Assembly: GCF_024362525.1 (NCBI RefSeq)
Contig: NZ_CP101458.1
Location: forward strand, 62,001-126,000
Source of the DNA: Natrononativus amylolyticus
GTDB taxonomy: Archaea; Halobacteriota; Halobacteria; Halobacteriales; Natrialbaceae
Direction of reading: 5' to 3'
DNA length: 64,000 nt
Part shown: positions 1-64,000 of the stretch, one piece after another
Layout of the letters: each line of letters starts with the position of its first letter
Position numbering within the stretch: the first letter of the stretch is position 1
Notes under the pieces: model-generated
The model's input: only the letters and a program-made list of their open reading frames with translations
What the model was told of the DNA's origin: nothing
The model's database searches: none
Program-made: the position numbers and the translations under genes

Positions 1-483
1 CTCGCCGGCCTCGAGGACGACCCTGGCGACGTCGCGGATTTCGGCATCGAGGTCGCCGGGTCGGCGGGCGCTCGGTCGCCCGCTGACGTTCGCGCTGGTC
101 GCCGTGATCGGCGTTTCGGCGCGCTCACACAGCGAGAGCGCGAGCGGGTGATCCGGCACCCTGATCCCGACCCGGTCGCCGCCGGCGGTGAGGACGTCCG
201 GCACGCGCTCGCGGCGCCGGCAGAGCACCGTGACCGGCCCGGGGAGAAACCGGGCCATGAACTGCCGCTCGCGGTCGGTCGCGCGGACGAACTCGAGGGC
301 CGCCGGCACGGAGGGGACGGCCATCGAGATCGGGTTCGACCGGTCGCGGCCCTTCGCCTCGTAGACGCGCTCGACGGCGGCCGGCTCGAGCGCGTCGGCG
401 CCGAGGCCGTAGACGGTTTCGGTCGGGTAGACGACCAGCTCGCCGGCGTCGATCGCGGCTGCGGCGGACTCGAGATCGGTCAT
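1..483 (-). CDS. TsaC/Sua5/YrdC-type threonylcarbamoyl-AMP synthase, C-terminus cut by window edge
   Basis: The first 161 residues are visible; the C-terminus lies beyond base 1. The family makes threonylcarbamoyl-AMP from threonine, bicarbonate and ATP in the cytoplasm, the first step of the t6A modification of ANN-decoding tRNAs. Seen in the sequence: the YPTETVYGLGADA nucleotide-site motif at residues 19-31, K-x-R in EAKGRDRSNPIS, PGPVTVL, and the C-terminal SANVSG motif. The ATG at 483 follows a TATA-like element (506-514) at leaderless spacing. It could be a short single-domain TsaC type or the two-domain Sua5 type; the missing end would decide. Confidence 0.88.
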   Translation of the reverse strand, partial: MTDLESAAAAIDAGELVVYPTETVYGLGADALEPAAVERVYEAKGRDRSNPISMAVPSVPAALEFVRATDRERQFMARFLPGPVTVLCRRRERVPDVLTAGGDRVGIRVPDHPLALSLCERAETPITATSANVSGRPSARRPGDLDAEIRDVARVVLEAGE

Positions 484-505
484 TCGTCGTTGCTTGGCGT
501 CGCGT

Positions 506-514
506 CCTAAAAAC
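506..514 (-). promoter_or_regulatory. TATA-like box for the TsaC/Sua5 gene
   Basis: On the minus strand this reads GTTTTTAGG, centred about 27 nt before the ATG at 483. That is the spacing expected for a leaderless haloarchaeal transcript. It is assigned by pattern and position only. Confidence 0.4.
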
Positions 515-1041
515 TATGCGAGACCGAGTCGCGCCTCGAGGTCGTCGTAGTCGGGGAACTCGGGCCACTCGCGGGCGACCCACGCCGCCTCGACGGCGCC
601 CTCGCCGCCGACCGCAACGAACGCGAGGCGCGGTTCGCTCACGCCGGCCATCCCGTCTAAGTCGTGGGCGATTCCGTAGGCGGCGGCCACCTCGTTCGCG
701 GGATCGGCGAAGATCGAGAACGGGTACTCGCGCTCGTCGAGGAAGTGCGAGATCGAATACGGCGTCGAGGCGGTAACGCCGGCTACCGACACGCCGCTCT
801 CGCCGGCGTCGCCGGCAACACCCCAGCCGCGCTCGCGGAGTTCGTCCCAAACGTACTGGGCGACGAACGAGCCGATCATGGGGGTGAACACCAGGACCGT
901 CGCCCCCTCCTCGAGCAGGGAGGAAAGCGACCGGTCGGTCCAGTCGTCTGCGGTCACCAGCGGGCGGACGAAGTCGGGGGCCTCGTCGCCGGACGCGGGG
1001 TGGTCGGCGGGTCCGAGATCGACGACGTCGAACTCAGGCAT
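514..1041 (-). CDS. Cysteine-free peroxiredoxin/redoxin-like protein
   Basis: A 175-residue cytoplasmic protein with a thioredoxin-like AhpC/TSA layout: APDFVRPLV near residue 21, then ATVLVFTPMIGSF, where peroxiredoxins carry the T-x-x-C peroxidatic site, then a Y/P-rich Prx-like middle (YPFSIFADPANEVAAAYGI). The protein contains no cysteine at all, so it cannot act as a normal thiol peroxidase. Its start overlaps the stop of the upstream glutaredoxin-like gene (TGATG), so the two are translationally coupled. A scaffold, sensor or redox-partner role is possible but only inferred. Confidence 0.7.
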   Translation of the reverse strand: MPEFDVVDLGPADHPASGDEAPDFVRPLVTADDWTDRSLSSLLEEGATVLVFTPMIGSFVAQYVWDELRERGWGVAGDAGESGVSVAGVTASTPYSISHFLDEREYPFSIFADPANEVAAAYGIAHDLDGMAGVSEPRLAFVAVGGEGAVEAAWVAREWPEFPDYDDLEARLGLA

Positions 1042-1370
1042 CAGTCGTCACCCCCGGCGTCGGTGGCGGTCACACTACTGTCGGCGGTCGATTCCTCGAG
1101 CGAGCCGTCAGCGTAGGTCGACTCGAGGTAGTCGACGATGTTGGCGCTCTCGGCCATCGTGACGCCGGTGCGCTCGTCGACGAGCACCGGCACGGTGCGG
1201 ACGCCCGCGGCGCGTTTGACGGCGTCCCGCCGGGAGTGCAGCGGCTCGACGAATCGCGAGCGGTACTCGAGGCCGTACTCCTGGAGGCGGCGAACGACTC
1301 GCTCGCAGTACGGACAGGCCTGCAGTCGGTACAGCGTGAGCGGTGGTTCCGTAACGTCTGCCATATCCAC
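1041..1370 (-). CDS. Glutaredoxin/GST N-terminal domain protein (CPYC)
   Basis: A 109-residue thioredoxin-fold protein. It has LYRLQACPYCERV with the dithiol active site C19-P-Y-C22, the cis-Pro segment TVPVLVD near residue 60, and the E-S-x-x-I motif of GST N-terminal domains (MAESANIVDYLE). It probably reduces disulfides or mixed disulfides in the cytoplasm; haloarchaea use gamma-glutamylcysteine rather than glutathione. The C-terminal 20 residues are a Ser/Thr/Asp-rich tail. A second ATG lies at 1364. It forms a two-gene unit with the cysteine-free redoxin that overlaps its stop codon. Confidence 0.82.
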   Translation of the reverse strand: MDMADVTEPPLTLYRLQACPYCERVVRRLQEYGLEYRSRFVEPLHSRRDAVKRAAGVRTVPVLVDERTGVTMAESANIVDYLESTYADGSLEESTADSSVTATDAGGDD

Positions 1371-1461
1371 GTTTTCGGAGAAGGACGGGGTAAACGTGTC
1401 GCCGGTGGCGGCGAGAAAGGAGAAAGCGTTAATCGGCCGGCGGATAAATCTCCGCCAGTCA

Positions 1462-2835
1462 ATGGTGCTGATTTCGCTCCTGGAGGTGGTGCCTCTCGCC
1501 TACGAGATCCCCGGAACCGGGATCGAGATCGCGGAGTCGACGGTCACGTGGTTCGGGATCGCCGCCGTCGCCGTGCTCATCCTGCTGTCGGGGTTTTTCT
1601 CCTCCTCGGAGATCGCGATGTTCTCGCTGCCGAAACACCGCGTCGAGGGGATGGTCGAGGAGGAGGTTCCGGGAGCGGCCCGCGTCAAGGCGCTCAAGGA
1701 CGACCCCCACCGGCTGCTCGTGACGATCCTCGTCGGAAACAACATCGTCAACATCGCGATGTCCTCGATCGCGACGGCCGTGATCTCGCTTCACCTCGGC
1801 GGGCTGTACGGCGTCATCTTCGCGACGTTCGGTATCACCGCGATCGTTCTGCTGTTCGGTGAGAGCGCCCCCAAATCCTACGCGGTCGAGAACACCGAGT
1901 CGTGGGCGATCCGGGTCGCCAAACCGCTGAAAACCACCGAGTACCTGCTGTACCCGATGGTCGTCCTCTTCGACTACCTCACCCGCCAGGTCAACAAAGT
2001 CACCGGCTCGACGGGCGCGATCGAGACTCCCTACGTCACCCGCGACGAGATCCAGGGGATGATCGAATCGGGCGAGCGCGAGGGCGTCTTAGAGGAGGAA
2101 GAACACGAGATGCTCCAGCGCATCTTCCGGTTCAACCAGACCATCGTCAAGGAGGTGATGACGCCGCGCCTGGACATAACCGCGGTCCCGAAAGACGCCG
2201 ACGTCGACGAGGCGATCGAAACCTGCATCCAGAGCGGTCACGCCCGCATTCCGGTCTACGAGGGGAGTCTCGACAACGTTCAGGGCGTCGTCCACATCCG
2301 GGATCTAGTTCGAGACCTCAACTACGGCGAGACCGAGGATCTCGAGCTACAGGACCTGATCCAGCCCACGCTGCACGTCCCCGAGTCGAAGAACGTCGAC
2401 GAACTACTGGCGGAGATGCGCGAGAACCGGATGCACATGGTGATCGTGATCGACGAGTTCGGCACCACCGAGGGGCTCGTGACGATGGAGGACGTCGTCG
2501 AGGAGATCGTCGGCGAAATCCTGGAGGGTGGCGAGGAGGTTCCCATCGAGGAGATCGACGAGAACACCGTCCTCGTCCGGGGCGAAGTCAACATCGAGGA
2601 GGTAAACGAAGCCCTCGAGATCGACCTCCCCGAGGGCGAGGAGTTCGAGACTATCGCCGGCTTCATCTTCAACCGCGCGGGTCGGCTCGTCGAGGAGGGC
2701 GAGGAGATCACCTACGACGGCGTCCGGATCACGATCGAGGACGTCGAGAACACGCGGATCATGAAGGCCCGCCTGACGAAGCTCCCCGAGTACGAACGGA
2801 CGGCCGAAGCGGCCGAGAACGACGACACCGAGTGA
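1462..2835 (+). CDS. CNNM/CorC-HlyC family membrane protein with CBS pair
   Basis: A 457-residue integral membrane protein. Residues about 30-200 form the DUF21/CNNM membrane domain (FFSSSEIAMFSL, LVGNNIVNIAMS, FGESAPKSYA). Residues about 225-345 form a CBS pair (VMTPRLDITAVP and the segment ending TTEGLVTMEDVVEEIVGEI). A CorC/HlyC FAD-PCMH-like domain forms the C-terminus. The family is linked to Mg2+/Co2+ efflux or magnesium homeostasis, with the CBS pair sensing adenine nucleotides. The frame stays open upstream to 1138, but that stretch lies antisense over the glutaredoxin gene; the ATG at 1462 begins the conserved protein and has a TTAATC element about 30 nt before it. Confidence 0.87.
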   Translation: MVLISLLEVVPLAYEIPGTGIEIAESTVTWFGIAAVAVLILLSGFFSSSEIAMFSLPKHRVEGMVEEEVPGAARVKALKDDPHRLLVTILVGNNIVNIAMSSIATAVISLHLGGLYGVIFATFGITAIVLLFGESAPKSYAVENTESWAIRVAKPLKTTEYLLYPMVVLFDYLTRQVNKVTGSTGAIETPYVTRDEIQGMIESGEREGVLEEEEHEMLQRIFRFNQTIVKEVMTPRLDITAVPKDADVDEAIETCIQSGHARIPVYEGSLDNVQGVVHIRDLVRDLNYGETEDLELQDLIQPTLHVPESKNVDELLAEMRENRMHMVIVIDEFGTTEGLVTMEDVVEEIVGEILEGGEEVPIEEIDENTVLVRGEVNIEEVNEALEIDLPEGEEFETIAGFIFNRAGRLVEEGEEITYDGVRITIEDVENTRIMKARLTKLPEYERTAEAAENDDTE

Positions 2836-2874
2836 CCGGGCGGCCCCTGTACGCCACTCGCAGTTTTGCGGTCT

Positions 2875-3609
2875 CTACTCGACCAGCGCCTGGACCTCGC
2901 GGGCGACCTCCGGCGGCACGACCAGCCGGCGCGGACCCTGTACGTACTGGCCGTCGGGCTGGGCGTAGCTGAGCTTCAACACCGTCGCGTCGCCGAGTCT
3001 GCGGACCGAGACGGCCTCGATGTGCTCGAGGTCCACCGCTTCTTCTGGGTCGTAGAGGTAAATCGTCCGCTCGTCGACGTCGAGCGCGCCCACCGACTGG
3101 AGAAACGCCGAGAGGACGATGGCGACGACGGCCAGCGGAAGCAACAGCGCGGCGAGGCCGGTGAACGGGCCGGCGCCGACCGCCAGCAGTTCGTGCTGGC
3201 TGGCGACCCGCCCGCCGACCATCAGCAGGCCGATGACGGCTCCCATCACGACCATCCCCACGGCGGCGTCGGCCGCCTGTCGGAGCCCCGCGCCGCTGGG
3301 GGGTGTGATCGGGAGCGACCGCGTCAGTCGCTCGAGGCGCCGCTCTGCGTCACCGGCGGCGGCGAACGCGAGGATCGTCGCTGCGAGCGCGGCGAGGGCG
3401 GCGCCGATCACCGCCTGTGGCGGTGTGATCGAGAGGCCGAACGCGAGCGCCGACGGCGTGCCGAGCTGGCCGGCGAGGTCGAACAGTCGCCAGAACACGA
3501 TCAGCCCGACCATCGCGAGGAACGTTCCGACGCCGAAACTCCAGAGGAGACGAACCGTCCGCGAGGTCGAGGCGTCCCGTCGCCACTGCACCGTTCGGGA
3601 GTCGTCCAT
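2875..3609 (-). CDS. Four-TM membrane protein with C-terminal PH-like domain
   Basis: A 244-residue protein of no family I can name. Two hydrophobic hairpins are visible: about 24-46 with 65-85, and 115-135 with 147-170. A soluble C-terminal 65 residues follows, with alternating strands (RTIYLYDPEEAVDLEHIEAVSV, TVLKLSYAQ, GPRRLVVPPEVAREVQALVE) resembling bacterial PH-like domains. The gene faces the CBS-protein gene convergently and has a TTTACC box about 25 nt upstream of its ATG. Its layout recalls the membrane protein at 15266-16096. Confidence 0.6.
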   Translation of the reverse strand: MDDSRTVQWRRDASTSRTVRLLWSFGVGTFLAMVGLIVFWRLFDLAGQLGTPSALAFGLSITPPQAVIGAALAALAATILAFAAAGDAERRLERLTRSLPITPPSGAGLRQAADAAVGMVVMGAVIGLLMVGGRVASQHELLAVGAGPFTGLAALLLPLAVVAIVLSAFLQSVGALDVDERTIYLYDPEEAVDLEHIEAVSVRRLGDATVLKLSYAQPDGQYVQGPRRLVVPPEVAREVQALVE

Positions 3610-3669
3610 ACGAGAGTGTCAAAACCGGGCGGGTAAAGCCCGTTCGGTCTCGACCACGGCGAGGCTCGT

Positions 3670-4860
3670 TCAGAACAGCAGCCACGCGACGCCGCGGTAG
3701 GCGCCGAAGGAGACGACGATCGAGAGAACGAACGAGATCGCCCACGCGAGGACGGTAAACCCCATCTTTCGGGCGCTGACGCCGCCGCCGGACGCCGCCG
3801 CGGCGTAGCCGCTGCCGATGATCGCACTGACGACGATCTGGTTGAACGAGACGGGAATACCGTACAGAATCGCGACCTGTGCGATGGCGAACGACGGAAT
3901 GAGTGCGGCAATCGACCGCCGGGGGCCCAGCGAGGAGTAGTCCTGGGAGATCGCCTTGATCATCCGCGGTGCGCCGGTCCACGCTCCGACCAGCAGGCCA
4001 ACGCCGCCACCGAGCAGGAGGGCAGTGATCGAGAGGCCGACGTCGTCGGAGAGCGGAACCAGCGGACCGACGGCGAGGCCGACCTGGCTCCCCCCGGCGG
4101 AGAAGGCGACGAGGCCGCCGAGAACGAGCAGGAAGTGCCGTTCGGCGATCGTCGTTCCGGCGCGCATGTCCCTGTGGAGCGCGGCGGTGAACGCGATCGC
4201 GAGAAGCCCCGTCGCAGCGACGACGCCGAAGGCACTCGGCCCCGGAATCCAGGCCGACAGCGTTACGGCGACCGACGCGCCGCCGTCTGGCGGCCCGAGC
4301 ACCGCGAACTCGATGTTCGCCAGCAACACGCCGACGATCGCTGCCAGAATCAGTACGACGTGGCGTTCCGGAATCGGCTCCTCGCGGAGCGCTCGAGCGG
4401 TGAGATACGCGATCCCGCCGCCGACGAACGGCGTCAGCAGCCAGAGGGCGGCGATCTCCTGGTACTTCAGCCAGGCCGGATCGCCCCCCATCGCGAATCC
4501 GACGCCGATCACCGCACCGGTGACGGTGAACGCCGTCGCTATCGGGTAACCGGTGAAGACGCCGATGGCGACTAACGTGGCCGCGATCGTGAGTGCGATC
4601 GTTGCGGCCTCGGCCGACAGCGTCACGCCCCCGATGAGTTCCTCGCCGACTGCTTCCGAAACGTTCGCACCTTGGAACACTGCACCCAGAAAACAGCAGA
4701 GACCGACGAGAAACCCGGCGCGCATCACCGAGATCGCGTTCGCGCCCACCGCGGGCGCGAACGGCGTCGAGCCGCTCGAGCCCGCACCGATCGTCCACGC
4801 CATGAACAGACTTGCGACGGCTGCAACGGCGAACGTCCCCAGCGTCGCTACGTCGACCAT
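3670..4860 (-). CDS. PiT-family inorganic phosphate transporter (first of three)
   Basis: A 396-residue polytopic membrane protein with the two-fold internal repeat of PiT carriers: TIGAGSSGSTPFAPAVGAN near the N-terminus and FSAGGSQVGLAVGPLV in the second half, each at the start of an inverted half. The classical GANDxANA motifs are replaced by these Gly/Ser-rich versions, as in other haloarchaeal members. It probably imports phosphate with Na+ or H+. It is more divergent from the two PiT proteins at 23826 and 26398 than those are from each other, so substrate or affinity may differ. Confidence 0.82.
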   Translation of the reverse strand: MVDVATLGTFAVAAVASLFMAWTIGAGSSGSTPFAPAVGANAISVMRAGFLVGLCCFLGAVFQGANVSEAVGEELIGGVTLSAEAATIALTIAATLVAIGVFTGYPIATAFTVTGAVIGVGFAMGGDPAWLKYQEIAALWLLTPFVGGGIAYLTARALREEPIPERHVVLILAAIVGVLLANIEFAVLGPPDGGASVAVTLSAWIPGPSAFGVVAATGLLAIAFTAALHRDMRAGTTIAERHFLLVLGGLVAFSAGGSQVGLAVGPLVPLSDDVGLSITALLLGGGVGLLVGAWTGAPRMIKAISQDYSSLGPRRSIAALIPSFAIAQVAILYGIPVSFNQIVVSAIIGSGYAAAASGGGVSARKMGFTVLAWAISFVLSIVVSFGAYRGVAWLLF

Positions 4861-4930
4861 CTATCGGCTCTCTATTCGGCGGCGCTACAAGTGTGTGCCG
4901 CCTGCGTTCAGCGATCCGCCCGTCTCACCG

Positions 4931-5647
4931 TCAGTTCGTCGTCGACCGGGAGTGGTCCTCGGGCTCCGGCGGCGGCTCTGCACCCTCGATGGCTTCGGAG
5001 GCGTCGGTGTCCTTTTCGATCTCGACGTGCCAGCGGTCGACGGTGTCCTCGTACTCCGCGAGGGTGTCGGAGACGCTGTCTTTCAGCGCGTCGTCGTTGA
5101 CGTTGACTTCGAAGATGAACTCCTCGCCGTTGCCCCGGCCCGACTGCTGGATGTTGGCGCTGACCAGCTCGTTGTCGAAGTAGTACGGTGCGAGCTGGGT
5201 CATCACCCGCTGGTAGACGGTGTCCTCGACGCGTCGCAGCGCCTTCCGGCTGGCGGTGTCTGCCGCGCGGGCGACGTAGTCGATCGACTCCTTCCAGTTG
5301 CCCACCGCCTGGTCGGCGTCGTCGGCCTCGAGGGCCTCGTAGGACTCCGAGAGCTTCTCGCCGGCGGTCTGGATGTCCTCGTCGACGTCCTTTCCCGCGC
5401 GCTCGCCGCGGCCCTCCTCGACGCTGGCTTTGTCCGCGGTCTTCGCGCTGACGTCGGTCTCGAGGGTTTCGTGGGCTTTCGGCCGCCACTCCTCCCACTC
5501 CTCGAAGGCGCGGGCGTACCGGGCGCCGTAGTCGTGTTCGGGCTCGTGGACGCGTGCGTCCCGAAGCGCCTGCGTCACGCGCTCTCCGTGTTCGACGACG
5601 TCGCCCCAGTCGCCGCGGATCTTGAATCCGGAGATGCTCTCTTCCAT
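4931..5647 (-). CDS. Haloarchaeal conserved protein, DUF5828-like
   Basis: A 238-residue soluble, very acidic protein with no signal peptide or membrane segment. The first 120 residues are rich in charged helix (RYARAFEEWEEWRPKAHETL, GEKLSESYEAL). Residues about 165-215 look like a beta-alpha domain (NGEEFIFEVNVNDDALKDSV, EDTVDRWHVEIEK). I believe it matches the haloarchaeal family catalogued as DUF5828; its function is not known to me. A TATA-like box at 5677-5684 leaves only a few bases of leader before the ATG. Confidence 0.65.
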   Translation of the reverse strand: MEESISGFKIRGDWGDVVEHGERVTQALRDARVHEPEHDYGARYARAFEEWEEWRPKAHETLETDVSAKTADKASVEEGRGERAGKDVDEDIQTAGEKLSESYEALEADDADQAVGNWKESIDYVARAADTASRKALRRVEDTVYQRVMTQLAPYYFDNELVSANIQQSGRGNGEEFIFEVNVNDDALKDSVSDTLAEYEDTVDRWHVEIEKDTDASEAIEGAEPPPEPEDHSRSTTN

Positions 5648-5676
5648 TCGGGTGAGAGGGTTATGCTACGGGTTGG

Positions 5677-5684
5677 TATAAACT
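5677..5684 (-). promoter_or_regulatory. TATA-like box for the DUF5828-like gene
   Basis: The minus strand reads GTTTATACC, centred about 33 nt before the ATG at 5647. It stands out as an AT-rich stretch in GC-rich surroundings. Confidence 0.45.
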
Positions 5685-5739
5685 TCTTCGCTGTGCGATA
5701 GCCAGGACCGGCCGGCGACCCGGCGCAGACGAAACCGTG

Positions 5740-6147
5740 TCACTCCGCCGCCAGCGTGGAAATCCCCTCGAGCGTCCGCTCGAGTTCGCCCCTGCGCTTC
5801 CAGGCGGCGATCCGGTCGGTGAGCGCGGCCGGCGGGACCCCCATCTCGACCGTCGAGCGGGCGACGACGCGGACGCCCTCGTTCTCCGGCGCGTAGGTGA
5901 GCGTCGTCTCGAGGGTCTCGAGCGGTCCGCCGACGTGCTCGTAGCGAAAGCCGTTCTCGAGCGGCTCGAACCGGACCCGGGTCGCGAGCCCGCGCGCGGC
6001 GGCGTCGACGATCCACTCGCCGTCTCGCTTTTCGACGTCGCCGACCGTGAACGTCCCCTCGCACTCGACGATGGCGTCGGGCGTGAGTCGGCGCTCGAGC
6101 ACCGCCGGCTGCGTGCTGACGAACCGGGAGACCTCCACCGTTCCCAT
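5740..6147 (-). CDS. SRPBCC (START-like) family protein
   Basis: A 135-residue single-domain protein. The pattern of beta-strands followed by a long C-terminal helix ([21 protein letters not shown]) and the signature [17 protein letters not shown] fit the polyketide cyclase/SRPBCC lipid-binding fold. It resembles the protein at 16850-17263: both contain LTPxxIVE, a G-T-(F/Y)-x-V segment, (F/Y)RYE, and RRxELERxL. It probably binds a hydrophobic ligand; no pathway can be assigned. It is divergent from upp across only 58 bp, with one TATA element well placed for both genes. Confidence 0.72.
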
Positions 6148-6172
6148 TGCCTTCGATTCTCGGACCGATACC

Positions 6173-6178
6173 TTATAC
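6173..6178. promoter_or_regulatory. TATA element shared by the divergent SRPBCC gene and upp
   Basis: TTATAC lies about 31 nt before the upp ATG (6206) on the plus strand. Its complement GTATAA lies about 28 nt before the SRPBCC ATG (6147) on the minus strand. No other AT-rich element exists in the 58-bp gap, so one box may serve both directions. Confidence 0.5.
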
Positions 6179-6205
6179 TCCCCGGCGGTGCCGTGTGCAA
6201 ACGAG

Positions 6206-6883
6206 ATGCCGATCGAAGACAGGGACGAGGCCTACCTCGTCACCCACGCACTGGCGAAGGACACCCTCTCGCGGCTGCGAGACGTCGAAACCGAGCAGGT
6301 GGGCTTTCGAAAGGGGCTCGTCAAACTCGGCCGGATCTGCGGCTACGAGATCATCGACGGTCGGATGGACACCGAGTACGTCGAGATCGAGACGCCCCTC
6401 GAGGCGACGATGGGCGAGCGCGTCAAGGGCCTCGACGACGTGGTGATCATCAACGTGTTGCGGGCGGCGACGCCGTTCGTCGAGGGGCTGCTCAAGGCGT
6501 TCCCGCGGGCCAGACAGGGCGTCATCAGCGCCAGTCGCGACGAGGAAGCAGGCCGCGGCGCCGACGGCACGTTCCCCATCACGGTCGACTACGTGAAGCT
6601 GCCCGAGATCCGCGAGGAGGACACCGTGATCGTCGCCGATCCGATGCTCGCGACGGGGAGTACGATGTGTACCGTCCTCGAGCACGTCATCGAGAGCTCG
6701 CCCGAACCGGAACACCTGATCGTCCTCTCGGCGGTGTCGGCGCCCGACGGCCTGCTCCGCGTGGGCGAGGCGTTCCCCGAGGTCGACCTGCTGACGGTGT
6801 CGATCGACGACTACCTCGACGACGACGGCTTCATCGTCCCCGGACTGGGCGACGCGGGCGACCGCGCGTTCCGGACGACGTAG
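6206..6883 (+). CDS. upp: Uracil phosphoribosyltransferase
   Basis: A 225-residue cytoplasmic enzyme that salvages uracil: uracil plus PRPP gives UMP and pyrophosphate. The PRPP-binding loop is the [12 protein letters not shown] segment at about residues 141-152, and the C-terminal uracil-binding segment [11 protein letters not shown] is intact. [15 protein letters not shown] and [14 protein letters not shown] are typical of archaeal and bacterial UPRT. The ATG at 6206 gives the normal family length and is preceded by a TATA box. PRPP would come from the prs product (39483-40337). Confidence 0.95.
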
Positions 6884-7009
6884 CCTCGGCTACCCACGGC
6901 CGCTGTGACGACCCCTTGATTTCCCCTCGAGACCCGCCGCTTCCGGCCGATTTTCAGGCGACCCGTTCCGACGGAAGCGAGCGTCGGTTTCGGTTCGCTC
7001 GCGCGCGAG

Positions 7010-7210
7010 TCACGACTCCCCGCAGGTGTCGATTCCGAGCAGCGCGTTCATCGGACAGCGGCCGAGCACGCCGCTCGCGAGGACGTCGCTGCCGGCGATG
7101 AACGCGACCGTTCCGGCGGTACGGCGTCGGTACCGGTAGCCGACGACGAGCAGCGCGAGTCCGACGGCGAGCCGTAGCAGGCGGTCGAGTCCGCCGACGT
7201 TGCGTTTCAT
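7010..7210 (-). CDS. DUF2892 (YgaP-type) small membrane protein
   Basis: A 66-residue membrane protein starting MKRNVGGLDRLLRLAVG, the hallmark of DUF2892, with one or two hydrophobic segments and the conserved C-terminal GRCPMNALLGIDTC motif. Two cysteines (C-P-M-N and D-T-C) are kept. In other organisms this domain is fused to or sits beside rhodanese/sulfur-transfer proteins, but no such neighbour is seen here. Function is otherwise unassigned. Confidence 0.8.
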   Translation of the reverse strand: MKRNVGGLDRLLRLAVGLALLVVGYRYRRRTAGTVAFIAGSDVLASGVLGRCPMNALLGIDTCGES

Positions 7211-7360
7211 ACGCGACCGATGGGACTCGAGACAGTTAGCTACTTCCTCCGGAACCGAACCCGTTCGTTTCCGCTCGAAACCGCCCGACTGGGGGCGGTC
7301 CGGGTCGATGTCGTTCCACCCGAACCGAACCCCTGACCGGGCGTTCGACGCGCCGAACGG

Positions 7361-9415
7361 TTACTCGTCTTCGGCGTCTTCGTCTTCCTCGCCCGCGGTG
7401 AGCCCGTCGTTGGGGCCGCGCTCGAGCGCCGGCGGGTCGTCGCTGTCGCTCGAGTAGCCGTCGAACCAGCGGACGATGCGCTCGATGCGATCGACGACGT
7501 GGGCGGGTTCGCCCGAGCGGGAGAGCTCGTGGCCCTCGCGGGGGTAGCGGACGAGCCGGGTGTCGACGCCGTGTTTCTTCAGCCCGAGGTAGTACAGCTC
7601 GGCGGTGTTCGCCGGGGTACGGAAGTCGTCGTCGGAGTGCAGTACCAGCGTGGGGGTCGTCACGTTCGGGACGTGGGCGACGGGGGACTGCTCCCAGAGG
7701 AACTCGGGGTCCTCCCAGGGAGTGACGCCGTAGTCGCCCTCGACCAGCTTGAACGCGTCCGTCGAGCCGTAGAAGCTGGTGAAGTCGTAGACGCCGCGCT
7801 GGGAGACGGCCGCCCGGAACCGATCGGTCTGGCCGACGGTCCAGGCGGTCATGAAGCCGCCGAAGCTGCCGCCGGTGACGTACTGTTCGTCCTCGTTGAC
7901 GTACTCGCGGGAACAGACCTCCTCGACGCCCGCGAGCACGTCGGTGAGGGTGACCGCGCCCCAGTCGCGCTCGATCGCGCTCGCGTGATCCTCGCCGTAG
8001 CCGGTCGACCCGCGCGGGTTGGACCAGAAGACGACGTACCCTTCGGCGGCGAGCGTCTGGAACTCGTGCCACATCGTCCCCGAGGTAGTCCACTGGGCGT
8101 GGGGGCCGCCGTGGATCTCGACGACCAGCGGGTAGGTCTCCTCGGGATCGAAGTCCGGCGGGGTGAGCACCCAGCCCTGCACCGGTCCCTGCTCGCTCTC
8201 GTACCACAGCTCCTCGGGTTCTGCAACCGCTCGATCGGTGAGGTAGTCGTCGTTGACGCGGGTGAGCCGGGTGACCTCGTTGCCCCCGCGCGTGGAGACG
8301 AAGACGTCGCCGGGGTGGTCCCACTCGCTCTGGGCGTAGGCGATGGCGTCCTCGCCGACCGAAAAGCCCTCGAGCGTGACGCCGTCGCCGTACACCGTCG
8401 TCGGCTCCTCGCTCCCGTCGCCGGGGGCCGCCCACAGCACCACGGAGCCCTCGTCGGGCGTCGCGAAGTACAGCACCTCCTCGTCGGGGCCCCACTCGAG
8501 GCCGCCGCCGTAGCCGATCGTTCGGTCGAGGTTCTCGGTGAGCGTGATCTCTTCGCCGCTCGAGCGGTCGTGAACGACGACCTCCGTCTGGCGCAGCGTA
8601 AAGCCCTCTTCGGGGGTGTAGGTGTAGGCGACGCGCCCGTCCTCGGCGGCGGCGAGCGCGGGGTAGCCCGTCGTCTGCGTGACGACCTCGACGTCGCCGC
8701 TCTCTGTGTCGTGCGCGTAGACGTCGTGGACGATCGAGTCGTCGGGCTCATCGCCGTGCTTGCTCGTGTAGTACACCGTCTCGTCGTCGCCCCACGTCGC
8801 GCTCACGTAGTCTGCGTCGCCATCGGTGAGCCGCTCGAGGGCGTCCTCGGCCTCCTCGCCCGCGAGCGCGGCCTCGACGTCGAGGACGTAGACGTGGCTG
8901 CGCTTGCCGTCGGCGTAGCGCTGGGCGGCCCGGTAGATCATCCGATCGATCACGCGCGGGTCGGGCGTCTCGGGCTCGTAGTCCGACTCGACCGCGAAGT
9001 CCCGGCCCTCCTCGCGGTCCTCGGCGGTCGACCCCTGGGTGAACAGCACCCGGGAGCCGTCGGGGCTCCACTCGAGACCCGAGACGCCGCCGGCGACCTC
9101 GGTGAGCTGGCGGGCCTCGCCGCCGCCGGTCGGTAAGTACCACAGCTGCGGCCGGTCGTCGTCGGCGCCGCGGGTGCTGACGAACGCGAGTGCGCTCCCG
9201 TCGGGGCGCCAGCGCGGCTGGCTGTCGACGCCCTCGCTGACGGTGTACTGGAACGGCTCGTCGCCGCCGACCGGCACGACGTAGACGGTCGCCTCGTAGC
9301 TCTCGTCGTCGTCGGGGACCTTCCTGACGAACGCGACGCGCTCACCGGTTGGGGAGAGCTGTGGGTCTTCGACCTGCGCGATGTCGTGGTAGTCGACGGC
9401 TTCGATCGTCTGCAT
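7361..9415 (-). CDS. S9-family peptidase (prolyl oligopeptidase/acylaminoacyl-peptidase type)
   Basis: A 684-residue cytoplasmic serine peptidase. The N-terminal about 420 residues carry WD-like beta-propeller blades (LSPTGERVAFVRK, QPRWRPDGSALAFVS, GLEWSPDGSRVLF). The C-terminal alpha/beta hydrolase has the nucleophile Ser517 in GGSFGGF, the acid at about Asp597 (HSDDDFRTP) and the catalytic His in EGHELSRSGEP near residue 628. HGGPHAQW is the usual oxyanion segment. I chose the ATG at 9415 over 9427 because a TATA box (9441-9446) sits 28 nt before it. Likely role: cleavage of short peptides in protein turnover. The C-terminal tail is Asp/Glu-rich. Confidence 0.9.
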   Translation of the reverse strand: MQTIEAVDYHDIAQVEDPQLSPTGERVAFVRKVPDDDESYEATVYVVPVGGDEPFQYTVSEGVDSQPRWRPDGSALAFVSTRGADDDRPQLWYLPTGGGEARQLTEVAGGVSGLEWSPDGSRVLFTQGSTAEDREEGRDFAVESDYEPETPDPRVIDRMIYRAAQRYADGKRSHVYVLDVEAALAGEEAEDALERLTDGDADYVSATWGDDETVYYTSKHGDEPDDSIVHDVYAHDTESGDVEVVTQTTGYPALAAAEDGRVAYTYTPEEGFTLRQTEVVVHDRSSGEEITLTENLDRTIGYGGGLEWGPDEEVLYFATPDEGSVVLWAAPGDGSEEPTTVYGDGVTLEGFSVGEDAIAYAQSEWDHPGDVFVSTRGGNEVTRLTRVNDDYLTDRAVAEPEELWYESEQGPVQGWVLTPPDFDPEETYPLVVEIHGGPHAQWTTSGTMWHEFQTLAAEGYVVFWSNPRGSTGYGEDHASAIERDWGAVTLTDVLAGVEEVCSREYVNEDEQYVTGGSFGGFMTAWTVGQTDRFRAAVSQRGVYDFTSFYGSTDAFKLVEGDYGVTPWEDPEFLWEQSPVAHVPNVTTPTLVLHSDDDFRTPANTAELYYLGLKKHGVDTRLVRYPREGHELSRSGEPAHVVDRIERIVRWFDGYSSDSDDPPALERGPNDGLTAGEEDEDAEDE

Positions 9416-9440
9416 GGCTGCTGTCACCCACGCTCACGGA

Positions 9441-9446
9441 TTATAC
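9441..9446 (-). promoter_or_regulatory. TATA box of the S9 peptidase gene
   Basis: The plus-strand bases TTATAC read GTATAA on the minus strand, about 28 nt before the ATG at 9415. The spacing supports 9415 rather than 9427 as a leaderless start. Confidence 0.5.
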
Positions 9447-9510
9447 GTTTCGATTCGTAGGCCTTCCGATAGAGCGAACACTCATCCGGGAACGATTCTC
9501 TCGGCCTCAT

Positions 9511-9519
9511 TAATTTTAA
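9511..9519 (+). promoter_or_regulatory. TATA-like box upstream of the first TAXI receptor
   Basis: TAATTTTAA lies about 25 nt before the ATG at 9540. It fits a leaderless mRNA from 9540, or a 27-nt leader if translation begins at the ATG at 9567. Confidence 0.45.
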
Positions 9520-9539
9520 CATCTGTAGGGATTGATTAT

Positions 9540-10592
9540 ATGTCCGTCGCTGTCGACTGTGACAGTATGAGAGACACTCTCAACCGACGGCGGTTCGTCG
9601 GCATGATCGGAGCGGCGGGGAGCGTTGCGCTTATGGGGATCGTACAGGACGACGACGTAGAGGAGGAACCCGAGCCGGAGGAGGGAGGTGAGGTCCTCGC
9701 CCTGCACGCGGGGGGGACCGAAGGGACCTACTACCCGCTCGCCGGCGACATGAAGCGGATCGTCGAGGACCAGACACCCCACGGAATCCAGGTGCAGTCG
9801 ACCGGTGCGAGCGTCGAGAACGTCGGCAGTCTCGCCCGGGAGGAGGCGGAGCTCGCGCTGATCCAGAACGACATCGCCTACTTCGCGTTCAACGGCACCG
9901 GCATCGAGGAGTTCGAGGGGGAACCCGTCGAGAACCTCCGCGGGATCGCCTCGCTCTACCCCGAAACGATCCACATCGTTACGCAGGCCGACTCGGGGAT
10001 CGAATCCGTCGAAGATCTGGACGGAGCGGCGATCAACACCGGTGACCTCGGGAGCGGCACGCAGGTCAACGCCTTACAGATCCTCGAGACGGCCGGGATC
10101 GAGGACTTCGACGAGCAGAACACGGACTTCGGGACGGCGGCCGACCAGATCGGCGACGGCGACGTCGACGCTGCGATCACGGTGGGCGGGTGGCCGCTGG
10201 GTGCCATTGAGGACCTGGCGACGACCCAGGATATCGCGTTCGTCGAGGTCACCGACGATCTTCGCGACCAGTTGCTCGAGGACGCCGAGTGGCTGGCGGA
10301 GGACACGATTCCCGGCGGAACCTACGACGGCGTCGACGAGGACGTCGAGACGGTCTCGGTTCAGGCGATGCTCGCGACCCACGAAGCGATGGACGAGACG
10401 CTCATCGAGGAGGTTACGGGGGCTATGTTCGACAACACGGACGACTTCACCACCCAGGCCGACTTCATCGACCAGGACACCGCCCTCGAGGCGATGTCGA
10501 TCGATCTTCACCCGGGTGCCGAGGCGTACTTCGAGGCGGCGGGCATCGACGCGGACGGAACTGACGAGGAGGAAGACGACGCGGACGACTAG
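9540..10592 (+). CDS. TAXI-family TRAP solute-binding protein, copy 1 (no lipobox)
   Basis: A 350-residue extracytoplasmic receptor for a TRAP transporter. The TAXI core is clear: HAGGTEGTYYPLAGDMK, then INTGDLGSGTQ and VGGWPLGAIEDLA. A twin-arginine stretch NRRRFVGM precedes a short hydrophobic region (residues about 19-30), but where copy 2 has LAGCIG this one has LMGIVQ, so there is no cysteine for lipid attachment. It would be released or held by an uncleaved signal anchor. A second ATG at 9567 gives a tighter Tat signal. The C-terminus has an acidic tail absent in copy 2. It is followed directly by its paralogue. Confidence 0.88.
   Translation: MSVAVDCDSMRDTLNRRRFVGMIGAAGSVALMGIVQDDDVEEEPEPEEGGEVLALHAGGTEGTYYPLAGDMKRIVEDQTPHGIQVQSTGASVENVGSLAREEAELALIQNDIAYFAFNGTGIEEFEGEPVENLRGIASLYPETIHIVTQADSGIESVEDLDGAAINTGDLGSGTQVNALQILETAGIEDFDEQNTDFGTAADQIGDGDVDAAITVGGWPLGAIEDLATTQDIAFVEVTDDLRDQLLEDAEWLAEDTIPGGTYDGVDEDVETVSVQAMLATHEAMDETLIEEVTGAMFDNTDDFTTQADFIDQDTALEAMSIDLHPGAEAYFEAAGIDADGTDEEEDDADD
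10062..10171 (+). repeat. 110-bp exact direct repeat, copy 1 (partner at 11321-11430)
   Basis: These bases are identical, by my reading, to 11321-11430 in the paralogous receptor gene, including every third codon position. Flanking sequence diverges at silent and non-silent sites. This points to recent duplication or ongoing gene conversion. Confidence 0.8.
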
Positions 10593-10639
10593 CCGATCGG
10601 CAGGGTGGCGCGGTCGCCGGCTGGTTTCCGATGGTTGAA

Positions 10640-10651
10640 CTGACAAGTCAG
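10640..10651 (+). promoter_or_regulatory. Short inverted repeat in the receptor-receptor intergenic region
   Basis: CTGAC-AA-GTCAG is a perfect 5-bp inverted repeat upstream of an AT-rich stretch (TTTTTATGTAAAAAAA, 10685-10700) that precedes the second receptor gene. It could be an operator for separate control of copy 2, or chance. Confidence 0.3.
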
Positions 10652-10729
10652 CCACGGTTACATTATCGAAATAGCTAACTTCCATTTTTATGTAAAAAAA
10701 TGTATTGTCGTCCCTCGCCGATTGGTAGT

Positions 10730-11803
10730 ATGGTTCGACACATCAGTCGGCGACGATTCGTCGCGGTAGCCGGGGTTGCTGGAGTGGGTTCGCTCGCCGG
10801 GTGCATCGGTGAGGATGCCGTCGACGACGATGACGGCGCCGACGACACCGATGACACGGACGACACGGAGGAGGCCGACGACGCCGTCGACGACGAAAAC
10901 GGCGAGGAAGAGGAGGACTTTGGCGAAGCCGACCCCGACGAGGGCGGCGAGGTCCTCTCCTGGCACGCCGGCGGAACGGAGGGAACCTACTACCCGCTGT
11001 CGGGCGACGTCAAGTCCATCGTCGAGGAGCACACGCCCCACGGGATCCAGGTGCAGTCGACCGGTGCGAGCGTCGAGAACGTCGGCAGTCTCGGCCGCGA
11101 AGAGGCGGAGTTCGCGCTGATCCAGAACGACATCGCCTACTTCGCGTTCAACGGCACCGGCATCGAGGAGTTCGAAGACGACCCCGTCGAGAACCTTCGG
11201 GGCGTCGCCTCGCTGTACCCGGAGACGATCCACATCGTCACGCAGGCCGATTCGGGGATCGAATCCGTCGAAGACCTCGAGGGCGCCTCGATCAACACTG
11301 GCGACCTCGGCAGCGGCACCCAGGTCAACGCCTTACAGATCCTCGAGACGGCCGGGATCGAGGACTTCGACGAGCAGAACACGGACTTCGGGACGGCGGC
11401 CGACCAGATCGGCGACGGCGACGTCGACGCCGCCGTGACGGTCGGCGGGTGGCCGCTGGGCGCGATCGAGGACCTCGCGGTGAACCAGGACATCGCGTTC
11501 GTCGAGGTCTCGGACGACCTGCGCGAGGACCTCATGAACGACGCGGAGTGGCTGGCCGAGGACACGATCCCCGGCGGAACCTACGACGGCGTCGACGACG
11601 ACGTCGAGACGGTCTCGGTCCAGGCGATGATCGCCACCCACGAGGGGGTCGACGAGGAGATCGTCGAGGAGGTGACGACCGCGATCTTCGACAACACGGA
11701 CGACTTCACCACCCAGGCCGACTTCATCGACGTCGAATCCGCCCAGGACGGAATGCCGATCGATCTCCACCCCGGTGCGGAAGCGTACTTCGGCGACGAG
11801 TAA
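10730..11803 (+). CDS. TAXI-family TRAP solute-binding lipoprotein, copy 2
   Basis: A 357-residue receptor that parallels copy 1 along its length. The N-terminus is a Tat lipoprotein signal: SRRRFVAVAG, a hydrophobic core and the lipobox LAGC with the lipid-carrying Cys near residue 24. A roughly 45-residue Asp/Thr/Glu-rich linker follows, then the TAXI core (HAGGTEGTYYPLSGDVK, INTGDLGSGTQ, VGGWPLGAIEDLA). It would sit on the outer face of the membrane and deliver substrate to the fused permease downstream. The substrate is not readable from sequence; TAXI systems often take dicarboxylates or amino acids such as glutamate. Confidence 0.92.
   Translation: MVRHISRRRFVAVAGVAGVGSLAGCIGEDAVDDDDGADDTDDTDDTEEADDAVDDENGEEEEDFGEADPDEGGEVLSWHAGGTEGTYYPLSGDVKSIVEEHTPHGIQVQSTGASVENVGSLGREEAEFALIQNDIAYFAFNGTGIEEFEDDPVENLRGVASLYPETIHIVTQADSGIESVEDLEGASINTGDLGSGTQVNALQILETAGIEDFDEQNTDFGTAADQIGDGDVDAAVTVGGWPLGAIEDLAVNQDIAFVEVSDDLREDLMNDAEWLAEDTIPGGTYDGVDDDVETVSVQAMIATHEGVDEEIVEEVTTAIFDNTDDFTTQADFIDVESAQDGMPIDLHPGAEAYFGDE
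11321..11430 (+). repeat. 110-bp exact direct repeat, copy 2 (partner at 10062-10171)
   Basis: This is the second copy of the identical segment shared by the two receptor genes. The spacing between copies is 1259 bp, matching the unit length of the tandem gene duplication. Confidence 0.8.
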
Positions 11804-11862
11804 TCGACCGCCGCCGGCACCGAACCGCCGTCGAGTTCCGCTCGACGGCTCCACCGATCATC

Positions 11863-12450
11863 GTGAGAGTAACCAGACGACGACTCCTCGCGTCCGCGCT
11901 CGCGCTCTGCGGAGCGACCGCTGTCACGGCTGTCTCCGCAACGGCCGACCGGACGCTGGTCGTCGCCGACGCCGAGAGCGAGGAGCGACTGCTCGAGATT
12001 CCCGTCGACGACGACGACGAGGTGACGCTCGCGTACACCCACAGCGTCGAGCGAACGCCGGTAGAGGACGTGTACGCCGTCGACGGCAACGAGCTGCGAG
12101 CCGTGAAGTCGGTGTTTCACTCCTTCGGCGCAGGGTTACCCACGAACGTGACGCGAACCGACGAGGGGTACGTCGCCGAGGGCTCCGGAAGCCACGACGA
12201 ACTGTTCGTCGTTCCCGGCGAGATCGCCGGCCACGAACTCGTCGTCGGCGACGACCGGTACGACCTGGTCGCGGTCGCCGACGGGAGCGTCGTGCTGTTC
12301 CTGACCGATCGAACCGTCGGCGGGGCGCTCGAGGATCGGCTCACCGCGGCCGACCGCCGTGACGCGCCCGGACCGCCGGTCCGACGGACCGGACGACTCG
12401 AACCGGTCGGCCTCGCCGAAACACACCAGATACTGACTGATATATGCTGA
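11863..12450 (+). CDS. DUF1850 protein of the TAXI-TRAP module
   Basis: A 195-residue exported or membrane-facing protein. It starts with GTG, giving VRVTRRRLLAS, a Tat-like signal ending near ATADRTL. The DUF1850 signature TLAYTHSVERTPVEDVY appears at about residues 54-70, followed by SFGAGLPT. DUF1850 genes recur between TAXI receptors and fused TRAP permeases, and this one sits exactly there, 32 bp before the permease. Its biochemical role is unknown; accessory function in substrate handover is an inference from context. Confidence 0.82.
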   Translation: MRVTRRRLLASALALCGATAVTAVSATADRTLVVADAESEERLLEIPVDDDDEVTLAYTHSVERTPVEDVYAVDGNELRAVKSVFHSFGAGLPTNVTRTDEGYVAEGSGSHDELFVVPGEIAGHELVVGDDRYDLVAVADGSVVLFLTDRTVGGALEDRLTAADRRDAPGPPVRRTGRLEPVGLAETHQILTDIC

Positions 12451-12481
12451 CCGACCGCCTGCGAAGGAGCGAGACTGAGTC

Positions 12482-15211
12482 ATGAGCGTCGATCCCGGAG
12501 ACGCTGACAGGCTGAGCGAGGAAGAACAGCAACAGCTCATGGAGGAGGTCGAGCGCCGACGGACCCATCGGGGGATCGCCGCCGCCCTCGTCATCGTGAT
12601 CGCGATATCGTTCTCGGCGTTCCAGATGTGGATCGCCGCCCGGGGATACACCTTCGAGGTGGGAAACTTCCGAATCGTCGCGCTCCAGCAGTTGCAGGTG
12701 AACGCGATCCACGTGGCGTTCGCGCTGGTGCTCGCGTTCTTACTGTTTCCGGCGAGTCGCGGCCAGGGGTTCCTCGCCCGTCGGCTCGGACGGGTCGAAC
12801 CGGCGGTCAGGGCGCGCTACGGTGACGAACACCCGCTGACTCGAGCGACCGCCCGCACCGCCGCCGGCGTCCGCTGGGCGGCTCTGGATCCGGAGATGAA
12901 CCGGATCACGCCGATCGACGTCGTCCTGGTGCTGCTCTCGACCTGGCCCGCCTACTACATCGCCACTCAGTACGACGAGATTCGATCCATCGCGGTCCAC
13001 CGGTTCGACGGGACGCAGTCGATCTACGAGGTGTTTCCCCCGTTCGATCTGATCGAGCGGGTGACCGGCTACGATATCGGCGGCGCGCTCGTCGCGGCGG
13101 GCGCCCCATTCGCCGACGCCTCCGCCGCGTTTATCCTCTCGGTCCTCGGGATGCTTCTCGTCCTCGAGGCGACCCGACGCGCGCTCGGCATCCTGCTCGC
13201 GTCGCTCGTCGGGATGTTCATCGTCTACGCCAGATGGGGCTACCTCGTTCCCCGCGACTCGCCGATCGGCGCGCTGACGATCCAGCCGGATACCTGGGGG
13301 AACATCATGTACAACCTCTGGTACACCGTCGAGGCGGGGGTTCACAGTCAGCCCGTCTCCGTCAGCGTCCGCTTCATCTACATCTTCATCCTCTTCGGCG
13401 CGTTCCTCGAGATGAGCGGCGCCGGCAAGTGGTTCATCGACCTCGCCTACGCCGCGACCGGAACCCGCGAGGGCGGCCCCGCGAAGGCGAGCGTCGTCTC
13501 GAGCGGCTTCATGGGGATGCTCTCCGGCTCCTCGATCGCCAACACGGTGACCACGGGGGCGTTCACGATCCCGCTGATGAAGCGCTCGGGCTACTCGCCC
13601 GAGTTCTCCGGCGCCGTCGAATCCTCCTCCTCCTCGGGGGGGCAGATGCTCCCGCCCGTCATGGGCGCCGCGGCGTTCCTCATCGTCGAGTTCACGGGAA
13701 CGCCGTACGCGGACGTGATCATCGCCGCGACGCTGCCGGCCATCGCCTTCTTCTTCGGGATGTGGGTGATGGTCCACTTCGAGGCCGTCAGGGGCGGCAT
13801 CGGCGGCCTCCCGCGCGCGGAGCTCCCGAACGTCGGAAGCGCCCTGCGCACCGGCTGGTTCTACCTGATCCCGATCGTGCTGTTGCTGTACTACCTCATC
13901 ATCGCCCGGTTCTCGATCAACCGCGCGGGGTGGCTCACCATCGTCGCCGTGATCGCCCTGCTGGCGGTCGTCGCCGCTTACAACGAGCGGACGCGGGTCC
14001 CGCTGCTCGCGACGATCGTGGCGGTCTTCGTCGCCCAGACCGCGGCGTACGCCACCGTCGGTTCTGGAGTCGTCGACGCGGTACAGGTGGCGGCGGGGCT
14101 CGAGGCGCCCGCCGCGCCGCTGCCGCTCGGCGAGGCGGTGGGGGCCGCGGTGTCGGACCTCGGCGTCATCGCCATCCTCGTGAGCGCCGCGTTCATCCTG
14201 CTCCAGCCCCGCGGCGACGCGCCGCTGCTCGACTTCGACTCCGCGGTCGACGACGCCGCCGAGGAGGGCGCCGAGAAACTCGAGCGGCCGTCGCTGGCGA
14301 GGAACAACGCCTACCGCTTCGGCACCTTCGTCCTGAAGTCGATGGACTCCGGGGCGCGCACCGCGACCACGGTCGTCGTCGCCGTCGCCGCCGCCGGCGT
14401 CGTCCCCGGCGTCATCAGCGTCTCCGGGCTGGGACCGAACCTGGCCGCGCTCATCAGCAGCGTCAGCGGCGAGTCGATGCTGGTGTTGCTCACTCTGACC
14501 GGCGTCGCCGCGATCATCTTCGGGATGGGGATGCCGACGACGGCGATGTACATCATCCTGGTCGCGATGCTCGAGGCCCCGCTCGTCGAGGCCGGCGTCC
14601 TCGTCCTGGCCGCCCACCTCTTCGTCCTCTACTGGGGGCTGATGGCCGACGTCACGCCGCCGGTGGCCGTCGCCGCGTTCGCGGGCGCCGGCGTCGCCAA
14701 GGCCCAGGAGATGCAGACGGCGGTGATCGCGTTCATGCTGTCGCTGAACAAGGTGCTCGTGCCGTTCGCGTTCGTGTTCTCGCCGGGGATCCTTCTGATC
14801 CGCGTCGAATCGCTGGACAACTGGTGGATCATCGGCTGGGCCGACGTCACCGATCTCGGCTTCTTTGTGCCCGACGTCGTAATCCCGGTCGTCGGCATGT
14901 TCCTCGGCGTCTACGCCCTCGGGGTCACCATCATCGGCTACCAGTACTCGGAGGTCAGCGGTCTCGAGCGAGGGCTGTTCTCGCTCGCCTCGATCCTGCT
15001 GATGGTGCCCGAGATCCCGCTGTTGATCCTCGAGGGCGTCCTCATGCTGTTCGGCATCCCGTCGGCGCTCCTCGTGTTCTCGGTTACCGCGTCGCTGCGG
15101 GCGATCGGCCTCGTGATGCTCGTCGCGTTCACGGTGGTCAACCGCCAGCGGGCGACCGGACAGCCCGCCGAGGTCGAGGAACCCTCGAGCACCGCACCGG
15201 GTGACGCCTGA
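12482..15211 (+). CDS. TRAP transporter fused permease (DctQ-DctM fusion)
   Basis: A 909-residue polytopic membrane protein. A cytosolic N-terminus (residues 1-35) precedes the DctQ-like small-subunit part (TM segments in about 38-270), and the large DctM/ion-transporter part follows. The conserved segments GGPAKASVVSSGFMGMLSGSS, GQMLPPVMGAAAF and FGMGMPTTAMYIIL are typical of the fused TAXI-TRAP permease family. It uses the Na+ gradient to move the substrate bound by the TAXI receptor. It ends the unit receptor-receptor-DUF1850-permease. Confidence 0.94.
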   Translation: MSVDPGDADRLSEEEQQQLMEEVERRRTHRGIAAALVIVIAISFSAFQMWIAARGYTFEVGNFRIVALQQLQVNAIHVAFALVLAFLLFPASRGQGFLARRLGRVEPAVRARYGDEHPLTRATARTAAGVRWAALDPEMNRITPIDVVLVLLSTWPAYYIATQYDEIRSIAVHRFDGTQSIYEVFPPFDLIERVTGYDIGGALVAAGAPFADASAAFILSVLGMLLVLEATRRALGILLASLVGMFIVYARWGYLVPRDSPIGALTIQPDTWGNIMYNLWYTVEAGVHSQPVSVSVRFIYIFILFGAFLEMSGAGKWFIDLAYAATGTREGGPAKASVVSSGFMGMLSGSSIANTVTTGAFTIPLMKRSGYSPEFSGAVESSSSSGGQMLPPVMGAAAFLIVEFTGTPYADVIIAATLPAIAFFFGMWVMVHFEAVRGGIGGLPRAELPNVGSALRTGWFYLIPIVLLLYYLIIARFSINRAGWLTIVAVIALLAVVAAYNERTRVPLLATIVAVFVAQTAAYATVGSGVVDAVQVAAGLEAPAAPLPLGEAVGAAVSDLGVIAILVSAAFILLQPRGDAPLLDFDSAVDDAAEEGAEKLERPSLARNNAYRFGTFVLKSMDSGARTATTVVVAVAAAGVVPGVISVSGLGPNLAALISSVSGESMLVLLTLTGVAAIIFGMGMPTTAMYIILVAMLEAPLVEAGVLVLAAHLFVLYWGLMADVTPPVAVAAFAGAGVAKAQEMQTAVIAFMLSLNKVLVPFAFVFSPGILLIRVESLDNWWIIGWADVTDLGFFVPDVVIPVVGMFLGVYALGVTIIGYQYSEVSGLERGLFSLASILLMVPEIPLLILEGVLMLFGIPSALLVFSVTASLRAIGLVMLVAFTVVNRQRATGQPAEVEEPSSTAPGDA

Positions 15212-15233
15212 TCGCTCTCGGCGGAGACATTAC

Positions 15234-15241
15234 TATTTTAA
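15234..15241 (+). promoter_or_regulatory. TATA box for the GTG-started membrane protein
   Basis: TATTTTAA is centred 28 nt before the GTG at 15266, the clearest TATA box in this part of the window. It supports a leaderless mRNA beginning at the GTG. Confidence 0.55.
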
Positions 15242-15265
15242 CACGACCTGCCGTACGCTCGGGCA

Positions 15266-16096
15266 GTGACCTCCACGGATTCACGCGCGGAAGGTTCCGA
15301 CACCGCATTTCGGCTCGCCGTCGGCCTCTACGTCGGCGTTCTCCTCGCCGCGAGCGGGTCGACGACGCTCGCCGCGCTCTCGAGTCCGACTGTCCTCGAG
15401 TTGGCCGCGGTGACAGTCACCGCCTTCGTGATCGGCGCACTCGCCGGTGTCGCGCTCTCGAGGGCCGCCAACCTGCCGGCACGGCTGGGCCGCAGCCGCG
15501 GCCGCCGGTTCTCGCTCGTCGCCCCCGCGGGCGCGTTCGCCGTCGTGGGGTTCGTTCCGAGCGCCGGCGGCGGGTTCCGAACGGCCGTGCTCGCCTCGGC
15601 GGTTGCGATCGCGACCGTTGGTTTCCTCCTCTCGAAGCTCGCACAACGCCGGCACCTCGAGTCGACGCTCCCCGACGAGCCGAACGCGATCTACGCCTGG
15701 CGGCCACCCGGCTCACCCCGGCTGGACGCGCTCGTCGCCGGCGCTGGTCTGCTCGGCGGCGTCGGCTACGCCCTCGCCGGCTCGCCGCGCCTCGCGCTCT
15801 GGTGGCTCTTCTTCGGGCTGTTCTGGCTCGGCGCCGCGTTCCTCGAGGGGCGACTTCCGGCCGGCGCCCGGGAGACCTGCGAGCTCCGGGTGTACGACGC
15901 GGGTCTCGTCAGGGTGCGCCCGCACGCGAAATCGTTCGTCCCGTGGGACGACGTCGACCACGTCCGCCTGCGCGACGGCGAACTCGTCTTCGACCGCGGG
16001 CTGTTCGACCTGAGCTTCGACTGCGACGAACTCGAGGACCCCGACGCTGTCCTCTCGGCCGTCGAGCGCGTCCACCCGGGCCCCGTCCTCCGCTAG
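15266..16096 (+). CDS. Membrane protein with C-terminal PH-like domain
   Basis: A 276-residue protein of unknown function. Hydrophobic segments lie at about 15-37, 40-68, 88-117 and 150-193. A soluble domain (about 200-276) follows with strands CELRVYDAGLVRV, VPWDDVDHVRLRDGELVF and LFDLSFDCDELEDPDAV, a pattern seen in bPH-like domains. The GTG at 15266 is chosen because of the TATA box 28 nt upstream. The gene ends with a 4-bp convergent overlap on the YigZ-like gene. Confidence 0.6.
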   Translation: MTSTDSRAEGSDTAFRLAVGLYVGVLLAASGSTTLAALSSPTVLELAAVTVTAFVIGALAGVALSRAANLPARLGRSRGRRFSLVAPAGAFAVVGFVPSAGGGFRTAVLASAVAIATVGFLLSKLAQRRHLESTLPDEPNAIYAWRPPGSPRLDALVAGAGLLGGVGYALAGSPRLALWWLFFGLFWLGAAFLEGRLPAGARETCELRVYDAGLVRVRPHAKSFVPWDDVDHVRLRDGELVFDRGLFDLSFDCDELEDPDAVLSAVERVHPGPVLR

Positions 16097-16701
16097 TCGA
16101 GACCGACCCGCCCGCTGGTCGCGCTGCGAAGCCGATCCCGGAGCGCCTCGCTCTCGGCAACGGGCACCCGGACCAGAAAGGAGACATCGGCCTCGTACGC
16201 CGCGTCGAACTCGTAGCCCTCGCTCTCGAGGATTCCCCGGACGGTGCCGGAGTCGTCGTACGCGACGGTGATCGCGACCCGCTCGTGTGGGCGCTCCTCG
16301 ACGACGCCGGCCTCGTCGACGGCCTCCTTCACCGCCCGCGAGTACGCCCGGACGAGGCCGCCGACGCCGAGGTTCGTCCCGCCGTAGTAGCGGGTGACGA
16401 CGACCGCGACGTTCTCGAGGTCGCGCTGGGCGAGGACGTTCAGTGCGGGCTTCCCGGCCGACCCTGAGGGTTCGCCGTCGTCGCTCGAGTACTCTCTGAG
16501 CAGGTCGCCGTCGGCACCCGCCCGTACGCGGTAGGCGGGGACGTTGTGCGTCGCGTCGGCGTACTCCTCGCCGGTGGCGGCGACGAACGCCTCCGCGGCC
16601 TCGACGGTTTCGACCGGCCGCACGTGGCCGATGAACTCGGAGCCCTGGACGACGAACCGCGCGGTCGACGGCGCGTCGACGGTCCGGTACGTGCGGCTCA
16701 T
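16093..16701 (-). CDS. YigZ/IMPACT family protein (UPF0029)
   Basis: A 202-residue cytoplasmic protein. The UPF0029 N-terminal domain has the signature DATHNVPAYRV, DDGEPSGSAGKP and VVVTRYYGGTNLGVGGLVRAY. The C-terminal about 70 residues form the ferredoxin-like domain (ITVAYDDSGTVRGILE). Relatives are eukaryotic IMPACT, a Gcn2 regulator, and bacterial YigZ/YvyE; a role in translation stress control is inferred from the family. No operon partner is seen. Confidence 0.9.
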   Translation of the reverse strand: MSRTYRTVDAPSTARFVVQGSEFIGHVRPVETVEAAEAFVAATGEEYADATHNVPAYRVRAGADGDLLREYSSDDGEPSGSAGKPALNVLAQRDLENVAVVVTRYYGGTNLGVGGLVRAYSRAVKEAVDEAGVVEERPHERVAITVAYDDSGTVRGILESEGYEFDAAYEADVSFLVRVPVAESEALRDRLRSATSGRVGLD

Positions 16702-16849
16702 CCCGACTCACCGGCCTCGAGCCGTCTGTCGACCATGCGCCGGCTACTCCCGGGGACGAAAAGAGCCCATCGGTCTCCGCACCGACCGCCGTCACGCTCG
16801 CGCCGGATAGTGACCTTCAGGTGGGTCGACCGCGACGGAGGCGGTACGA

Positions 16850-17263
16850 ATGCAACTCGTCGATCTCGAGGTCACGCTCGACATCCCCCCGTCGGCGGTT
16901 CGCGAGGCGCTGACGCCGGCGTCGATCGTCGAGTACGCCGGAACCTACGAGGTCGTCTCCGTCGACCGGACCGACGACGCGACGGTCGTCACGGCGGCGG
17001 CCGACGACCTCGAGGTCGTCTTCGAGTTCGTCGAGACCGACACCGGCTACCGCTACGAACAGCACGGGGCCCACGGCCCGTTCGAGCGGATGACGACGTG
17101 GATCAGCGTCACCCGCGAGGCGGGCGAGACGCGGGTTTCGGCCGCCTCGGAGTTCACGTTCGGCGGGCTCTTCTCGTTTCTCACGGACCGCCTCGGCGCG
17201 ACGATGCGCCGTCGCGAACTCGAGCGGCTGCTGACGGCGCTGGCGCTGGATCTCGAGGCGTGA
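16850..17263 (+). CDS. SRPBCC family protein, paralogue of 5740-6147
   Basis: A 137-residue START-like protein that aligns with the SRPBCC protein at 5740-6147 over its whole length: LTPASIVEYAGTYEVVSVD, YRYEQHGAHGPFERMTTW, and the C-terminal helix DRLGATMRRRELERLL. It probably binds a lipid or other hydrophobic ligand. It stands alone, ending two bases before the stop of the convergent ACT-domain gene. Confidence 0.72.
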   Translation: MQLVDLEVTLDIPPSAVREALTPASIVEYAGTYEVVSVDRTDDATVVTAAADDLEVVFEFVETDTGYRYEQHGAHGPFERMTTWISVTREAGETRVSAASEFTFGGLFSFLTDRLGATMRRRELERLLTALALDLEA

Positions 17264-17264
17264 G

Positions 17265-17768
17265 CTACTGTAACTCGATCTTCCGAACGAACTCGAGGTC
17301 CCGGAGTCCGGTGATCAGCGTCCCGGGCAGATCCTGATCGGTGACGAGGTAGAGTCGGGGCTCGTCGGTGAACTCGGGGTCCTCGCTGATCGTCTGGCGG
17401 ATCGAGACGTCGTGGTCCGCCAGCAACCCGGTGACGGCGGCGACGATTCCCTTCTGGTCGGCGTCGTCGACCTCGATGGCGATGACGGTCAGATCGAGCA
17501 CCGGCGCCAGATCCATCAGGCTCGGCACCTGTGAGATGTTCCGAAAGATTCGCTCGAGTTCGGGATCGTCGAGGATGACGTCGGTCGTCGAGTCGACGAC
17601 TCGGCGGTCGACGCCGATCTCGCGGGCGATGCCCGTGTTCGGGATCTCGATCCCGCCGGAGACGACTCGCCCCTCGTCGTTGACCGAGAACCCGCGCTCG
17701 AGCAGGAGTCGAATAACCGCCTGCTGGCTGGGCGACCCCTCGAACTTCTCCATGATCTCGTCGAACAT
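17265..17768 (-). CDS. ACT-domain amino acid metabolism regulator
   Basis: A 167-residue protein starting MFDEIMEKFEGSPSQQAV. The first 70 residues look like a winged-helix module (AVIRLLLERGFSV, GIAREIGVDRRVVDSTTDVI). Residues about 88-167 form an ACT domain (LTVIAIEVDDADQKGIVAAVTGLLADHDVSI). This layout matches archaeal ACT regulators proposed to sense amino acids and bind DNA. The frame is open further upstream, but the ATG at 17768 has a TATA box at 17796-17801. It lies next to hisB, which may be a target. Confidence 0.82.
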   Translation of the reverse strand: MFDEIMEKFEGSPSQQAVIRLLLERGFSVNDEGRVVSGGIEIPNTGIAREIGVDRRVVDSTTDVILDDPELERIFRNISQVPSLMDLAPVLDLTVIAIEVDDADQKGIVAAVTGLLADHDVSIRQTISEDPEFTDEPRLYLVTDQDLPGTLITGLRDLEFVRKIELQ

Positions 17769-17795
17769 TCGTTGCCGACAATACGGACGCCGGCG

Positions 17796-17801
17796 TATAA
17801 T
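17796..17801 (-). promoter_or_regulatory. TATA box of the ACT-domain gene
   Basis: TATAAT on the plus strand reads ATTATA on the minus strand, about 29 nt before the ATG at 17768. It fixes the start of that gene. Confidence 0.55.
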
Positions 17802-17856
17802 CTTGGGTGGTCGATACCGGACCCGGTCGCCGGGCGCCGCACTCGCCACCCCTGAC

Positions 17857-18444
17857 TCAGAGCGTCCCTTTCGTGCTCGGGGCGTCCTCCCGGCGGTCGT
17901 CGAGCCGGGTGGCGTCGTCGAGCGCCCGCGTTAGCGCCTTGAACAGCGCCTCGACCTCGTGGTGGGCGTTTTCCCCGCTGACCTCGAGGTGCAGCGTGAG
18001 TCCGGCGTTCATCGCGAGCGACTCCGCGAAGTGTCTCGCCATGTCGCTGGTGAACTCGCCGATCCGCGCCTGGGAGAACTCGCCGTCGAAGTAAAAGCGG
18101 GGACGGCCGCTGACGTCCACCACGGCGCCGGCGACGGCCTCGTCCAGCGGCACCCGCCGGTCGGCGTACCTGACGATCCCCGCGCGGTCGTCGAGGGCCT
18201 CGTCGAACGCCTCACCGAGGACGATCGCCACGTCCTCGACGGTGTGGTGATCGTCGACGGCGAGGTCGCCGTCGCAGTCGACCTCGAGGTCGAACAGGCC
18301 GTGCTTGGCGAACGACGTCAGCATGTGATCGAAGAAGCCGATTCCGGTGCCGACGTCGGCCGCTCCGCTTCCGTCGATCGTGAGAGAGCACTCGATCGTG
18401 GTCTCCGTCGTCTCGCGGCTGATGGTCGCCGTACGTTCGCTCAT
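17857..18444 (-). CDS. hisB: Imidazoleglycerol-phosphate dehydratase
   Basis: A 195-residue enzyme of histidine synthesis that converts imidazole glycerol phosphate to imidazole acetol phosphate. The two manganese-binding repeats are present: [17 protein letters not shown] near residue 65 and [18 protein letters not shown] near residue 160. [13 protein letters not shown] near residue 38 is another family motif. Length is normal for the monofunctional enzyme. hisA and hisI are elsewhere in the window, so there is no his operon. Upstream lies the AT-rich region with several inverted repeats (18550-18633). Confidence 0.95.
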
Positions 18445-18549
18445 GTCGGTACGACGGCGCCGGTGCTACAAGGAAATTCCGTTCAGGACGTTCCTACCAC
18501 CCCCGCTGATCTCTCCCTGGTCACTACCGTAACGACGGACTGAGAGCGT

Positions 18550-18559
18550 GTTTTAAAAC
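18550..18559. promoter_or_regulatory. Perfect palindrome GTTTTAAAAC (possible operator)
   Basis: A 10-bp perfect palindrome in the hisB/small-membrane-protein intergenic region. A near-copy, GTTTTCAAAAC, follows 29 bp later. AT-rich palindromes are rare in this GC-rich sequence, so a regulator site is plausible. Confidence 0.45.
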
Positions 18560-18578
18560 GTCTCGAGGACACTGAACG

Positions 18579-18589
18579 GTTTTCAAAAC
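18579..18589. promoter_or_regulatory. Palindrome GTTTTCAAAAC (possible operator, second half-site)
   Basis: An 11-bp palindrome with a central C, centred about 29.5 bp (near three helix turns) from the GTTTTAAAAC element. Its last base is the first base of a longer inverted repeat. Confidence 0.45.
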
Positions 18590-18633
18590 GTTATTTTGTA
18601 CAGCACACTCGCGTAAAATGGTACGAAATAACG
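18589..18633. promoter_or_regulatory. 13-bp inverted repeat with 19-bp spacer
   Basis: The arm CGTTATTTTGTAC (18589-18601) pairs with GTACGAAATAACG (18621-18633). The arms are inverted copies with one mismatch, which would be G-U in RNA. The spacer is 19 bp. It could be two operator half-sites, or a hairpin if transcribed. The next gene starts 60 bp downstream. Confidence 0.5.
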
Positions 18634-18693
18634 CCAATGTTCTGGCAGCTATATGACCATCGGAGTGAACATCTGTGATAGACGCCCGCCCCC

Positions 18694-18951
18694 ATGTCCA
18701 ACCACTCCCCACTCTCGAACGACTCGCTCGCCCCCTCCGGCACCGAAACCGAACCGCACGGAAGCCGACTCACTAGTTCGCTCAAGCGCCCGCTCCAGTT
18801 CTGTTGCTTCTGGATCGCGATCGCCCTCCCGTTCGTGCACGTCCCCCTCCTCGCACACGGGCTCGGTGACCTCTCCGTAACGATCGCCTTCCTCTCCCTC
18901 CTGGTCGTGAACGTCGTCGCCCTCTACGTCGGCCACGGCTACAACCAGTAA
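18694..18951 (+). CDS. Small two-TM membrane protein
   Basis: An 85-residue protein with a Ser/Thr-rich cytosolic N-terminus (about 30 residues). Two hydrophobic segments follow, FCCFWIAIALPFVHVPLL and SVTIAFLSLLVVNVVALYV, joined by a short turn. I do not recognise the family. CTATATGAC (18649-18657) could be its TATA box with a short leader. Its promoter region holds the inverted-repeat cluster, so it may be specifically regulated. Confidence 0.6.
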   Translation: MSNHSPLSNDSLAPSGTETEPHGSRLTSSLKRPLQFCCFWIAIALPFVHVPLLAHGLGDLSVTIAFLSLLVVNVVALYVGHGYNQ

Positions 18952-19052
18952 CGCCGCCCTCGAGCCCCCTCCTTCGAACCTGCGGCAGTTCTCGCGTTCG
19001 GTCGACGTACCGAACCCGTTATCCTCCCGGCAGACACAGTGTGGGGTACTCG

Positions 19053-20549
19053 ATGAGGATCCGTGTCGACTGGCGCTCGAGTTGTAGCCTCACCGGAACG
19101 GTGCTGAAGTGGCTCGCCGTGCCGCTGTCGGTGCCGCTCGCCCTCGCGATCTACGACGGCGACCCCGTCTACCCGTTCGTGATCGCGATCATCGTCACCG
19201 TTATCGCGGGACTGGCACTCGAGACGCTGAGCGACGACCGCGACATCGGCCAGCGCGAGGCGTTCCTGATGGTGGCGGTCACCTGGCTCGGCGTCGCGGT
19301 CGTCGGCGCCGTCCCGTTCGTGACGGCGGGGGTGGGGACGATCGCACATCCGGTCGACGCCATGTTCGAGAGCATGAGCGGCCTGACGACGACCGGAGCG
19401 ACGGTGATCGACGACTTCGAGGCCCACTCGCGGTCGATCCTCCTGTGGCGCCAGCTCATCCAGTGGCTCGGCGGGCTCGGAATCCTGATCGTCGCGATCG
19501 GCCTGCTCTCGAACCTCATGGTCGGTGGCGCACAGCTGATGGAAACGGAAACGCAGACGCAGAACGTCCGGAAGCTCAGACCGCAGATCGACGAAACCGC
19601 CCGGCTCATCTGGGGGCTGTACGTCGGTCTCACCGTTCTCGCGGCCGCGACGTTCTACGCGCTGAACCTCCTCGGTCTCGCGCCGAACATGGACCTCTTC
19701 AACGCCGTCGCGCACGCGCTCACCAGCGTCTCGACCGCGGGCTTTTCGCCCGAAGGCGAGAGTATCGGCGCGTTCAGCCCGATCGTTCAGTGGGCTGTGA
19801 TGCCCTTTATGATCCTCGGGGCGACCAACTTCATCCTCCTCTACTACCTTACCCAGGGGGAGTACACGCGCCCCTTCGAGAGCGAGGAGCTTCGATTCTA
19901 CCTCGGCGTGCTCGCGGTCTTCGGCGGTATCGTCATCGGCATCCTCTACGTCGATGCGACCTTCGAGCGGGGGCTCGAGCCCACGATCCGCCACGGACTG
20001 TTCAACGTCGTCTCGCTGGTGACGACGACGGGGTACGCCTCGACGAACTTCGATCTCTGGTCGCCCGGCGCCAAACACATGCTCTTTCTGTGTATGTTCA
20101 TCGGCGGGATGGCCGGCAGCACGACCTGTTCGATCAAGTCGTTTCGCTGGCTCGTGATCCTCAAGGGGCTGCGCCGGAACCTGTTTACGGCGGTTCATCC
20201 ACGAGCCGTGCGTCCGATCCGGCTCGGCGAGAGCGTCATCGACGAGGACACCGTCCGCGACATCTTCACCTACGTGATGCTCGCGATCATCCTCTTTTTC
20301 GCCCTCACGATCCTCATCGTCGTCGACGCGGCTCGAGCCGGCAACGGCGTCACGGAGTTCGAAGCGCTCGGCGCGGCGGCGTCGATCTTCCTCAACATCG
20401 GCCCGGCGTTCGGGATGGCGGGCCCGATGGACAACTACCACGGCTTCCCGATCACGACGCGGGCCATCATGGTGATCATGATGTGGATCGGCCGCATCGA
20501 GATCATCCCGGTGCTGGTGTTGCTCACGCCGGCGTTCTGGCGCTCGTAG
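19053..20549 (+). CDS. trkH: TrkH-family potassium uptake membrane subunit
   Basis: A 498-residue transporter with the four pore-loop repeats of Trk/Ktr channels: MSGLTTTGATVID, SVSTAGFSPEG, SLVTTTGYASTN and FLNIGPAFGMAG. GGMAGSTTCSIKSFRW is a further conserved family segment. It carries K+ across the cytoplasmic membrane, central to the salt-in strategy of haloarchaea, normally gated by a TrkA protein, which is not in this window. A GTG at 19041 is an alternative start, four codons upstream. It is followed by a small membrane gene on the same strand. Confidence 0.93.
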   Translation: MRIRVDWRSSCSLTGTVLKWLAVPLSVPLALAIYDGDPVYPFVIAIIVTVIAGLALETLSDDRDIGQREAFLMVAVTWLGVAVVGAVPFVTAGVGTIAHPVDAMFESMSGLTTTGATVIDDFEAHSRSILLWRQLIQWLGGLGILIVAIGLLSNLMVGGAQLMETETQTQNVRKLRPQIDETARLIWGLYVGLTVLAAATFYALNLLGLAPNMDLFNAVAHALTSVSTAGFSPEGESIGAFSPIVQWAVMPFMILGATNFILLYYLTQGEYTRPFESEELRFYLGVLAVFGGIVIGILYVDATFERGLEPTIRHGLFNVVSLVTTTGYASTNFDLWSPGAKHMLFLCMFIGGMAGSTTCSIKSFRWLVILKGLRRNLFTAVHPRAVRPIRLGESVIDEDTVRDIFTYVMLAIILFFALTILIVVDAARAGNGVTEFEALGAAASIFLNIGPAFGMAGPMDNYHGFPITTRAIMVIMMWIGRIEIIPVLVLLTPAFWRS

Positions 20550-20634
20550 TTCCCGGGAACCGCTGGTGGCCGGTGCGATATCGACGACCCCGCAAACGGT
20601 ACGCTTACCTGACATCCAGTCGACGAACGAGTGT

Positions 20635-20970
20635 ATGGCCGCTGTCCGTCTCCTCCCTCCAGCGGTGGTGTACTTCGTCGCCGCCGTTTTCGCTGGCCTC
20701 CCGTTCGCGGCAGTCCTCTACGGCGGGCTCGGTGTCGTACTCGAGGCCGTCGGTTTCGATAGTGCGGCGGCCGCCGATCTCGTGCTGTTCGTTCTCTCGG
20801 TGTTGGTCGGGCTGCAGTTGGCCGTCGAACTCACGGCTGTACACTCGGCCGGCGTGGGCGCCCTCACGCGCGGGTCGACCGCCGGCGCCGTCGCCCGATT
20901 CGTGCCGCTCGCTCTCGGGGCGCTCGCCGTGATCGTCACGATCTTCGTGCGCTACTCGAGCGCTTCCTGA
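20635..20970 (+). CDS. Small three-TM membrane protein
   Basis: A 111-residue hydrophobic protein beginning MAAVRLLPPAVVYFVAAVF. It has three hydrophobic stretches (about 8-37, 44-68 and 82-106) and no recognised motif. The ATG at 20635 is chosen as the first start matching the hydrophobic profile. Its last 19 bp overlap the 3-prime end of hisA on the other strand. Function unknown. Confidence 0.55.
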   Translation: MAAVRLLPPAVVYFVAAVFAGLPFAAVLYGGLGVVLEAVGFDSAAAADLVLFVLSVLVGLQLAVELTAVHSAGVGALTRGSTAGAVARFVPLALGALAVIVTIFVRYSSAS

Positions 20971-21680
20971 GCCTCCGCGAGCGAAAACCGCCCCTCGTAC
21001 AGCGCGGTGCCGACGACCACTGCCGCCGCGCCCGCCTCCTCGAGCGCCCGGACGTCCGCGAGGCTCGCCACGCCGCCGCTCGCGACGATCGGGATCTCGG
21101 TCGCCGCGACGAGTTCGCGAACGGGCTCGGTCGCGACGCCCTCGAGTCTCCCCTCGACGTCGACGTTCGTAAAGAGGATCGCCGCGGCGCCCAGATCCGC
21201 GTAGCGCGCTGCGGCCTCGACCGGCGTGATTCCCGCACCCTCGGTCCAGCCCTCGACGACGACCTCGCCGCCTCTCGCGTCGAGGCTCACGACCACGCTC
21301 TCCGGGTATCGATCGCTGATCTCGGCGACGATCTCCGGGTTCTCGACGGCCGCGGTGCCGAGGATGACGCGGTCGACGCCGCGCTCGAGCAGGTCGATCG
21401 CCTCCTCGGCCGTGCGGATGCCGCCGCCGAGCTGGACGGGCACGTCGACTGCCTCGACCAGCGCGTCGATCGCGGCGGCGTTCCCGCGCTCGCCCTCGAA
21501 CGCGCCGTCTAAATCGACCAGGTGAAGCGACTCCGCGCCGGCGTCGATCCACCGTCGGGCGGCCTCGACGGGCTCGCCGTAGCGCTTCTCGGTGCCGCGT
21601 TCGCCCTGGACGAGCTGGACCACCTCGCCGTCGGCGACGTCGACGGCCGGAATCACCTCGAACGTCGGAAACTGGCTCAT
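20952..21680 (-). CDS. hisA: ProFAR isomerase, histidine biosynthesis
   Basis: A 242-residue (beta-alpha)8 enzyme that isomerises ProFAR to PRFAR. The first catalytic Asp is in FEVIPAVDVADGEVV (Asp14) and the second half carries the matching SLDARGGEVVVEGW segment. The phosphate-binding loops are QLGGGIRT and IVASGGVASLAD. The ATG at 21680 is supported by a GGTTATTCC element about 27 nt upstream. It is not clustered with hisB or hisI. Confidence 0.95.
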   Translation of the reverse strand: MSQFPTFEVIPAVDVADGEVVQLVQGERGTEKRYGEPVEAARRWIDAGAESLHLVDLDGAFEGERGNAAAIDALVEAVDVPVQLGGGIRTAEEAIDLLERGVDRVILGTAAVENPEIVAEISDRYPESVVVSLDARGGEVVVEGWTEGAGITPVEAAARYADLGAAAILFTNVDVEGRLEGVATEPVRELVAATEIPIVASGGVASLADVRALEEAGAAAVVVGTALYEGRFSLAEAQEALE

Positions 21681-21835
21681 ACTCGAGTCCGCGTCCTCCG
21701 GCGGAATAACCCCACTGGTCCGGGCGAACGCGCCGACGGGTACCGCCATCGACCCGTGAGAGTCATCGAACGTATCCGCTTCCCTGCACGTATTTACCGC
21801 CCGACGGTGAACCGACGTGAGAGAACGTGTCGACG

Positions 21836-23707
21836 ATGGCGACGCTCGAGTCGGCCGGCTCCGTGTCACTGCAGACAGCCGACGTTCCGGAGCTCTCCCT
21901 GTCGATGCTCGTCGTCTTCGCGATCATCGCCGTCGCCGTCGCCCTCTTCGTCACCCAGCCGATTCCGCTCGACGTCACCGCCCTGCTCGTGATCGTCGTG
22001 CTGGTCGTCCTCGAGCCCTGGACGACGATCTCGGCCGAGCAGGGGATCGCCGGCTTCGCGAGTTCGGCAACGATCACCGTGTTGATGATGTTCATCCTGA
22101 GCGAGGGGGTCCGCCGGACGGGGGCGGTCCAGCTCTTGGGCGAGAAGCTCGCGGCGTTCGCGGGCGGCGACGAGCGCCGCCAGCTCGGCTCGATCGTCGG
22201 CGTCTCGGGGCTCTCTGCGGGCTTCATCAACAACACCCCGGTCGTGGCGATCATGATTCCCGTCGCGAACGAACTCGCCGAGCGAACGGGAACCTCGCCC
22301 TCGAGGCTGCTGATCCCGCTCTCGTTCGCCTCGATGATGGGCGGGATGCTCACGCTGATCGGCACTTCGACGAACATCCTCGCGAGCGACATCATCGCCC
22401 GCGAGGAGTACCTCGGCAGCGGGTTCTCGATGTTCGAGTTCACCGCCCTCGGCGCGCTCGTCCTCGCGGTTGGCTCCGTCTACCTGCTGGTTGCGACCCC
22501 GTACCTGCTGCCCGAGCGCATTCGCCCGCGGGACGAACTGACCAGCGAGTTCGAGTTGACCTCCTACCTGACGGAGGTCGTCGTCCCCGAGGACTCGCCG
22601 CTCGTCGGCGACACCGTTCGGGAGGCGATCGCAGACCTCGAGGTCGACCTCGAGGCGGTGACGCTCATTCGCGGCGAGGACGCCTTCGGCGCGTCGATCG
22701 GCGAGAAGGCGCTCCGGCCGGATGACGTGCTGATCGTCAGAACGGCCCGGCAGGCGGTCATCGACCTCGCCGGCGTCGAGGGACTCGAACTCCTGCCGCA
22801 GGCCAGCGTCTCGGACGCCGACCTCGAGGTCGACGACGAGGAACGAGCGACGCCGCAGGTGCTGGCGGAGGTTATCGTCGCGCCCGACGGCGACCTGGTC
22901 GAGGAGACGATGGCGAGTTCGAATTTCCGTCGACGGTACGACGCGACGGTGCTCGCCGTGCGGCGGGGGTCCGAGGTGGTCCACACGCGGATGGACCAGC
23001 GCCGACTGCGCGGCGGCGACACCCTGCTCGTCCAGGCGAGCCGGGACGCCCTCGACCGCCTCGGCACCGACCGGAACGTGATCGTCGCCCAGGAGTTCAC
23101 CCGGCCGACCTACCGCTGGTCGAAGCTGCCCGTCGCGCTGGCGATCGTCGCGGGCGTCGTCGGCGTGGCGGCGCTCGAGTTCTATCCCATTCTCGTCACG
23201 TCGATCGCGGGCGCGGTCGCGATGGTCGTCACCGGCGTCCTCAAGCCGACGGAGCTGTACGACGCCGTCGACTGGAGCGTGATCTTTCTGCTCGCGGGGC
23301 TGATCCCGCTGGGGGTTGCGATGGAACAGACCGGGGCGGCGGCCTTCCTCGCGGGCAACGCCGTCCTCGGTGTCGGCGGCCTCCATATCGTCCTCGTGCT
23401 CGGATTGTTCTATCTGTTCACCGCGGTTCTGACCGAACTGCTCTCGAACAACGCGAGCGTCGTGTTGATGATTCCGGTCGCGTTCGACGTCGCCGCCCGG
23501 TTAGGCGCCAACGAGTTCGCGTTCGTGCTCGCGGTGACCTTCGCCGCGAGCACGCCGCTGCTCTCGCCGGTCGGCTACCAGACGAACCTGATGGTGTACG
23601 GCCCCGGCGGCTACGAGTTCGGGGACTTCGCGCGCCTGGGCGCACCGCTCCAGTTGATCCTGACGGTGGTCACCACCCTCGGTATCGTCGCGATCTGGGG
23701 CGTGTAA
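21836..23707 (+). CDS. SLC13/DASS-type permease with two RCK_C (TrkA-C) domains
   Basis: A 623-residue membrane protein. The N-terminal half has PLDVTALLVIVVLVVLEPW, VSGLSAGFINNTPVVAIMIPV and LIGTSTNIL, the signature of the SLC13/ArsB-like ion transporter superfamily. Two RCK_C domains occupy about residues 243-330 (YLTEVVVPEDSPLVG) and 345-420 (LAEVIVAPDGDLVEE). The second membrane half has ELLSNNASVVLMIPVAFD and SPVGYQTNLMVYGPGGY. It probably moves sulfate, a di- or tricarboxylate, or another anion with Na+; ligand control through RCK_C is inferred. A GTG at 21827 is an alternative start. Confidence 0.88.
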   Translation: MATLESAGSVSLQTADVPELSLSMLVVFAIIAVAVALFVTQPIPLDVTALLVIVVLVVLEPWTTISAEQGIAGFASSATITVLMMFILSEGVRRTGAVQLLGEKLAAFAGGDERRQLGSIVGVSGLSAGFINNTPVVAIMIPVANELAERTGTSPSRLLIPLSFASMMGGMLTLIGTSTNILASDIIAREEYLGSGFSMFEFTALGALVLAVGSVYLLVATPYLLPERIRPRDELTSEFELTSYLTEVVVPEDSPLVGDTVREAIADLEVDLEAVTLIRGEDAFGASIGEKALRPDDVLIVRTARQAVIDLAGVEGLELLPQASVSDADLEVDDEERATPQVLAEVIVAPDGDLVEETMASSNFRRRYDATVLAVRRGSEVVHTRMDQRRLRGGDTLLVQASRDALDRLGTDRNVIVAQEFTRPTYRWSKLPVALAIVAGVVGVAALEFYPILVTSIAGAVAMVVTGVLKPTELYDAVDWSVIFLLAGLIPLGVAMEQTGAAAFLAGNAVLGVGGLHIVLVLGLFYLFTAVLTELLSNNASVVLMIPVAFDVAARLGANEFAFVLAVTFAASTPLLSPVGYQTNLMVYGPGGYEFGDFARLGAPLQLILTVVTTLGIVAIWGV

Positions 23708-23792
23708 CCGTTTTCTCACGAACTCCTCCGACGACAGATTTGCGGAGTGTATGACAGGTGAACGCCGTAATCGTTAGCGGGAGGTGACGTAA

Positions 23793-23800
23793 CTTATTTC
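23793..23800 (+). promoter_or_regulatory. TATA-like box of the second PiT gene
   Basis: CTTATTTC is centred about 30 nt before the ATG at 23826 in an AT-richer patch, consistent with a leaderless transcript. Confidence 0.45.
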
Positions 23801-23825
23801 GGTTCCATTATCCTCGTACTACGCC

Positions 23826-24992
23826 ATGGACCTCACTGCCGTTCTTTTGGCCGGCATCGTCGCCTCGGTGTTCGTCGGGTTCAACATCGGCGGATCGTCG
23901 ACCGGGATCGCGTGGGGGCCCGCGGTCGGTGCTGGACTACTCCGGAAGGTAACGGCGGCTGCGCTGATGACGTTCTTCGTCTTCCTCGGCGGTGCGACGG
24001 TCGGCCGGAACGTGATGGAGACGCTGAGCGGGGACATCATCACGATCGAGATCTCGCTCGCGGCGGGCGTCGCGATTCTCTTTTTCATCGGGCTGGGGAT
24101 CCTCGTCGCGAACGTCTTCGGGGTCCCCGTCCCCACGTCGATGGTGACCGTCGGATCGATCGCCGGCCTGGGACTGGCGACGAACACGCTCAACTTCGAG
24201 ACGATCACCTGGATCATCTCGTGGTGGATCGTCACGCCGGTGCTCGGCCTCTGGATCGGTGCCTTCATCGGCCGGTACATCTACCCGGAACTGAACCGTC
24301 GGTTCGAGATCAGGGCGTCCGACGGCCCGCTGCTGTCTCTGGATCGAACCGGGACGGTCCCCAGGCCCGTGCTCGGTCCGAACACCACGGGCCAGGAACT
24401 GACCGGGACGATCGTCGTCTTCGTCATCGGCTGTTACATGGCGTTCAGCGCCGGGGCGAGCAACGTCCCGAACGCTGTCGCGCCGCTGGTCAGCAGCGGC
24501 GCGCTCGCGCCGAACCCCGCCATCATCATCGCGACGGCCGCGATCGGGCTGGGCGGATTCACCATCGCTCGCCGGACGATGGAGTCCGTCGGGAGCGAAC
24601 TCAGCGACATTCCGCTGCTCGCGGCGTTAATCGTCATGATCACCGCCGCGACGATCACGACGCTGCTCTCGTGGGCGGGCATTCCGATCAGCCTCGTGAT
24701 GGCGTCGGTGATGACGATCGTCGGCCTGGGCTGGGGTCGGGCGACCCGTCCCATCACGGCTCGAGAGGCCATCCGCGGCGATACGGACGCGGAACTGGCG
24801 ATGGGCGCGCTGACCACCGAGCCCGACGCTCCGATCACCAAAATCGGCGAAGAAGAGTCCGACGAAGCCCTCGACGCGGGCAACCTCTTCAACCCGCGGG
24901 CGATCGTGAAGTACGTCTCGATGTGGATCATCGGGCCGGCGATGTCGACGATACTCGCCTACGGGTTCTTCGTCGCGTTGCCCTTCGTTTAG
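23826..24992 (+). CDS. PiT-family inorganic phosphate transporter (second)
   Basis: A 388-residue polytopic carrier. Repeat half 1 begins VFVGFNIGGSSTGIAWGPAVGA and half 2 has FSAGASNVPNAVAPLVSSGA; the second keeps a GxSNxxNA version of the PiT signature. A cytosolic C-terminal loop (EPDAPITKIGEEESDEAL) comes before the last TM segment. It is closely related to the PiT at 26398 and shares its LGWGRATR segment. A UspA gene follows after 33 bp, so transport and a stress protein may be co-expressed. Confidence 0.87.
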   Translation: MDLTAVLLAGIVASVFVGFNIGGSSTGIAWGPAVGAGLLRKVTAAALMTFFVFLGGATVGRNVMETLSGDIITIEISLAAGVAILFFIGLGILVANVFGVPVPTSMVTVGSIAGLGLATNTLNFETITWIISWWIVTPVLGLWIGAFIGRYIYPELNRRFEIRASDGPLLSLDRTGTVPRPVLGPNTTGQELTGTIVVFVIGCYMAFSAGASNVPNAVAPLVSSGALAPNPAIIIATAAIGLGGFTIARRTMESVGSELSDIPLLAALIVMITAATITTLLSWAGIPISLVMASVMTIVGLGWGRATRPITAREAIRGDTDAELAMGALTTEPDAPITKIGEEESDEALDAGNLFNPRAIVKYVSMWIIGPAMSTILAYGFFVALPFV

Positions 24993-25025
24993 TCCCGCCG
25001 CGTTTATTGACGGTGCTGTCGTAGC

Positions 25026-25457
25026 ATGCGTATGATTTCACGCGTTCTCGTTCCGATGGATGGCTCGGAGATGAGCGAACACGCACTCGAGTACGCTCTC
25101 AAGACCTTTCCGGACGCCGAGATAACCGTCCTGACCGTCGTCGGCGAACCGTCGTCGATGTGGGGTGCCGCGACCGGCCTCGCGCTCGCCGACGACCTGG
25201 AGGAGACAGCACGGGAACAGGCCCAGTCGACGTTCGATCGGGCCGACGAGATCGTCGCGGGCACCGACGGCGACGCGAACATCCAAACTGTGTACGATCT
25301 CGGCCACCCCGTTCGCGCGATAATCAACCGCGCCGAGAAGTACGACACGGTCGTCGTCGGCAGCCACGGAGGAACGCTCTCGGACAACCTCTACGTCGGG
25401 AACGTCGCCAAGAAGGTCGTCCACCAGTCGCCGGTGCCGGTCATCGTCGTTCGCTAA
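25026..25457 (+). CDS. Universal stress protein (UspA family)
   Basis: A 143-residue single Usp domain. It starts with VLVPMDGSEMSEHALEYAL and ends with the ATP-binding motif GSHGGTLSDNLYVGNVAKKVV plus QSPVPVIVV. The G-2x-G-9x-G pattern of ATP-binding Usp proteins is intact. The ATG at 25032 has better spacing to a TTTATTGA box (25003-25010) and may be the real start. Its position between two PiT genes suggests a link to phosphate uptake, but the partner is not proven. Confidence 0.9.
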   Translation: MRMISRVLVPMDGSEMSEHALEYALKTFPDAEITVLTVVGEPSSMWGAATGLALADDLEETAREQAQSTFDRADEIVAGTDGDANIQTVYDLGHPVRAIINRAEKYDTVVVGSHGGTLSDNLYVGNVAKKVVHQSPVPVIVVR

Positions 25458-25548
25458 TCGCGTCGCTCGGCCTGGGTCCTTCGCTGCCCGATCGATCTGT
25501 CCCAGGACGGCGTCGCGACGCCTGCGTGATGGGCCGATCCCCCGAAAC

Positions 25549-26097
25549 TCACTCTTCGCCGTCCGCTTCTCGATTGCCGTCAGCGGACTTGTCGATCAAT
25601 TCCTCGACCTCGTCCTCACGGGGACGGCGATCGATTCGCTCGTCGACGGCTTCGACCTCGGCTTGCATCGCTTCGAGTTGTTTGCCGACGGTGCGTTCGA
25701 CCGCCTCCTCGACGGTTTCGCCGACTCGCTCCTCGACAGTTCCGCCGACGGTTTCTTCGACGGTTTCGCCGACCTGCTTCTCAACGGTCTCGCCCACCGT
25801 CTCTTCGACGGTTTCCTCGACGGTTTCACCCACTTTTTGTTCGACGGTCTCGCCGACCGTCTGCTCGACGGTCTCGCCGACGCTCTCTTCGACCGACTCC
25901 TGGACGGCCCTCGTCATCCAGTCGGGATCGAATCGCGCCATCTTCCAGACGACGTGGACGACGTACGAGGCGAACACCCCCACGCCGAACGCTATGCCGA
26001 CGTCCGTCCCAGCGAGCATGATCAGCACGATCGAGAGCGCGATCAACGCCCCGTAAGCGAGGTCGACGGCGGCGTCAACCCGGACCGGGTTCAGCAT
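25549..26097 (-). CDS. Membrane-anchored VGETVE-repeat protein
   Basis: A 182-residue protein. Two hydrophobic segments (about 14-33 and 36-55) form an N-terminal membrane hairpin. From about residue 65 to 140 the chain is built almost only from four-residue steps of the form V-(G/E)-E-(T/x), most often VGETVEET. A charged helix (QLEAMQAEVEAVDERIDRR) and an acidic tail follow. The ATG at 26097 starts the hydrophobic hairpin; the longer open frame upstream is Arg-rich and looks non-coding. It lies between UspA and a PiT gene. Function unknown. Confidence 0.68.
   Translation of the reverse strand: MLNPVRVDAAVDLAYGALIALSIVLIMLAGTDVGIAFGVGVFASYVVHVVWKMARFDPDWMTRAVQESVEESVGETVEQTVGETVEQKVGETVEETVEETVGETVEKQVGETVEETVGGTVEERVGETVEEAVERTVGKQLEAMQAEVEAVDERIDRRPREDEVEELIDKSADGNREADGEE
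25684..25903 (-). repeat. Imperfect 12/24-bp tandem coding repeat
   Basis: The DNA repeats GACGGT(C/T)TC-type blocks with 12- and 24-bp period, which code for the V-x-x-x steps of the membrane protein. Units differ mainly at third positions and in short substitutions, so the array looks selected at protein level rather than freshly amplified. Confidence 0.75.
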
Positions 26098-26397
26098 GGC
26101 GGATCGCCACCTACCCGGGCGCATCGATCGCTTCCAAGACGTCCATCGGCAGGGTCGGCGCCGACGCGCTGGGGTGACGAACTCGTTCGCCCCCGCTGGT
26201 CTCCCGCGACGAGTTTCCGATCGACACACATGATACCGTCTTCAACGATAGGGTTGGTTGAAGTTCTTTAGGATCGAAGTCGCTGGTACACCGCCGCCTG
26301 ACTGTTCTGCTCGGGAACTGTCCCGGCGTCTTGACGAACCGTCGGAACGGGTCCCAGCAGCGGCCGAAAAATAGTCGCGTTTTTAGGGTCGGGGGGT
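26098..26397. other. 300-bp intergenic region between the repeat protein and the third PiT
   Basis: A divergent intergenic region. No further gene or RNA is evident. The right end carries the AAAAATAG element for the PiT gene. Confidence 0.4.
26367..26374 (+). promoter_or_regulatory. TATA-like box of the third PiT gene
   Basis: AAAAATAG is centred about 27 nt before the GTG at 26398. A second T-rich run (GTTTTTAG) lies just upstream of the start codon. Confidence 0.45.
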
Positions 26398-27591
26398 GTG
26401 GACCCTGATGTGACAGAAGTACTGCTTATCGTGGGCCTCCTCGTCGCGGTGTTCGTGGGCTACAATATCGGCGGTGCAACGACGGGACCCGCGTTCGGTC
26501 CGGCCGTCGGTGCCAACGTCATCACGAAACTGATGGCGGCAGCGCTGATGTCGATCTTCTTCTTCCTCGGAGCGATAACCATCGGCCCGCAGGTCGTCGA
26601 CACGCTGGGTCGCGAACTCGTCACCGACACCGGTATCTTCACCATGCGATCGAACGTCGCCGTCCTCTTTTTCATCGGCGGTGCGCTGTTCGTCGGCAAC
26701 TACGTCGGCGTTCCGGCGTCTACATCGATGACCGCCGTGGGCGCCATCGCCGCTCTCGGCCTCGCGACCGGCGAACTCAACTTCGCGGTCCTGGGCGAGA
26801 TCGTCGTCTGGTGGATCGTCGCTCCGATCATCGGCTTCTGGGTGGCCGGCGTCATCGGCCGGTACTTCTACCCGTGGATCAACGCGTGGGTTGCGATTGA
26901 GGGCAATCGCGAGGGACGCGAGATGGTCACGGTCGACCGTTCCGGAGCCGTTCCCCGACTCCAGTTCGGCGAAAACGCCAGTCGACGCGAGATCTCGGGT
27001 GCGCTGGTGGTCGTCGGAATCGGCTGTCTGATGGCCTTCTCCTCCGGGACGAGCAACATCGCGAACGCGATCGCGCCGATCTACGGCACCGGCGACGTCG
27101 AGATGATTCCGCTCATCCTGATCGGGTCGGCGGCCGTCGCCGTCGGCTGTTTCACGATCGCCCGGCGCACCCTCGACACGCTCGGAAACGACATCACGAA
27201 CCTCCCACTGACGGCGGCGATCGTCGTCGCGGTCATCAGTTCGGGGATCGTCATCGGGCTCTCGTGGATCGGCATCCCCGCGAGTTTCGTCGTCATCGCG
27301 ACGATGAGCATCATCGGTCTCGGCTGGGGTCGGGCGACCCGGACGACGACGCTCTCCGACGCTCGTCGGGGCGAGGAGACGCGCGTCTCCGTCGGCGCGC
27401 TCACCGCCGACGAGGAGGGCAAACCGTCCCCGGAGATCGGCGAGGAGGAACCCGAGGACATCCCCAAGGCCTCGGACCTTTTCGACCCCGCGACGACGGC
27501 TCGGGTCGTCCTGATGCAGAACGTCGTGCCGATCATCTCGACCGTCGGCGCGTTCCTGACGTTCCGGTTCGTGCCCCTGTTCGGGTTCTGA
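26398..27591 (+). CDS. PiT-family inorganic phosphate transporter (third)
   Basis: A 397-residue carrier closely related to the PiT at 23826. It has VFVGYNIGGATTGPAFGPAVGANV in half 1 and FSSGTSNIANAIAPIYG in half 2. Both share the IARRT(M/L)(E/D) segment and a C-terminal acidic cytosolic loop (ADEEGKPSPEIGEEEPEDI) before the last TM. The start is GTG at 26398 or the in-frame GTG at 26410; the AAAAATAG element favours 26398. The two genes probably arose by duplication and then took up the UspA and repeat-protein genes between them. Confidence 0.87.
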   Translation: MDPDVTEVLLIVGLLVAVFVGYNIGGATTGPAFGPAVGANVITKLMAAALMSIFFFLGAITIGPQVVDTLGRELVTDTGIFTMRSNVAVLFFIGGALFVGNYVGVPASTSMTAVGAIAALGLATGELNFAVLGEIVVWWIVAPIIGFWVAGVIGRYFYPWINAWVAIEGNREGREMVTVDRSGAVPRLQFGENASRREISGALVVVGIGCLMAFSSGTSNIANAIAPIYGTGDVEMIPLILIGSAAVAVGCFTIARRTLDTLGNDITNLPLTAAIVVAVISSGIVIGLSWIGIPASFVVIATMSIIGLGWGRATRTTTLSDARRGEETRVSVGALTADEEGKPSPEIGEEEPEDIPKASDLFDPATTARVVLMQNVVPIISTVGAFLTFRFVPLFGF

Positions 27592-27710
27592 GTCGCGCGG
27601 ACGGATCGGTCGCGAGGGGTCGATGCTCGAGCGTCCGTGCGAGGCCCCGGACCGGTCGTCGGGATCGGGCCCGCCTCGAGTGAAAGACCATTGAGGACCG
27701 AACAGCAAGG

Positions 27711-27716
27711 TATACC
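27711..27716 (+). promoter_or_regulatory. TATA box of the ferredoxin gene
   Basis: TATACC lies 29 nt before the ATG at 27742. It gives a leaderless mRNA for an abundant protein. Confidence 0.55.
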
Positions 27717-27741
27717 AGTGCGGGCACCGAATCGGCGACTG

Positions 27742-28131
27742 ATGCCCACGGTAGAATACCTCAACTACGAAGTGCTGGACGACCAGGGCTGGGAGATGGA
27801 CGACGACGACCTCTTCGAGAAGGCCGCCGACGCTGGCTTCGACGATGAGGACTACGGCTCCCTCGACGTCAACGAGAGCGAGTACATCCTCGAGGCCGCA
27901 GAGGCGCAGGGCTACGACTGGCCCTTCTCCTGCCGTGCTGGCGCCTGCGCGAACTGCGCAGCCATCGTCACGGAGGGCGAGATCGAGATGGACATGCAGC
28001 AGATCCTCTCCGACGAGGAGGTCGAGGACAAGAACGTCCGCCTGACCTGCATCGGTTCGCCGGCGACCGACGAGGTCCAGATCGTGTACAACGCGAAGCA
28101 CCTCGACTACCTGCAGAACCGCGTCATCTAA
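27742..28131 (+). CDS. fer: Halophilic plant-type [2Fe-2S] ferredoxin
   Basis: A 129-residue electron carrier. The cluster ligands are Cys64, Cys69 and Cys72 (CRAGACANC) and Cys103 (LTCIG). An extra acidic N-terminal domain, residues about 8-40 ([16 protein letters not shown]), is the known haloarchaeal hyperacidic insert that keeps the protein soluble in salt. It serves the 2-oxoacid:ferredoxin oxidoreductases of haloarchaea. It stands alone behind its own TATA box. Confidence 0.96.
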
Positions 28132-28321
28132 CGCCGGTCGCACACGGCGGACGGTCACCGACTCACTGGATCCGTTCGACTATTCTTTCACGAGTCTTCG
28201 TCGTCCACAGCCGCCGCTTCCGTCGCTGACGCCGGCGCTCGCTCGACTGCGTGCCCGCTCTCGGGGGGTGGGAATCTGCTGTCGGCTATATGCCCGCTCC
28301 CTGCGGATCTGCACCTACACT

Positions 28322-28942
28322 ATGACCGTCGACACGCGACCTGAATCACGCATGCGTCGTCGGACGTTCCTCGGTGTCGCCGGCGGGGCGGCGCTCGCAG
28401 CGGTTGCGACGGCGCCCGCCGCGTCGGCCGCCGAGTCGGATGCGTTCGACGACTGGATGGCCGACGTTCCGAACTACGACGGCGACGTCGCCGATGAGAC
28501 CGGCGCGGACGAGGTGCGAATCGCCGTCGGTGCGGACGACGGCTTCGTCTACGATCCGCCGGCCGTCCGTATCGACCCCGGAACTACCGTCGTCTGGGAG
28601 TGGACGGGCGAAGGCGGGATGCACGACGTCGCCGCCGAGGACGACTCCTTCCAGAGCGAGTACTACACGGACGCGGGCGAGACGTTCGAGCACACGTTCG
28701 ACGAGGAGGCGACCCATCTCTACGGGTGTACGCCGCACATCCCGATGGGGATGAAGGCGGCCGTCGTCGTCGGCGGTACCGGAGACGAGGCGTCCGAGGA
28801 CGAACCCGCCACCCCCGCTACCGAGGGGACCGTCGCCGTCGACGGACCGTCGACCACCGCCGTCGGGACGGCCCTCGCGTTCCTGCTCGTCCTGCTGTCG
28901 CCGTTCGGCCTCTGGCTCCGCGAGTCGATTCGGGAGCGGTAA
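28322..28942 (+). CDS. Halocyanin-like blue copper protein with C-terminal membrane anchor
   Basis: A 206-residue exported protein. A Tat signal (MRRRTFLGVAGG, residues 11-22) is followed by the cupredoxin domain (about 63-152). Type I copper ligands are His101 (GMHDV), Cys136 and His139 (CTPH) and Met144 (or Met142). After a Pro/Thr/Glu linker the chain ends with one TM segment (about 177-200) and basic residues. Halocyanins carry electrons on the outer face of the membrane. Most known ones use an N-terminal lipid anchor; here no lipobox Cys follows the signal and a C-terminal anchor replaces it. Confidence 0.9.
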   Translation: MTVDTRPESRMRRRTFLGVAGGAALAAVATAPAASAAESDAFDDWMADVPNYDGDVADETGADEVRIAVGADDGFVYDPPAVRIDPGTTVVWEWTGEGGMHDVAAEDDSFQSEYYTDAGETFEHTFDEEATHLYGCTPHIPMGMKAAVVVGGTGDEASEDEPATPATEGTVAVDGPSTTAVGTALAFLLVLLSPFGLWLRESIRER

Positions 28943-29066
28943 CGACTCGAGAGGCGGGCCGTCGTCGACCGTCGCCGTTCGAACCTGTCGCTGCTCGCGT
29001 GGCCGCGAGTCGTCCGCCGCCGCGACGGGCGAAAACGTAATTCGATCGCGCTCGTGAGAGTCGACC

Positions 29067-30068
29067 GTGACACTCTCGACCGGGCTGGCGTCGACTCCCG
29101 ACCTCCTTCGACTACTCGCGGTGCCGGTGTTCGCCTGGGCGGCGGTCCGCGACGTCAGGACCCGGCGGATCGCCGCCGACGTCTGGGTCCCCCTCGGCCT
29201 GCTCGCGCTCGTTCTGCTGGTCTGGGACGGCTGGCTCGCCGCGCAGGCGGGCGGCTACGCCTGGTCGTACGGGTTCGTGATGCCCGCGGCGATCAGCCTG
29301 GGGTTCGTCGTCCCGCTCGCCTACCTGTTCTGGTGGTTCGGCGGCTTCGGCGGCGCCGACGCGAAGGCGCTGATGGTGCTCGCGCTGCTGTTCCCGACGG
29401 TGCCGCGCTACGTCGTCGGCGACGCGACCGCCCCGCTGACGGTCCACCCGCTCGGCGAGGCTGGCGCGTTCTCACTGACGATCCTCACCAACGCCGTCCT
29501 CGTCGGCGCCGCGATCCCGCTCGCGCTGGCGATCCGTAACGCCCTCGCCGGGCGGATCGCTCCCGTCATGTTCGTCGGCTGGCCGGTCTCCTGGGAGCGA
29601 CTGCCCCGGACGCACGGCCGCCTGCTCGAGACGCCGACGGGGCTCTCGCGAAACGGTCTCGACCTCGACGCGATGCGGATGTACCTCCGGTGGCGCGGGC
29701 TCTCGCTGGCCGACCTCCGCGCCGACCCCGGACGCTACCGCGACCCCGAGACGCTGCCGGCCGAGCCGAACCCGCCGACGGACGGTGCGGTCGACGCGAA
29801 CGCGCCGCGCTCCGACGGTGGCGCGCTCGAGTCGCCCCCGGCCAGTGCCGCCGTTCGAGGCGATCCCTGGGGCGCCGAGGCGTTCCTCGAGTCGATCGAC
29901 GGCACCGCCTACGGCACCACCCCGGAGACGCTCCGGGGGGGTCTCGAGGTGGCCGCCTCCGAGGAGACGGTCTGGGTCTCGCCGGGAACGCCGTTTCTCG
30001 TCCCGGTGTTCCTGGGGCTCGTGATCGCGCTGCTCTACGGCGATCTCCTGTTCGGCCTGCTGTTCTGA
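29067..30068 (+). CDS. Archaeal prepilin/preflagellin peptidase (A24 family)
   Basis: A 333-residue membrane aspartic peptidase that cleaves type III signal peptides of pilins or archaellins. The two catalytic aspartates are in AVRDVRTRRI (near residue 29) and GGFGGADAKAL (the GxGD-type motif, near residue 97). About six TM segments are spread over both ends. Between about residues 180 and 295 lies a long cytosolic insert rich in Pro, Asp and Glu that is much larger than in minimal FlaK-like enzymes. It begins with GTG. No pilin gene is beside it. Confidence 0.85.
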   Translation: MTLSTGLASTPDLLRLLAVPVFAWAAVRDVRTRRIAADVWVPLGLLALVLLVWDGWLAAQAGGYAWSYGFVMPAAISLGFVVPLAYLFWWFGGFGGADAKALMVLALLFPTVPRYVVGDATAPLTVHPLGEAGAFSLTILTNAVLVGAAIPLALAIRNALAGRIAPVMFVGWPVSWERLPRTHGRLLETPTGLSRNGLDLDAMRMYLRWRGLSLADLRADPGRYRDPETLPAEPNPPTDGAVDANAPRSDGGALESPPASAAVRGDPWGAEAFLESIDGTAYGTTPETLRGGLEVAASEETVWVSPGTPFLVPVFLGLVIALLYGDLLFGLLF

Positions 30069-30072
30069 GTCG

Positions 30073-30300
30073 CTAGCGAACCCGCTCGTACAGCGGCACC
30101 ACCACGGTCCAGAGCACGACGACCGCCGCGCCGACGGCGATAACGAGCAGCCAGGGCCCGGCGCCCGCCGTCGGCGGCCCGCCCGCGAGAGCGAGGAGCG
30201 TCCCGATCAGCAACAGCACGCAGGCGGCGAGCGTTCCCAGTTCGAGCGTCGCCGCGACGGGGTGTGCACGCAGGTCGGCGACGAGGTCGGCCAGCGCCAT
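30073..30300 (-). CDS. Small two-TM membrane protein downstream of the HIT gene
   Basis: A 75-residue protein starting MALADLVADLRAHPVAATLELG. It has two TM segments (about 20-39 and 47-68) and ends in a basic VVPLYERVR. Only 4 bp separate its start from the stop of the HIT gene, so the two are co-transcribed. I do not recognise the family. Confidence 0.6.
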   Translation of the reverse strand: MALADLVADLRAHPVAATLELGTLAACVLLLIGTLLALAGGPPTAGAGPWLLVIAVGAAVVVLWTVVVPLYERVR

Positions 30301-30304
30301 CCGC

Positions 30305-30724
30305 TCAGGCTCGAGACCCGATCTCCTCGGCGATCTCGTCGAGGTCGGCGTCGTCGAGGGTCGGCGTCTCGCCCGCGATGGCGTGGATCGGACCGCCGCC
30401 GTCGCCCGCAAACCGCGGCACGATGTGACAGTGAACGTGCGGCACCTCCTGGCCCGCCTCCTCGCCGTTGTTGAACGCGACGGTCGTCGCGTCCGCGCCG
30501 ACGGCGTCCTCGACGGCGGGGATCAGGCGGTGGATCGTCGCGTACAGGTCGGCTGCCTCCGATTCCGGCACGTCGTTGAGCCGCTCGTACTCCACTTTCG
30601 GGATCACCAGGGTGTGTCCCGGCGCGAGCGGGTTGGCGTCCAGAAAGGCGAACGTCGTTTCGTCCTCGTAGACGACTCGAGCCGGGATCTCGCCGGCGAC
30701 GATCTGGCTGAAGACAGTGCTCAT
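30305..30724 (-). CDS. HIT-family nucleotide hydrolase
   Basis: A 139-residue cytoplasmic protein of the histidine triad family. It starts MSTVFSQIVAGEIPARVVYED and carries the H-x-H-x-H motif as HVHCHIVPRF near residue 91. NPLAPGHTLVIPK is also typical. Members hydrolyse nucleoside phosphoramidates, AMP-lysine or dinucleoside polyphosphates. The longer open frame upstream is unlikely to be coding. It is in operon with the small membrane protein at 30073-30300. Confidence 0.92.
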   Translation of the reverse strand: MSTVFSQIVAGEIPARVVYEDETTFAFLDANPLAPGHTLVIPKVEYERLNDVPESEAADLYATIHRLIPAVEDAVGADATTVAFNNGEEAGQEVPHVHCHIVPRFAGDGGGPIHAIAGETPTLDDADLDEIAEEIGSRA

Positions 30725-30801
30725 ACGCCACTGTGTGTCGCCCCGCGCCAAGAAGGTTGCCCGCCCCGCGACGGTCGAGAGCACTCCGGCGTTCGAGTCA
30801 G

Positions 30802-31233
30802 TCAGAACCGCAGGTGCGAGGTCGACCCCGGCGAGTCGTCGTCCTCGTCGTCGCTGGATCCGCCCGCGGTGAGGAAGGAGACGCCGTCGTCGATCAGGTA
30901 CACCTGTCCGTCCTCGACGGTCGTCTCGACGGAAACGAGGGTCGTCTTCGCCGCGTCGCCGTTGTCGCAGTAGCCCGAGCAGGTGTCGAACGTCGAGCCG
31001 TGTTTCGGGCAGACGATCTCACCCTCGCGGAACACGACGCCGACGCCCTCCCGGTGGAGCGCCTGGGCCTCGTGGGTACAGCGGTTGACCCACGCCTCGA
31101 CGGGCTCGCCCTCGCCGGCGCACGGAACGAGAATCACCTCCTTCCGGCCGCCGCGGGCGTCGCGTACGGTGAACAGCCAGGAGCCCTCCTCGAGAACGGT
31201 GTCGACGTCAGTCAGACGATGACGGACGGCCAT
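30802..31233 (-). CDS. Rieske [2Fe-2S] ferredoxin-like protein
   Basis: A 143-residue soluble protein with one Rieske domain. The cluster ligands are C-T-H in NRCTHEAQAL and C-P-K-H in IVCPKHGSTFD. CSGYC follows, adding two extra cysteines close to the second ligand pair. The acidic Ser/Asp C-terminal tail is dispensable-looking. No signal peptide or TM segment, so it is a cytosolic Rieske ferredoxin rather than a bc1 subunit. It starts 25 bp after the end of the uracil-DNA glycosylase gene. Confidence 0.88.
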   Translation of the reverse strand: MAVRHRLTDVDTVLEEGSWLFTVRDARGGRKEVILVPCAGEGEPVEAWVNRCTHEAQALHREGVGVVFREGEIVCPKHGSTFDTCSGYCDNGDAAKTTLVSVETTVEDGQVYLIDDGVSFLTAGGSSDDEDDDSPGSTSHLRF

Positions 31234-31258
31234 GCCGACGTCTCGGCCGCGCGAGCCC

Positions 31259-31933
31259 TTAGCTGTCGCGGCTCGACCGACAGAGTTCGTCGAGTGCCGC
31301 CCCGATCGCCTCGAGATACTCGGCGGGCGTGTAGCCGAGGCGCTTGATCCAGACGTCCTGATAGCTCGGATGGAGGATCGGCAGCAGCCACGTCTCGAGT
31401 CGCTCACAGCGCACGGGCTCGAGGACGCCATCGATGAAGCCCTCGAGCTCACGGTCCTCGGCTGCGAGCACGCTTGTGGTGGCGTGTTTCCCGGTCGCGA
31501 GCACGACGGCGGGCTCGACGGTTTCGATCTCGGTCAGCAGGTGGGTTCGGCAGTTCGTCCGCTCCGCATCGGTGGGCTCGCGGTTGCTCGAGGGGTCCGT
31601 CTCGCTCGCAGGAAAGCATTTGACCGCGTTCGTATAGAACGCCCGCTCGTCGTAGCCGACCGCGGTGAGCATCCGGCGGATACGTCGCCCGGAGTGTCTC
31701 GAGGTGTAGGCTTTCCCGGTCCAGTTGCCGCCCTGCCAGCGCTCCGCGTCGGGATTGCCGGCTCCCGGTGCCTCGCCGATCACCAGCACGTCGGCCTCGA
31801 GCGGGCCGGTGCCCCAGGAGATGCACTCGCGAGTCTCCGCGAGGGCGGGACAGCGCCGGCAGTCGGCCTCGAGGACGTGTCTCGAGTCTGGAAACGGCGG
31901 CTCGAGGGGCGCATCGTCGGTCGAATCGGGCAC
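31259..31933 (-). CDS. Uracil-DNA glycosylase family protein (Fe-S type)
   Basis: A 224-residue DNA repair enzyme that removes uracil from DNA. Motif A is GEAPGAGNPDAE (residues about 53-64) and motif B is ILHPSYQ near residue 192. Four cysteines fit the [4Fe-4S] site of family 4/5 enzymes: Cys25, Cys28, Cys106 (VKCFP) and Cys128 (TNCRTH). A TATA element at 31956-31962 lies about 26 nt upstream. It is followed by the Rieske gene on the same strand, probably one transcript. Confidence 0.88.
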   Translation of the reverse strand: MPDSTDDAPLEPPFPDSRHVLEADCRRCPALAETRECISWGTGPLEADVLVIGEAPGAGNPDAERWQGGNWTGKAYTSRHSGRRIRRMLTAVGYDERAFYTNAVKCFPASETDPSSNREPTDAERTNCRTHLLTEIETVEPAVVLATGKHATTSVLAAEDRELEGFIDGVLEPVRCERLETWLLPILHPSYQDVWIKRLGYTPAEYLEAIGAALDELCRSSRDS

Positions 31934-31955
31934 ATCTGTGGTGGGCGCTCGAGGC

Positions 31956-31962
31956 GTATAGA
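31956..31962 (-). promoter_or_regulatory. TATA box of the uracil-DNA glycosylase gene
   Basis: The minus strand reads CTATACG, centred about 26 nt before the ATG at 31933, in a GC-rich context. Confidence 0.5.
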
Positions 31963-32006
31963 GCGGTCGGTCGGCCCGCGATGATTACGTGTTTCGCGAG
32001 GGGACA

Positions 32007-32014
32007 AGTTTACC
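32007..32014 (+). promoter_or_regulatory. TATA-like box of the 74-residue membrane protein
   Basis: AGTTTACC lies about 29 nt before the ATG at 32040. Confidence 0.4.
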
Positions 32015-32039
32015 TTCTCCGGACGGCTTACGGACGACA

Positions 32040-32264
32040 ATGGCTTCGGAACTCCTCGCAGAATCGCTGTCCATGCTACTGTACCTCGTCGTCGCCGCCG
32101 TCCTCACCGCGGGCGGCCTCGCCGCCGAATACGCCAGCCTCCAGCACCTCGGATCGGGCGACGCGCTCGTCGCCCTCTGGCTCGCCGCCCTCGGCGGCGT
32201 CATGCTCTACGCCGGCCTCTACGGTATCGGCTACCAGAAAGTGCTCGCACGCGCCCGCTCGTAG
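32040..32264 (+). CDS. Small two-TM membrane protein
   Basis: A 74-residue protein beginning MASELLAESLSMLLYLVVAA. TM segments are at about 11-29 and 41-60; it ends in a basic tail (KVLARARS). No family is recognised. It sits alone between the divergent uracil-DNA glycosylase gene and ileS, with its own TATA-like box. Confidence 0.6.
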   Translation: MASELLAESLSMLLYLVVAAVLTAGGLAAEYASLQHLGSGDALVALWLAALGGVMLYAGLYGIGYQKVLARARS

Positions 32265-32358
32265 GCCTTCGATCGACCCAGACGGGAGTCAAATCCGGCT
32301 CGACAGTCGAATCCGCACAACCGATTCCTCTTTACTGCCGGAGTGATTTCCACCGTGT

Positions 32359-35300
32359 ATGAGCAGGTTCGGCGAGGTCGACGACCAGTACGACCCGCAC
32401 GCGCTCGAGCAGCGGGTGTTCGATCACTGGGAGGACGTCGACGCCTACGAGCAGACGAAACAGCACCGCGCCGACGGCGAGTCGTACTTCTTCGTCGACG
32501 GCCCGCCGTACACCTCCGGGGCGGCCCACATGGGGACGACCTGGAACAAGAGCCTGAAGGACGTCTACATTCGCTATCTGCGAATGTGCGGCTACGACGT
32601 CACGGACCGACCGGGCTACGACATGCACGGACTGCCCATCGAGACGCAGGTCGAGGAGAACCTCGGCTTCGAGAACAAGAAGGACATCGAGGCGTTCGGC
32701 GAGGACGAGTTCATCGACGCCTGCAAGGAGTACGCCGAGGAGCAACTCGAGGGCCTCGAGTCCGACTTCAAATCGTTCGGCGTCTGGATGGACTGGGACG
32801 ACCCCTACAAGACGGTCACGCCGGAGTACATGGAGGCCGCCTGGTGGGGCTTTTCGAAGGCCGCAGAACGCGGCCTCGTCGAGCAGGGAAAGCGCAGCAT
32901 CAGCCAGTGTCCCCGGTGTGAGACGGGCCTGGCGAACAACGAGGTCGAGTACGAGGACGTCGAGGACCCCTCGATCTACGTGAAATTCGACCTCGTCGAC
33001 CGCGAGGGCAGCGTCGTCGTCTGGACCACGACGCCGTGGACGATCCCCGCGAACACCTTTACCGCGGTGGACCCGGACCTCGAGTACGTGGGCGTCCGCG
33101 CGGAGCGAAGCTCCGCGGACCGGAGCGGCGAAGCCGCAGAGCGCGCGAGCGAGGTACTGTACGTCGCCGAAGAGTGCGTCGAGGGCGTCCTGAAGAAGGG
33201 CCGCTACGACGACTACGAGATCGTCGAGGAGCTCACGGGCGCGGAGATGGTCGGCTGGGAGTACGAACACCCCTTAGCCGAGGAGGTGCCCACCCACGCC
33301 GACCACGAGGGCGCGTTGCAGATCTACGATGCAGAGTACGTCGAGGCGGATCGAACGGGACTGGTCCACTCCGCGCCGGGCCACGGTGAGGAGGACTTCC
33401 TTCGCGGGCGCGAACTCGGCTTCCCCATCTTCTGTCCCGTCGGGGGCGACGGCGTCTACACCGCCGAGGGCGGCAAGTACGAGGGGCAGTTCGTCAAGGA
33501 GGCCGACGCGGAGATCACTGCGGATCTCGAGGCCAACGGCAACCTGCTGCGCTCGGAGACGGTCACTCACAGCTACGGCCACTGCTGGCGCTGCGATACG
33601 GGAATCATCCAGATCGTCACCGACCAGTGGTTCATCACGATCACGGACGTCAAAGACGAGCTGCTCGCGAACATCGAGGATAGCCGCTGGTACCCGCAGT
33701 GGGCCCGGGACAACCGGTTCCGGGACTTCGTCGAGGACGCACCGGACTGGAACGTCTCGCGCCAGCGCTACTGGGGGATCCCGATCCCGATCTGGACGCC
33801 AGACGGCCGCGACGATGATGCCGATACGATCGTCATCAGCACCCGCGAGGAACTCGCCGAGCGCGTCGACCAGGACATCGACCCCGCCAGCGTCGACATC
33901 CACAAGGACACCGTCGACGAGCTGACGATCACCGAGGACGGGACGACCTACACCCGCGTTCCCGACGTGTTCGACGTCTGGCTCGACTCCTCCGTCGCGT
34001 CGTGGGGGACCCTCGACTTCCCCGCAGACGACAGTCAGTTCGACGAGCTCTGGCCAGCCGACTTCATCCTCGAGGCTCACGACCAGACCCGCGGCTGGTT
34101 CTGGTCCCAGCTCGGGATGGGCACTGCGGCGATGGGCGAGATCCCCTACGAGCGGGTGCTGATGCACGGCCACGCCCTGGACGAGGACGGCCGTAAGATG
34201 TCGAAGTCGGTGGGTAACGTCGTCGAGCCCCACGAGGCGATCGACCGCCACGGCGCCGACGCGATGCGGCTGTTCCTGCTCTCTGCGAACCCGCAGGGTG
34301 ACGACATGCGCTTCTCCTGGGACGGGATGCGCACGATGGAGAGCCACCTCCGGACGCTGTGGAACGTGTTCCGCTTCCCGCTGCCGTACATGCGCCTCGA
34401 CGGGTTCGACCCCGAGGAGACGGATCTCGAGGCGGTCGATGAAGATCTCGAACTCGTCGACGAGTGGGTGCTCGCCCGGCTCCAGTCGACGAAAGCCGAG
34501 ATGACCGAGGAGTTCGAGGCGTTCCGCCAGGATCAGGCGCTCGAGGCGCTACTCGACTTCGTGATCGAGGACGTCTCCCGGTTTTACGTCCAGGCGGTCC
34601 GCGAGCGAATGTGGGCCGAGGAAGACAGCGGCTCCAAGGACGCGGCGTACGCCACGATCTACCGCGTTCTGCGGGAGGTCGTCGTCCTGCTCGCACCGTA
34701 CGCGCCGTTCGTCGCAGAGGAGATCTACGGACACCTCACCGGCGAGGCGGGCCACCCGACGGTCCACATGGAGGACTGGCCCGAAGCCGACGACTACTGG
34801 GCCGACGAGGAACTCGAGGAGGACGTCGCCCTCCTGCGCGCGATCGAGGAGGCCGGCGCGAACGCCCGCCAGCAGGCCGGCCGAAAGCTTCGCTGGCCCG
34901 TCCCGCGCGTGGTCGTCGCCGCGGACGACGAGCGCGTCGCCGCGGCAGTCGAGCGCCACACGGACCTGCTCGCGGATCGGCTCAACGCCCGCGAGATCGA
35001 ACTCGTCTCTCCCGGCCAGCGCTGGGGCGAACTCGCCTACAGCGCCGAGGCCGACATGAGCGTGCTCGGACCGGCCTTCGGCGGCGACGCCGGGACCGTC
35101 ATGAACGCGCTCAACGAGGCCCGGATCGAGGAGCCGACGCTCGAGAGCCTCGAGGCCGCGGTCAACGAGCTCCTGGACGACCCCGTGGAGCTCGACGAGG
35201 AGATGGTCTCGTTCGTCACCGAGACGCCCGACGGCGTCGCGGGCACCGCCTTCGGTATCGACGGCGACGACCGCGGGGTCGCCTACGTCGACGCCTCGCT

Positions 35301-35592
35301 CACCGACGACATCGAGAGCGAGGGCTACGCCCGCGAGGTCATCCGCCGGGTCCAGGAGATGCGCAAGGAACTCGATCTCGAGGTCGAAGAGCGGATCGCC
35401 CTCGAACTCACCGTCGAGGACGACCGGGTCGCGGCCCTCGTCGACGAGCGCGAGGACCTCGTTCGCGAGGAGGTCCGCGCCGACGAACTCCGGGCCGTCG
35501 AGGACGGCCACCGCAAGGAGTGGGAGATCGAGGGTGTCGCCGTCGAACTGGCGATCGCGCCGCTTGCGGCGTCGCCGGAAGCGACCGAGTAA
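32359..35592 (+). CDS. ileS: Isoleucyl-tRNA synthetase
   Basis: A 1077-residue class Ia aminoacyl-tRNA synthetase. The HIGH motif reads HMGT (residues 57-60), and the KMSKS loop is at 613-617. The CP1 editing domain (about 180-400) has TTPWTIPANTF. The C-terminal anticodon-binding domain follows. The AT-rich TTTACTG (32330-32336) about 26 nt upstream fits a promoter. An odd insert of roughly 17 residues (from about 247) in the editing domain is encoded by two GAA-looped hairpins at 33099-33137. A normal family member lacks it, but the frame is preserved. Confidence 0.96.
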   Translation: MSRFGEVDDQYDPHALEQRVFDHWEDVDAYEQTKQHRADGESYFFVDGPPYTSGAAHMGTTWNKSLKDVYIRYLRMCGYDVTDRPGYDMHGLPIETQVEENLGFENKKDIEAFGEDEFIDACKEYAEEQLEGLESDFKSFGVWMDWDDPYKTVTPEYMEAAWWGFSKAAERGLVEQGKRSISQCPRCETGLANNEVEYEDVEDPSIYVKFDLVDREGSVVVWTTTPWTIPANTFTAVDPDLEYVGVRAERSSADRSGEAAERASEVLYVAEECVEGVLKKGRYDDYEIVEELTGAEMVGWEYEHPLAEEVPTHADHEGALQIYDAEYVEADRTGLVHSAPGHGEEDFLRGRELGFPIFCPVGGDGVYTAEGGKYEGQFVKEADAEITADLEANGNLLRSETVTHSYGHCWRCDTGIIQIVTDQWFITITDVKDELLANIEDSRWYPQWARDNRFRDFVEDAPDWNVSRQRYWGIPIPIWTPDGRDDDADTIVISTREELAERVDQDIDPASVDIHKDTVDELTITEDGTTYTRVPDVFDVWLDSSVASWGTLDFPADDSQFDELWPADFILEAHDQTRGWFWSQLGMGTAAMGEIPYERVLMHGHALDEDGRKMSKSVGNVVEPHEAIDRHGADAMRLFLLSANPQGDDMRFSWDGMRTMESHLRTLWNVFRFPLPYMRLDGFDPEETDLEAVDEDLELVDEWVLARLQSTKAEMTEEFEAFRQDQALEALLDFVIEDVSRFYVQAVRERMWAEEDSGSKDAAYATIYRVLREVVVLLAPYAPFVAEEIYGHLTGEAGHPTVHMEDWPEADDYWADEELEEDVALLRAIEEAGANARQQAGRKLRWPVPRVVVAADDERVAAAVERHTDLLADRLNAREIELVSPGQRWGELAYSAEADMSVLGPAFGGDAGTVMNALNEARIEEPTLESLEAAVNELLDDPVELDEEMVSFVTETPDGVAGTAFGIDGDDRGVAYVDASLTDDIESEGYAREVIRRVQEMRKELDLEVEERIALELTVEDDRVAALVDEREDLVREEVRADELRAVEDGHRKEWEIEGVAVELAIAPLAASPEATE
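33099..33137 (+). repeat. Two tandem GAA-loop hairpins inserted in-frame in ileS
   Basis: Hairpin 1 is CGCGGAGC-GAA-GCTCCGCG (33099-33117) and hairpin 2 is GCGGC-GAA-GCCGC (33125-33137). Both have perfect stems and a GAA loop. Together with the next 25 bp they encode Arg/Ser/Ala/Glu-rich residues that interrupt a conserved stretch. This resembles short palindromic repeats that colonise haloarchaeal genes. Confidence 0.7.
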
Positions 35593-35749
35593 CGGCCGTC
35601 GCCGCACCGTTGGCCGGAACGGTGCTCTCCGTCGCCGCATTCGCCGATCGAGCCGCGCTCTCCACCATCACACCGCCGACCGAGCCACGCTCGAGGGTCG
35701 GCCGCCGTAGCACAACCGTCTTGATAGTTCACCGGCGATGATACGGTAG

Positions 35750-37828
35750 ATGGGCCGGGTCGTCGCCGTCGGGCTGATCGCTCTCCTCGTCTGTAGCCTG
35801 CCGATGGGCGTCGTCGCGGCCGCCGGCCTCCAGCCGGCATCGGAGTCGCCGTCCGCCGTCGACTCGACCGCGACCGACGTCCAGGCGACCGTCAACGCCG
35901 GCGACGGCGGCCACGTGATCGAGCGCTCGATCGTCCTCAGACAGCTTCCCGACCGCCCCGGCGAGTTCGAAGCCGAGATCACCGTCTCGGTCCCGGAGCC
36001 GGTGACCGAACTCGAGATGGAACTCCCCTCGAGGGCGACCGTCGAGTCGACCGACGGTTTCGAGCCAGCCGACGACCGCTACGAGTGGGACGGCTCGAGC
36101 GCCGAGGCGCAGGTGACGGCCGTCGTCGACGCGAACGTGACCGGCATCGACCACCACCGGGCGTCGACCGGCGGGGCGGGCGCCCTCAACCACGGTCACG
36201 ACCACGGCGACGGCTACGCCTTCGTCGACACCGGCTCCTGGGGGGTCGTGCAGGTGCCCCAGCTCAGGCTGAGCTGGCGACACACCGAACCGGTGTCCGT
36301 CGAGCGGACCGCGACGGTCGACGGGCCGGGTGCGACCGGCGGCGACATCGCGTACCTGGGCGAGGTCACCGAGTACGAGCGGACGGTCCGCGGGGAGACG
36401 ATTCGCCTCGTCGTCCCCGAGGCGGCCGACCTCGTCGAACCGCCCGAGGACGTCCTCGAGGCGCTCGCGACCGCGAGCGACGGCCTCGAGATCGGCCCCA
36501 GAAACGAGGCGGTGTTCGTCCTCGCGGCGCCGACTGCGGGAGTCGACTGGGGGCCGCGGGGGATCCAGTACGGGGTGAGCGACGCCTGGGTCGCCGACGA
36601 CGCGCGTCTGGACTCGCTCAGCCACGTCTGGTTCCACGAGTACGTCCACACCCGCCAGTCGTTCGCCCGCACCGAGGGCGGAACGACGGCGGAGGCGGCC
36701 TGGCTGGTCGAGGCTCAGGCCGAGTACCACGCCGCGTTGCTCGCCCTCGAGGCCGGCTACGTCGAATCCCTCGAGTTCCGCCGGTTCCTCGAGGGCGGCA
36801 CCCGAGCGCCGTACGCCGACGACGTCCTCGCCGATCCCGCGACGTGGACCGACGAGCGCACGCCGTACGCCAAGGGGCCGCTGGTCTACGGCGCGATCGA
36901 CCGCCAGCTCCGCCTCGAGAGCGACGGCGAGTACGCGATCGCCGACGTCACCCGGGCGCTCACCCTCCGCGGCGAGCGCGTGGACGACCGGGCGTTTCTC
37001 GAGGCCCTCGAGGCGCGCGGCGGCGCCGCCGTCGAGGAGTACGCCCGTCACTACACCGAGACGGCAGACGCGCCGGCGACGTGGAACCGGTTCGCCCACG
37101 CCGCGGCCTTCGAGGGGCCGTCGCCCGCGTTCCGGTACGGGCTCGGCGACGCTCCCCTCACGCTCTCGGGGGAGGCGCGCGAGAAACGCGTCGTACCCGG
37201 CGACCTGCCCGCGATGGTCACCAACGAGAGCCTCGAGGTCCCCGTCGCCGTCGAGAACCGCGGCGACCGCGCGGGGACGTACGACGCGGTCGTCACCGCC
37301 GACGGCCGGCTCGCGGACCGGGCCGGCGGGTCGCTCGAGGCCGGCGCCGCGACCCAGGAACGCCTCCGGTGGACGCCGACGGAACCCGGCACGTACGACC
37401 TCCTCGTCGGCGACGACCGGCTGACGGTCGCGGTCCGCGAGCCCGCCGAGCCGACGGTGACGGCGCTCTCGGCTGCGCCGTCCCGCGTCGATCCGGGCGA
37501 GCCGGTGACCGTCACCGCGACGGTCGAGAACCGGGCGGACCGGCCGACCGATTCGACGCTCGAGTTCCGGACCGCAGACGGCGTCGCCGCCGAGAAACGG
37601 GTCGCGCTCGGAGCGGGCGAGACGACGACCCTCGAGGTCGAGTTGCGGTTCGAGGAGGCCGCCGCCCACGAAGTTGCGGTCGGCGACGAGCGGGTGACGG
37701 TCGTCGTCGGCGACGGCCTCCACGTCTGGACACACCGGCTGGCCGAGGCGGCGCCGGTCGTCGTCGCCGTCGGCGTCGTGGCCGTTCTCGCCGCCGGCGT
37801 CGCGCTCTTGCTGGGAGCGCGCAGGTGA
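35750..37828 (+). CDS. Membrane-anchored gluzincin-like metalloprotease with CARDB-type repeats
   Basis: A 692-residue surface protein. A Sec-like signal (about 1-27) precedes a beta-rich region. The zinc motif HEYVH sits at 296-300, and the third ligand is probably Glu321 in WLVEAQAEY; a HEXXH followed about 21 residues later by Glu is the clan MA(E) gluzincin arrangement, close to M1/M61. Two Ig-like repeats (VPVAVENRGDRAGTY and VTATVENRADRPTD) follow, then a C-terminal TM segment (about 666-689) with a basic end, so the catalytic domain faces outside. The substrate is unknown. A TTGATAGTT box precedes the ATG. Confidence 0.8.
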   Translation: MGRVVAVGLIALLVCSLPMGVVAAAGLQPASESPSAVDSTATDVQATVNAGDGGHVIERSIVLRQLPDRPGEFEAEITVSVPEPVTELEMELPSRATVESTDGFEPADDRYEWDGSSAEAQVTAVVDANVTGIDHHRASTGGAGALNHGHDHGDGYAFVDTGSWGVVQVPQLRLSWRHTEPVSVERTATVDGPGATGGDIAYLGEVTEYERTVRGETIRLVVPEAADLVEPPEDVLEALATASDGLEIGPRNEAVFVLAAPTAGVDWGPRGIQYGVSDAWVADDARLDSLSHVWFHEYVHTRQSFARTEGGTTAEAAWLVEAQAEYHAALLALEAGYVESLEFRRFLEGGTRAPYADDVLADPATWTDERTPYAKGPLVYGAIDRQLRLESDGEYAIADVTRALTLRGERVDDRAFLEALEARGGAAVEEYARHYTETADAPATWNRFAHAAAFEGPSPAFRYGLGDAPLTLSGEAREKRVVPGDLPAMVTNESLEVPVAVENRGDRAGTYDAVVTADGRLADRAGGSLEAGAATQERLRWTPTEPGTYDLLVGDDRLTVAVREPAEPTVTALSAAPSRVDPGEPVTVTATVENRADRPTDSTLEFRTADGVAAEKRVALGAGETTTLEVELRFEEAAAHEVAVGDERVTVVVGDGLHVWTHRLAEAAPVVVAVGVVAVLAAGVALLLGARR

Positions 37829-37968
37829 CGGCGCGCCGCCGGTCGAACCCAACCGCCGGTTCAGGGCCGCCATCGACGGGCGTGGCGGGCGCGAATCGCC
37901 GTTTGACGCCCGCCAAATCGGCACCAGGGTTTACGTTTCACTCCGCGAAACCGGAGACTACCGATACG

Positions 37969-38571
37969 ATGAGCGAACTCCCGCCGTGGATCGACGAGCG
38001 GCTCGATCCCGACCTCAACAGGAAGCTGTCCCAGCGCCACGTCGTCGAGACGATGGTCGGCGCCGAGCGGCCGTTCTTCTCCGCCGAACAGGTCAGGGCT
38101 CGAGTGCGACCGGACGTGAGCAGGGAGACGGTACGAAACCGGCTCAACGAGCTTCGCGAGATCGACGTCGTCAGCGCGGAGACCTACCCCGATTCGATCA
38201 CGCTGTACTACGTCAACCACCCCGAGTCGAACTGGCCGCTCTCTCCCGAGGGGAAACGGGCGCTCTCACACTCGACGCCGCTCGAGACGCTGTCGCTCGG
38301 CGACTTCGTCCGCCTCCGAAACCCCGCCGGGATCAGAACGCTGGTGCTCGCGGGGTTTCAGCTGTCGCTGGTGCTGTTCTCCCTCGGCGTGATCGCGGCG
38401 GTCGTCGGGGTCGACGTCACGATCCGGAGCGACAACGGGTTCTGGGCAGCCGCCGCGAACCTGTTCGCGGTCTGTCTGCTGTTGCTGTTCGCGGAGCGAC
38501 TCGCCCGCAAACTCCGAACCGACGGGCCGGGAGGGCTCGTCCCGACCACCGAGGAGTTCGTCTCGAAGTAA
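37969..38571 (+). CDS. Membrane-anchored winged-helix protein
   Basis: A 200-residue protein. The first 90 residues are a winged helix-turn-helix (HVVETMVGAERPFFSAEQV, DVSRETVRNRLNELREI). Two TM segments at about 125-147 and 156-176 follow. This layout, a DNA-binding head tied to the membrane, is common in haloarchaea and suggests a regulator that senses the membrane. Its target is unknown. It precedes the DUF4870-like gene by 22 bp and is probably in one unit with it. Confidence 0.75.
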   Translation: MSELPPWIDERLDPDLNRKLSQRHVVETMVGAERPFFSAEQVRARVRPDVSRETVRNRLNELREIDVVSAETYPDSITLYYVNHPESNWPLSPEGKRALSHSTPLETLSLGDFVRLRNPAGIRTLVLAGFQLSLVLFSLGVIAAVVGVDVTIRSDNGFWAAAANLFAVCLLLLFAERLARKLRTDGPGGLVPTTEEFVSK

Positions 38572-38593
38572 CGCGGCTTCACCACCACTGACC

Positions 38594-39445
38594 ATGTCGA
38601 ATACAGACGACCCGTCCCCCGCACCGCCGTCGACCCAGCCGGGCCCCGACGTTCTCACCGAACGGACGCTGGCCGGCATCTTCGTCCACGTGATCGGGCT
38701 GTTCACCGGCGCGATCGGACCGGGGATCGTCTACCTGCTCTCGGACCACGAGTTCACTCGAGACAACGCTCGCACCGCGATCAACTGGCAGCTGTTCTAC
38801 TTCGTCAGCTTCGTCGCGGTGCTGGCGCTGTTTTTCGTCGCGGTCGCGCTGGATTTCGTCCTCCCCGACTTCGTCGTCGTGACGGTGCTCCTCGTGGTAT
38901 TCGCGCTGTTCTTCGTCGTGATGCTCCTCACGATTTTGAACCTTGTCTTCCCGCTGGTCGCGACGGGGAAGGCGATCTTCGGAACCGCGTGGGAGTACCC
39001 GATCGCGCCGGACTTCTTCGATCTCGACGCCGAGCGCCTGCGGGTCGACCTGAACTGGTGGCGGTTCGTGGCGGCGTACGCGCTGCTCGCGCCGGTCCTG
39101 TTCGTCCAGCTGCTCGGGGCGTACGCGTTCGGACCGCCCGAAACCGGCGCGGGGTTCGGGGCGTTCTTCCTCACGCTCGTGGTTACCCTGTTCGTCTCGT
39201 TCGTCGCGTACGTCTCGCTGTACAAGGACGTCCAGGACTGCTGCGAAGCGGGCCGCCCGTGTCCGAACTGGATTCCGTATCTGGGGGCGCCCGCCGGAGC
39301 GTACGCGGTCGTATACCTGGGCTCTCTGTTCGTGCTTCGGTCGGACAACCCGTCCGGCGACGCGATCTACGGCTACCTGGTCGTCCTGTGGGCGGCGTCG
39401 GTCGCGTACCTCTACCGGCGCCGCGAGGGGTTTTCCTCGGCGTAA
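38594..39445 (+). CDS. DUF4870-like membrane protein
   Basis: A 283-residue polytopic protein. The first half (residues about 25-135) has the DUF4870 pattern: LAGIFVHVIGLF, IGPGIVYLLSDHEFTRDNARTAINWQLF, then two long TM segments and the terminal PLVATGKAIFG. A second half with about five more TM segments is not part of that family and includes DCCEAGRPCPNW. Probably co-transcribed with the upstream membrane-bound HTH protein. Role unknown. Confidence 0.72.
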   Translation: MSNTDDPSPAPPSTQPGPDVLTERTLAGIFVHVIGLFTGAIGPGIVYLLSDHEFTRDNARTAINWQLFYFVSFVAVLALFFVAVALDFVLPDFVVVTVLLVVFALFFVVMLLTILNLVFPLVATGKAIFGTAWEYPIAPDFFDLDAERLRVDLNWWRFVAAYALLAPVLFVQLLGAYAFGPPETGAGFGAFFLTLVVTLFVSFVAYVSLYKDVQDCCEAGRPCPNWIPYLGAPAGAYAVVYLGSLFVLRSDNPSGDAIYGYLVVLWAASVAYLYRRREGFSSA

Positions 39446-39482
39446 CTGCGCGCTCCGTCCAGTGTCCGACGCATCACAGCGA

Positions 39483-40337
39483 TTACCTGTCGAGGTGCTC
39501 GGCGAGCGCCGGTGCCACGGAAACCGCACTCGCCGGTCGCTCGATGGTGTCGGTGCCGTAGATCGCCTCGACGCCCGCCCGCGAGAGCCGCGCGTACGCG
39601 CTCGAGACCAGCAGAGGGTGAACGCAGGTGACGAACACCCGGCCGGCGTTTCGCCGCCGGAGCACCGCGACGGCCTCGCTCATCGTCCCGCCGGTCGCGA
39701 TGATGTCGTCGGCGACGACGACGTCGCGCCCCTCGACGTCGACGTCGCTCGGCGTGATCTCGACGTCGGTCCCCGAGCGACGAACCTTCTCGAAGTAATC
39801 GGTTTCGCCCTCGCCGTAGGCGTCTCGAACCCGCTCGGCGAGGTCGATCGCGCCGGCGTCGGGAGAGAGAAAGACCGGGCCCGCGAGGTCGGCGGGCAGC
39901 GCCTCGGCCAGCCGGCCCCCGGCGGCGACGGCCGTCGCCGCCGGCTCGAAGAAGTCACAGACCGCCTCCTCGTGGGGCGTCACCGTCAGCACGCGGTCGG
40001 CACCCGTCGAGATCGCCCTCGCGACCGCCCGCGCGGTGATCGGCTGGCCGTCGGCGAAGGACTTGTCCTGGCGGGCGTACCCCATGTACGGGAGGACGGT
40101 GACGACCTCCGCGGCGCCGGCTTCGCGGACGGCGTCTTGTAACTGGAGCACCTCGAGGTGGGCGTCGCTCGAGACCGTCGAGGCGACGACGATCGCCCGA
40201 TCGCCGTCGAACCCGGGAACCGACGCCCGGAGTTCGCCGTCGGGAAACCGGTCGTACACCACCTCGGCGAGTGGCTCCTCGAGTTCACGGGCGAGTGCTG
40301 CGGCGAGAGTCTGAGAGGCCGAACCGCTCACGATCAT
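39483..40337 (-). CDS. prs: Ribose-phosphate diphosphokinase (PRPP synthase)
   Basis: A 284-residue enzyme that makes PRPP from ribose 5-phosphate and ATP. RFPDGELRASV is the ATP-binding flexible segment, YARQDKSF carries the loop Arg, and VVVADDIIATGGTM is the PRPP/ribose-phosphate loop. The ATG at 40337 fits the usual archaeal length, and a GGGTTTAGG element lies about 26 nt upstream. The product feeds upp, histidine and nucleotide synthesis. Confidence 0.94.
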   Translation of the reverse strand: MIVSGSASQTLAAALARELEEPLAEVVYDRFPDGELRASVPGFDGDRAIVVASTVSSDAHLEVLQLQDAVREAGAAEVVTVLPYMGYARQDKSFADGQPITARAVARAISTGADRVLTVTPHEEAVCDFFEPAATAVAAGGRLAEALPADLAGPVFLSPDAGAIDLAERVRDAYGEGETDYFEKVRRSGTDVEITPSDVDVEGRDVVVADDIIATGGTMSEAVAVLRRRNAGRVFVTCVHPLLVSSAYARLSRAGVEAIYGTDTIERPASAVSVAPALAEHLDR

Positions 40338-40509
40338 GCTCGACACCACACTGCGCGGCCTAAACCCGTTTTCGTTCCGCAACCGCTGCTCGAGGATCGC
40401 CGCACCGACCACCGATGCGCGTCGACGCGCGACGTGTGGGGAACTGGGGGTTACGCCTCCGGCGGATCGTGCTCACGCGAGCCGTCGTCTCATGGCTTCC
40501 TCGAGTGCG

Positions 40510-41010
40510 TCACTCCTCGCCGTCGCTGGCGGTCTCCTCGAGCGCGTCACACGGTCCGCCGTCGGTGTCTCCCGTCGTCCGGATCTCGCCGTCGCGGCCG
40601 ACCAGCACCAGGAGGTTCAGACAGGAGGGGTCGTTCCACTTCGCCGGGCTCACCTGCTCGAACTCCTCGCCGTCGAGGCGCGCCGTTACCCGGAACGTTC
40701 CCGGCTCGTCCGGCCAGGACTGCTCGAGGCTGGCGCCCTCGCCGCCGGCCTCGAGGTCGTGGGTCGACCAGTGTTCGATCTCGCCGTCGTACTCGACGAG
40801 GACGTCGATCGTGTGATCCTCGCCGTCGAGGTTCTCGACGGCGATCTCGCCGAGTGTGGTTCCGTCCTCGGGGATGACGTCCGCGCTCAGCCCCTGGCCC
40901 GCGTCGGTTTCGTTCGCCGCGTCGTCGCCGTCGTCGAGACAGCCAGCGACCGCGCCGGCGCTCACAGCACCCGCGGCAGCCACCACCTGCCGCCGTGTCA
41001 GCTCAAACAT
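40510..41010 (-). CDS. Tat lipoprotein with Ig-like domain
   Basis: A 166-residue exported lipoprotein. The signal has TRRQVVAAAGAVSAG and the lipobox VAGC (Cys near residue 24). The mature part is a single beta-rich domain (EIAVENLDGEDHTIDVLVEY, DGEIEHWSTHDLEAGG, GTFRVTARLDG) with a Cys pair (PSCLNLL, GGPCDAL) that may form a disulfide. A TATA-like element CATTTATC (41035-41042) lies about 28 nt upstream. It belongs to the same haloarchaeal lipoprotein type as 42033-42530 and the pseudogene at 48141. Function unknown. Confidence 0.72.
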   Translation of the reverse strand: MFELTRRQVVAAAGAVSAGAVAGCLDDGDDAANETDAGQGLSADVIPEDGTTLGEIAVENLDGEDHTIDVLVEYDGEIEHWSTHDLEAGGEGASLEQSWPDEPGTFRVTARLDGEEFEQVSPAKWNDPSCLNLLVLVGRDGEIRTTGDTDGGPCDALEETASDGEE

Positions 41011-41034
41011 TCTGGAAAGAATGGATTTCGATCC

Positions 41035-41042
41035 AGATAAAT
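41035..41042 (-). promoter_or_regulatory. TATA-like box of the 40510-41010 lipoprotein gene
   Basis: The minus strand reads CATTTATC, about 28 nt before the ATG at 41010. Confidence 0.45.
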
Positions 41043-41096
41043 GCCCGTCAGACGCGCGTCAGACGCCGGCCGTCCGATCCCGTCGAGTCGGCGGGC

Positions 41097-41942
41097 TCAC
41101 GCCCCGTCCCTGCGCAGTCGCGGTACCGCGATCCCGGTCACGGAACCGACGCCCAGCCTCCGCGAGCGCCACTCGAGGCCGTCGCCCTCGTCCGCGTCGG
41201 CGGCGACCAGCATCGTTCCCCGGTCGGTGACCGCGTACAGTCCCTCGCCGTAGGCGACGCCGACGATCGGGACGCTCGAGCGGTCGACCGCTCGCCAGTC
41301 CCCGTCGGCGTAGCCGTAGAGGTCGAGACCGGCGACCGCGTGGGCGCGCCGGAGTTCGCCGGAATCGCTCGCCGGATCCGCCGCGACCGTCTCGACGGGC
41401 TCCTCGAGGACCTGCATCCAGCCGTTGCCGAGCTTGTAGAGCCCGTCGGCGGTCGCCGCCAGCGGCACGCCGGGTGCGGAGACGTCGCGGACGTCCGTGA
41501 GTCCGGCGTGGTCCAGCCCTCCGTCGTGGAGCCGGTAGACGCCGCCGGCGGTGCCCACGAGTCCGCCGTCGATGGCCCGGACCTCGAGCGACGGATCGCT
41601 CCGGAGGGTCTCCCAGTCGCCGTCGGTCCGTCGAGCGACGCGCCCGTCGCCACCGGCGGCGAGCAGCGTCCCGCCGTCGTAGCCCACCGCGACCGCGGGG
41701 CCGAATCCGGTTTCCTCGAACCGGTCGTCCGCGTCGGCGACGAGCACGTCCTCGTCGGTCGCGGCGGCGATCCGGTCGCCGTCGGTCGCGACGTCTCGGG
41801 TGGTACCGCGCTCACACAGCGAGAACTCGCCGACGAGGTCGTTCGCAACGCGAACGCGGAGCACGCCGGCACCGCTCGCGACGTACACGACGGTGGCGTT
41901 CGCCCGGTTGCCGTAGACGCGCTTCTCTTCGATCGTACTCAT
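41097..41942 (-). CDS. HVO_0234-type beta-propeller protein
   Basis: A 281-residue soluble protein starting MSTIEEKRVYGNRANATVVYVAS. It consists of repeated short strands of the form G-V-x-R-(V/L) and D-G-G-x-L/V-x-A (VGYDGGTLLAAGGDGRVARRT, GLVGTAGGVYRLHDGGL, AATADGLYKLGNG), the pattern of a beta-propeller. It matches what is catalogued in haloarchaea as the HVO_0234 family. No signal peptide, so it is probably cytoplasmic. Function unknown. Confidence 0.72.
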   Translation of the reverse strand: MSTIEEKRVYGNRANATVVYVASGAGVLRVRVANDLVGEFSLCERGTTRDVATDGDRIAAATDEDVLVADADDRFEETGFGPAVAVGYDGGTLLAAGGDGRVARRTDGDWETLRSDPSLEVRAIDGGLVGTAGGVYRLHDGGLDHAGLTDVRDVSAPGVPLAATADGLYKLGNGWMQVLEEPVETVAADPASDSGELRRAHAVAGLDLYGYADGDWRAVDRSSVPIVGVAYGEGLYAVTDRGTMLVAADADEGDGLEWRSRRLGVGSVTGIAVPRLRRDGA

Positions 41943-42032
41943 GCGTGTGGTGTCCACGGCGGTGTCCGAAAACGTTCCGTCCGCGAACCGGCATGAGAAG
42001 ACTCATACCGGGTGGGGGAAAAACCGGGTGAT

Positions 42033-42530
42033 ATGCTCTCACGCCGCCGTTTCCTCATCCTCGCTCCCGGCTGTCTGGGGGCCGTTCCCGGCTGCTCGCT
42101 CCGCTCGAACGATCCGGAGTCACAGCCGGGGAGCCCCCTCTCGGAGCCGGTCGAACTGAACGAAATCCGGGTGATGAGCTCGGCCACCGCGGCCGCCACG
42201 ATCGACGTCCGCGTCGTCGACGACGGCAGCGTCGTCTTCCAGACGCCCGTCGACCTCGAGGGGCGTGATCCGGACTCGAGGGAGATGCCGACGGAGGTAC
42301 TCTCCGCTGGGTGGCCGAGCGAGCCGATGGAGATCGACGTCCAGGCGCGAGTCGACAGCGTCGAGCGCGCGGACGACGCCGACGCGGAGGGTGCGGACGA
42401 CGCGGGTGGCAGCGACGAGTGGTGGGGGCTGTCCGAATCCGAGGTGCGCGCCGACGTCATCGACGTCAGTATCGGACTCAACCTGGTTTCCGATGGGCTC
42501 TCGGTCGCCTTCGACAGGGCGGACTGGTAA
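42033..42530 (+). CDS. Tat lipoprotein with Ig-like domain, second copy
   Basis: A 165-residue exported lipoprotein: MLSRRRFLILAPG signal, lipobox GAVPGCS with Cys near residue 21. The mature domain has the same order of strands as 40510-41010 (EIRVMSSATAAATIDVRVV, DGSVVFQTPVDLEG, PMEIDVQARVDS). An acidic linker follows (DDADAEGADDAGG). The ATG at 42033 follows a CATACC element about 27 nt upstream. Function unknown. Confidence 0.68.
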   Translation: MLSRRRFLILAPGCLGAVPGCSLRSNDPESQPGSPLSEPVELNEIRVMSSATAAATIDVRVVDDGSVVFQTPVDLEGRDPDSREMPTEVLSAGWPSEPMEIDVQARVDSVERADDADAEGADDAGGSDEWWGLSESEVRADVIDVSIGLNLVSDGLSVAFDRADW

Positions 42531-42587
42531 GCTCTCGACGTTATTCCTTCGGAACCCCTTTGAGGACGCCGAACTCACTACCTCTCG

Positions 42588-43952
42588 ATGAAAGTGTTCG
42601 GATCGAGCGGGACCCGCGGCGTCGCCAACGAGGAGTTGACGCCCGAGTTCGTCCTGCGCGTGGCGAAAGCGGCGGGGACCGCGTGGGGGGCCGACCGGGT
42701 TGCCGTCGCCCGAGACACGCGGTACACCGGGCGGATGCTGGCCGACGCGGCCGCCAGCGGGCTCGCGAGCACGGGAACCGACGTCGACCGCCTCGGAATC
42801 ATTCCGACGCCGGGCGCACAGGCGTACGCCGAGCGCGAGGAGATGCCGACGATCGTCATCACGGCCTCGCACAACCCGCCCCAGTACAACGGCGTCAAGC
42901 TCGTCGGGAGCGATGGCGTCGAACTCGCCGTCGCCGACCTCGAGACCGTCGAACAGACGCTGCTCGCCGAGGGATTCGAGACGGCGCCGTGGGACCGGAC
43001 GGGACGCGTGCGAGAGATCGACGGCGTCCGCCGGGCGTACGTCGACGAGCTGCTCGCTCACGCCGACCGCGAGCGGATCGCGGACGCCGAACTGACGGTG
43101 GCGCTCGACCCCGGCCACGGCGCCGGCTCGCTGACCAGCCCGGCGTTCTTCCGGGCGCTCGGCTGTCGGGTCATTACCGTCAACGGCCAGGCCGACGGCC
43201 ACTTCCCCGGCCGCGACCCCGAACCCGTTCCGAGTAACCTCGCCGACCTCGGCCGGCTCGTCCGCGCGACCGACACCGACCTCGGTATCGCCCACGATGG
43301 CGACGCCGACCGGGCCATCTTCTTCGACGAGTCCGGCGAGTACGTCGAGGGCGACGCGGCGCTCGCCGCCCTCGCCGCCGCCGAACTCGAGGCCGGCGAC
43401 ACGACCGTTTCCGCGGTGAACGTCTCCCAGCGCCTCGTCGACGTCGCCACGGACGCCGGCGCGGAGCTCGAACTCACGCCCATCGGCTCGACGAACATCA
43501 TCACACGCATCGAGGAACTCGAGGCCAACGGCCAGCGGGTTCCCGTCGCGGGCGAGGGCAACGGCGGCATCTTCTTCCCCGAGTTCCGGCTGGCCCGCGA
43601 CGGCGCCTACACCGCCGCGCGCTTTCTCGAACTCGTCGCCGAGCGGCCGGCCAGCGAGCTGGTCGAGCCCTACGGCGGCTACGCCAACGTCCGGAAGAAC
43701 ATCCACTACGAGTCGACGGCCGACCGCGACGCGATGTTGGACGCGGCGGCGAACCACGCCCACTCCTCGGAGGCCGAACTCAACACCCGCGACGGCTACC
43801 GCCTCGACCACGGCGACGCCTGGGTGCTCGCCCGCCCCTCGGGAACGGAGCCGCTCGTCCGAATCTACGCCGAGGCTCGAGACGAAGCGCGCGCTCAGAC
43901 CCTCGCGGACGACATGCACGAGGCGATGGCGGACGCGGCGGCCGGGAACTGA
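42588..43952 (+). CDS. glmM: Phosphoglucosamine mutase/phosphohexomutase (GlmM family)
   Basis: A 454-residue cytoplasmic enzyme of the alpha-D-phosphohexomutase family. The active-site phosphoserine is in TASHNPPQYNG (about residue 94). The metal-binding loop is DGDADRA (about 243-249), the sugar-specificity loop EGNGGIFFP, and the phosphate-binding loop RPSGTEPLVRI. The start GSSGTRG is also typical. The likely reaction is glucosamine 6-phosphate to glucosamine 1-phosphate, or a mannose/glucose analogue; sequence alone does not fix the sugar. Confidence 0.85.
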   Translation: MKVFGSSGTRGVANEELTPEFVLRVAKAAGTAWGADRVAVARDTRYTGRMLADAAASGLASTGTDVDRLGIIPTPGAQAYAEREEMPTIVITASHNPPQYNGVKLVGSDGVELAVADLETVEQTLLAEGFETAPWDRTGRVREIDGVRRAYVDELLAHADRERIADAELTVALDPGHGAGSLTSPAFFRALGCRVITVNGQADGHFPGRDPEPVPSNLADLGRLVRATDTDLGIAHDGDADRAIFFDESGEYVEGDAALAALAAAELEAGDTTVSAVNVSQRLVDVATDAGAELELTPIGSTNIITRIEELEANGQRVPVAGEGNGGIFFPEFRLARDGAYTAARFLELVAERPASELVEPYGGYANVRKNIHYESTADRDAMLDAAANHAHSSEAELNTRDGYRLDHGDAWVLARPSGTEPLVRIYAEARDEARAQTLADDMHEAMADAAAGN

Positions 43953-44056
43953 ACGCGCTCACCGCCATCCGTTTTCAGCCCCCGCGGCGCGTCGATCCGA
44001 CGTTTCGGATCGCCGCCACCACCACACTCTAACTGCCTGTGGATCAGAGAGTGCGT

Positions 44057-44890
44057 ATGAACGTTCTCGTCACCGGCGCCCACGGCACCGTCGGCACCGC
44101 GATCGCCGATCACCTCGCAGACCGCTACGAGTTCACCCTGCTCGACGTCGAGGAACCCGACGACGCGCCCGGCGAGTCGGTCGTCGCCGACGTCCGCGCA
44201 TACGACGAGATCCGCCCGCACTTCGAGGGCCAGGACGCCGTCGTCCACCTCGCGCTCGTGCCCGGTCACGGCGGCCCCGGCGACCGCGAAGTCGGCTGGT
44301 CGGCACCGTTCGCCGAGAACCTCGAGGCGATCGCCAACGTCTACGAGGCCGCGGTGGATGCGGACCTCGAGTCGATCGTCTTCGCCTCCTCGAATCACGC
44401 GGTGGGGATGGCGGAGGTCCGCAACGCCCCCGAGATCTACCACGACGAGGGCTACCGGATCGACCACACCGAACCCCACCGCCCGGACTCCCGGTACGGC
44501 GTCACGAAGAGCTACGGCGAGGACCTGGGCCGACTGGCCGCTGAGGCCCACGGCATCCGGTTCTACGCGCTCCGGATCGGCTCCGTTCGCGACCCCGAGT
44601 ACGACCACCCGTACGGCGACGCAGAACGCGGCGTCGACCGGGGCGACTGGGAGCGGGGCAGCGAGCCCTACGAAGAGCAGGTCGCCCGGATGCGAGGGAC
44701 CTGGCACTCCCGCCGGGACCTGGCGCACATGGTCGAGTGCTGTCTCGAGGACGAGTCCGTCGAGTGGGACCACTTCTACGGCGTCAGCGGGAACGAGCGG
44801 CGTTGGCTCGACGACCTCGCACACGCCCGCGAGACAATCGGCTACGAGCCGCGGGATAACGGCGAGGAGTGGGAGAGTCCGCCCGAGTGA
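44057..44890 (+). CDS. azf: NAD-dependent epimerase/dehydratase-fold protein, probable Azf-type glucose-6-phosphate dehydrogenase
   Basis: A 277-residue short-chain dehydrogenase of the extended type. VTGAHGTVGTAIADHL is the nucleotide-binding motif at residues 5-20, and the active-site YxxxK is SRYGVTKSYG. It looks closely like the Haloferax NAD-dependent glucose-6-phosphate dehydrogenase Azf (ASSNHAVGM, IGSVRDPEYDH, WHSRRDLAHMVECCLED). That enzyme begins the oxidative pentose phosphate pathway in haloarchaea. If it were not Azf it would be a sugar epimerase. A CTCTAACT element (44027-44034) lies upstream. Confidence 0.75.
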   Translation: MNVLVTGAHGTVGTAIADHLADRYEFTLLDVEEPDDAPGESVVADVRAYDEIRPHFEGQDAVVHLALVPGHGGPGDREVGWSAPFAENLEAIANVYEAAVDADLESIVFASSNHAVGMAEVRNAPEIYHDEGYRIDHTEPHRPDSRYGVTKSYGEDLGRLAAEAHGIRFYALRIGSVRDPEYDHPYGDAERGVDRGDWERGSEPYEEQVARMRGTWHSRRDLAHMVECCLEDESVEWDHFYGVSGNERRWLDDLAHARETIGYEPRDNGEEWESPPE

Positions 44891-45125
44891 GGCTCCGCCC
44901 CTCGAGCGGCCGCCCGTGAACCGCCACCGAGCGGCTGCCACCGACCGCTGCCGGCAACACGCCTTTCCCGCCGACCGTTGAGGCTTGAATCAGAAACGAT
45001 GGCGCACTCGCTTCGACCGGCTCCGAGAACGCCGCTCGAGTGCCGTGTGCGCCGGTGCGGGTCGTCGACCGGGCGGCCTCCGGCCGGTGGTGATCGCTCG
45101 TGATTCGACGCGACGGTGATCCTTC

Positions 45126-46103
45126 GTGACGCTGCGCGACGAGGACGATCTGCGGCGGTGGGCGCTGCTCGACGGTACCCGACTCGTCGTCGCGGGGCTG
45201 CTCACTGGCTTCGTGTTCGTCCTCTTTCTGGCCCTCGGCGCTGCCGGCCTGATCCCGACGGAGGACTTCGGGCCGCTGCGGACGATGGTCGGGGCGGTCC
45301 TCGGCGGCACGCTGCCGTTCATCACCGTCGTGCTGGCGATCAACCAGCTCATCCTCTCGGCGGAGTTCGGCACCACGGGCACCTTCCGTAACCGACTCGA
45401 GGAGACCCGCGAGTTCCGGTCGACGGTCGAACGCGACGTCGACATCGACCTGAGCCCGGCGGATCCGGCTCAGTTCCTCCGTACACTCGTCCTCGCGGCT
45501 CGCGAGCGGGCCATCGCGCTCCGGACGGCGGCCGACGAGACGGCGACCGACGAGGCGTTCCGAGAGCGAGTCGACCACTACGTCGCGGACGTCGTCGCCG
45601 AGATGGACGCCGGCGCCGACGAGCTCGAAACGGCCCGCTTCGGGACGTTCGACGTCACCTCCGTGATCCTCGATCTCGACGACCCGCTGCACCTCCAGCG
45701 GGCGCGCCGGCTCCGAGTCGAACACGAGATCGACGACGAGGTGGCGACCGCGATCGCCGACCTCGAGACGGTGCTCGACGACATCCACGTCGCCCGCCAG
45801 TACTTCAAAACCGTCCACATCCAACAGGAGCTCGCGAACCTCTCGCGGCTGTTGCTCTACGTCGGCTTCCTGGCGCTGGTCGTCGGCGGCTCGCTGTTGC
45901 TGGCCGACACCCGTCTGGGTGAGTTCATCACGAGCGACGCGCTCTCGCTGTTGCTGGTGGCGCTGATCGCGAGCGTCGTCGTCCTCCCGTTCACCGTCCT
46001 CTTCGCGTACGTGCTGCGGATCGCGACGGTCGCGAGACGGACCGCCGCCGACTTCGGACCGTTCCTGCTCCAGCAACGGATTCCGGAGGAGGATCGCCCG
46101 TGA
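45126..46103 (+). CDS. Four-TM membrane protein with internal helical domain
   Basis: A 325-residue protein with a GTG start. Two TM segments (about 20-40 and 51-71) precede a long charged helical cytosolic domain (about 80-235; TVERDVDIDLSPADPAQFL, HEIDDEVATAIADLETVL). Two more TM segments lie at about 240-260 and 275-300. I do not recognise the family. The 235 bp upstream of it hold no gene I can support. Confidence 0.6.
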   Translation: MTLRDEDDLRRWALLDGTRLVVAGLLTGFVFVLFLALGAAGLIPTEDFGPLRTMVGAVLGGTLPFITVVLAINQLILSAEFGTTGTFRNRLEETREFRSTVERDVDIDLSPADPAQFLRTLVLAARERAIALRTAADETATDEAFRERVDHYVADVVAEMDAGADELETARFGTFDVTSVILDLDDPLHLQRARRLRVEHEIDDEVATAIADLETVLDDIHVARQYFKTVHIQQELANLSRLLLYVGFLALVVGGSLLLADTRLGEFITSDALSLLLVALIASVVVLPFTVLFAYVLRIATVARRTAADFGPFLLQQRIPEEDRP

Positions 46104-46277
46104 GGGGCGCGAGTCGAGCGACGTCGATGAGCGCTCGTCGGTCCGGTCAGACACGAGATGATCACTTGGCGTCAGTAACGGCGGTTGCGTTCCGTCGACC
46201 GGAAGAGAGCGCATTCCCGTCGACGTTTTCGGGCGAATCCACAGCCTTTTTCACATCGATCGGATGCTCTTAGGGTG

Positions 46278-47567
46278 ATGAGCGATGATATTTCCGTTCG
46301 CGGCTCTCCTCGAAGGGGTCTCGCCGCCGCGACGTTCGGCTTCTTCATCGGCTTCGCGGGCGTCGTCGTCTACGGACCCGCCGCCTCGGAGTTCGAGCAG
46401 GCGATGGGGCTGTCGGGGATCATGCTGGGGCTGCTCGTCGGGGCGCCGAACCTGATCGGCTCGCTCATGCGGATTCCCTTCGGCGCGTGGACCGACGACG
46501 TCGGCGCCAGAAAGCCGTTCCTGATCCTGCTGGGGCTGTCGATCGTCGGCATGGCCGGCCTCTCCGGCATCCTCGTGTTCTTCTACCCGGACGGGTTGAC
46601 GATCGAGCTCTATCCCCTGATCTTCCTCTTCGGGGCACTGAGCGGCTGTGGAATCGGGGCGTTCTCGGTCGGAAACGCCCAGACGTCCTACTGGTACCCC
46701 GCCGACAAACAGGGGACCGCCCTCGCGACGTACGCCGGCCTCGGGAACAGTTCGCCCGGCATCTTCACGATCCTCATTCCGATTGCGATCGCCGCGCTCG
46801 GGCTGACGACGACGTACGTCGTCTGGCTGGTGTTTCTCGTCCTCGGAACCGTCGTCTACGCCGCCATCGCGGTCGATCCGTACTACTTCCAGCTGCGAAA
46901 GCAGGGGCTGAGCGTCGAGCGAGCGCGCGAGCGAGCCGGGGAGCTCGGCCAGGAGCTGTTTCCCAGCGGTGACACGTTCGTTTCCATCCGGGAAGCCGCA
47001 TCCCTTCCCCGGTCGTGGGCGCTGGTCGCCATGTACTTCACCTCGTTCGGGGGCTTTCTCGCGCTGACCGTCTGGCTCCCTTCCTACTGGGTGTCGCTTC
47101 ACGGCCTCGAGGCCGGCACCGCCGGGGTGCTGACCGCGGTCGGCTTCATCCTGCTGGCGACGTTCGTTCGCATTCCCGGCGGGATGCTCTCCGACCGCGT
47201 CGGCGGCGAGGAGACGGCGATCGCGAGCTTCGCCGTCGTCAGCGTCGGCGCCGTGCTGATGATCCTCACGCGGGACGCGACCGTCGCCGGCGTCGGAATG
47301 GTGCTCCTCGCGACCGGGATCGGCGTGGCCAACGCGGCCACGTTCCAGCTGCTCCCCCAGTACGTTCCCGACGCCGTCGGCGGCGCGTCGGGACTGGTCG
47401 GCGGTCTCGGCGCCTTCGGCGGCTTCGTCGTCCCGCCCCTGCTCGGCTTCTTCGTCGACGTCTACGGGACGGCCGGCTACGCGACCGGGTTCGTCGTCTA
47501 CCTCGCGCTCGGGGCGATCGGGATCGCGCTCTCCAGTGCGCTGTACTTCGCAGTCGAGGGAAGCTGA
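46278..47567 (+). CDS. MFS transporter, NarK/NNP-like
   Basis: A 429-residue 12-TM carrier. It has the MFS loop motifs GAWTDDVGARKPF and GGMLSDRVGGEETA. The segment LATYAGLGNSSPGIFTIL resembles the nitrate signature of the NNP family, so nitrate or nitrite is the best guess. No nitrate reductase gene is near, so the substrate is unproven. The ATG at 46278 avoids an Arg-rich upstream extension. A UspA gene follows 33 bp downstream. Confidence 0.75.
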   Translation: MSDDISVRGSPRRGLAAATFGFFIGFAGVVVYGPAASEFEQAMGLSGIMLGLLVGAPNLIGSLMRIPFGAWTDDVGARKPFLILLGLSIVGMAGLSGILVFFYPDGLTIELYPLIFLFGALSGCGIGAFSVGNAQTSYWYPADKQGTALATYAGLGNSSPGIFTILIPIAIAALGLTTTYVVWLVFLVLGTVVYAAIAVDPYYFQLRKQGLSVERARERAGELGQELFPSGDTFVSIREAASLPRSWALVAMYFTSFGGFLALTVWLPSYWVSLHGLEAGTAGVLTAVGFILLATFVRIPGGMLSDRVGGEETAIASFAVVSVGAVLMILTRDATVAGVGMVLLATGIGVANAATFQLLPQYVPDAVGGASGLVGGLGAFGGFVVPPLLGFFVDVYGTAGYATGFVVYLALGAIGIALSSALYFAVEGS

Positions 47568-47599
47568 ACGACTAACTGATAGCACACCGTAGCGGGGAT

Positions 47600-48040
47600 A
47601 TGGGCGATCGCATTCTCGTTCCGATCGACGACTCAGAACCGGCTCGAGAGGCACTCACGGAGGCGCTGGAGCTGTTCGCGACCGAGCAGATCGTCGTCCT
47701 CCACGTGCTCGACACGAACGAGTCGAGTCACGGGATCGAGGGGGGCGCCGCCGACGGCTGGTACGAGGCGAAAAAGGAGGAGGCTGAGGAATTGTTCGAG
47801 GACGCACAGGCGGTTGCCGACGAGTACGACGCGCCGCTCGAGACGGCCATCGAATCCGGCCGGCCGGACCGAACGATCGTCGACTACGCGACGGAGCACG
47901 GGGTCGATCACATCGTCATGGGCAGCCACGGTCGATCCGGCGTCTCGCGCATCCTGGTCGGTAGCGTCGCCGAGAGCGTGATCCGCAACGCGCCCGTGTC
48001 GGTGACGATCGCCAGGCGCCGATCCGCGGTTGACGAGTGA
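47600..48040 (+). CDS. Universal stress protein (UspA family)
   Basis: A 146-residue Usp domain starting GDRILVPIDDSEPAREALTEAL. The ATP-binding end reads GSHGRSGVSRILVGSVAESVI and keeps the G-2x-G-9x-G(S) pattern. It is closest in this window to the UspA at 48623, with SHGRSGVSR/SRGRSGVSR in common. It probably shares control with the MFS porter upstream, but CTAACTGATAG (47572-47582) could be its own promoter. Confidence 0.9.
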   Translation: MGDRILVPIDDSEPAREALTEALELFATEQIVVLHVLDTNESSHGIEGGAADGWYEAKKEEAEELFEDAQAVADEYDAPLETAIESGRPDRTIVDYATEHGVDHIVMGSHGRSGVSRILVGSVAESVIRNAPVSVTIARRRSAVDE

Positions 48041-48140
48041 GCCGGTCGATCCGAAACCCGTAGCCGAGGCCTCTCGAGTTCCCGCGCCTCTTGATGCTCC
48101 TCTGCACTAAATACTTGTAATACCGTTGTAAATTCGGCGC

Positions 48141-48574
48141 ATGAGTCTCACGTCACGGCGGCGTCTACTGGCCGTCGCGGGCGGTAGTGTGCGGGTCTCT
48201 CGGGGTGACTGTCGACTCTGCGCGGTGTCGACGGCGCGCTGCTCGAGTCGGTCGCGGTCGCAAACCACGATACGGACCGGGATCGGTCGTTCCACGTTCG
48301 CATCTGGGACGCGGCCGAGACGCTTCACGAGTCCTCGATCGACCTGCCGAAGCGAGAAGCGGCCGACCCGCCCGCTCGGTATCTCGAGTGGGGTCCGCCC
48401 GCAGAACCGAGAGAACTCGGCGTCTCGTTTCGGGTCGACGACGAAGCGCGCGAGATGGATCTCGTCGAGGAAGGGTACGACGGCTCGCGTGCCGTGTTAC
48501 ACGGAACGTTCGACGTACAGGGTGGGTCGGGCGTGCTGTACGTCTACGACGAGAACAGCCGGGAGAACGGGTAA
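48141..48574 (+). pseudogene. Broken Tat lipoprotein gene (frameshift plus lipobox TGA)
   Basis: The ATG at 48141 opens a typical signal: MSLTSRRRLLAVAGGS. After about 48188 the reading frame must move by one base (a 1-nt loss) to restore the lipobox AGLSG, and the next codon, where the lipid-bearing Cys is expected, is TGA (48206-48208) instead of TGC/TGT. From there an open frame runs to TAA at 48572-48574 and encodes a clear Ig-like domain (LLESVAVANHDTDRDRSFHV) that aligns with 40510-41010. An AT-rich promoter (TAAATACTTGTAATACC, 48108-48124) is kept. I read it as a recent pseudogene; two assembly errors are less likely. Confidence 0.72.
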
Positions 48575-48622
48575 TCACGGGGACCGGACCGCTCTCAGCA
48601 GTCGCCGGACGGGTCGAAACCG

Positions 48623-49027
48623 CTACCGAACGATCGTCACCGGCACCGTCGCCCGTCTGGCGACCTGCTCGGCGATACTTCCCAGTAGTACGCGCGAGAC
48701 GCCCGACCGCCCACGGCTGCCCATGATTATCTGGTCGATCTCCGCCTCGTCGGCGAACTCGAGCACCGCCTCGGCGGCCGTCCCGCTGACTACCCGGCGG
48801 TCGATTGCAACGCCGTACTCCTCGGCGAGTCGGTCGACGTCGTCGAAGAACTCGGGTTCGGCTTCCTCGCCGGCGGCCGCTGGGGGACGGCCGCTGTAGC
48901 CCGCCGCGAGGTCGTCGACGGCGTGGATCACCGTGATCTCGGCGTCGGGAAACAGCGAGAGCGCGTGGTGGAGGGCGGCTCGTGCCGGCTCTGAGTCGTC
49001 CATCGGGACGAGCAACTGTCGGCTCAT
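48623..49027 (-). CDS. Universal stress protein (UspA family)
   Basis: A 134-residue Usp domain: RQLLVPMDDSEPARAALHHAL at the start, IMGSRGRSGVSRVLLGSIAEQVA at the ATP-binding end. It is convergent with the pseudogene. The minus-strand GGTTTTTACC at 49051-49060, about 28 nt before the ATG, can serve as its TATA box and is also the first T-run after the upstream coiled-coil gene. Confidence 0.9.
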   Translation of the reverse strand: MSRQLLVPMDDSEPARAALHHALSLFPDAEITVIHAVDDLAAGYSGRPPAAAGEEAEPEFFDDVDRLAEEYGVAIDRRVVSGTAAEAVLEFADEAEIDQIIMGSRGRSGVSRVLLGSIAEQVARRATVPVTIVR

Positions 49028-49050
49028 GGTCGGTGGTAGGGCGGCCGGCA

Positions 49051-49060
49051 GGTAAAAACC
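49051..49060 (-). promoter_or_regulatory. TATA-like box/T-run between the coiled-coil gene and uspA
   Basis: The minus strand reads GGTTTTTACC. It lies about 8 nt past the stop of the 49068-50207 gene and about 28 nt before the uspA ATG, so it may act as oligo-T terminator, TATA box, or both. Confidence 0.4.
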
Positions 49061-49067
49061 GCTGCCA

Positions 49068-50207
49068 TCAGGCGTTCGCGCCGTCCGACTCGAGGGCTCG
49101 CCGGAGCTGCCGGCGCTCCTCGCGCAGCGCCTCGAGTTCGGCCTCGACCTCGCCGCCGGCGAGGCGGGCGCGTTCGTCGTCGCTCAGGCGCTCGAGGGCG
49201 ACCGCGGCGGTCCGGAGGCGCTCGTACTCCCCGTCGTAGCTCCGGTCGCGTACCTCCCGGAGCAGGGCGACGGCGTCCTCGCTCGCGACGCGGGCGACGA
49301 ACGGCTGTAGCTCGCGAACCCGCCGCCGGAGCACTCCCGCCGACTCGGGTGGCCACGAGAGCGTCAGGGGTGTGGCGTCGATCCCCTCGAGATACGTTTG
49401 CTGTGTCGCGACCTGCCGCTTGAGCTCGTCGGCGTCGTCGACGTAGTGGTCGAGTTTCGACCGGGAGTAGCCGGCGTACTCGAGCAGCTGCGGGATCGTG
49501 TACTCGCCGGCCGGGTTTTCGGCGACGTAGCGTGCGAGGTCCGCGGGCGGGCGCTCGAACGGGACGAACGGGTAGAGCCGGCTGCGCCGACAGAGGGCGA
49601 ACACCTCCCGCGCGGTGGCGTCGTGGCGGTAGCGCTCGAACGCCTCGCGGATCGCCGCGTTGTAGCTGCCGACCGGCTCGCGCAGCCGCTCGACGGGTGC
49701 CTCGAGGTCGGCCTCGCCGAGTTCGCACAGCCGCTCGCGCTCGCCAATCTCCTCGTCGATCTCCCGGATCCGGCGGGTCGCCGCCTTTCGGGCGTCCACC
49801 AGCGCCTCGCGGGCGTCCTCGCGTTCCTCGAGCAGTTCCGAGAACGCCGCCGCCGGCCCCAGAGCGGCCTCGGCGCGCTCGAAGTCCGATTCGCTCAGCC
49901 GGCGCTTGTCGATCGCCTCCAGGGCGTCTTCGAACGCCGACCGGTGCTCGAGGTCCTCGGGGAGCCCCTCGACCAGCGAGGCGAACTGCCCTTCGAGTTC
50001 GACGTACGCCTTGAAGTTCTCCCGGCCGGTGCCTGTCGCGCGGTCGACGTAGCGCTCGAGGAGAGTCGCCGCGTTCCGGTAGGCGTCGGCGGCCTCCCTG
50101 ACGGTGTCTTCGCCGTGGGCGTCGATCCGTCTCTCGGCTTCCGCGAGCCGTTCGCGGGCGCGCTCGAGCCGAGCCACGTAGTCGGTCTGGTGGAGTCCCG
50201 TGCTCAT
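49068..50207 (-). CDS. Haloarchaeal coiled-coil protein
   Basis: A 379-residue soluble protein. Long charged helices with heptad patterns fill residues 8-60 ([17 protein letters not shown]), 120-175 (EEREDAREALVDARKAATRRI) and 345-375. A central part (about 180-270) has FALCRRSRLYPFVPFERPP and IPQLLEYAGYSRSKLDHYVDD, which looks like a small folded domain. I do not know its function; it may match a haloarchaeal DUF. The hisI gene ends 12 bp upstream on the same strand, so both are in one unit. Confidence 0.68.
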   Translation of the reverse strand: MSTGLHQTDYVARLERARERLAEAERRIDAHGEDTVREAADAYRNAATLLERYVDRATGTGRENFKAYVELEGQFASLVEGLPEDLEHRSAFEDALEAIDKRRLSESDFERAEAALGPAAAFSELLEEREDAREALVDARKAATRRIREIDEEIGERERLCELGEADLEAPVERLREPVGSYNAAIREAFERYRHDATAREVFALCRRSRLYPFVPFERPPADLARYVAENPAGEYTIPQLLEYAGYSRSKLDHYVDDADELKRQVATQQTYLEGIDATPLTLSWPPESAGVLRRRVRELQPFVARVASEDAVALLREVRDRSYDGEYERLRTAAVALERLSDDERARLAGGEVEAELEALREERRQLRRALESDGANA

Positions 50208-50219
50208 CCCTGGCTCACC

Positions 50220-50603
50220 TCACTCGTAGACGGCGTCGGGATCGAACACCGTCTCGCCGACGCGCTCGCCGCCGACGGTTCGGTAGAAACACGACCGGTG
50301 GCCGGTGTGGCAGGCCCCGCCTTCCTGGTCGACGCGGTAGAGCAGGGCGTCGGCGTCGCAGTCGACCCGCACCTCCCGGATCTCCTGGGTGTGGCCGCTC
50401 GTCTTTCCCTTCTGCCAGAGTTCGTCGCGGCTGCGCGAGTAGTAGTGGGCGGTCCCCGTCTCGAGGGTTCGCTCCAGGGCCTCGGGAGAGACGTACGCGA
50501 GCATCAACACCTCGCCGGAGTCGGCGTCCTGGGCGACCGCCGGAACGAGGCCGTCCTCGCCGAAGTCGACGTCGACGCCGCTCTCGGATGCGCTCGAGTT
50601 CAT
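50220..50603 (-). CDS. hisI: Phosphoribosyl-AMP cyclohydrolase
   Basis: A 127-residue enzyme of histidine synthesis that opens the purine ring of PR-AMP. The zinc and magnesium ligands are in [12 protein letters not shown] and [27 protein letters not shown] is the family signature. It is the monofunctional archaeal form with no HisE domain fused. Its downstream neighbour is the coiled-coil gene. Confidence 0.95.
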
Positions 50604-50688
50604 ACCCGATGGGTTGTCCGTCGGGGCGATAGGTCTTTTGCCGTCGGCGCGCCGCTGCTCGAGGCCATCAGCTCATCGCGTCGGTCAC

Positions 50689-50694
50689 AAAAAA
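50689..50694 (-). terminator. Oligo-T run downstream of the subtilase gene
   Basis: On the minus strand a T6 run begins 27 nt past the stop at 50721. Archaeal RNA polymerase terminates on such runs. No hairpin is needed and none is evident. Confidence 0.45.
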
Positions 50695-50720
50695 TCGCGA
50701 TCGGGAATCCGATCTCGGCG

Positions 50721-53700
50721 CTATCCGAGCGCGCCGACGGCCGGGGACGCGGTACCGGCCTCGAGCGACATCGAGGCGGTGCCGTTCTCTTCGGCCGGTT
50801 CGACCTCGATCTGGACGGGGTCGACGCCGTTGACCGAGACGATCGACGTACCCGCCTCCTCGAGCTCGAACGAGAGGTCGACGACGTCGACCTCGTCGGG
50901 CTCGAGGGAGACCGTCTCGGTGTCGACGGGGCTCGAGTCCTCGTAGAGGGTCACGTCGTACTCGCCGGCGGCGTCGCCCTGGTTGACGACGACGGCCTCG
51001 GCGGTGAGCGTGTCACCCACGCGGAGGTCTTCCTCGGCCGGGTCGGGGTCGAGGAAGTAGCCCGTCACGCCGATGTCGGCGCGGGTGCGGTCGACTTCGA
51101 TCCCGTCGGTGACCTCGTCGTCCGCGCTGAACACGCCGTGTTCGTAGTAGTCCGGCCGCTGGTTGTCCGCGACCTCGTACTCGAACTCGACGGTCGTCGA
51201 CTCGCCGCCCTCGAGGGAGACCTCCTCGCTCACCGAGAGCGGCAGGAAGCCGTCCTGCTGGATCTCGAAGTCGTCCGCCGAGGCCTGTTCGACGGACGCC
51301 AGGTCGAAGTCGGCACCTGCGGTCGCGTCCGCGTCGGCGCTCGTGCTCGCGCCGGCGGCCGCCTGTGCTGAGACGTGTTCGACGGCATTGGCGAGCAGCA
51401 TGTTGCCCTCGTCGGTGAAGGATTCCTCGTCGGTGAAGAAGTCCCGGGCAACGGCGGTCGCCAGCACCTCGTTTTCGTCGTCGTTCACCGCGATCGACGG
51501 CCCCTCGTGGACGCCGTCGTCGCCGGCGGAGAAGTCGGCGTCCGCCAGCACGGTGCCGTCGTAGTCGTCGAACCACGCGCCCCACGTGGTGGAGCCGGAG
51601 TACACTTCGACGGTGTCGCCGGCCGAGCCGACGCCGTCGAAGATCGGGTGGTCCTCGTGGATCTCGATCTCGACGGGTTCGCCGTCGGTCGCCGTGGCGT
51701 CCTCGTCGCGCTCGCCGGGGTTCTCGCGCACGTTGTGCAGGCGGTAGACGCCGTCGGCGTACGCCTCGGCCGTGCCGCCCTGGTAGGAGTCGAGGTAGAC
51801 CGCGCCCTGGTCGTCCTCGAGACCGCCGAGGAAGTCCTCGGCGAGGTCGTCGCTGCCGATTCGCTGGACGACGAACGCGTCGTAGTCGTCCATCGAGTCG
51901 AGCAGGTCGTCGGCCTCGAGCAGGTCGACCTCGTAGACGTCCGCGTCGAGTCGGTCCTCGAGGACCGCAACGAGCGCCCCCTCGTGGTAGTCCTCCTCGT
52001 CGACGACCGCAACGGAGACGTCCTCGGGGTCGCCGATCCCGTCGTCGTCGTCCGTGCCGACGTCGAACTCGTAGGTCACTTCCTGGGTGCCCTCGAAGTC
52101 GCCGGTGTTCTCGACGTCGACGCTCACGGTGAGCGTTTCACCCTGGCCGACGTGGGCCGGTGCCTCGAAGTCACTCAGTTCGAAGTGGGCTTCCTCGCCC
52201 TCTTCGATCTCGATCGGGGCGTACTCGTCGTCGAACCTGACCTCGACGCCCTGCTGGTAGTCGCCGGGCTCGAGGTCCTTCGGGACGGCTGCTTCGAACG
52301 CGACGACCGTCTCCTCGCCGGGCTCGAGAGAGACCGTCTCGGTCGCCTCGACCTCGTCGTCGAAGACGAACTCGACGGTCTGGGTGGTTTCCTCCCACCC
52401 GGTGTGCTCGAGCGTCGCCTCGACGGCGTACTCGTCGCCCTGCGTCGCGTTCGCGGGCGCCTCGAGGTCCGTCACCTCGACGAGCTCGGGCGCGTCGACC
52501 TTGGTGAGCGCGAACGCCTCGTGGTCCGCACTCGAGACGACGTGCGCGGCGTCGCCGAGCCCGTCGTCCTCGCTGACGACGTACTCGAACTCCACCGTGG
52601 TGCTCTCGCCCGGCTCGAGTTCGACGCTCTGTGCCGGTTCGTCTGCCTGCGCCGCGGCCGCCTGACCGCTGACGCTGCCGACGTTAACGTACTCGACCGC
52701 GTTGGCGAGCAGCGCGTTCGCCTCGTCGGTGTAGTCGTCGTCCGCGACCCAGGTGGTGCGGCCGAGGGTGAGGAGGATCTCGTTCTCCTCGTCGCCGACG
52801 CCGACGGCCGAGCCGTCCGGGCTCGCACCGTCCAGACCGCCATCCGCGAGCACGGTGCCGTCGTAGCCGTCGAACCACGCGCGGTCCGCCGAGCTGACGT
52901 CGTACATCGTGATCGTTTCGCCCGCCTCACCGACGCCGGTGAAGATCGGGTGATCCTCGTGGAGTTCGTAGTCGACGCTGCCGTCGCCGGAGAAGCTCGT
53001 GCTGACCGAGAGGTCGTCGCGCTCCTCGGCGAGGGCGCTGATGCCGTCGGAGCCGCTGCCCCAGTTCTCGAGGTAGACGACGCCCTGGTCGTCGTCGAGT
53101 TCGGCGAGGAAGTCGCCGAGGTCGACGTTCGAGAGGTCGTTGATCACGAAGACGTCGTACTCGTCGGTTACGTCCAGCAGGTCGCCGTCGTGGACGGCGT
53201 CGACGGTGTAGTGCTCGTCGAGTTCGTCCGCGAGCGTCTCGGCGGTGTTCTCGACGCCGTGTGGGTCGATCCGCTCTAAGTCCTGTGACTCGAACTCGGA
53301 GTCGCCGGTGCGTTCCTCGAGGTCCTCGAGCAGCGCCTCGTCCGCGGCGTCGACGCCGCTGCCGACGACGGCGACGTCGCCGGGTGCGTCGCCGAGTTCG
53401 TACGCGAGCGACTGCGTGTCGGTTGCCTCGCCGGTGTTCTCGACCGTCGCGGTGACGGTGATCTCCTCACCGTGGGCGACCTCCGCCGGGCCGTCGACGT
53501 CGCTCACGGCGAAGTGCGCCTCGAGGACCGTCAGTTCGGCGGTCAGCGAGTCGTCGTCGGTGAACACGCCGTGGTCGTAGGTGCCGCCCTCGGCGTCGAC
53601 CGTGACGTTCTCGAAGGCGACGGTCGTCTCCTCGCCCGCCTCGAGCGTGACGTCTTCCGTCGCGACGGCGTCCTCGAGGTCGTCGAACCGGAACTCGACG

Positions 53701-55850
53701 TCCTGTTCGTCGGCTGCGTTACCCGTGTTCTCGACCGTGGCCTCGACGTCGATCTCGTCGCCCCGTTCGACCTCGTCAGGGGCCTCGAGGCCGGTTACCT
53801 CGAAGTGCGGATTCAGAACGGTGAGTTCGCTCGTCTCGGCTCCCTCGTCGGCGAAGATGCCGTAGGCGTACTCGCCGCCCGCGAGTCCGTCGGTGGACGC
53901 GGTCAGCGTGACGCTCTCCTCGCCGTCGGGCGCCAGATCGCTCACCGCCGTCGCGACGGTCGCGTTCTCGTCTAAGTCGTCCGCCGAGTCGGCCAGTCGG
54001 AGCTCGATCGCCTCGATGGCGCCGACGTCGCCGACGTTCTCGAGGTCGGCCGACACCTGGACCGCGTCGCCCTCGTCGACCTCGTCGGGGCCCTCGAGGT
54101 TCGAGACCTCGATCTGGCCAGGATCGGCCTGGCCGTTTCTGAGCTGGCGGATCAGCCGGAGGTCCTCGTCCGTGACGTTGCCGCTGCGGGTGACGTCCGC
54201 GAGCTCGGTGTTGAGCTCGTCCTCGTCGATCCGGTCCTGGAGGTACTGGCGGGTCAGCTGGACGTCCTCGTTGTCGATCACGCCGTCCTCGTTGACGTCG
54301 CCGAGCTCGTACTCGGGGACGCCGACGCCGAGGTCGAGTTCCTCGGCGGCGGCGGTGACGTCGATGATGCCCATCCCGTACCGGGTGTCCTTCTCGTCGT
54401 CAGGCTCGTCCCAGTCGTCGGGTTTCCAGGCGGTTTCCTCGAGGGCCTCTTCGATCTCCTCGACGGTCAGGTCGGGGTCCGCCGATCGGAAGAGCCCGAC
54501 CGTGCCCGCGATGTGCGGGGAGGACATCGACGTCCCGCTCAGGATATCGTAGCCCTCGCCGTCGGGACCGGCGCTGTAGACGTCCTCGCCGGGTGCGGCG
54601 ACGTCGGGCTTGACGAAGGAGTCGGGCCACTCCTCCGGCGGGTCGTCGAACTCGTCCTTCTCGACGACCATGCCGCTCGAGAAGTCGGAGATATCCTCCG
54701 CCTCGTTCGAGGAACCGATCGAGAACGAGTCGTAGTCGGTCGCGGGTGCGCTCACGCAACCGTCGCCGCCGTTGCCGGCGGAGGTCACGACGACCGTGCC
54801 CGCGCTGCGGGCGTTGTCGATCGGTTCGATGAAGATATCCTCGTAGGCCGGGCCGCCGAACAGGCCGCAGCCGATGCCGAGGCTCATGCTGGCGACGTCG
54901 GCGTCGTTTTCGACGGCCCACTCCATCGCGCCGACGATGGTGACGTCCATCGCGGAGTCGTAGAAGACGTCCGCGTGGAGCAGGTCGGCTTCGGGCGCGA
55001 CGCCGATCGCCGTTCCGGAGGCGTCGCCGCCGGTCGCGGTACCGCTGACGTGGTCGCCGTGGCCGGTGTCGGAAGACGGCTCGACGCCCTCGATGATCTC
55101 GCCGTTCGCGTCGAACGCCTCGAAGCCGCCGGGGTAAGTCGGGTCGTCCGGGTCGTCGGTGTACAGCTCGAGGTCGGGGTGTGCCGGATCGATCCCGTCG
55201 TCGATGATCGCGACCGTCGAGCCCTCGCCCATTGTGCTGTACTCGTCCCAGAACTCGGGCGCGTTGATCTGCTCGAGCCCGTACGTGTACTCGTCCTCCT
55301 CGCCGGGATCGGCCGCGCGCTGCTCGACCGGCTCGATCGGCTCGATCTCCTGGCTGAGGTGGATCGCCTCGACGCCAGGGAGCTCCCGCAGCTCCGCGAT
55401 TGCGCGCTCGTCGGCGTCGGTGGTCACTGCGACCAGGTTCGAGAGCCAGAACGTGTTCCGGACCTCCGCGGCGTCACTCTCCGCGAGCCTGTCGAGGACC
55501 GGCTCCTGGGTCGCCGCCGCGTGATCTTCGAGCTGCGCCCGTACGACCTCCCCGTCGGTCGCCGTCACCGTCGGTTGCTCTAAGGCGAGCACGAGAGCCA
55601 GCTCGTCCTCGCCGTCGTCGATCGCCTCGCCGATCTGGCGGTCGACGGCGACTGCGGCCGCGTCGTGTGTTTCTTCGATTTCCTCTATCGAGACGTCCCC
55701 CTGTGCGCTCAGTTCCGCAGGGGCGGACGCCTGTCCGTCCTCGGACGTCGTCGTCGCTCCGCCGGCTCCGACGGCGCCGATGGCGACCATCGAGAGAACC
55801 ATGATGAGCGAGAGGACAACCCCGTTGATTCGTTTCGTTCGTTGTCTCAT
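50721..55850 (-). CDS. Giant secreted subtilisin-like protease (S8) with dockerin, CARDB repeats and two inserted domains
   Basis: A 1709-residue exported protein. A Sec-like signal (KRINGVVLSLIMVLSM, about 1-32) replaces the usual Tat signal. A propeptide (to about 165) precedes the S8 domain: Asp217 (IIDDGIDPAHP), His264 (GHGDHVSGT), Ser441 (GTSMSSPHIAG). Residues about 515-572 are a type I dockerin pair (DVNEDGVIDNEDVQLTRQYL). Then six CARDB/Ig-like units follow. Units 3 and 5 are each interrupted by about 230-250 residues of a related alpha/beta domain of the GATase/ThuA type (DVAVVGSGVDAAD; DVSVAVVDEEDYHEG; both with ELHEDHPIF/EIHEDHPIF and DGYDGTVLAD/DDYDGTVLAD). There is no C-terminal TM or PGF anchor. 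It probably digests proteins outside the cell; the inserts have no assigned job. Confidence 0.9.
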   Translation of the reverse strand: MRQRTKRINGVVLSLIMVLSMVAIGAVGAGGATTTSEDGQASAPAELSAQGDVSIEEIEETHDAAAVAVDRQIGEAIDDGEDELALVLALEQPTVTATDGEVVRAQLEDHAAATQEPVLDRLAESDAAEVRNTFWLSNLVAVTTDADERAIAELRELPGVEAIHLSQEIEPIEPVEQRAADPGEEDEYTYGLEQINAPEFWDEYSTMGEGSTVAIIDDGIDPAHPDLELYTDDPDDPTYPGGFEAFDANGEIIEGVEPSSDTGHGDHVSGTATGGDASGTAIGVAPEADLLHADVFYDSAMDVTIVGAMEWAVENDADVASMSLGIGCGLFGGPAYEDIFIEPIDNARSAGTVVVTSAGNGGDGCVSAPATDYDSFSIGSSNEAEDISDFSSGMVVEKDEFDDPPEEWPDSFVKPDVAAPGEDVYSAGPDGEGYDILSGTSMSSPHIAGTVGLFRSADPDLTVEEIEEALEETAWKPDDWDEPDDEKDTRYGMGIIDVTAAAEELDLGVGVPEYELGDVNEDGVIDNEDVQLTRQYLQDRIDEDELNTELADVTRSGNVTDEDLRLIRQLRNGQADPGQIEVSNLEGPDEVDEGDAVQVSADLENVGDVGAIEAIELRLADSADDLDENATVATAVSDLAPDGEESVTLTASTDGLAGGEYAYGIFADEGAETSELTVLNPHFEVTGLEAPDEVERGDEIDVEATVENTGNAADEQDVEFRFDDLEDAVATEDVTLEAGEETTVAFENVTVDAEGGTYDHGVFTDDDSLTAELTVLEAHFAVSDVDGPAEVAHGEEITVTATVENTGEATDTQSLAYELGDAPGDVAVVGSGVDAADEALLEDLEERTGDSEFESQDLERIDPHGVENTAETLADELDEHYTVDAVHDGDLLDVTDEYDVFVINDLSNVDLGDFLAELDDDQGVVYLENWGSGSDGISALAEERDDLSVSTSFSGDGSVDYELHEDHPIFTGVGEAGETITMYDVSSADRAWFDGYDGTVLADGGLDGASPDGSAVGVGDEENEILLTLGRTTWVADDDYTDEANALLANAVEYVNVGSVSGQAAAAQADEPAQSVELEPGESTTVEFEYVVSEDDGLGDAAHVVSSADHEAFALTKVDAPELVEVTDLEAPANATQGDEYAVEATLEHTGWEETTQTVEFVFDDEVEATETVSLEPGEETVVAFEAAVPKDLEPGDYQQGVEVRFDDEYAPIEIEEGEEAHFELSDFEAPAHVGQGETLTVSVDVENTGDFEGTQEVTYEFDVGTDDDDGIGDPEDVSVAVVDEEDYHEGALVAVLEDRLDADVYEVDLLEADDLLDSMDDYDAFVVQRIGSDDLAEDFLGGLEDDQGAVYLDSYQGGTAEAYADGVYRLHNVRENPGERDEDATATDGEPVEIEIHEDHPIFDGVGSAGDTVEVYSGSTTWGAWFDDYDGTVLADADFSAGDDGVHEGPSIAVNDDENEVLATAVARDFFTDEESFTDEGNMLLANAVEHVSAQAAAGASTSADADATAGADFDLASVEQASADDFEIQQDGFLPLSVSEEVSLEGGESTTVEFEYEVADNQRPDYYEHGVFSADDEVTDGIEVDRTRADIGVTGYFLDPDPAEEDLRVGDTLTAEAVVVNQGDAAGEYDVTLYEDSSPVDTETVSLEPDEVDVVDLSFELEEAGTSIVSVNGVDPVQIEVEPAEENGTASMSLEAGTASPAVGALG

Positions 55851-55932
55851 GTCTTGTTGTCGTGTTATCCAGCAGCCTATCCCGGTCACGTTCCTCGGTT
55901 TCTCGTACCGTCGTTAGTTCACACCTCCCGCG

Positions 55933-55945
55933 TGAAATGTTCACA
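55933..55945. promoter_or_regulatory. Inverted repeat GTGAA-ATG-TTCAC
   Basis: A 5-bp perfect inverted repeat with 3-bp spacer, upstream of the subtilase gene. A possible regulator site, but short. Confidence 0.3.
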
Positions 55946-55971
55946 CGGTTATCTTGAAATTCAACGGTAAT

Positions 55972-55983
55972 GATATATATCAA
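55972..55983. promoter_or_regulatory. Perfect palindrome TGATATATATCA
   Basis: A 12-bp perfect palindrome in the AT-rich core, followed by TAATATCA at 55995-56002, an echo of its right arm. It is about 125 bp upstream of the subtilase ATG and could be an operator for growth-phase control of the protease. Confidence 0.45.
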
Positions 55984-56177
55984 TATCGGAATCTAATATC
56001 ATGCGGAAATCCTCTATGGTGGTGTAACGAATTCGATGTCACGAAGCGGTTTCGTATAATCGGAGAACGCGTACTGACGGTGTCCGGCGCCAGTCGGGCA
56101 GTTGACGTCGCCTCGAACCCCCTCGCCGAACCCGAACCTCGCCGTGATGGCTCGGCGTCCGGAGAGGACCAGTCACC

Positions 56178-56186
56178 TATACGATA
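56178..56186 (+). promoter_or_regulatory. TATA box of the 39-residue microprotein gene
   Basis: TATACGATA lies about 29 nt before the ATG at 56210. This strongly supports the short gene as real. Confidence 0.55.
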
Positions 56187-56209
56187 CGGTAGAACTCACG
56201 TCGTAGAAG

Positions 56210-56329
56210 ATGGTCGAAACGCTCGTGTTACTGGTGGGCTTTGGTGCGGCCCTGTTCACGCTCCTTCTCCCCGCTTGGATACTGATTCAGTGGCTGGCGC
56301 AGAACGGGGCCGACTCCGACGGTCGCTGA
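56210..56329 (+). CDS. 39-residue single-TM membrane microprotein
   Basis: The frame starts ATG at 56210 and stops TGA at 56327-56329. It reads MVETLVLLVGFGAALFTLL at the start and ends WLAQNGADSDGR. One TM segment (about 4-31) is followed by a hydrophilic acidic tail. A well-placed TATA box lies 29 nt upstream. Such short membrane proteins are widespread in haloarchaea, but I know no function. It is too short for most gene finders. Confidence 0.62.
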   Translation: MVETLVLLVGFGAALFTLLLPAWILIQWLAQNGADSDGR

Positions 56330-56380
56330 CTCCCGGAGTCCGCCGTTCGAGGCTCGACGGCGAGCGGCGCCGGGTCGCGG

Positions 56381-57967
56381 CTACAGTCCGCCGTCCAGCG
56401 TGATGTAGCTGACCCCGATGATCCGATCGTCGCCCTCGAGTTCCTCCCGGGCGGCGTCGGGGACCTCGGTGTCGACGTTGTACACCGTCAGCGCCTCGCC
56501 GCCGATGGCCTCGCGGGCGTTGAACATCCCCGCGATGTTGACGCCGTGGCTGCCCATCACGGTGCCGATGAGGCCGATGACGCCCGGTTCGTCCGTGTTG
56601 CGCGTGACGACCATCCGGCCGCCGGGGATCGCGTCGACCCGGTAGCTGTCGATGCGGACGATCCGGGGGTCGTCGCCCGCGAAGAGCGTGCCGTCGACGG
56701 TGAGTTCGTCGTCGCCGTCCGACACCGTGACCGAGATCAGGCTCTGGAAGTCCTCCGCCTGGCGGGTCTTCGACTCCGTGACCTCGACGCCGCGATCCTC
56801 GGCGATCTGGGGGGCGTTGACCGCGTTCACCTGCCACTCGAGCGGCTCGAACACCCCCTTGAGCGCGCTCGCGGTCACCAGGTCGACCTCCTCGGCGGCG
56901 ATCTCGCCCTCGTAGGCGACCTCGATGCGCTCCATGCGGCCCTCGAGGAGCTGCGTGGCGACTTTGCCCGCGGTCTCGGCGAGGCCGATGTAGGGCTCGA
57001 TGCGCGGGAACGCGCTCTCGTCGACCGAGGGGGCGTTCAGCGCGTTGATCACGGGCTCGCCGGCGAGGGCGGCGCTGACCTGGTCGGCGGTGGAGGTGGC
57101 GACGTTCTCCTGGGCGGCCTCCGTCGAGGCGCCCAGATGAGGGGTGACGATCACGTCCTCGACGTACAGCAGCGGCGAATCCTCGGGCAGGGGCTCCTCG
57201 GCGAAGACGTCGAGGGCCGCTCCCGAAAGGGTGCCGTCCTCGACCTTCGCGGCCAGCGCGTCCTCGTCGACGACGCCGCCGCGGGCGCAGTTGATCAGGT
57301 ACCCGCCCTCGAGTAACTCGAGTTCGGCGTCGCTGATCAGGTCCTCCGTCTCCGGGGTCAGCGGCGTGTGGACGGTGAGGAAGTCAGCGGCCTCGAGACA
57401 CGCTTCGAACTCGACGAGTTCGGCGCCGATGCGTTCCGCCCGTTCCTCGGAGATGTAGGGGTCGTAAGCGACGATGTCCATCCCCAGCGAGTCGAGTTTC
57501 TTCGCGACCTCCTGGCCGACGCGGCCGAGGCCGACGACGCCGAGGGTCTTGCCGTTGAGTTCGGCCCCCAGGTAGTCGCTTTTGGCCCACTCGCCGGCCT
57601 TCAGGCGGACGTGGGCCTGCGGGATCGAACGGGCCGCCGCGAACGTCATCGCGACGGTGTGTTCGGCCGCCGCGCGAACGTTCCCCTCGGGGGCGTTTGC
57701 GACGATCACGCCATGGTCGGTCGCCGCGTCGATGTCGATGTTGTCGACGCCGATCCCCGCTCGCCCGACGATCACCAGGTTCTCGCCGGCCTCGAGCACC
57801 TCGCGGGTGACCTCCGTCCCGGAACGGACGATCAGCCCGTGGGCGGACGACACCGCCTCGAGCAGCGCCTCGCCCTCGAGTTCGTAGTTCGTTTCGACGT
57901 CGTGTCCGGCCTCCCGGAGCACGGAGAGCCCCGCGTCGGCGATGGGGTCCGTGACCAGCACCTTCAT
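56381..57967 (-). CDS. serA: D-3-phosphoglycerate dehydrogenase
   Basis: A 528-residue enzyme that oxidises 3-phosphoglycerate to 3-phosphohydroxypyruvate, the first step of serine synthesis. The Rossmann motif is GVVGLGRVGQEVAKKLDSLG, and catalytic residues lie in INCARGGVVDEDAL (Arg), and in EEPLPEDSP and VTPHLGASTEAAQ (Glu, His). The C-terminal part is an intervening domain and an ACT domain (DEPGVIGLIGTVMGSHGVNI), the site of serine feedback. The ATG at 57967 has a GTTTAC element about 27 nt upstream. Together with serB (59481) it covers two of three serine steps. Confidence 0.95.
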   Translation of the reverse strand: MKVLVTDPIADAGLSVLREAGHDVETNYELEGEALLEAVSSAHGLIVRSGTEVTREVLEAGENLVIVGRAGIGVDNIDIDAATDHGVIVANAPEGNVRAAAEHTVAMTFAAARSIPQAHVRLKAGEWAKSDYLGAELNGKTLGVVGLGRVGQEVAKKLDSLGMDIVAYDPYISEERAERIGAELVEFEACLEAADFLTVHTPLTPETEDLISDAELELLEGGYLINCARGGVVDEDALAAKVEDGTLSGAALDVFAEEPLPEDSPLLYVEDVIVTPHLGASTEAAQENVATSTADQVSAALAGEPVINALNAPSVDESAFPRIEPYIGLAETAGKVATQLLEGRMERIEVAYEGEIAAEEVDLVTASALKGVFEPLEWQVNAVNAPQIAEDRGVEVTESKTRQAEDFQSLISVTVSDGDDELTVDGTLFAGDDPRIVRIDSYRVDAIPGGRMVVTRNTDEPGVIGLIGTVMGSHGVNIAGMFNAREAIGGEALTVYNVDTEVPDAAREELEGDDRIIGVSYITLDGGL

Positions 57968-57991
57968 GCGCGAGACACTCGCCCGGAGGGG

Positions 57992-57997
57992 GTAAAC
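57992..57997 (-). promoter_or_regulatory. TATA-like box of serA
   Basis: The minus strand reads GTTTAC, centred about 27 nt before the ATG at 57967. Confidence 0.4.
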
Positions 57998-58222
57998 GCT
58001 TCCGTTGCCTGCATATCTGGCGAGTTGCATAGCCGATGACCTGTTCGCTCGAGCGTGGGTCGCGGTCCCGACCGTCGCCGAAACGAGCCCGGTAATCCGT
58101 TATTTATCGTGATCGTGCGCGCTTGGTTTCGCCCGCCGCCCGATCACCGTTAGCCGACGGCGCGGCGCCGTTGGGGCTGGTAATCGGTCGTAAACGCAGA
58201 TCCAACAGTATTTGGCGCTCGG

Positions 58223-58229
58223 TTAACTA
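58223..58229 (+). promoter_or_regulatory. TATA-like box of the MscS gene
   Basis: TTAACTA is centred about 23 nt before the ATG at 58249. A TATTTGG at 58209-58215 is an alternative with a short leader. Confidence 0.4.
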
Positions 58230-58248
58230 CAGCATACCCACTCCAATA

Positions 58249-59409
58249 ATGCCCGACTCACTGCCCTGGATCGTCGCGGCGGTCGAAGCCTGGATCGAGT
58301 CGGCACTCCCCGAGAACACGTGGATTCTCGTCCCGCTGATCCTCCTCGGCTCCTACGCGCTGGCGAAACTGGTCAACTGGCTCAGCCGCCGGTATCTCAC
58401 CGACTCCGAGGAGCTAACAACGACTTCGTTCGGCCGCGCCGTGCTCGAGGAGATCCACACCCCGCTGGCGATCTCGATCGCCGTTCTCGGCATCGCGCTC
58501 AGCCTGCTGGCGCTTGGCATCGTCGATCAGAGCCACCGGGCCGTTACCGTGCTGGTCACGGTGCTGGTGATACTGTGGGCGCGGACCGCGATCAAGATCG
58601 GGAGTCGCTGGATCGAGGTGGTCAACGGCAGCGAGACGGATTACGAGTTCACGCCGATGTTCAAGAACGTCTGGACGATCGGCGTCGTGCTCGCCGCGGT
58701 GTTGCTCGTCCTCTCGATCTGGGAGCTGCGGATCACGCCGTTTCTCGCCTCCGCGGGGGTGCTGGGGGTGATCATCGGCTTCGCCGCCCAGGACGCGATC
58801 GGCAACCTCATCGGCGGCGTCGCGCTCTACTTCGACAACACGTACAAGATCGGCGACGTCATCCTCGTCGAAGACGACATGCGCGGCACCGTCACCGACA
58901 TCGGCATCCGCTCGACGACGGTGCTCACCACCGACAACGTGCTCGTCACCGTCCCGAACGCGGTGTTGAACTCGGCGCAGGTGGTCAACGAGACCTCCCC
59001 CCAGCGCCACATTCGCATCCGGGTGCCGCTATCGGCCGCCTACGACACCGACTACCGGGAGGTCGAGCGGATCGTCCTCGAGGTCTGCGAGGACGCCCCC
59101 CTGGTCCGGGAGTCGCCCGCGCCGCGGGTGCTGTTCGACCGGTTCGGCGACTCGGCGCTGATCTTCGAACTCCAGGCGTACATCTCCCACCCGCTGACAC
59201 AGAAGCGCGCCGTCGACCAGATCAACCGACGGGTGTACGACCGGTTCGACGAGGCCGGGATCACGATCCCCTTTCCGCAGCGCGAACTCTCCTTTCTCGA
59301 GGGGGGCAGCGAACACCGCTTCGAGGAGCGATTCGAGTCGCGGGCGGTCGACCCGGGCGACCTCGACCTGCCGGGCGGCCGGCCGCCCGGCTCCGACGGG
59401 GCCGAGTGA
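58249..59409 (+). CDS. MscS-family mechanosensitive ion channel
   Basis: A 386-residue channel that opens when membrane tension rises, releasing solutes on osmotic downshock. TM segments lie at about 22-45, 72-95, 102-120 and 142-165. The pore-lining helix and beta-domain entry are GVLGVIIGFAAQDAIGNLIGGVALYFD (about 169-195), followed by FKIGDVI-type sequence (YKIGDVILVEDDMRGTV). The C-terminal domain has IRVPLSAAYDTDYREVER. The acidic tail is variable. It lies between serA and serB with no functional tie. Confidence 0.92.
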   Translation: MPDSLPWIVAAVEAWIESALPENTWILVPLILLGSYALAKLVNWLSRRYLTDSEELTTTSFGRAVLEEIHTPLAISIAVLGIALSLLALGIVDQSHRAVTVLVTVLVILWARTAIKIGSRWIEVVNGSETDYEFTPMFKNVWTIGVVLAAVLLVLSIWELRITPFLASAGVLGVIIGFAAQDAIGNLIGGVALYFDNTYKIGDVILVEDDMRGTVTDIGIRSTTVLTTDNVLVTVPNAVLNSAQVVNETSPQRHIRIRVPLSAAYDTDYREVERIVLEVCEDAPLVRESPAPRVLFDRFGDSALIFELQAYISHPLTQKRAVDQINRRVYDRFDEAGITIPFPQRELSFLEGGSEHRFEERFESRAVDPGDLDLPGGRPPGSDGAE

Positions 59410-59450
59410 GACTACCGCGGGACCCGCACCCGCCGTGTGAACCTGAACTG

Positions 59451-59457
59451 GTTTACC
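59451..59457 (+). promoter_or_regulatory. TATA-like box of serB
   Basis: GTTTACC is centred about 27 nt before the ATG at 59481, in a GC-rich gap of 71 bp. Confidence 0.45.
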
Positions 59458-59480
59458 CCTCGGGGGACAACCACGCAGCG

Positions 59481-60137
59481 ATGACACTCGTCGCCTTCGA
59501 CTTCGACGGGACGCTTTCGGACTCCGAGATGACCGTCCTCCTCGGCGACCGACTCGGCGTCGCCGACGAGATGGCCGCGATCACGGAACGCGCGATGAAC
59601 GACGAGATCGGCTACGCCGAGAGCCTGTGCGAGCGGGCCGCCTTGCTCGAGGGACTCTCCGAGGCCGACGCGGAGGCCGCCTACGGCGAGGTCGAACTCC
59701 GCGAGGGTGCAGCGGCGCTCGTCCGCGCGCTGAACGACGCCGGCGCGACGACGGCGATTCTCACCGGCGGCTTCGAGCGCGGCGTCGAGACCGCACTCGA
59801 CCGCGAGGGCGTCTCGGTCGATCACGTCGTCTCGAACCGGCTGCCGGTCGCCGGCGAGAGCGAGGGGCGCGCGCTCACCGGCGCCGTCGAGGGCTCGCTG
59901 ATCGAGGGGACGAAGGACGCCGCCCTCGAGGAACTCGCCGCCGCCGAGGGCGTCTCCATGGAAGACACCGTCGCGATCGGCGACGGCGCGAACGACCTCC
60001 CGATGCTCGAGGTCGCCGGCCTCTCGATCGGCTTCCGACCGAAGCCTGCGGTCGAACCGCACTGCGAGGTCGTCGTCTCCTCGATGGCCGAAGTGCGCGA
60101 TACGTTACTCGCCGAGGGCGTTCTCGACAGGACGTAG
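59481..60137 (+). CDS. serB: Phosphoserine phosphatase (HAD family)
   Basis: A 218-residue HAD hydrolase of the SerB type: it removes phosphate from phosphoserine, the last step of serine synthesis. HAD motif I is DFDGTLSDSE (nucleophile Asp7, acid Asp9), motif II is AILTGGF, motif III the Lys in IEGTKDAAL, and motif IV is IGDGANDLPML. The length is typical of archaeal SerB without an N-terminal ACT domain. The gene is close to serA but on the other strand, with mscS between. Confidence 0.88.
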   Translation: MTLVAFDFDGTLSDSEMTVLLGDRLGVADEMAAITERAMNDEIGYAESLCERAALLEGLSEADAEAAYGEVELREGAAALVRALNDAGATTAILTGGFERGVETALDREGVSVDHVVSNRLPVAGESEGRALTGAVEGSLIEGTKDAALEELAAAEGVSMEDTVAIGDGANDLPMLEVAGLSIGFRPKPAVEPHCEVVVSSMAEVRDTLLAEGVLDRT

Positions 60138-60333
60138 AGGTCTCGAGTCCACTATCGTAACAACTGAAACGGGTTCACACACTGCTCGTACGCGACGCCC
60201 GAAACCGGCGCGGTGGGGGCGGCTTCGGGCGAGCCTGCGCGAGCAGGTGTGTACTGACCAGCGCCCAGTCTCACCGCCGGAGTGTCCGAACAGAAATACA
60301 GTACCCGAAACGAACGCTTTCTCGTACCAACGG

Positions 60334-60340
60334 ACTTTTA
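60334..60340 (+). promoter_or_regulatory. TATA-like box of the small membrane protein gene
   Basis: ACTTTTA is centred about 26 nt before the ATG at 60363. Confidence 0.4.
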
Positions 60341-60362
60341 CTCATCCCCGAGTTGTGTTTTG

Positions 60363-60785
60363 ATGATGTTATGGCAGGACTTCATCTTCCTGATCGGAAG
60401 CACCCTCTCGATCGTCTTTCTGGCCCCGACGCTGCGTGACCGGGCGGCCCGGGTCCCGCTCGGAACGAGCCTCCCTTCGATGGGGATCGGACTCGTGTAC
60501 GCGTTCACGTTCGCAACGCTCGGCATGACGTTCTCCGCGGTGGGGTCGTTCGCCGCCGCGGCCATGTGGACGCTGATCGCGACGTTCCGGTCGCCGTCGC
60601 CGCCGTCGCCGACGCCGACCCGCCGGGAGCGCATCGACCTCTTCACGCGCGACGTCGCGCGCTGGCTCGAGCGCCGCCGGTCGCCACACTCGCTCGAGGA
60701 GCAGTACCTGCTCGCCGATCCGCTCCCGTCGGCATCGCCGGAGCGCGGCGAGCGTCGCTCGATCGCCCCCGAGGCCGCGGACTGA
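60363..60785 (+). CDS. Small two-TM membrane protein with basic tail
   Basis: A 140-residue protein starting MMLWQDFIFLIGSTLSIVFL. TM segments are at about 7-23 and 45-70, joined by a short basic loop (TLRDRAARVP). The cytosolic C-terminal half is Arg/Ser/Pro-rich (SPPSPTPTRRERIDLF). I do not recognise the family; similar proteins are common in haloarchaea. The start is the first of two adjacent ATGs. Confidence 0.65.
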   Translation: MMLWQDFIFLIGSTLSIVFLAPTLRDRAARVPLGTSLPSMGIGLVYAFTFATLGMTFSAVGSFAAAAMWTLIATFRSPSPPSPTPTRRERIDLFTRDVARWLERRRSPHSLEEQYLLADPLPSASPERGERRSIAPEAAD

Positions 60786-60789
60786 TCGG

Positions 60790-61503
60790 CTAGCCGTCGC
60801 TCGAGAGCGGCTCCGACCCCGCCGACCGATCGTCCCCCTCGGACGTCGCCGTCCCGAGCACCCTCGCCCGGTTCGCGACGAACGCCCCGACCAGCGCGAA
60901 CGCGAGCGGCACCGCCACGAAGACGAGGACGAACGTCGAGTCGACCGCGATCGCGAGCGTCTCGATCCGCTGGTCGGCCGACGCGTCCGTCGGCGTCTCC
61001 GGCGCGTGCGTCGCGAGCGTGGCGGTGACGAACGCCGCGCCGGCGTAGCCGGGCACGACGGCCGCGGCCGCGGCCGCCGTCTCGAGACCGCTTCGAGGGT
61101 CGGCGTACCGGGCGACCCCGTAGCCGACGCCGACCAGCACACCCACGGCGAGCACCGCGACGAACAGCGGCACGAACAGAAACAGGATGTCGACGCCGTA
61201 GGCGAAACTCGCCTCGCCGTCGAGTCTCGCGCCGTGGCTGAGTAACGTCACGATGCCGGCGAGCGTCCCCGGCCCGACCTCGACTTCGGTCCCCATCGAG
61301 ATCGAGCCGTAGACGGCGTTGACGAGCTGGAACGTCACGGAGTAGACGGCGAGGAACGCGCCGAGTCCCGCGAGCGGTCCGACCTTCCAGGGGACGTCCT
61401 CGAGGGAAAGCGAGACGTCGAACGGGCCGTCGTCGTCCGCGTCGTCCGGCGGCTCCTCCTCCTCGAGGTCGGGTCCTTTGTCGTACTCGAGCCGCCGATC
61501 CAT
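60790..61503 (-). CDS. Haloarchaeal six-TM membrane protein, tandem paralogue A
   Basis: A 237-residue protein starting MDRRLEYDKGPDLEEEEP; the next gene upstream starts almost the same way. An acidic cytosolic N-terminus (about 1-40) is followed by about five or six TM segments (LAGLGAFLAVYSVTFQLV, ILFLFVPLFVAVLAVGVLVG, GAAFVTATLATHAPETPT). The family is unknown to me. An ATG at 61509 is possible and fits an AACATACAAC element (61532-61541) better. Confidence 0.62.
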   Translation of the reverse strand: MDRRLEYDKGPDLEEEEPPDDADDDGPFDVSLSLEDVPWKVGPLAGLGAFLAVYSVTFQLVNAVYGSISMGTEVEVGPGTLAGIVTLLSHGARLDGEASFAYGVDILFLFVPLFVAVLAVGVLVGVGYGVARYADPRSGLETAAAAAAVVPGYAGAAFVTATLATHAPETPTDASADQRIETLAIAVDSTFVLVFVAVPLAFALVGAFVANRARVLGTATSEGDDRSAGSEPLSSDG

Positions 61504-61547
61504 CGACATTGCCGCTACGTCAGAGCGCCGGTGGTTGTATGTTTCGG

Positions 61548-62294
61548 TCACTCTCCCGGCGTCGCGTCGGGGTCCGGGTCACGTTCCCGTTCGCGCTCGC
61601 CCAGCAGTCGGTCGAGCGGGCGCGGCCAGATCGCGAGCAGCCCGCCGACGACCGCGAGCGTCGTCGGGACGACCAGCCCGGCCAGGAGGACGGTTTCGCC
61701 GAGCGGTGCCGCGAACGTCACAACCTCGTCGCCGCCCCCGGTCATGCCGGCGGTTTCGGCCGGGTCGTACGTGTACCGCGTCAGCACGGCGAGAGCCACC
61801 ATTCCGGCGAGGTAGCTCGGGACGATCGTCACCGCGGCGCCGACCGCCCCGCGAACCGTCGTTCGTTCGGTGTACCGGACGAGCCCGTAGCCCGCAGCGG
61901 CGAGGGCGAGAAGCGGGACGAAATGGCTGACGTAGGTCGAACTGCTCAGCGCGGTCGAAATCTCGAGCGGGAGCGGCGCTCCTCCCTCCGTCGTCACGTC
62001 GCCCGCGATCGAGACGCCGTGATTCGACAGCGTGACGAGCCCGGCGCTGACCCACGCCCCGGGCCCGCCCTCGCCGGTGCCGTACAGCGACGCCGTCGCC
62101 GCGACGGCCTGGAGCGTGACGCCGTAGGTGAGGAGAAACGAGCCGAGGCCGAACAGGAGCCCGGCCCGCCACGGTAATCCGCGAACGCTCCGGAGCCCGT
62201 TCGCGGGCGCGTCGTCCCGCCCGTCGGTCGCGGACGCGGCTGTCGGCTCGTCGTCAGTCTGCGGCCCCTTCTCGTACTCGAGCTGTCGTTCCAT
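61548..62294 (-). CDS. Haloarchaeal six-TM membrane protein, tandem paralogue B
   Basis: A 248-residue protein with the same plan as 60790-61503: MERQLEYEKGPQ start, acidic head, then W-(K/R)-(V/A)-G-x-L-x-G-L-G-(A/S)-F-L before the first TM segment and a second shared stretch TLSNHG/TLLSHGA. The two genes lie in tandem 44 bp apart and probably form a transcript. The C-terminus is a charged Arg/Glu/Asp tail. Function unknown. Confidence 0.65.
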   Translation of the reverse strand: MERQLEYEKGPQTDDEPTAASATDGRDDAPANGLRSVRGLPWRAGLLFGLGSFLLTYGVTLQAVAATASLYGTGEGGPGAWVSAGLVTLSNHGVSIAGDVTTEGGAPLPLEISTALSSSTYVSHFVPLLALAAAGYGLVRYTERTTVRGAVGAAVTIVPSYLAGMVALAVLTRYTYDPAETAGMTGGGDEVVTFAAPLGETVLLAGLVVPTTLAVVGGLLAIWPRPLDRLLGERERERDPDPDATPGE

Positions 62295-62369
62295 CGACTT
62301 CGAGTGTTCGTCGCCGTCACTTCGTCGTTTCGGTTTACTGACCTTTCTTCCTGCGTGCCCTCGGGACGC

Positions 62370-63569
62370 TCAGGAGGAAAAGAGGCTCGTGTGTACCGGC
62401 GCGAAGCCGTCGGCGTCGGTTTCCCGAGTGTCGGTGATCGACCGGCCCGAGAGCCCCGTCTCGAGCAGCGCAGCCAGCGGCGGTCCCACCTTCTCGGGTT
62501 CGACCAGGAAGGCGTCGTGACCGTGGTCCGAGTCGACGACGTGGTGGGCGACGTCGACCCCCGCCTCGCGACACGCTTCGGCCAGCGCCTCGGACTGCTC
62601 GACGGTGAAGTGCCAGTCGCCGGTAAAGGAGAGCGCGAGCAGTTCGCCCTCGAAGGCGGCGAGGGCGTCGGCGTCGCCCTCGTAGCCCGCCGCGAGGTCG
62701 AAGTCGTCCATCGCGCGGGTCAGGTAGAGGTAGCTGTTGGCGTCGAAGCGGTCGGTGAACGTCTCGGCCTGGTAGTCGAGGTAGGACTCGACCTCGCGGT
62801 AGGGGAAGAAGGCCGCGGCGGGGTCGGGGGGCTCCTCGCGCACCGTCTCCCGCCCCGCGGACCGGCGGCCGAACTTCCGGGCCATCGACGCCTTCGAGAG
62901 GTACATGACGTGCCCGAGTTGGCGGGCTCGAGCCAGCCCGTCCGCGGGCTCCGGCCCCCCGTAGTAGTGGCCGCCGTTCCAGTTCGGGTCGCTGGTGATC
63001 GCCCGTCGGGCGACCGCGTCAAGGGCGAGACACTGGGCGTCGAGTCTGGGCGCGGCGGCGACGGCGGCCGCGCGCTCGACGTCGTCCGGGTACCGGCGCA
63101 GCCAGTCTAAGACGTTCATCCCGCCGACGCTGCCGCCGACGACGGCGTGCAGCCGTCCGACGCCGAGTTCGTCGAGCAGCCGCCGCTGGGCGCGGGTCCA
63201 GTCGCCCACCGTCACGGGCGGGAAGTCGGTGCCGTAGAGCTCGCCGGTCTCGGGGTTCTCGCTCGCGGGCCCGCTCGAGCCGTAACAGGAGCCGGGGACG
63301 TTCGCGCAGACGACGTAGTACTCGGTGGTGTCGACCGCCTTCCCGGGACCGACGACGTCGCCCCACCAGGCGCGCGCCTGGCCGGCGGTCTCGTCGCCCG
63401 CGTCCGGGCGGCGGGCGACGTGGGCGCTTCCGGTGAGAGCGTGACAGACCAGCACCGCGTTGTCCCCCGTAAAGTCGCCGTAGGTCTCGTAGGCGACCTC
63501 GAGCGCCGGGATCGACTCGCCGCACTCGAAGGTGAACTCCCCGAGATCTACGGTGTCCTTCGCGGTCAT
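62370..63569 (-). CDS. metX: Homoserine O-acetyltransferase
   Basis: A 399-residue alpha/beta hydrolase that acetylates homoserine for methionine synthesis. The nucleophile is Ser147 in [26 protein letters not shown] gives the oxyanion region, and the acid and His of the triad fit DWHFTVEQ and [10 protein letters not shown] near the C-terminus. [12 protein letters not shown] is typical of MetX. The ATG overlaps the stop of metY by 4 bp (ATGA), so metY and metX are one operon. An insert of Asp/Glu/Arg residues ([16 protein letters not shown]) lies in the lid region. Confidence 0.94.
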
Positions 63570-64000
63570 GTCGGCCCTCCTCCCGACCTCGTTCGGCCCG
63601 GTTCACCGTTCGCGGCTTCGACGCTCACCCCCCGGCTCGCCGCTTCGATCGCCGCCTCGAGGTCCGCGAGAATGTCGCGGGGATCCTCGATGCCCACCGA
63701 GAGCCGGACCATGTCGGGGTGGACTCCCGCCTCCCGCTGCTCGTCGGGGGTCAGTTGGCCGTGGGTCGTGCTCGCGGGGTGGATGACGAGCGTCTTCGCG
63801 TCGCCGATGTTCGCGAGGAACTGGGCGACCTCGACCTCCTCGCAGAACCGCTTGCCGGCCTCGTACCCACCGTCGAGTCCGAAGGCGATCATTCCCCCAA
63901 AATCGGCGAGGTAGCGGCTCGCGTTCGCGTGGGTTGGGTGGTCCTCGAGACCCGGATGCGTTACCCAGGCGACGTCTTCGTGGTCGGCGAGGTAGTCGGC
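63566..64000 (-). CDS. metY: O-acetylhomoserine sulfhydrylase, C-terminal part (cut by window edge)
   Basis: The last 144 residues are visible; the start lies beyond base 64000. The sequence [22 protein letters not shown] and [22 protein letters not shown] is characteristic of the C-terminal domain of Cys/Met-metabolism PLP enzymes of the MetY type. It makes homocysteine from O-acetylhomoserine and sulfide. The stop codon overlaps the start of metX. The end has a short Gly/Arg/Ser tail beyond the usual family length. Confidence 0.92.

Follow-up and report, generated by a model that had tools for sequence, protein, structure and literature searches.

Halolysins such as SptA of Natrinema (PMC3158780) and Nep of Natrialba (PMC3403918) are haloarchaeal secreted subtilases, as is the protein analyzed here. 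SptA has a C-terminal extension that helps to bind protein substrates (PMC3158780). Halolysins are, however, much shorter, and the accessible parts of the two reports mention neither a dockerin nor a CARDB rod nor a ThuA-like domain (PMC3158780, PMC3403918). A bacterial parallel for the combination of a subtilase with a dockerin is provided by Clostridium thermocellum, where the double dockerin dDoc_0689 of an S8 protease prefers the cohesin of a cell-bound scaffoldin and was proposed to anchor the protease (PMC12484212). The host in that case is a cellulose-degrading bacterium, and neither ThuA-like nor CARDB inserts are reported. Archaeal proteins with cohesins and dockerins are known in Archaeoglobus and in ANME, with up to 5 cohesins in ANME proteins (PMC9012536); according to the same report, which cites Peer et al. 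2009, archaea outside ANME lack large scaffoldins.

The gene described here lies at positions 50721 to 55850, on the minus strand like all its parts, of the window, the 64,000-nucleotide stretch of Natrononativus amylolyticus DNA that was analyzed. It is a single open frame of 1709 codons coding for a secreted multidomain subtilase. The signal peptide (amino acids 1 to ~32; 55755 to 55850) is Sec-like and lacks a twin-arginine motif, and the TIGR04207 halo_sig_pep model scores 18.9 bits on it, below the cut-off of 24.6. The Peptidase S8 domain follows (amino acids 208 to 494; 54369 to 55229), with a Pfam match (PF00082, 4.9e-45) that spans the whole model and a complete Asp-His-Ser triad, D217, H264 and S441, at exactly the residues named in an earlier sequence-only reading. 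This places the domain among the subtilases (MEROPS S8), and it is the sole recognizable catalytic center of the protein. The defining traits of halolysins, a Tat signal and a short S8 domain with a C-terminal extension, are not those of this protein, with its Sec-like signal, 1709 amino acids, dockerin and CARDB units. Its composition is strongly acidic (26% Asp plus Glu, 7 Lys), as expected for a haloarchaeon. The flanking genes, hisI-like (50220 to 50603) and serA-like (56381 to 58030), suggest no functional link. The Natrialba magadii orthologue (WP_012996932.1) is carried on pNMAG01, and relatives are annotated in RefSeq merely as "S8 family serine peptidase".

Behind the protease domain are a type I dockerin (amino acids 516 to 568; 54147 to 54305) and a series of CARDB-like units, for which Pfam returned five stretches (PF07705, 5.5e-24). 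The nesting of the inserts was assessed with a profile made from units 1, 2, 4 and 6 only, which was run on the whole protein and on six homologues. This recovered the six units proposed from the sequence, with unit 1 at amino acids 580 to 679 (53814 to 54113), unit 2 at 683 to 778 (53517 to 53804; also matched by Pfam), the uninterrupted unit 4 at 1124 to 1218 (52197 to 52481) and unit 6 at 1593 to 1685 (50796 to 51074). Units 3 and 5 were matched as halves lying on either side of the two alpha/beta inserts that had been proposed to split them. For unit 3, amino acids 781 to 848 match profile positions 2 to 66 before insert 1, and 1069 to 1111 match positions 43 to 84 after it (halves at 53379 to 53510 and 52518 to 52646). 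For unit 5, the corresponding matches are 1223 to 1281 (profile 1 to 53) before insert 2 and 1540 to 1587 (profile 46 to 92) after it (52023 to 52184 and 51090 to 51233). The insertion loop is the same one in both units, a hairpin loop between the strand halves of the sandwich. The search for homologues with the same layout, which had been suggested as a check, showed unit 3 split in the same way in all six (L007, L037, L038, L039, L044 and L049), and half-profile matches flank all inserts of this subclass. An AF2 model of split unit 3 has four strands on each side of the insert, mostly with pLDDT above 84; Foldseek with the whole split unit returned weak matches only. Profile halves and predicted strands together suggest that the parts on either side of the insert make up a single CARDB sandwich.

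Insert 1 comprises amino acids 825 to 1057 (52680 to 53378) and insert 2 amino acids 1277 to 1494 (51369 to 52022), limits that the sequence-only reading had placed correctly to within 10 bases. The likeness it noted between them holds, since the two are 45% identical (E 2e-32) and are therefore homologous domains rather than linkers. An AF2 model computed on the alignment of 34 insert homologues, with a pLDDT of 92 for insert 1 and a pTM of 0.90, has as its best Foldseek match the ThuA-like structure 1t0b (3e-5), followed by glutamine amidotransferase (GATase) subunits. With VIA-align, 1t0b gave a Z score of 17.8 over 198 residues and the GATase subunits of GMP synthases Z scores of ~14. The overall fold is thus shared with ThuA and GATase structures over ~175 to 200 residues at 10 to 17% identity. 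The description of the inserts as "Rossmann-like" has to be revised accordingly, because the model has the class I GATase/ThuA fold; a classical Rossmann (NAD/FAD) identity was rejected on the same structural matches. A Pfam-A scan of the 34 copies at E values up to 10 gave no ThuA or GATase match and no convincing family, and a search of PDB sequences with the insert profile gave chance matches only, so that the fold assignment rests on structure comparison. Both the fold and the nesting are well supported, and no named family in Pfam or NCBIfam corresponds to the architecture.

With the 34-copy profile, the domain was found in 48 of 242 Halobacteria genomes. One conserved motif, run against GTDB with each species represented by a single genome, returned 24 loci, in haloarchaea only; the DNA-pattern scan used subset A3, alignment A1 being too diverse. 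Subtilases account for 28 of the 32 host open reading frames, and 18 of the 32 carry a dockerin. Three layouts recur. Layout I, S8-dockerin-CARDB-CARDB-CARDB[ThuA] followed by more CARDB units, is that of the window protein, its paralogue L007 and proteins of N. magadii, Halopiger, Halocatena and Actinarchaeum. Layout II (~1100 amino acids) runs S8-...-ThuA-cohesin-dockerin, and layout III S8-...-ThuA without a dockerin; in some species the latter has another ThuA copy close to the C terminus. Most proteins have one ThuA-like domain; two are found in the window protein, L054 and Halorubrum.

The genome of the window holds four insert copies spread over three giant subtilases. The third of these paralogues (L008:3941-8986) has a Tat-type signal, an S8 domain and a ThuA-like domain, lacks a dockerin, and has a repeat region resembling a right-handed beta-helix. 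A tract of exactly 636 bp within insert 2 (51379 to 52014, residues 1279 to 1490) is 90.4% identical in DNA sequence to the insert of L007, which is located on another replicon (C2), whereas the longer matches between the remainder of the two genes reach ~65 to 73%. This tract begins and ends near the limits of the domain. In a tree of 54 domains, in which the two inserts fall into different subclades, insert 2 belongs to a seven-member clade (support 100/100) that includes L007, L044, L049 and the C-terminal copies of Halorubrum-type proteins. Insert 1 falls outside this clade, nearest to L037, L038, L039 and L088, which are single-insert proteins with the insert in unit 3. The simplest account is that the L007 domain was copied into unit 5 as insert 2, presumably in that direction; intragenomic recombination would have placed the domain of one paralogous subtilase into another. 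In the Halorubrum-type proteins (L043:3448-4107, L080 and L084), the second ThuA-like domain lies near the C terminus, and the presence of these copies in the insert 2 clade points to a domain that may be mobile.

In layout II, the subtilase gene is directly followed by a short gene whose product has a signal peptide and a single cohesin and ends in a membrane anchor that is often PGF-CTERM-like. This pair was found at L048, L052, L053, L058, L060, L067-L074, L076, L078, L082 and L090, with L046 as the exception, and in Halomicrococcus gelatinilyticus RefSeq itself annotates a "cohesin domain-containing protein" adjoining the S8 peptidase. The cohesin profile matches cellulosomal cohesins of solved structure (3l8q, E 3e-6). 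The cohesin type of the anchors occurs in 36 of the 242 genomes, and 24 genomes have both it and the ThuA-like domain, where 7 would be expected (Fisher 1e-11, a statistic that ignores phylogeny and kinship). In 22 of these 24, a cohesin match and a ThuA match are no more than 10 kb apart, a proximity that is partly built in because both domains occur together in layout II proteins. Another widespread cohesin family of haloarchaea (L101-L112) consists of single-cohesin proteins of ~300 amino acids, several with PGF-CTERM-like ends; it is present in most Natrialbaceae examined and absent from the genome of the window.

Two genomes have larger clusters. In G010, ten collinear genes (L099:4019-17479 and L100:94-11607; G010:C1, ~468018-493106) code for five dockerin-bearing subtilases, one ThuA-cohesin-dockerin protein, three small cohesin anchors and one scaffoldin-like protein of 1258 amino acids with 8 cohesins and a PGF-CTERM-like tail (PF00963, 3.2e-49). 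The cluster of G230 (L120 and L121; G230:C1:76000-114500) is larger and combines a 2089-amino-acid, 14-cohesin scaffoldin-like protein with a PGF-CTERM-like tail (PF00963, 1.5e-83), another protein with 3 cohesins, and eight S8 genes whose products bear dockerins. Both have the gene content of a cellulosome-like system, in which an anchored scaffoldin with many cohesins is encoded next to several enzymes that bear dockerins. In relatives, the protease module very probably works with cohesins and forms surface-anchored protease assemblies, although the assembly of a complex is something that we infer. No report of haloarchaeal dockerin subtilases or scaffoldin clusters was found in the literature searched, although one may exist.

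The dockerin of the window protein, itself correctly recognized from the sequence, matches Dockerin_1 (PF00404; 8.8e-8) with 32.7 bits against a cut-off of 22.9. It has two F-hand repeats, and clearly matches solved cellulosomal dockerins (E 1e-4). The first calcium loop is canonical; the second is altered (DVTRSGNVTDED), with the usual ligands lost (T at position 3, S at position 5), unlike nearly all dockerins collected. Only one other dockerin was found in this genome, in the subtilase L007, and it is intact, with a better score (4.7e-12). From the dockerin, a cohesin partner on another protein had been predicted, which agrees with the relatives, where cohesins adjoin the S8-ThuA proteases. 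In the genome of the window, in contrast, PF00963 gave no cohesin above cut-off, and neither of two haloarchaeal cohesin profiles, A5 and A6, found a match, although, of the 8 genomes covered by the same search, A6 gave a match in 6. Two weak PF00963 matches (E 0.012 and 0.055) in L009:6197-12415 were not accepted as cohesins; this gene codes for a surface-type protein of 2072 amino acids whose sequence suggests PKD- and CARDB-like repeats, and on which the cohesin matches are at chance level. Given three profiles without a cohesin and the altered second loop, the predicted partnership is not borne out in this genome, where the dockerin is apparently an orphan. The alternative, that the dockerin is functional and its cohesin too divergent to be recognized, encoded in the ~1.4% of the genome possibly missing, or displayed on neighboring cells, seems somewhat unlikely. 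The canonical first loop, the similarity to cellulosomal dockerins, the intact dockerin of L007 and the use of cohesin-dockerin pairs by relatives speak for it, but the three negative searches, one of them with a profile effective in most of the genomes searched, and the lost ligands of the second loop speak against it.

The chemistry of the inserts was judged from residues conserved across the 54 insert-type domains. Neither insert of the window protein contains a cysteine, and hence the nucleophile that defines class I GATases is missing; 53 of the 54 domains are entirely free of cysteine, and the single one present is located elsewhere than the elbow, which reads YL[DE][QNS]W. The strand-end His-Glu pair of GATases was not seen in the insert alignment. 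A polar set is nevertheless conserved (L050 numbering: D/E77, H117, N200, D139 and W142), with N200 in 54 of 54 domains, H117 in 51 and D/E77 in 50. The insert is apparently a non-catalytic member of the ThuA/GATase fold, an undescribed branch tied to haloarchaeal proteases, in which the polar set leaves room for some unknown chemistry. The same fold is found in the middle domain of GH42, the N-terminal domain of IFT52 and accessory domains of NDST1 and Agd3, all of which lack GATase chemistry. With the fold shared and that chemistry absent, these non-catalytic domains are the nearest functional analogy for the inserts.

We lean toward reading the protein as a secreted protease in which the nested pseudo-enzyme domains serve as binding or targeting modules. 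The subtilase would be exported and its S8 domain would cleave proteins; behind it lie the dockerin and the six CARDB units, an Ig-like rod from which the two pseudo-enzyme domains, held out on loops, would bring the protease to a target such as a protein substrate, a glycan or a surface polymer. A binding role is suggested by the non-catalytic ThuA-fold domains known elsewhere and by the substrate-binding extension of SptA (PMC3158780). Against it, a carbohydrate-binding motif was looked for in vain, and the conserved polar residues (D/E77, H117, N200, D139 and W142) could instead mark an uncharacterized active site.

The inserts might also be passive spacers or structural domains that make the stalk longer and stiffer; recombination among repeat-rich genes would then have spread them, and they would have no specific ligand. 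Consistent with this, the number and position of ThuA-like domains vary between proteins, and the window inserts are poorly conserved at pocket-like positions, with H133 replaced by Y in both and D139 by W in insert 2. Retention of H117, N200 and D/E77 across the 54 domains argues against filler, as does the association of the domain with S8 proteases across several families, and we consider this explanation unlikely. If the polar set were instead catalytic, the inserts would be cryptic, ThuA-like enzymes acting on sugars or on peptide or isopeptide bonds through the elbow Asp/Glu and the conserved His. An acidic residue does lie near the position of the GATase nucleophile in 50 of the 54 domains and the His is present in 51, and the structural neighborhood includes enzymes. 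However, this is very unlikely given the missing cysteine nucleophile and His-Glu pair, the Y in place of H133 in the window copies, and the many structural neighbors that belong to glycosidases or transport proteins but play no catalytic role in them, such as the GH42 middle domain and IFT52. Regulation of the protease by the inserts, for instance if they folded over the active site until a ligand bound, is highly improbable, for although they share one polypeptide and halolysin activity is known to be modulated by C-terminal extensions, as in SptA (PMC3158780), the dockerin and no fewer than two Ig-like units lie between the catalytic domain and the inserts, and the domain is placed differently in the chain in other subclasses. 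Binding is favored over regulation, on indirect grounds.

For haloarchaea as a whole, the evidence is evenly balanced on a broader picture, in which PGF-CTERM scaffoldins with up to 14 cohesins would hold many dockerin-bearing subtilases in protease complexes anchored at the cell surface and organized like cellulosomes, and proteases with both a cohesin and a dockerin would chain together. The branch of the window protein would have kept the dockerin without detectable cohesins and acquired nested ThuA-like pseudo-enzyme domains for adhesion, duplicated by a domain-sized transplant from a paralogue. N. magadii, which is cultured, has three ThuA-like proteins, two of them of the subclass of the window protein, and this makes testing possible.

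In comparison with the ThuA-like/class I GATase superfamily, represented by 1t0b and the GATase subunit of GMP synthase, the inserts have the common fold but no catalytic cysteine and no Pfam match, and they are embedded in a secreted protease. None of the non-catalytic ThuA-fold domains of GH42, IFT52, NDST1 and Agd3 is known to lie within a CARDB unit or to be joined to a subtilase. The arrangement resembles that of the integrin beta chain, where the betaI domain sits within the Ig-like hybrid domain, and integrins are among the Foldseek matches of the split-unit model, with low probability; betaI is, however, a vWA domain with a different alpha/beta fold, and no homology is claimed. The window protein offers a clear case of a folded domain that sits in a loop of another and was subsequently moved as a unit between paralogous genes. 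Tracing this domain uncovered the subtilase clusters with anchored scaffoldin-like proteins, whose 8 and 14 cohesins beside dockerin-bearing subtilases compare with at most five in ANME (PMC9012536). If these clusters assemble, the cellulosome principle would also serve the digestion of proteins by archaea at molar salt.
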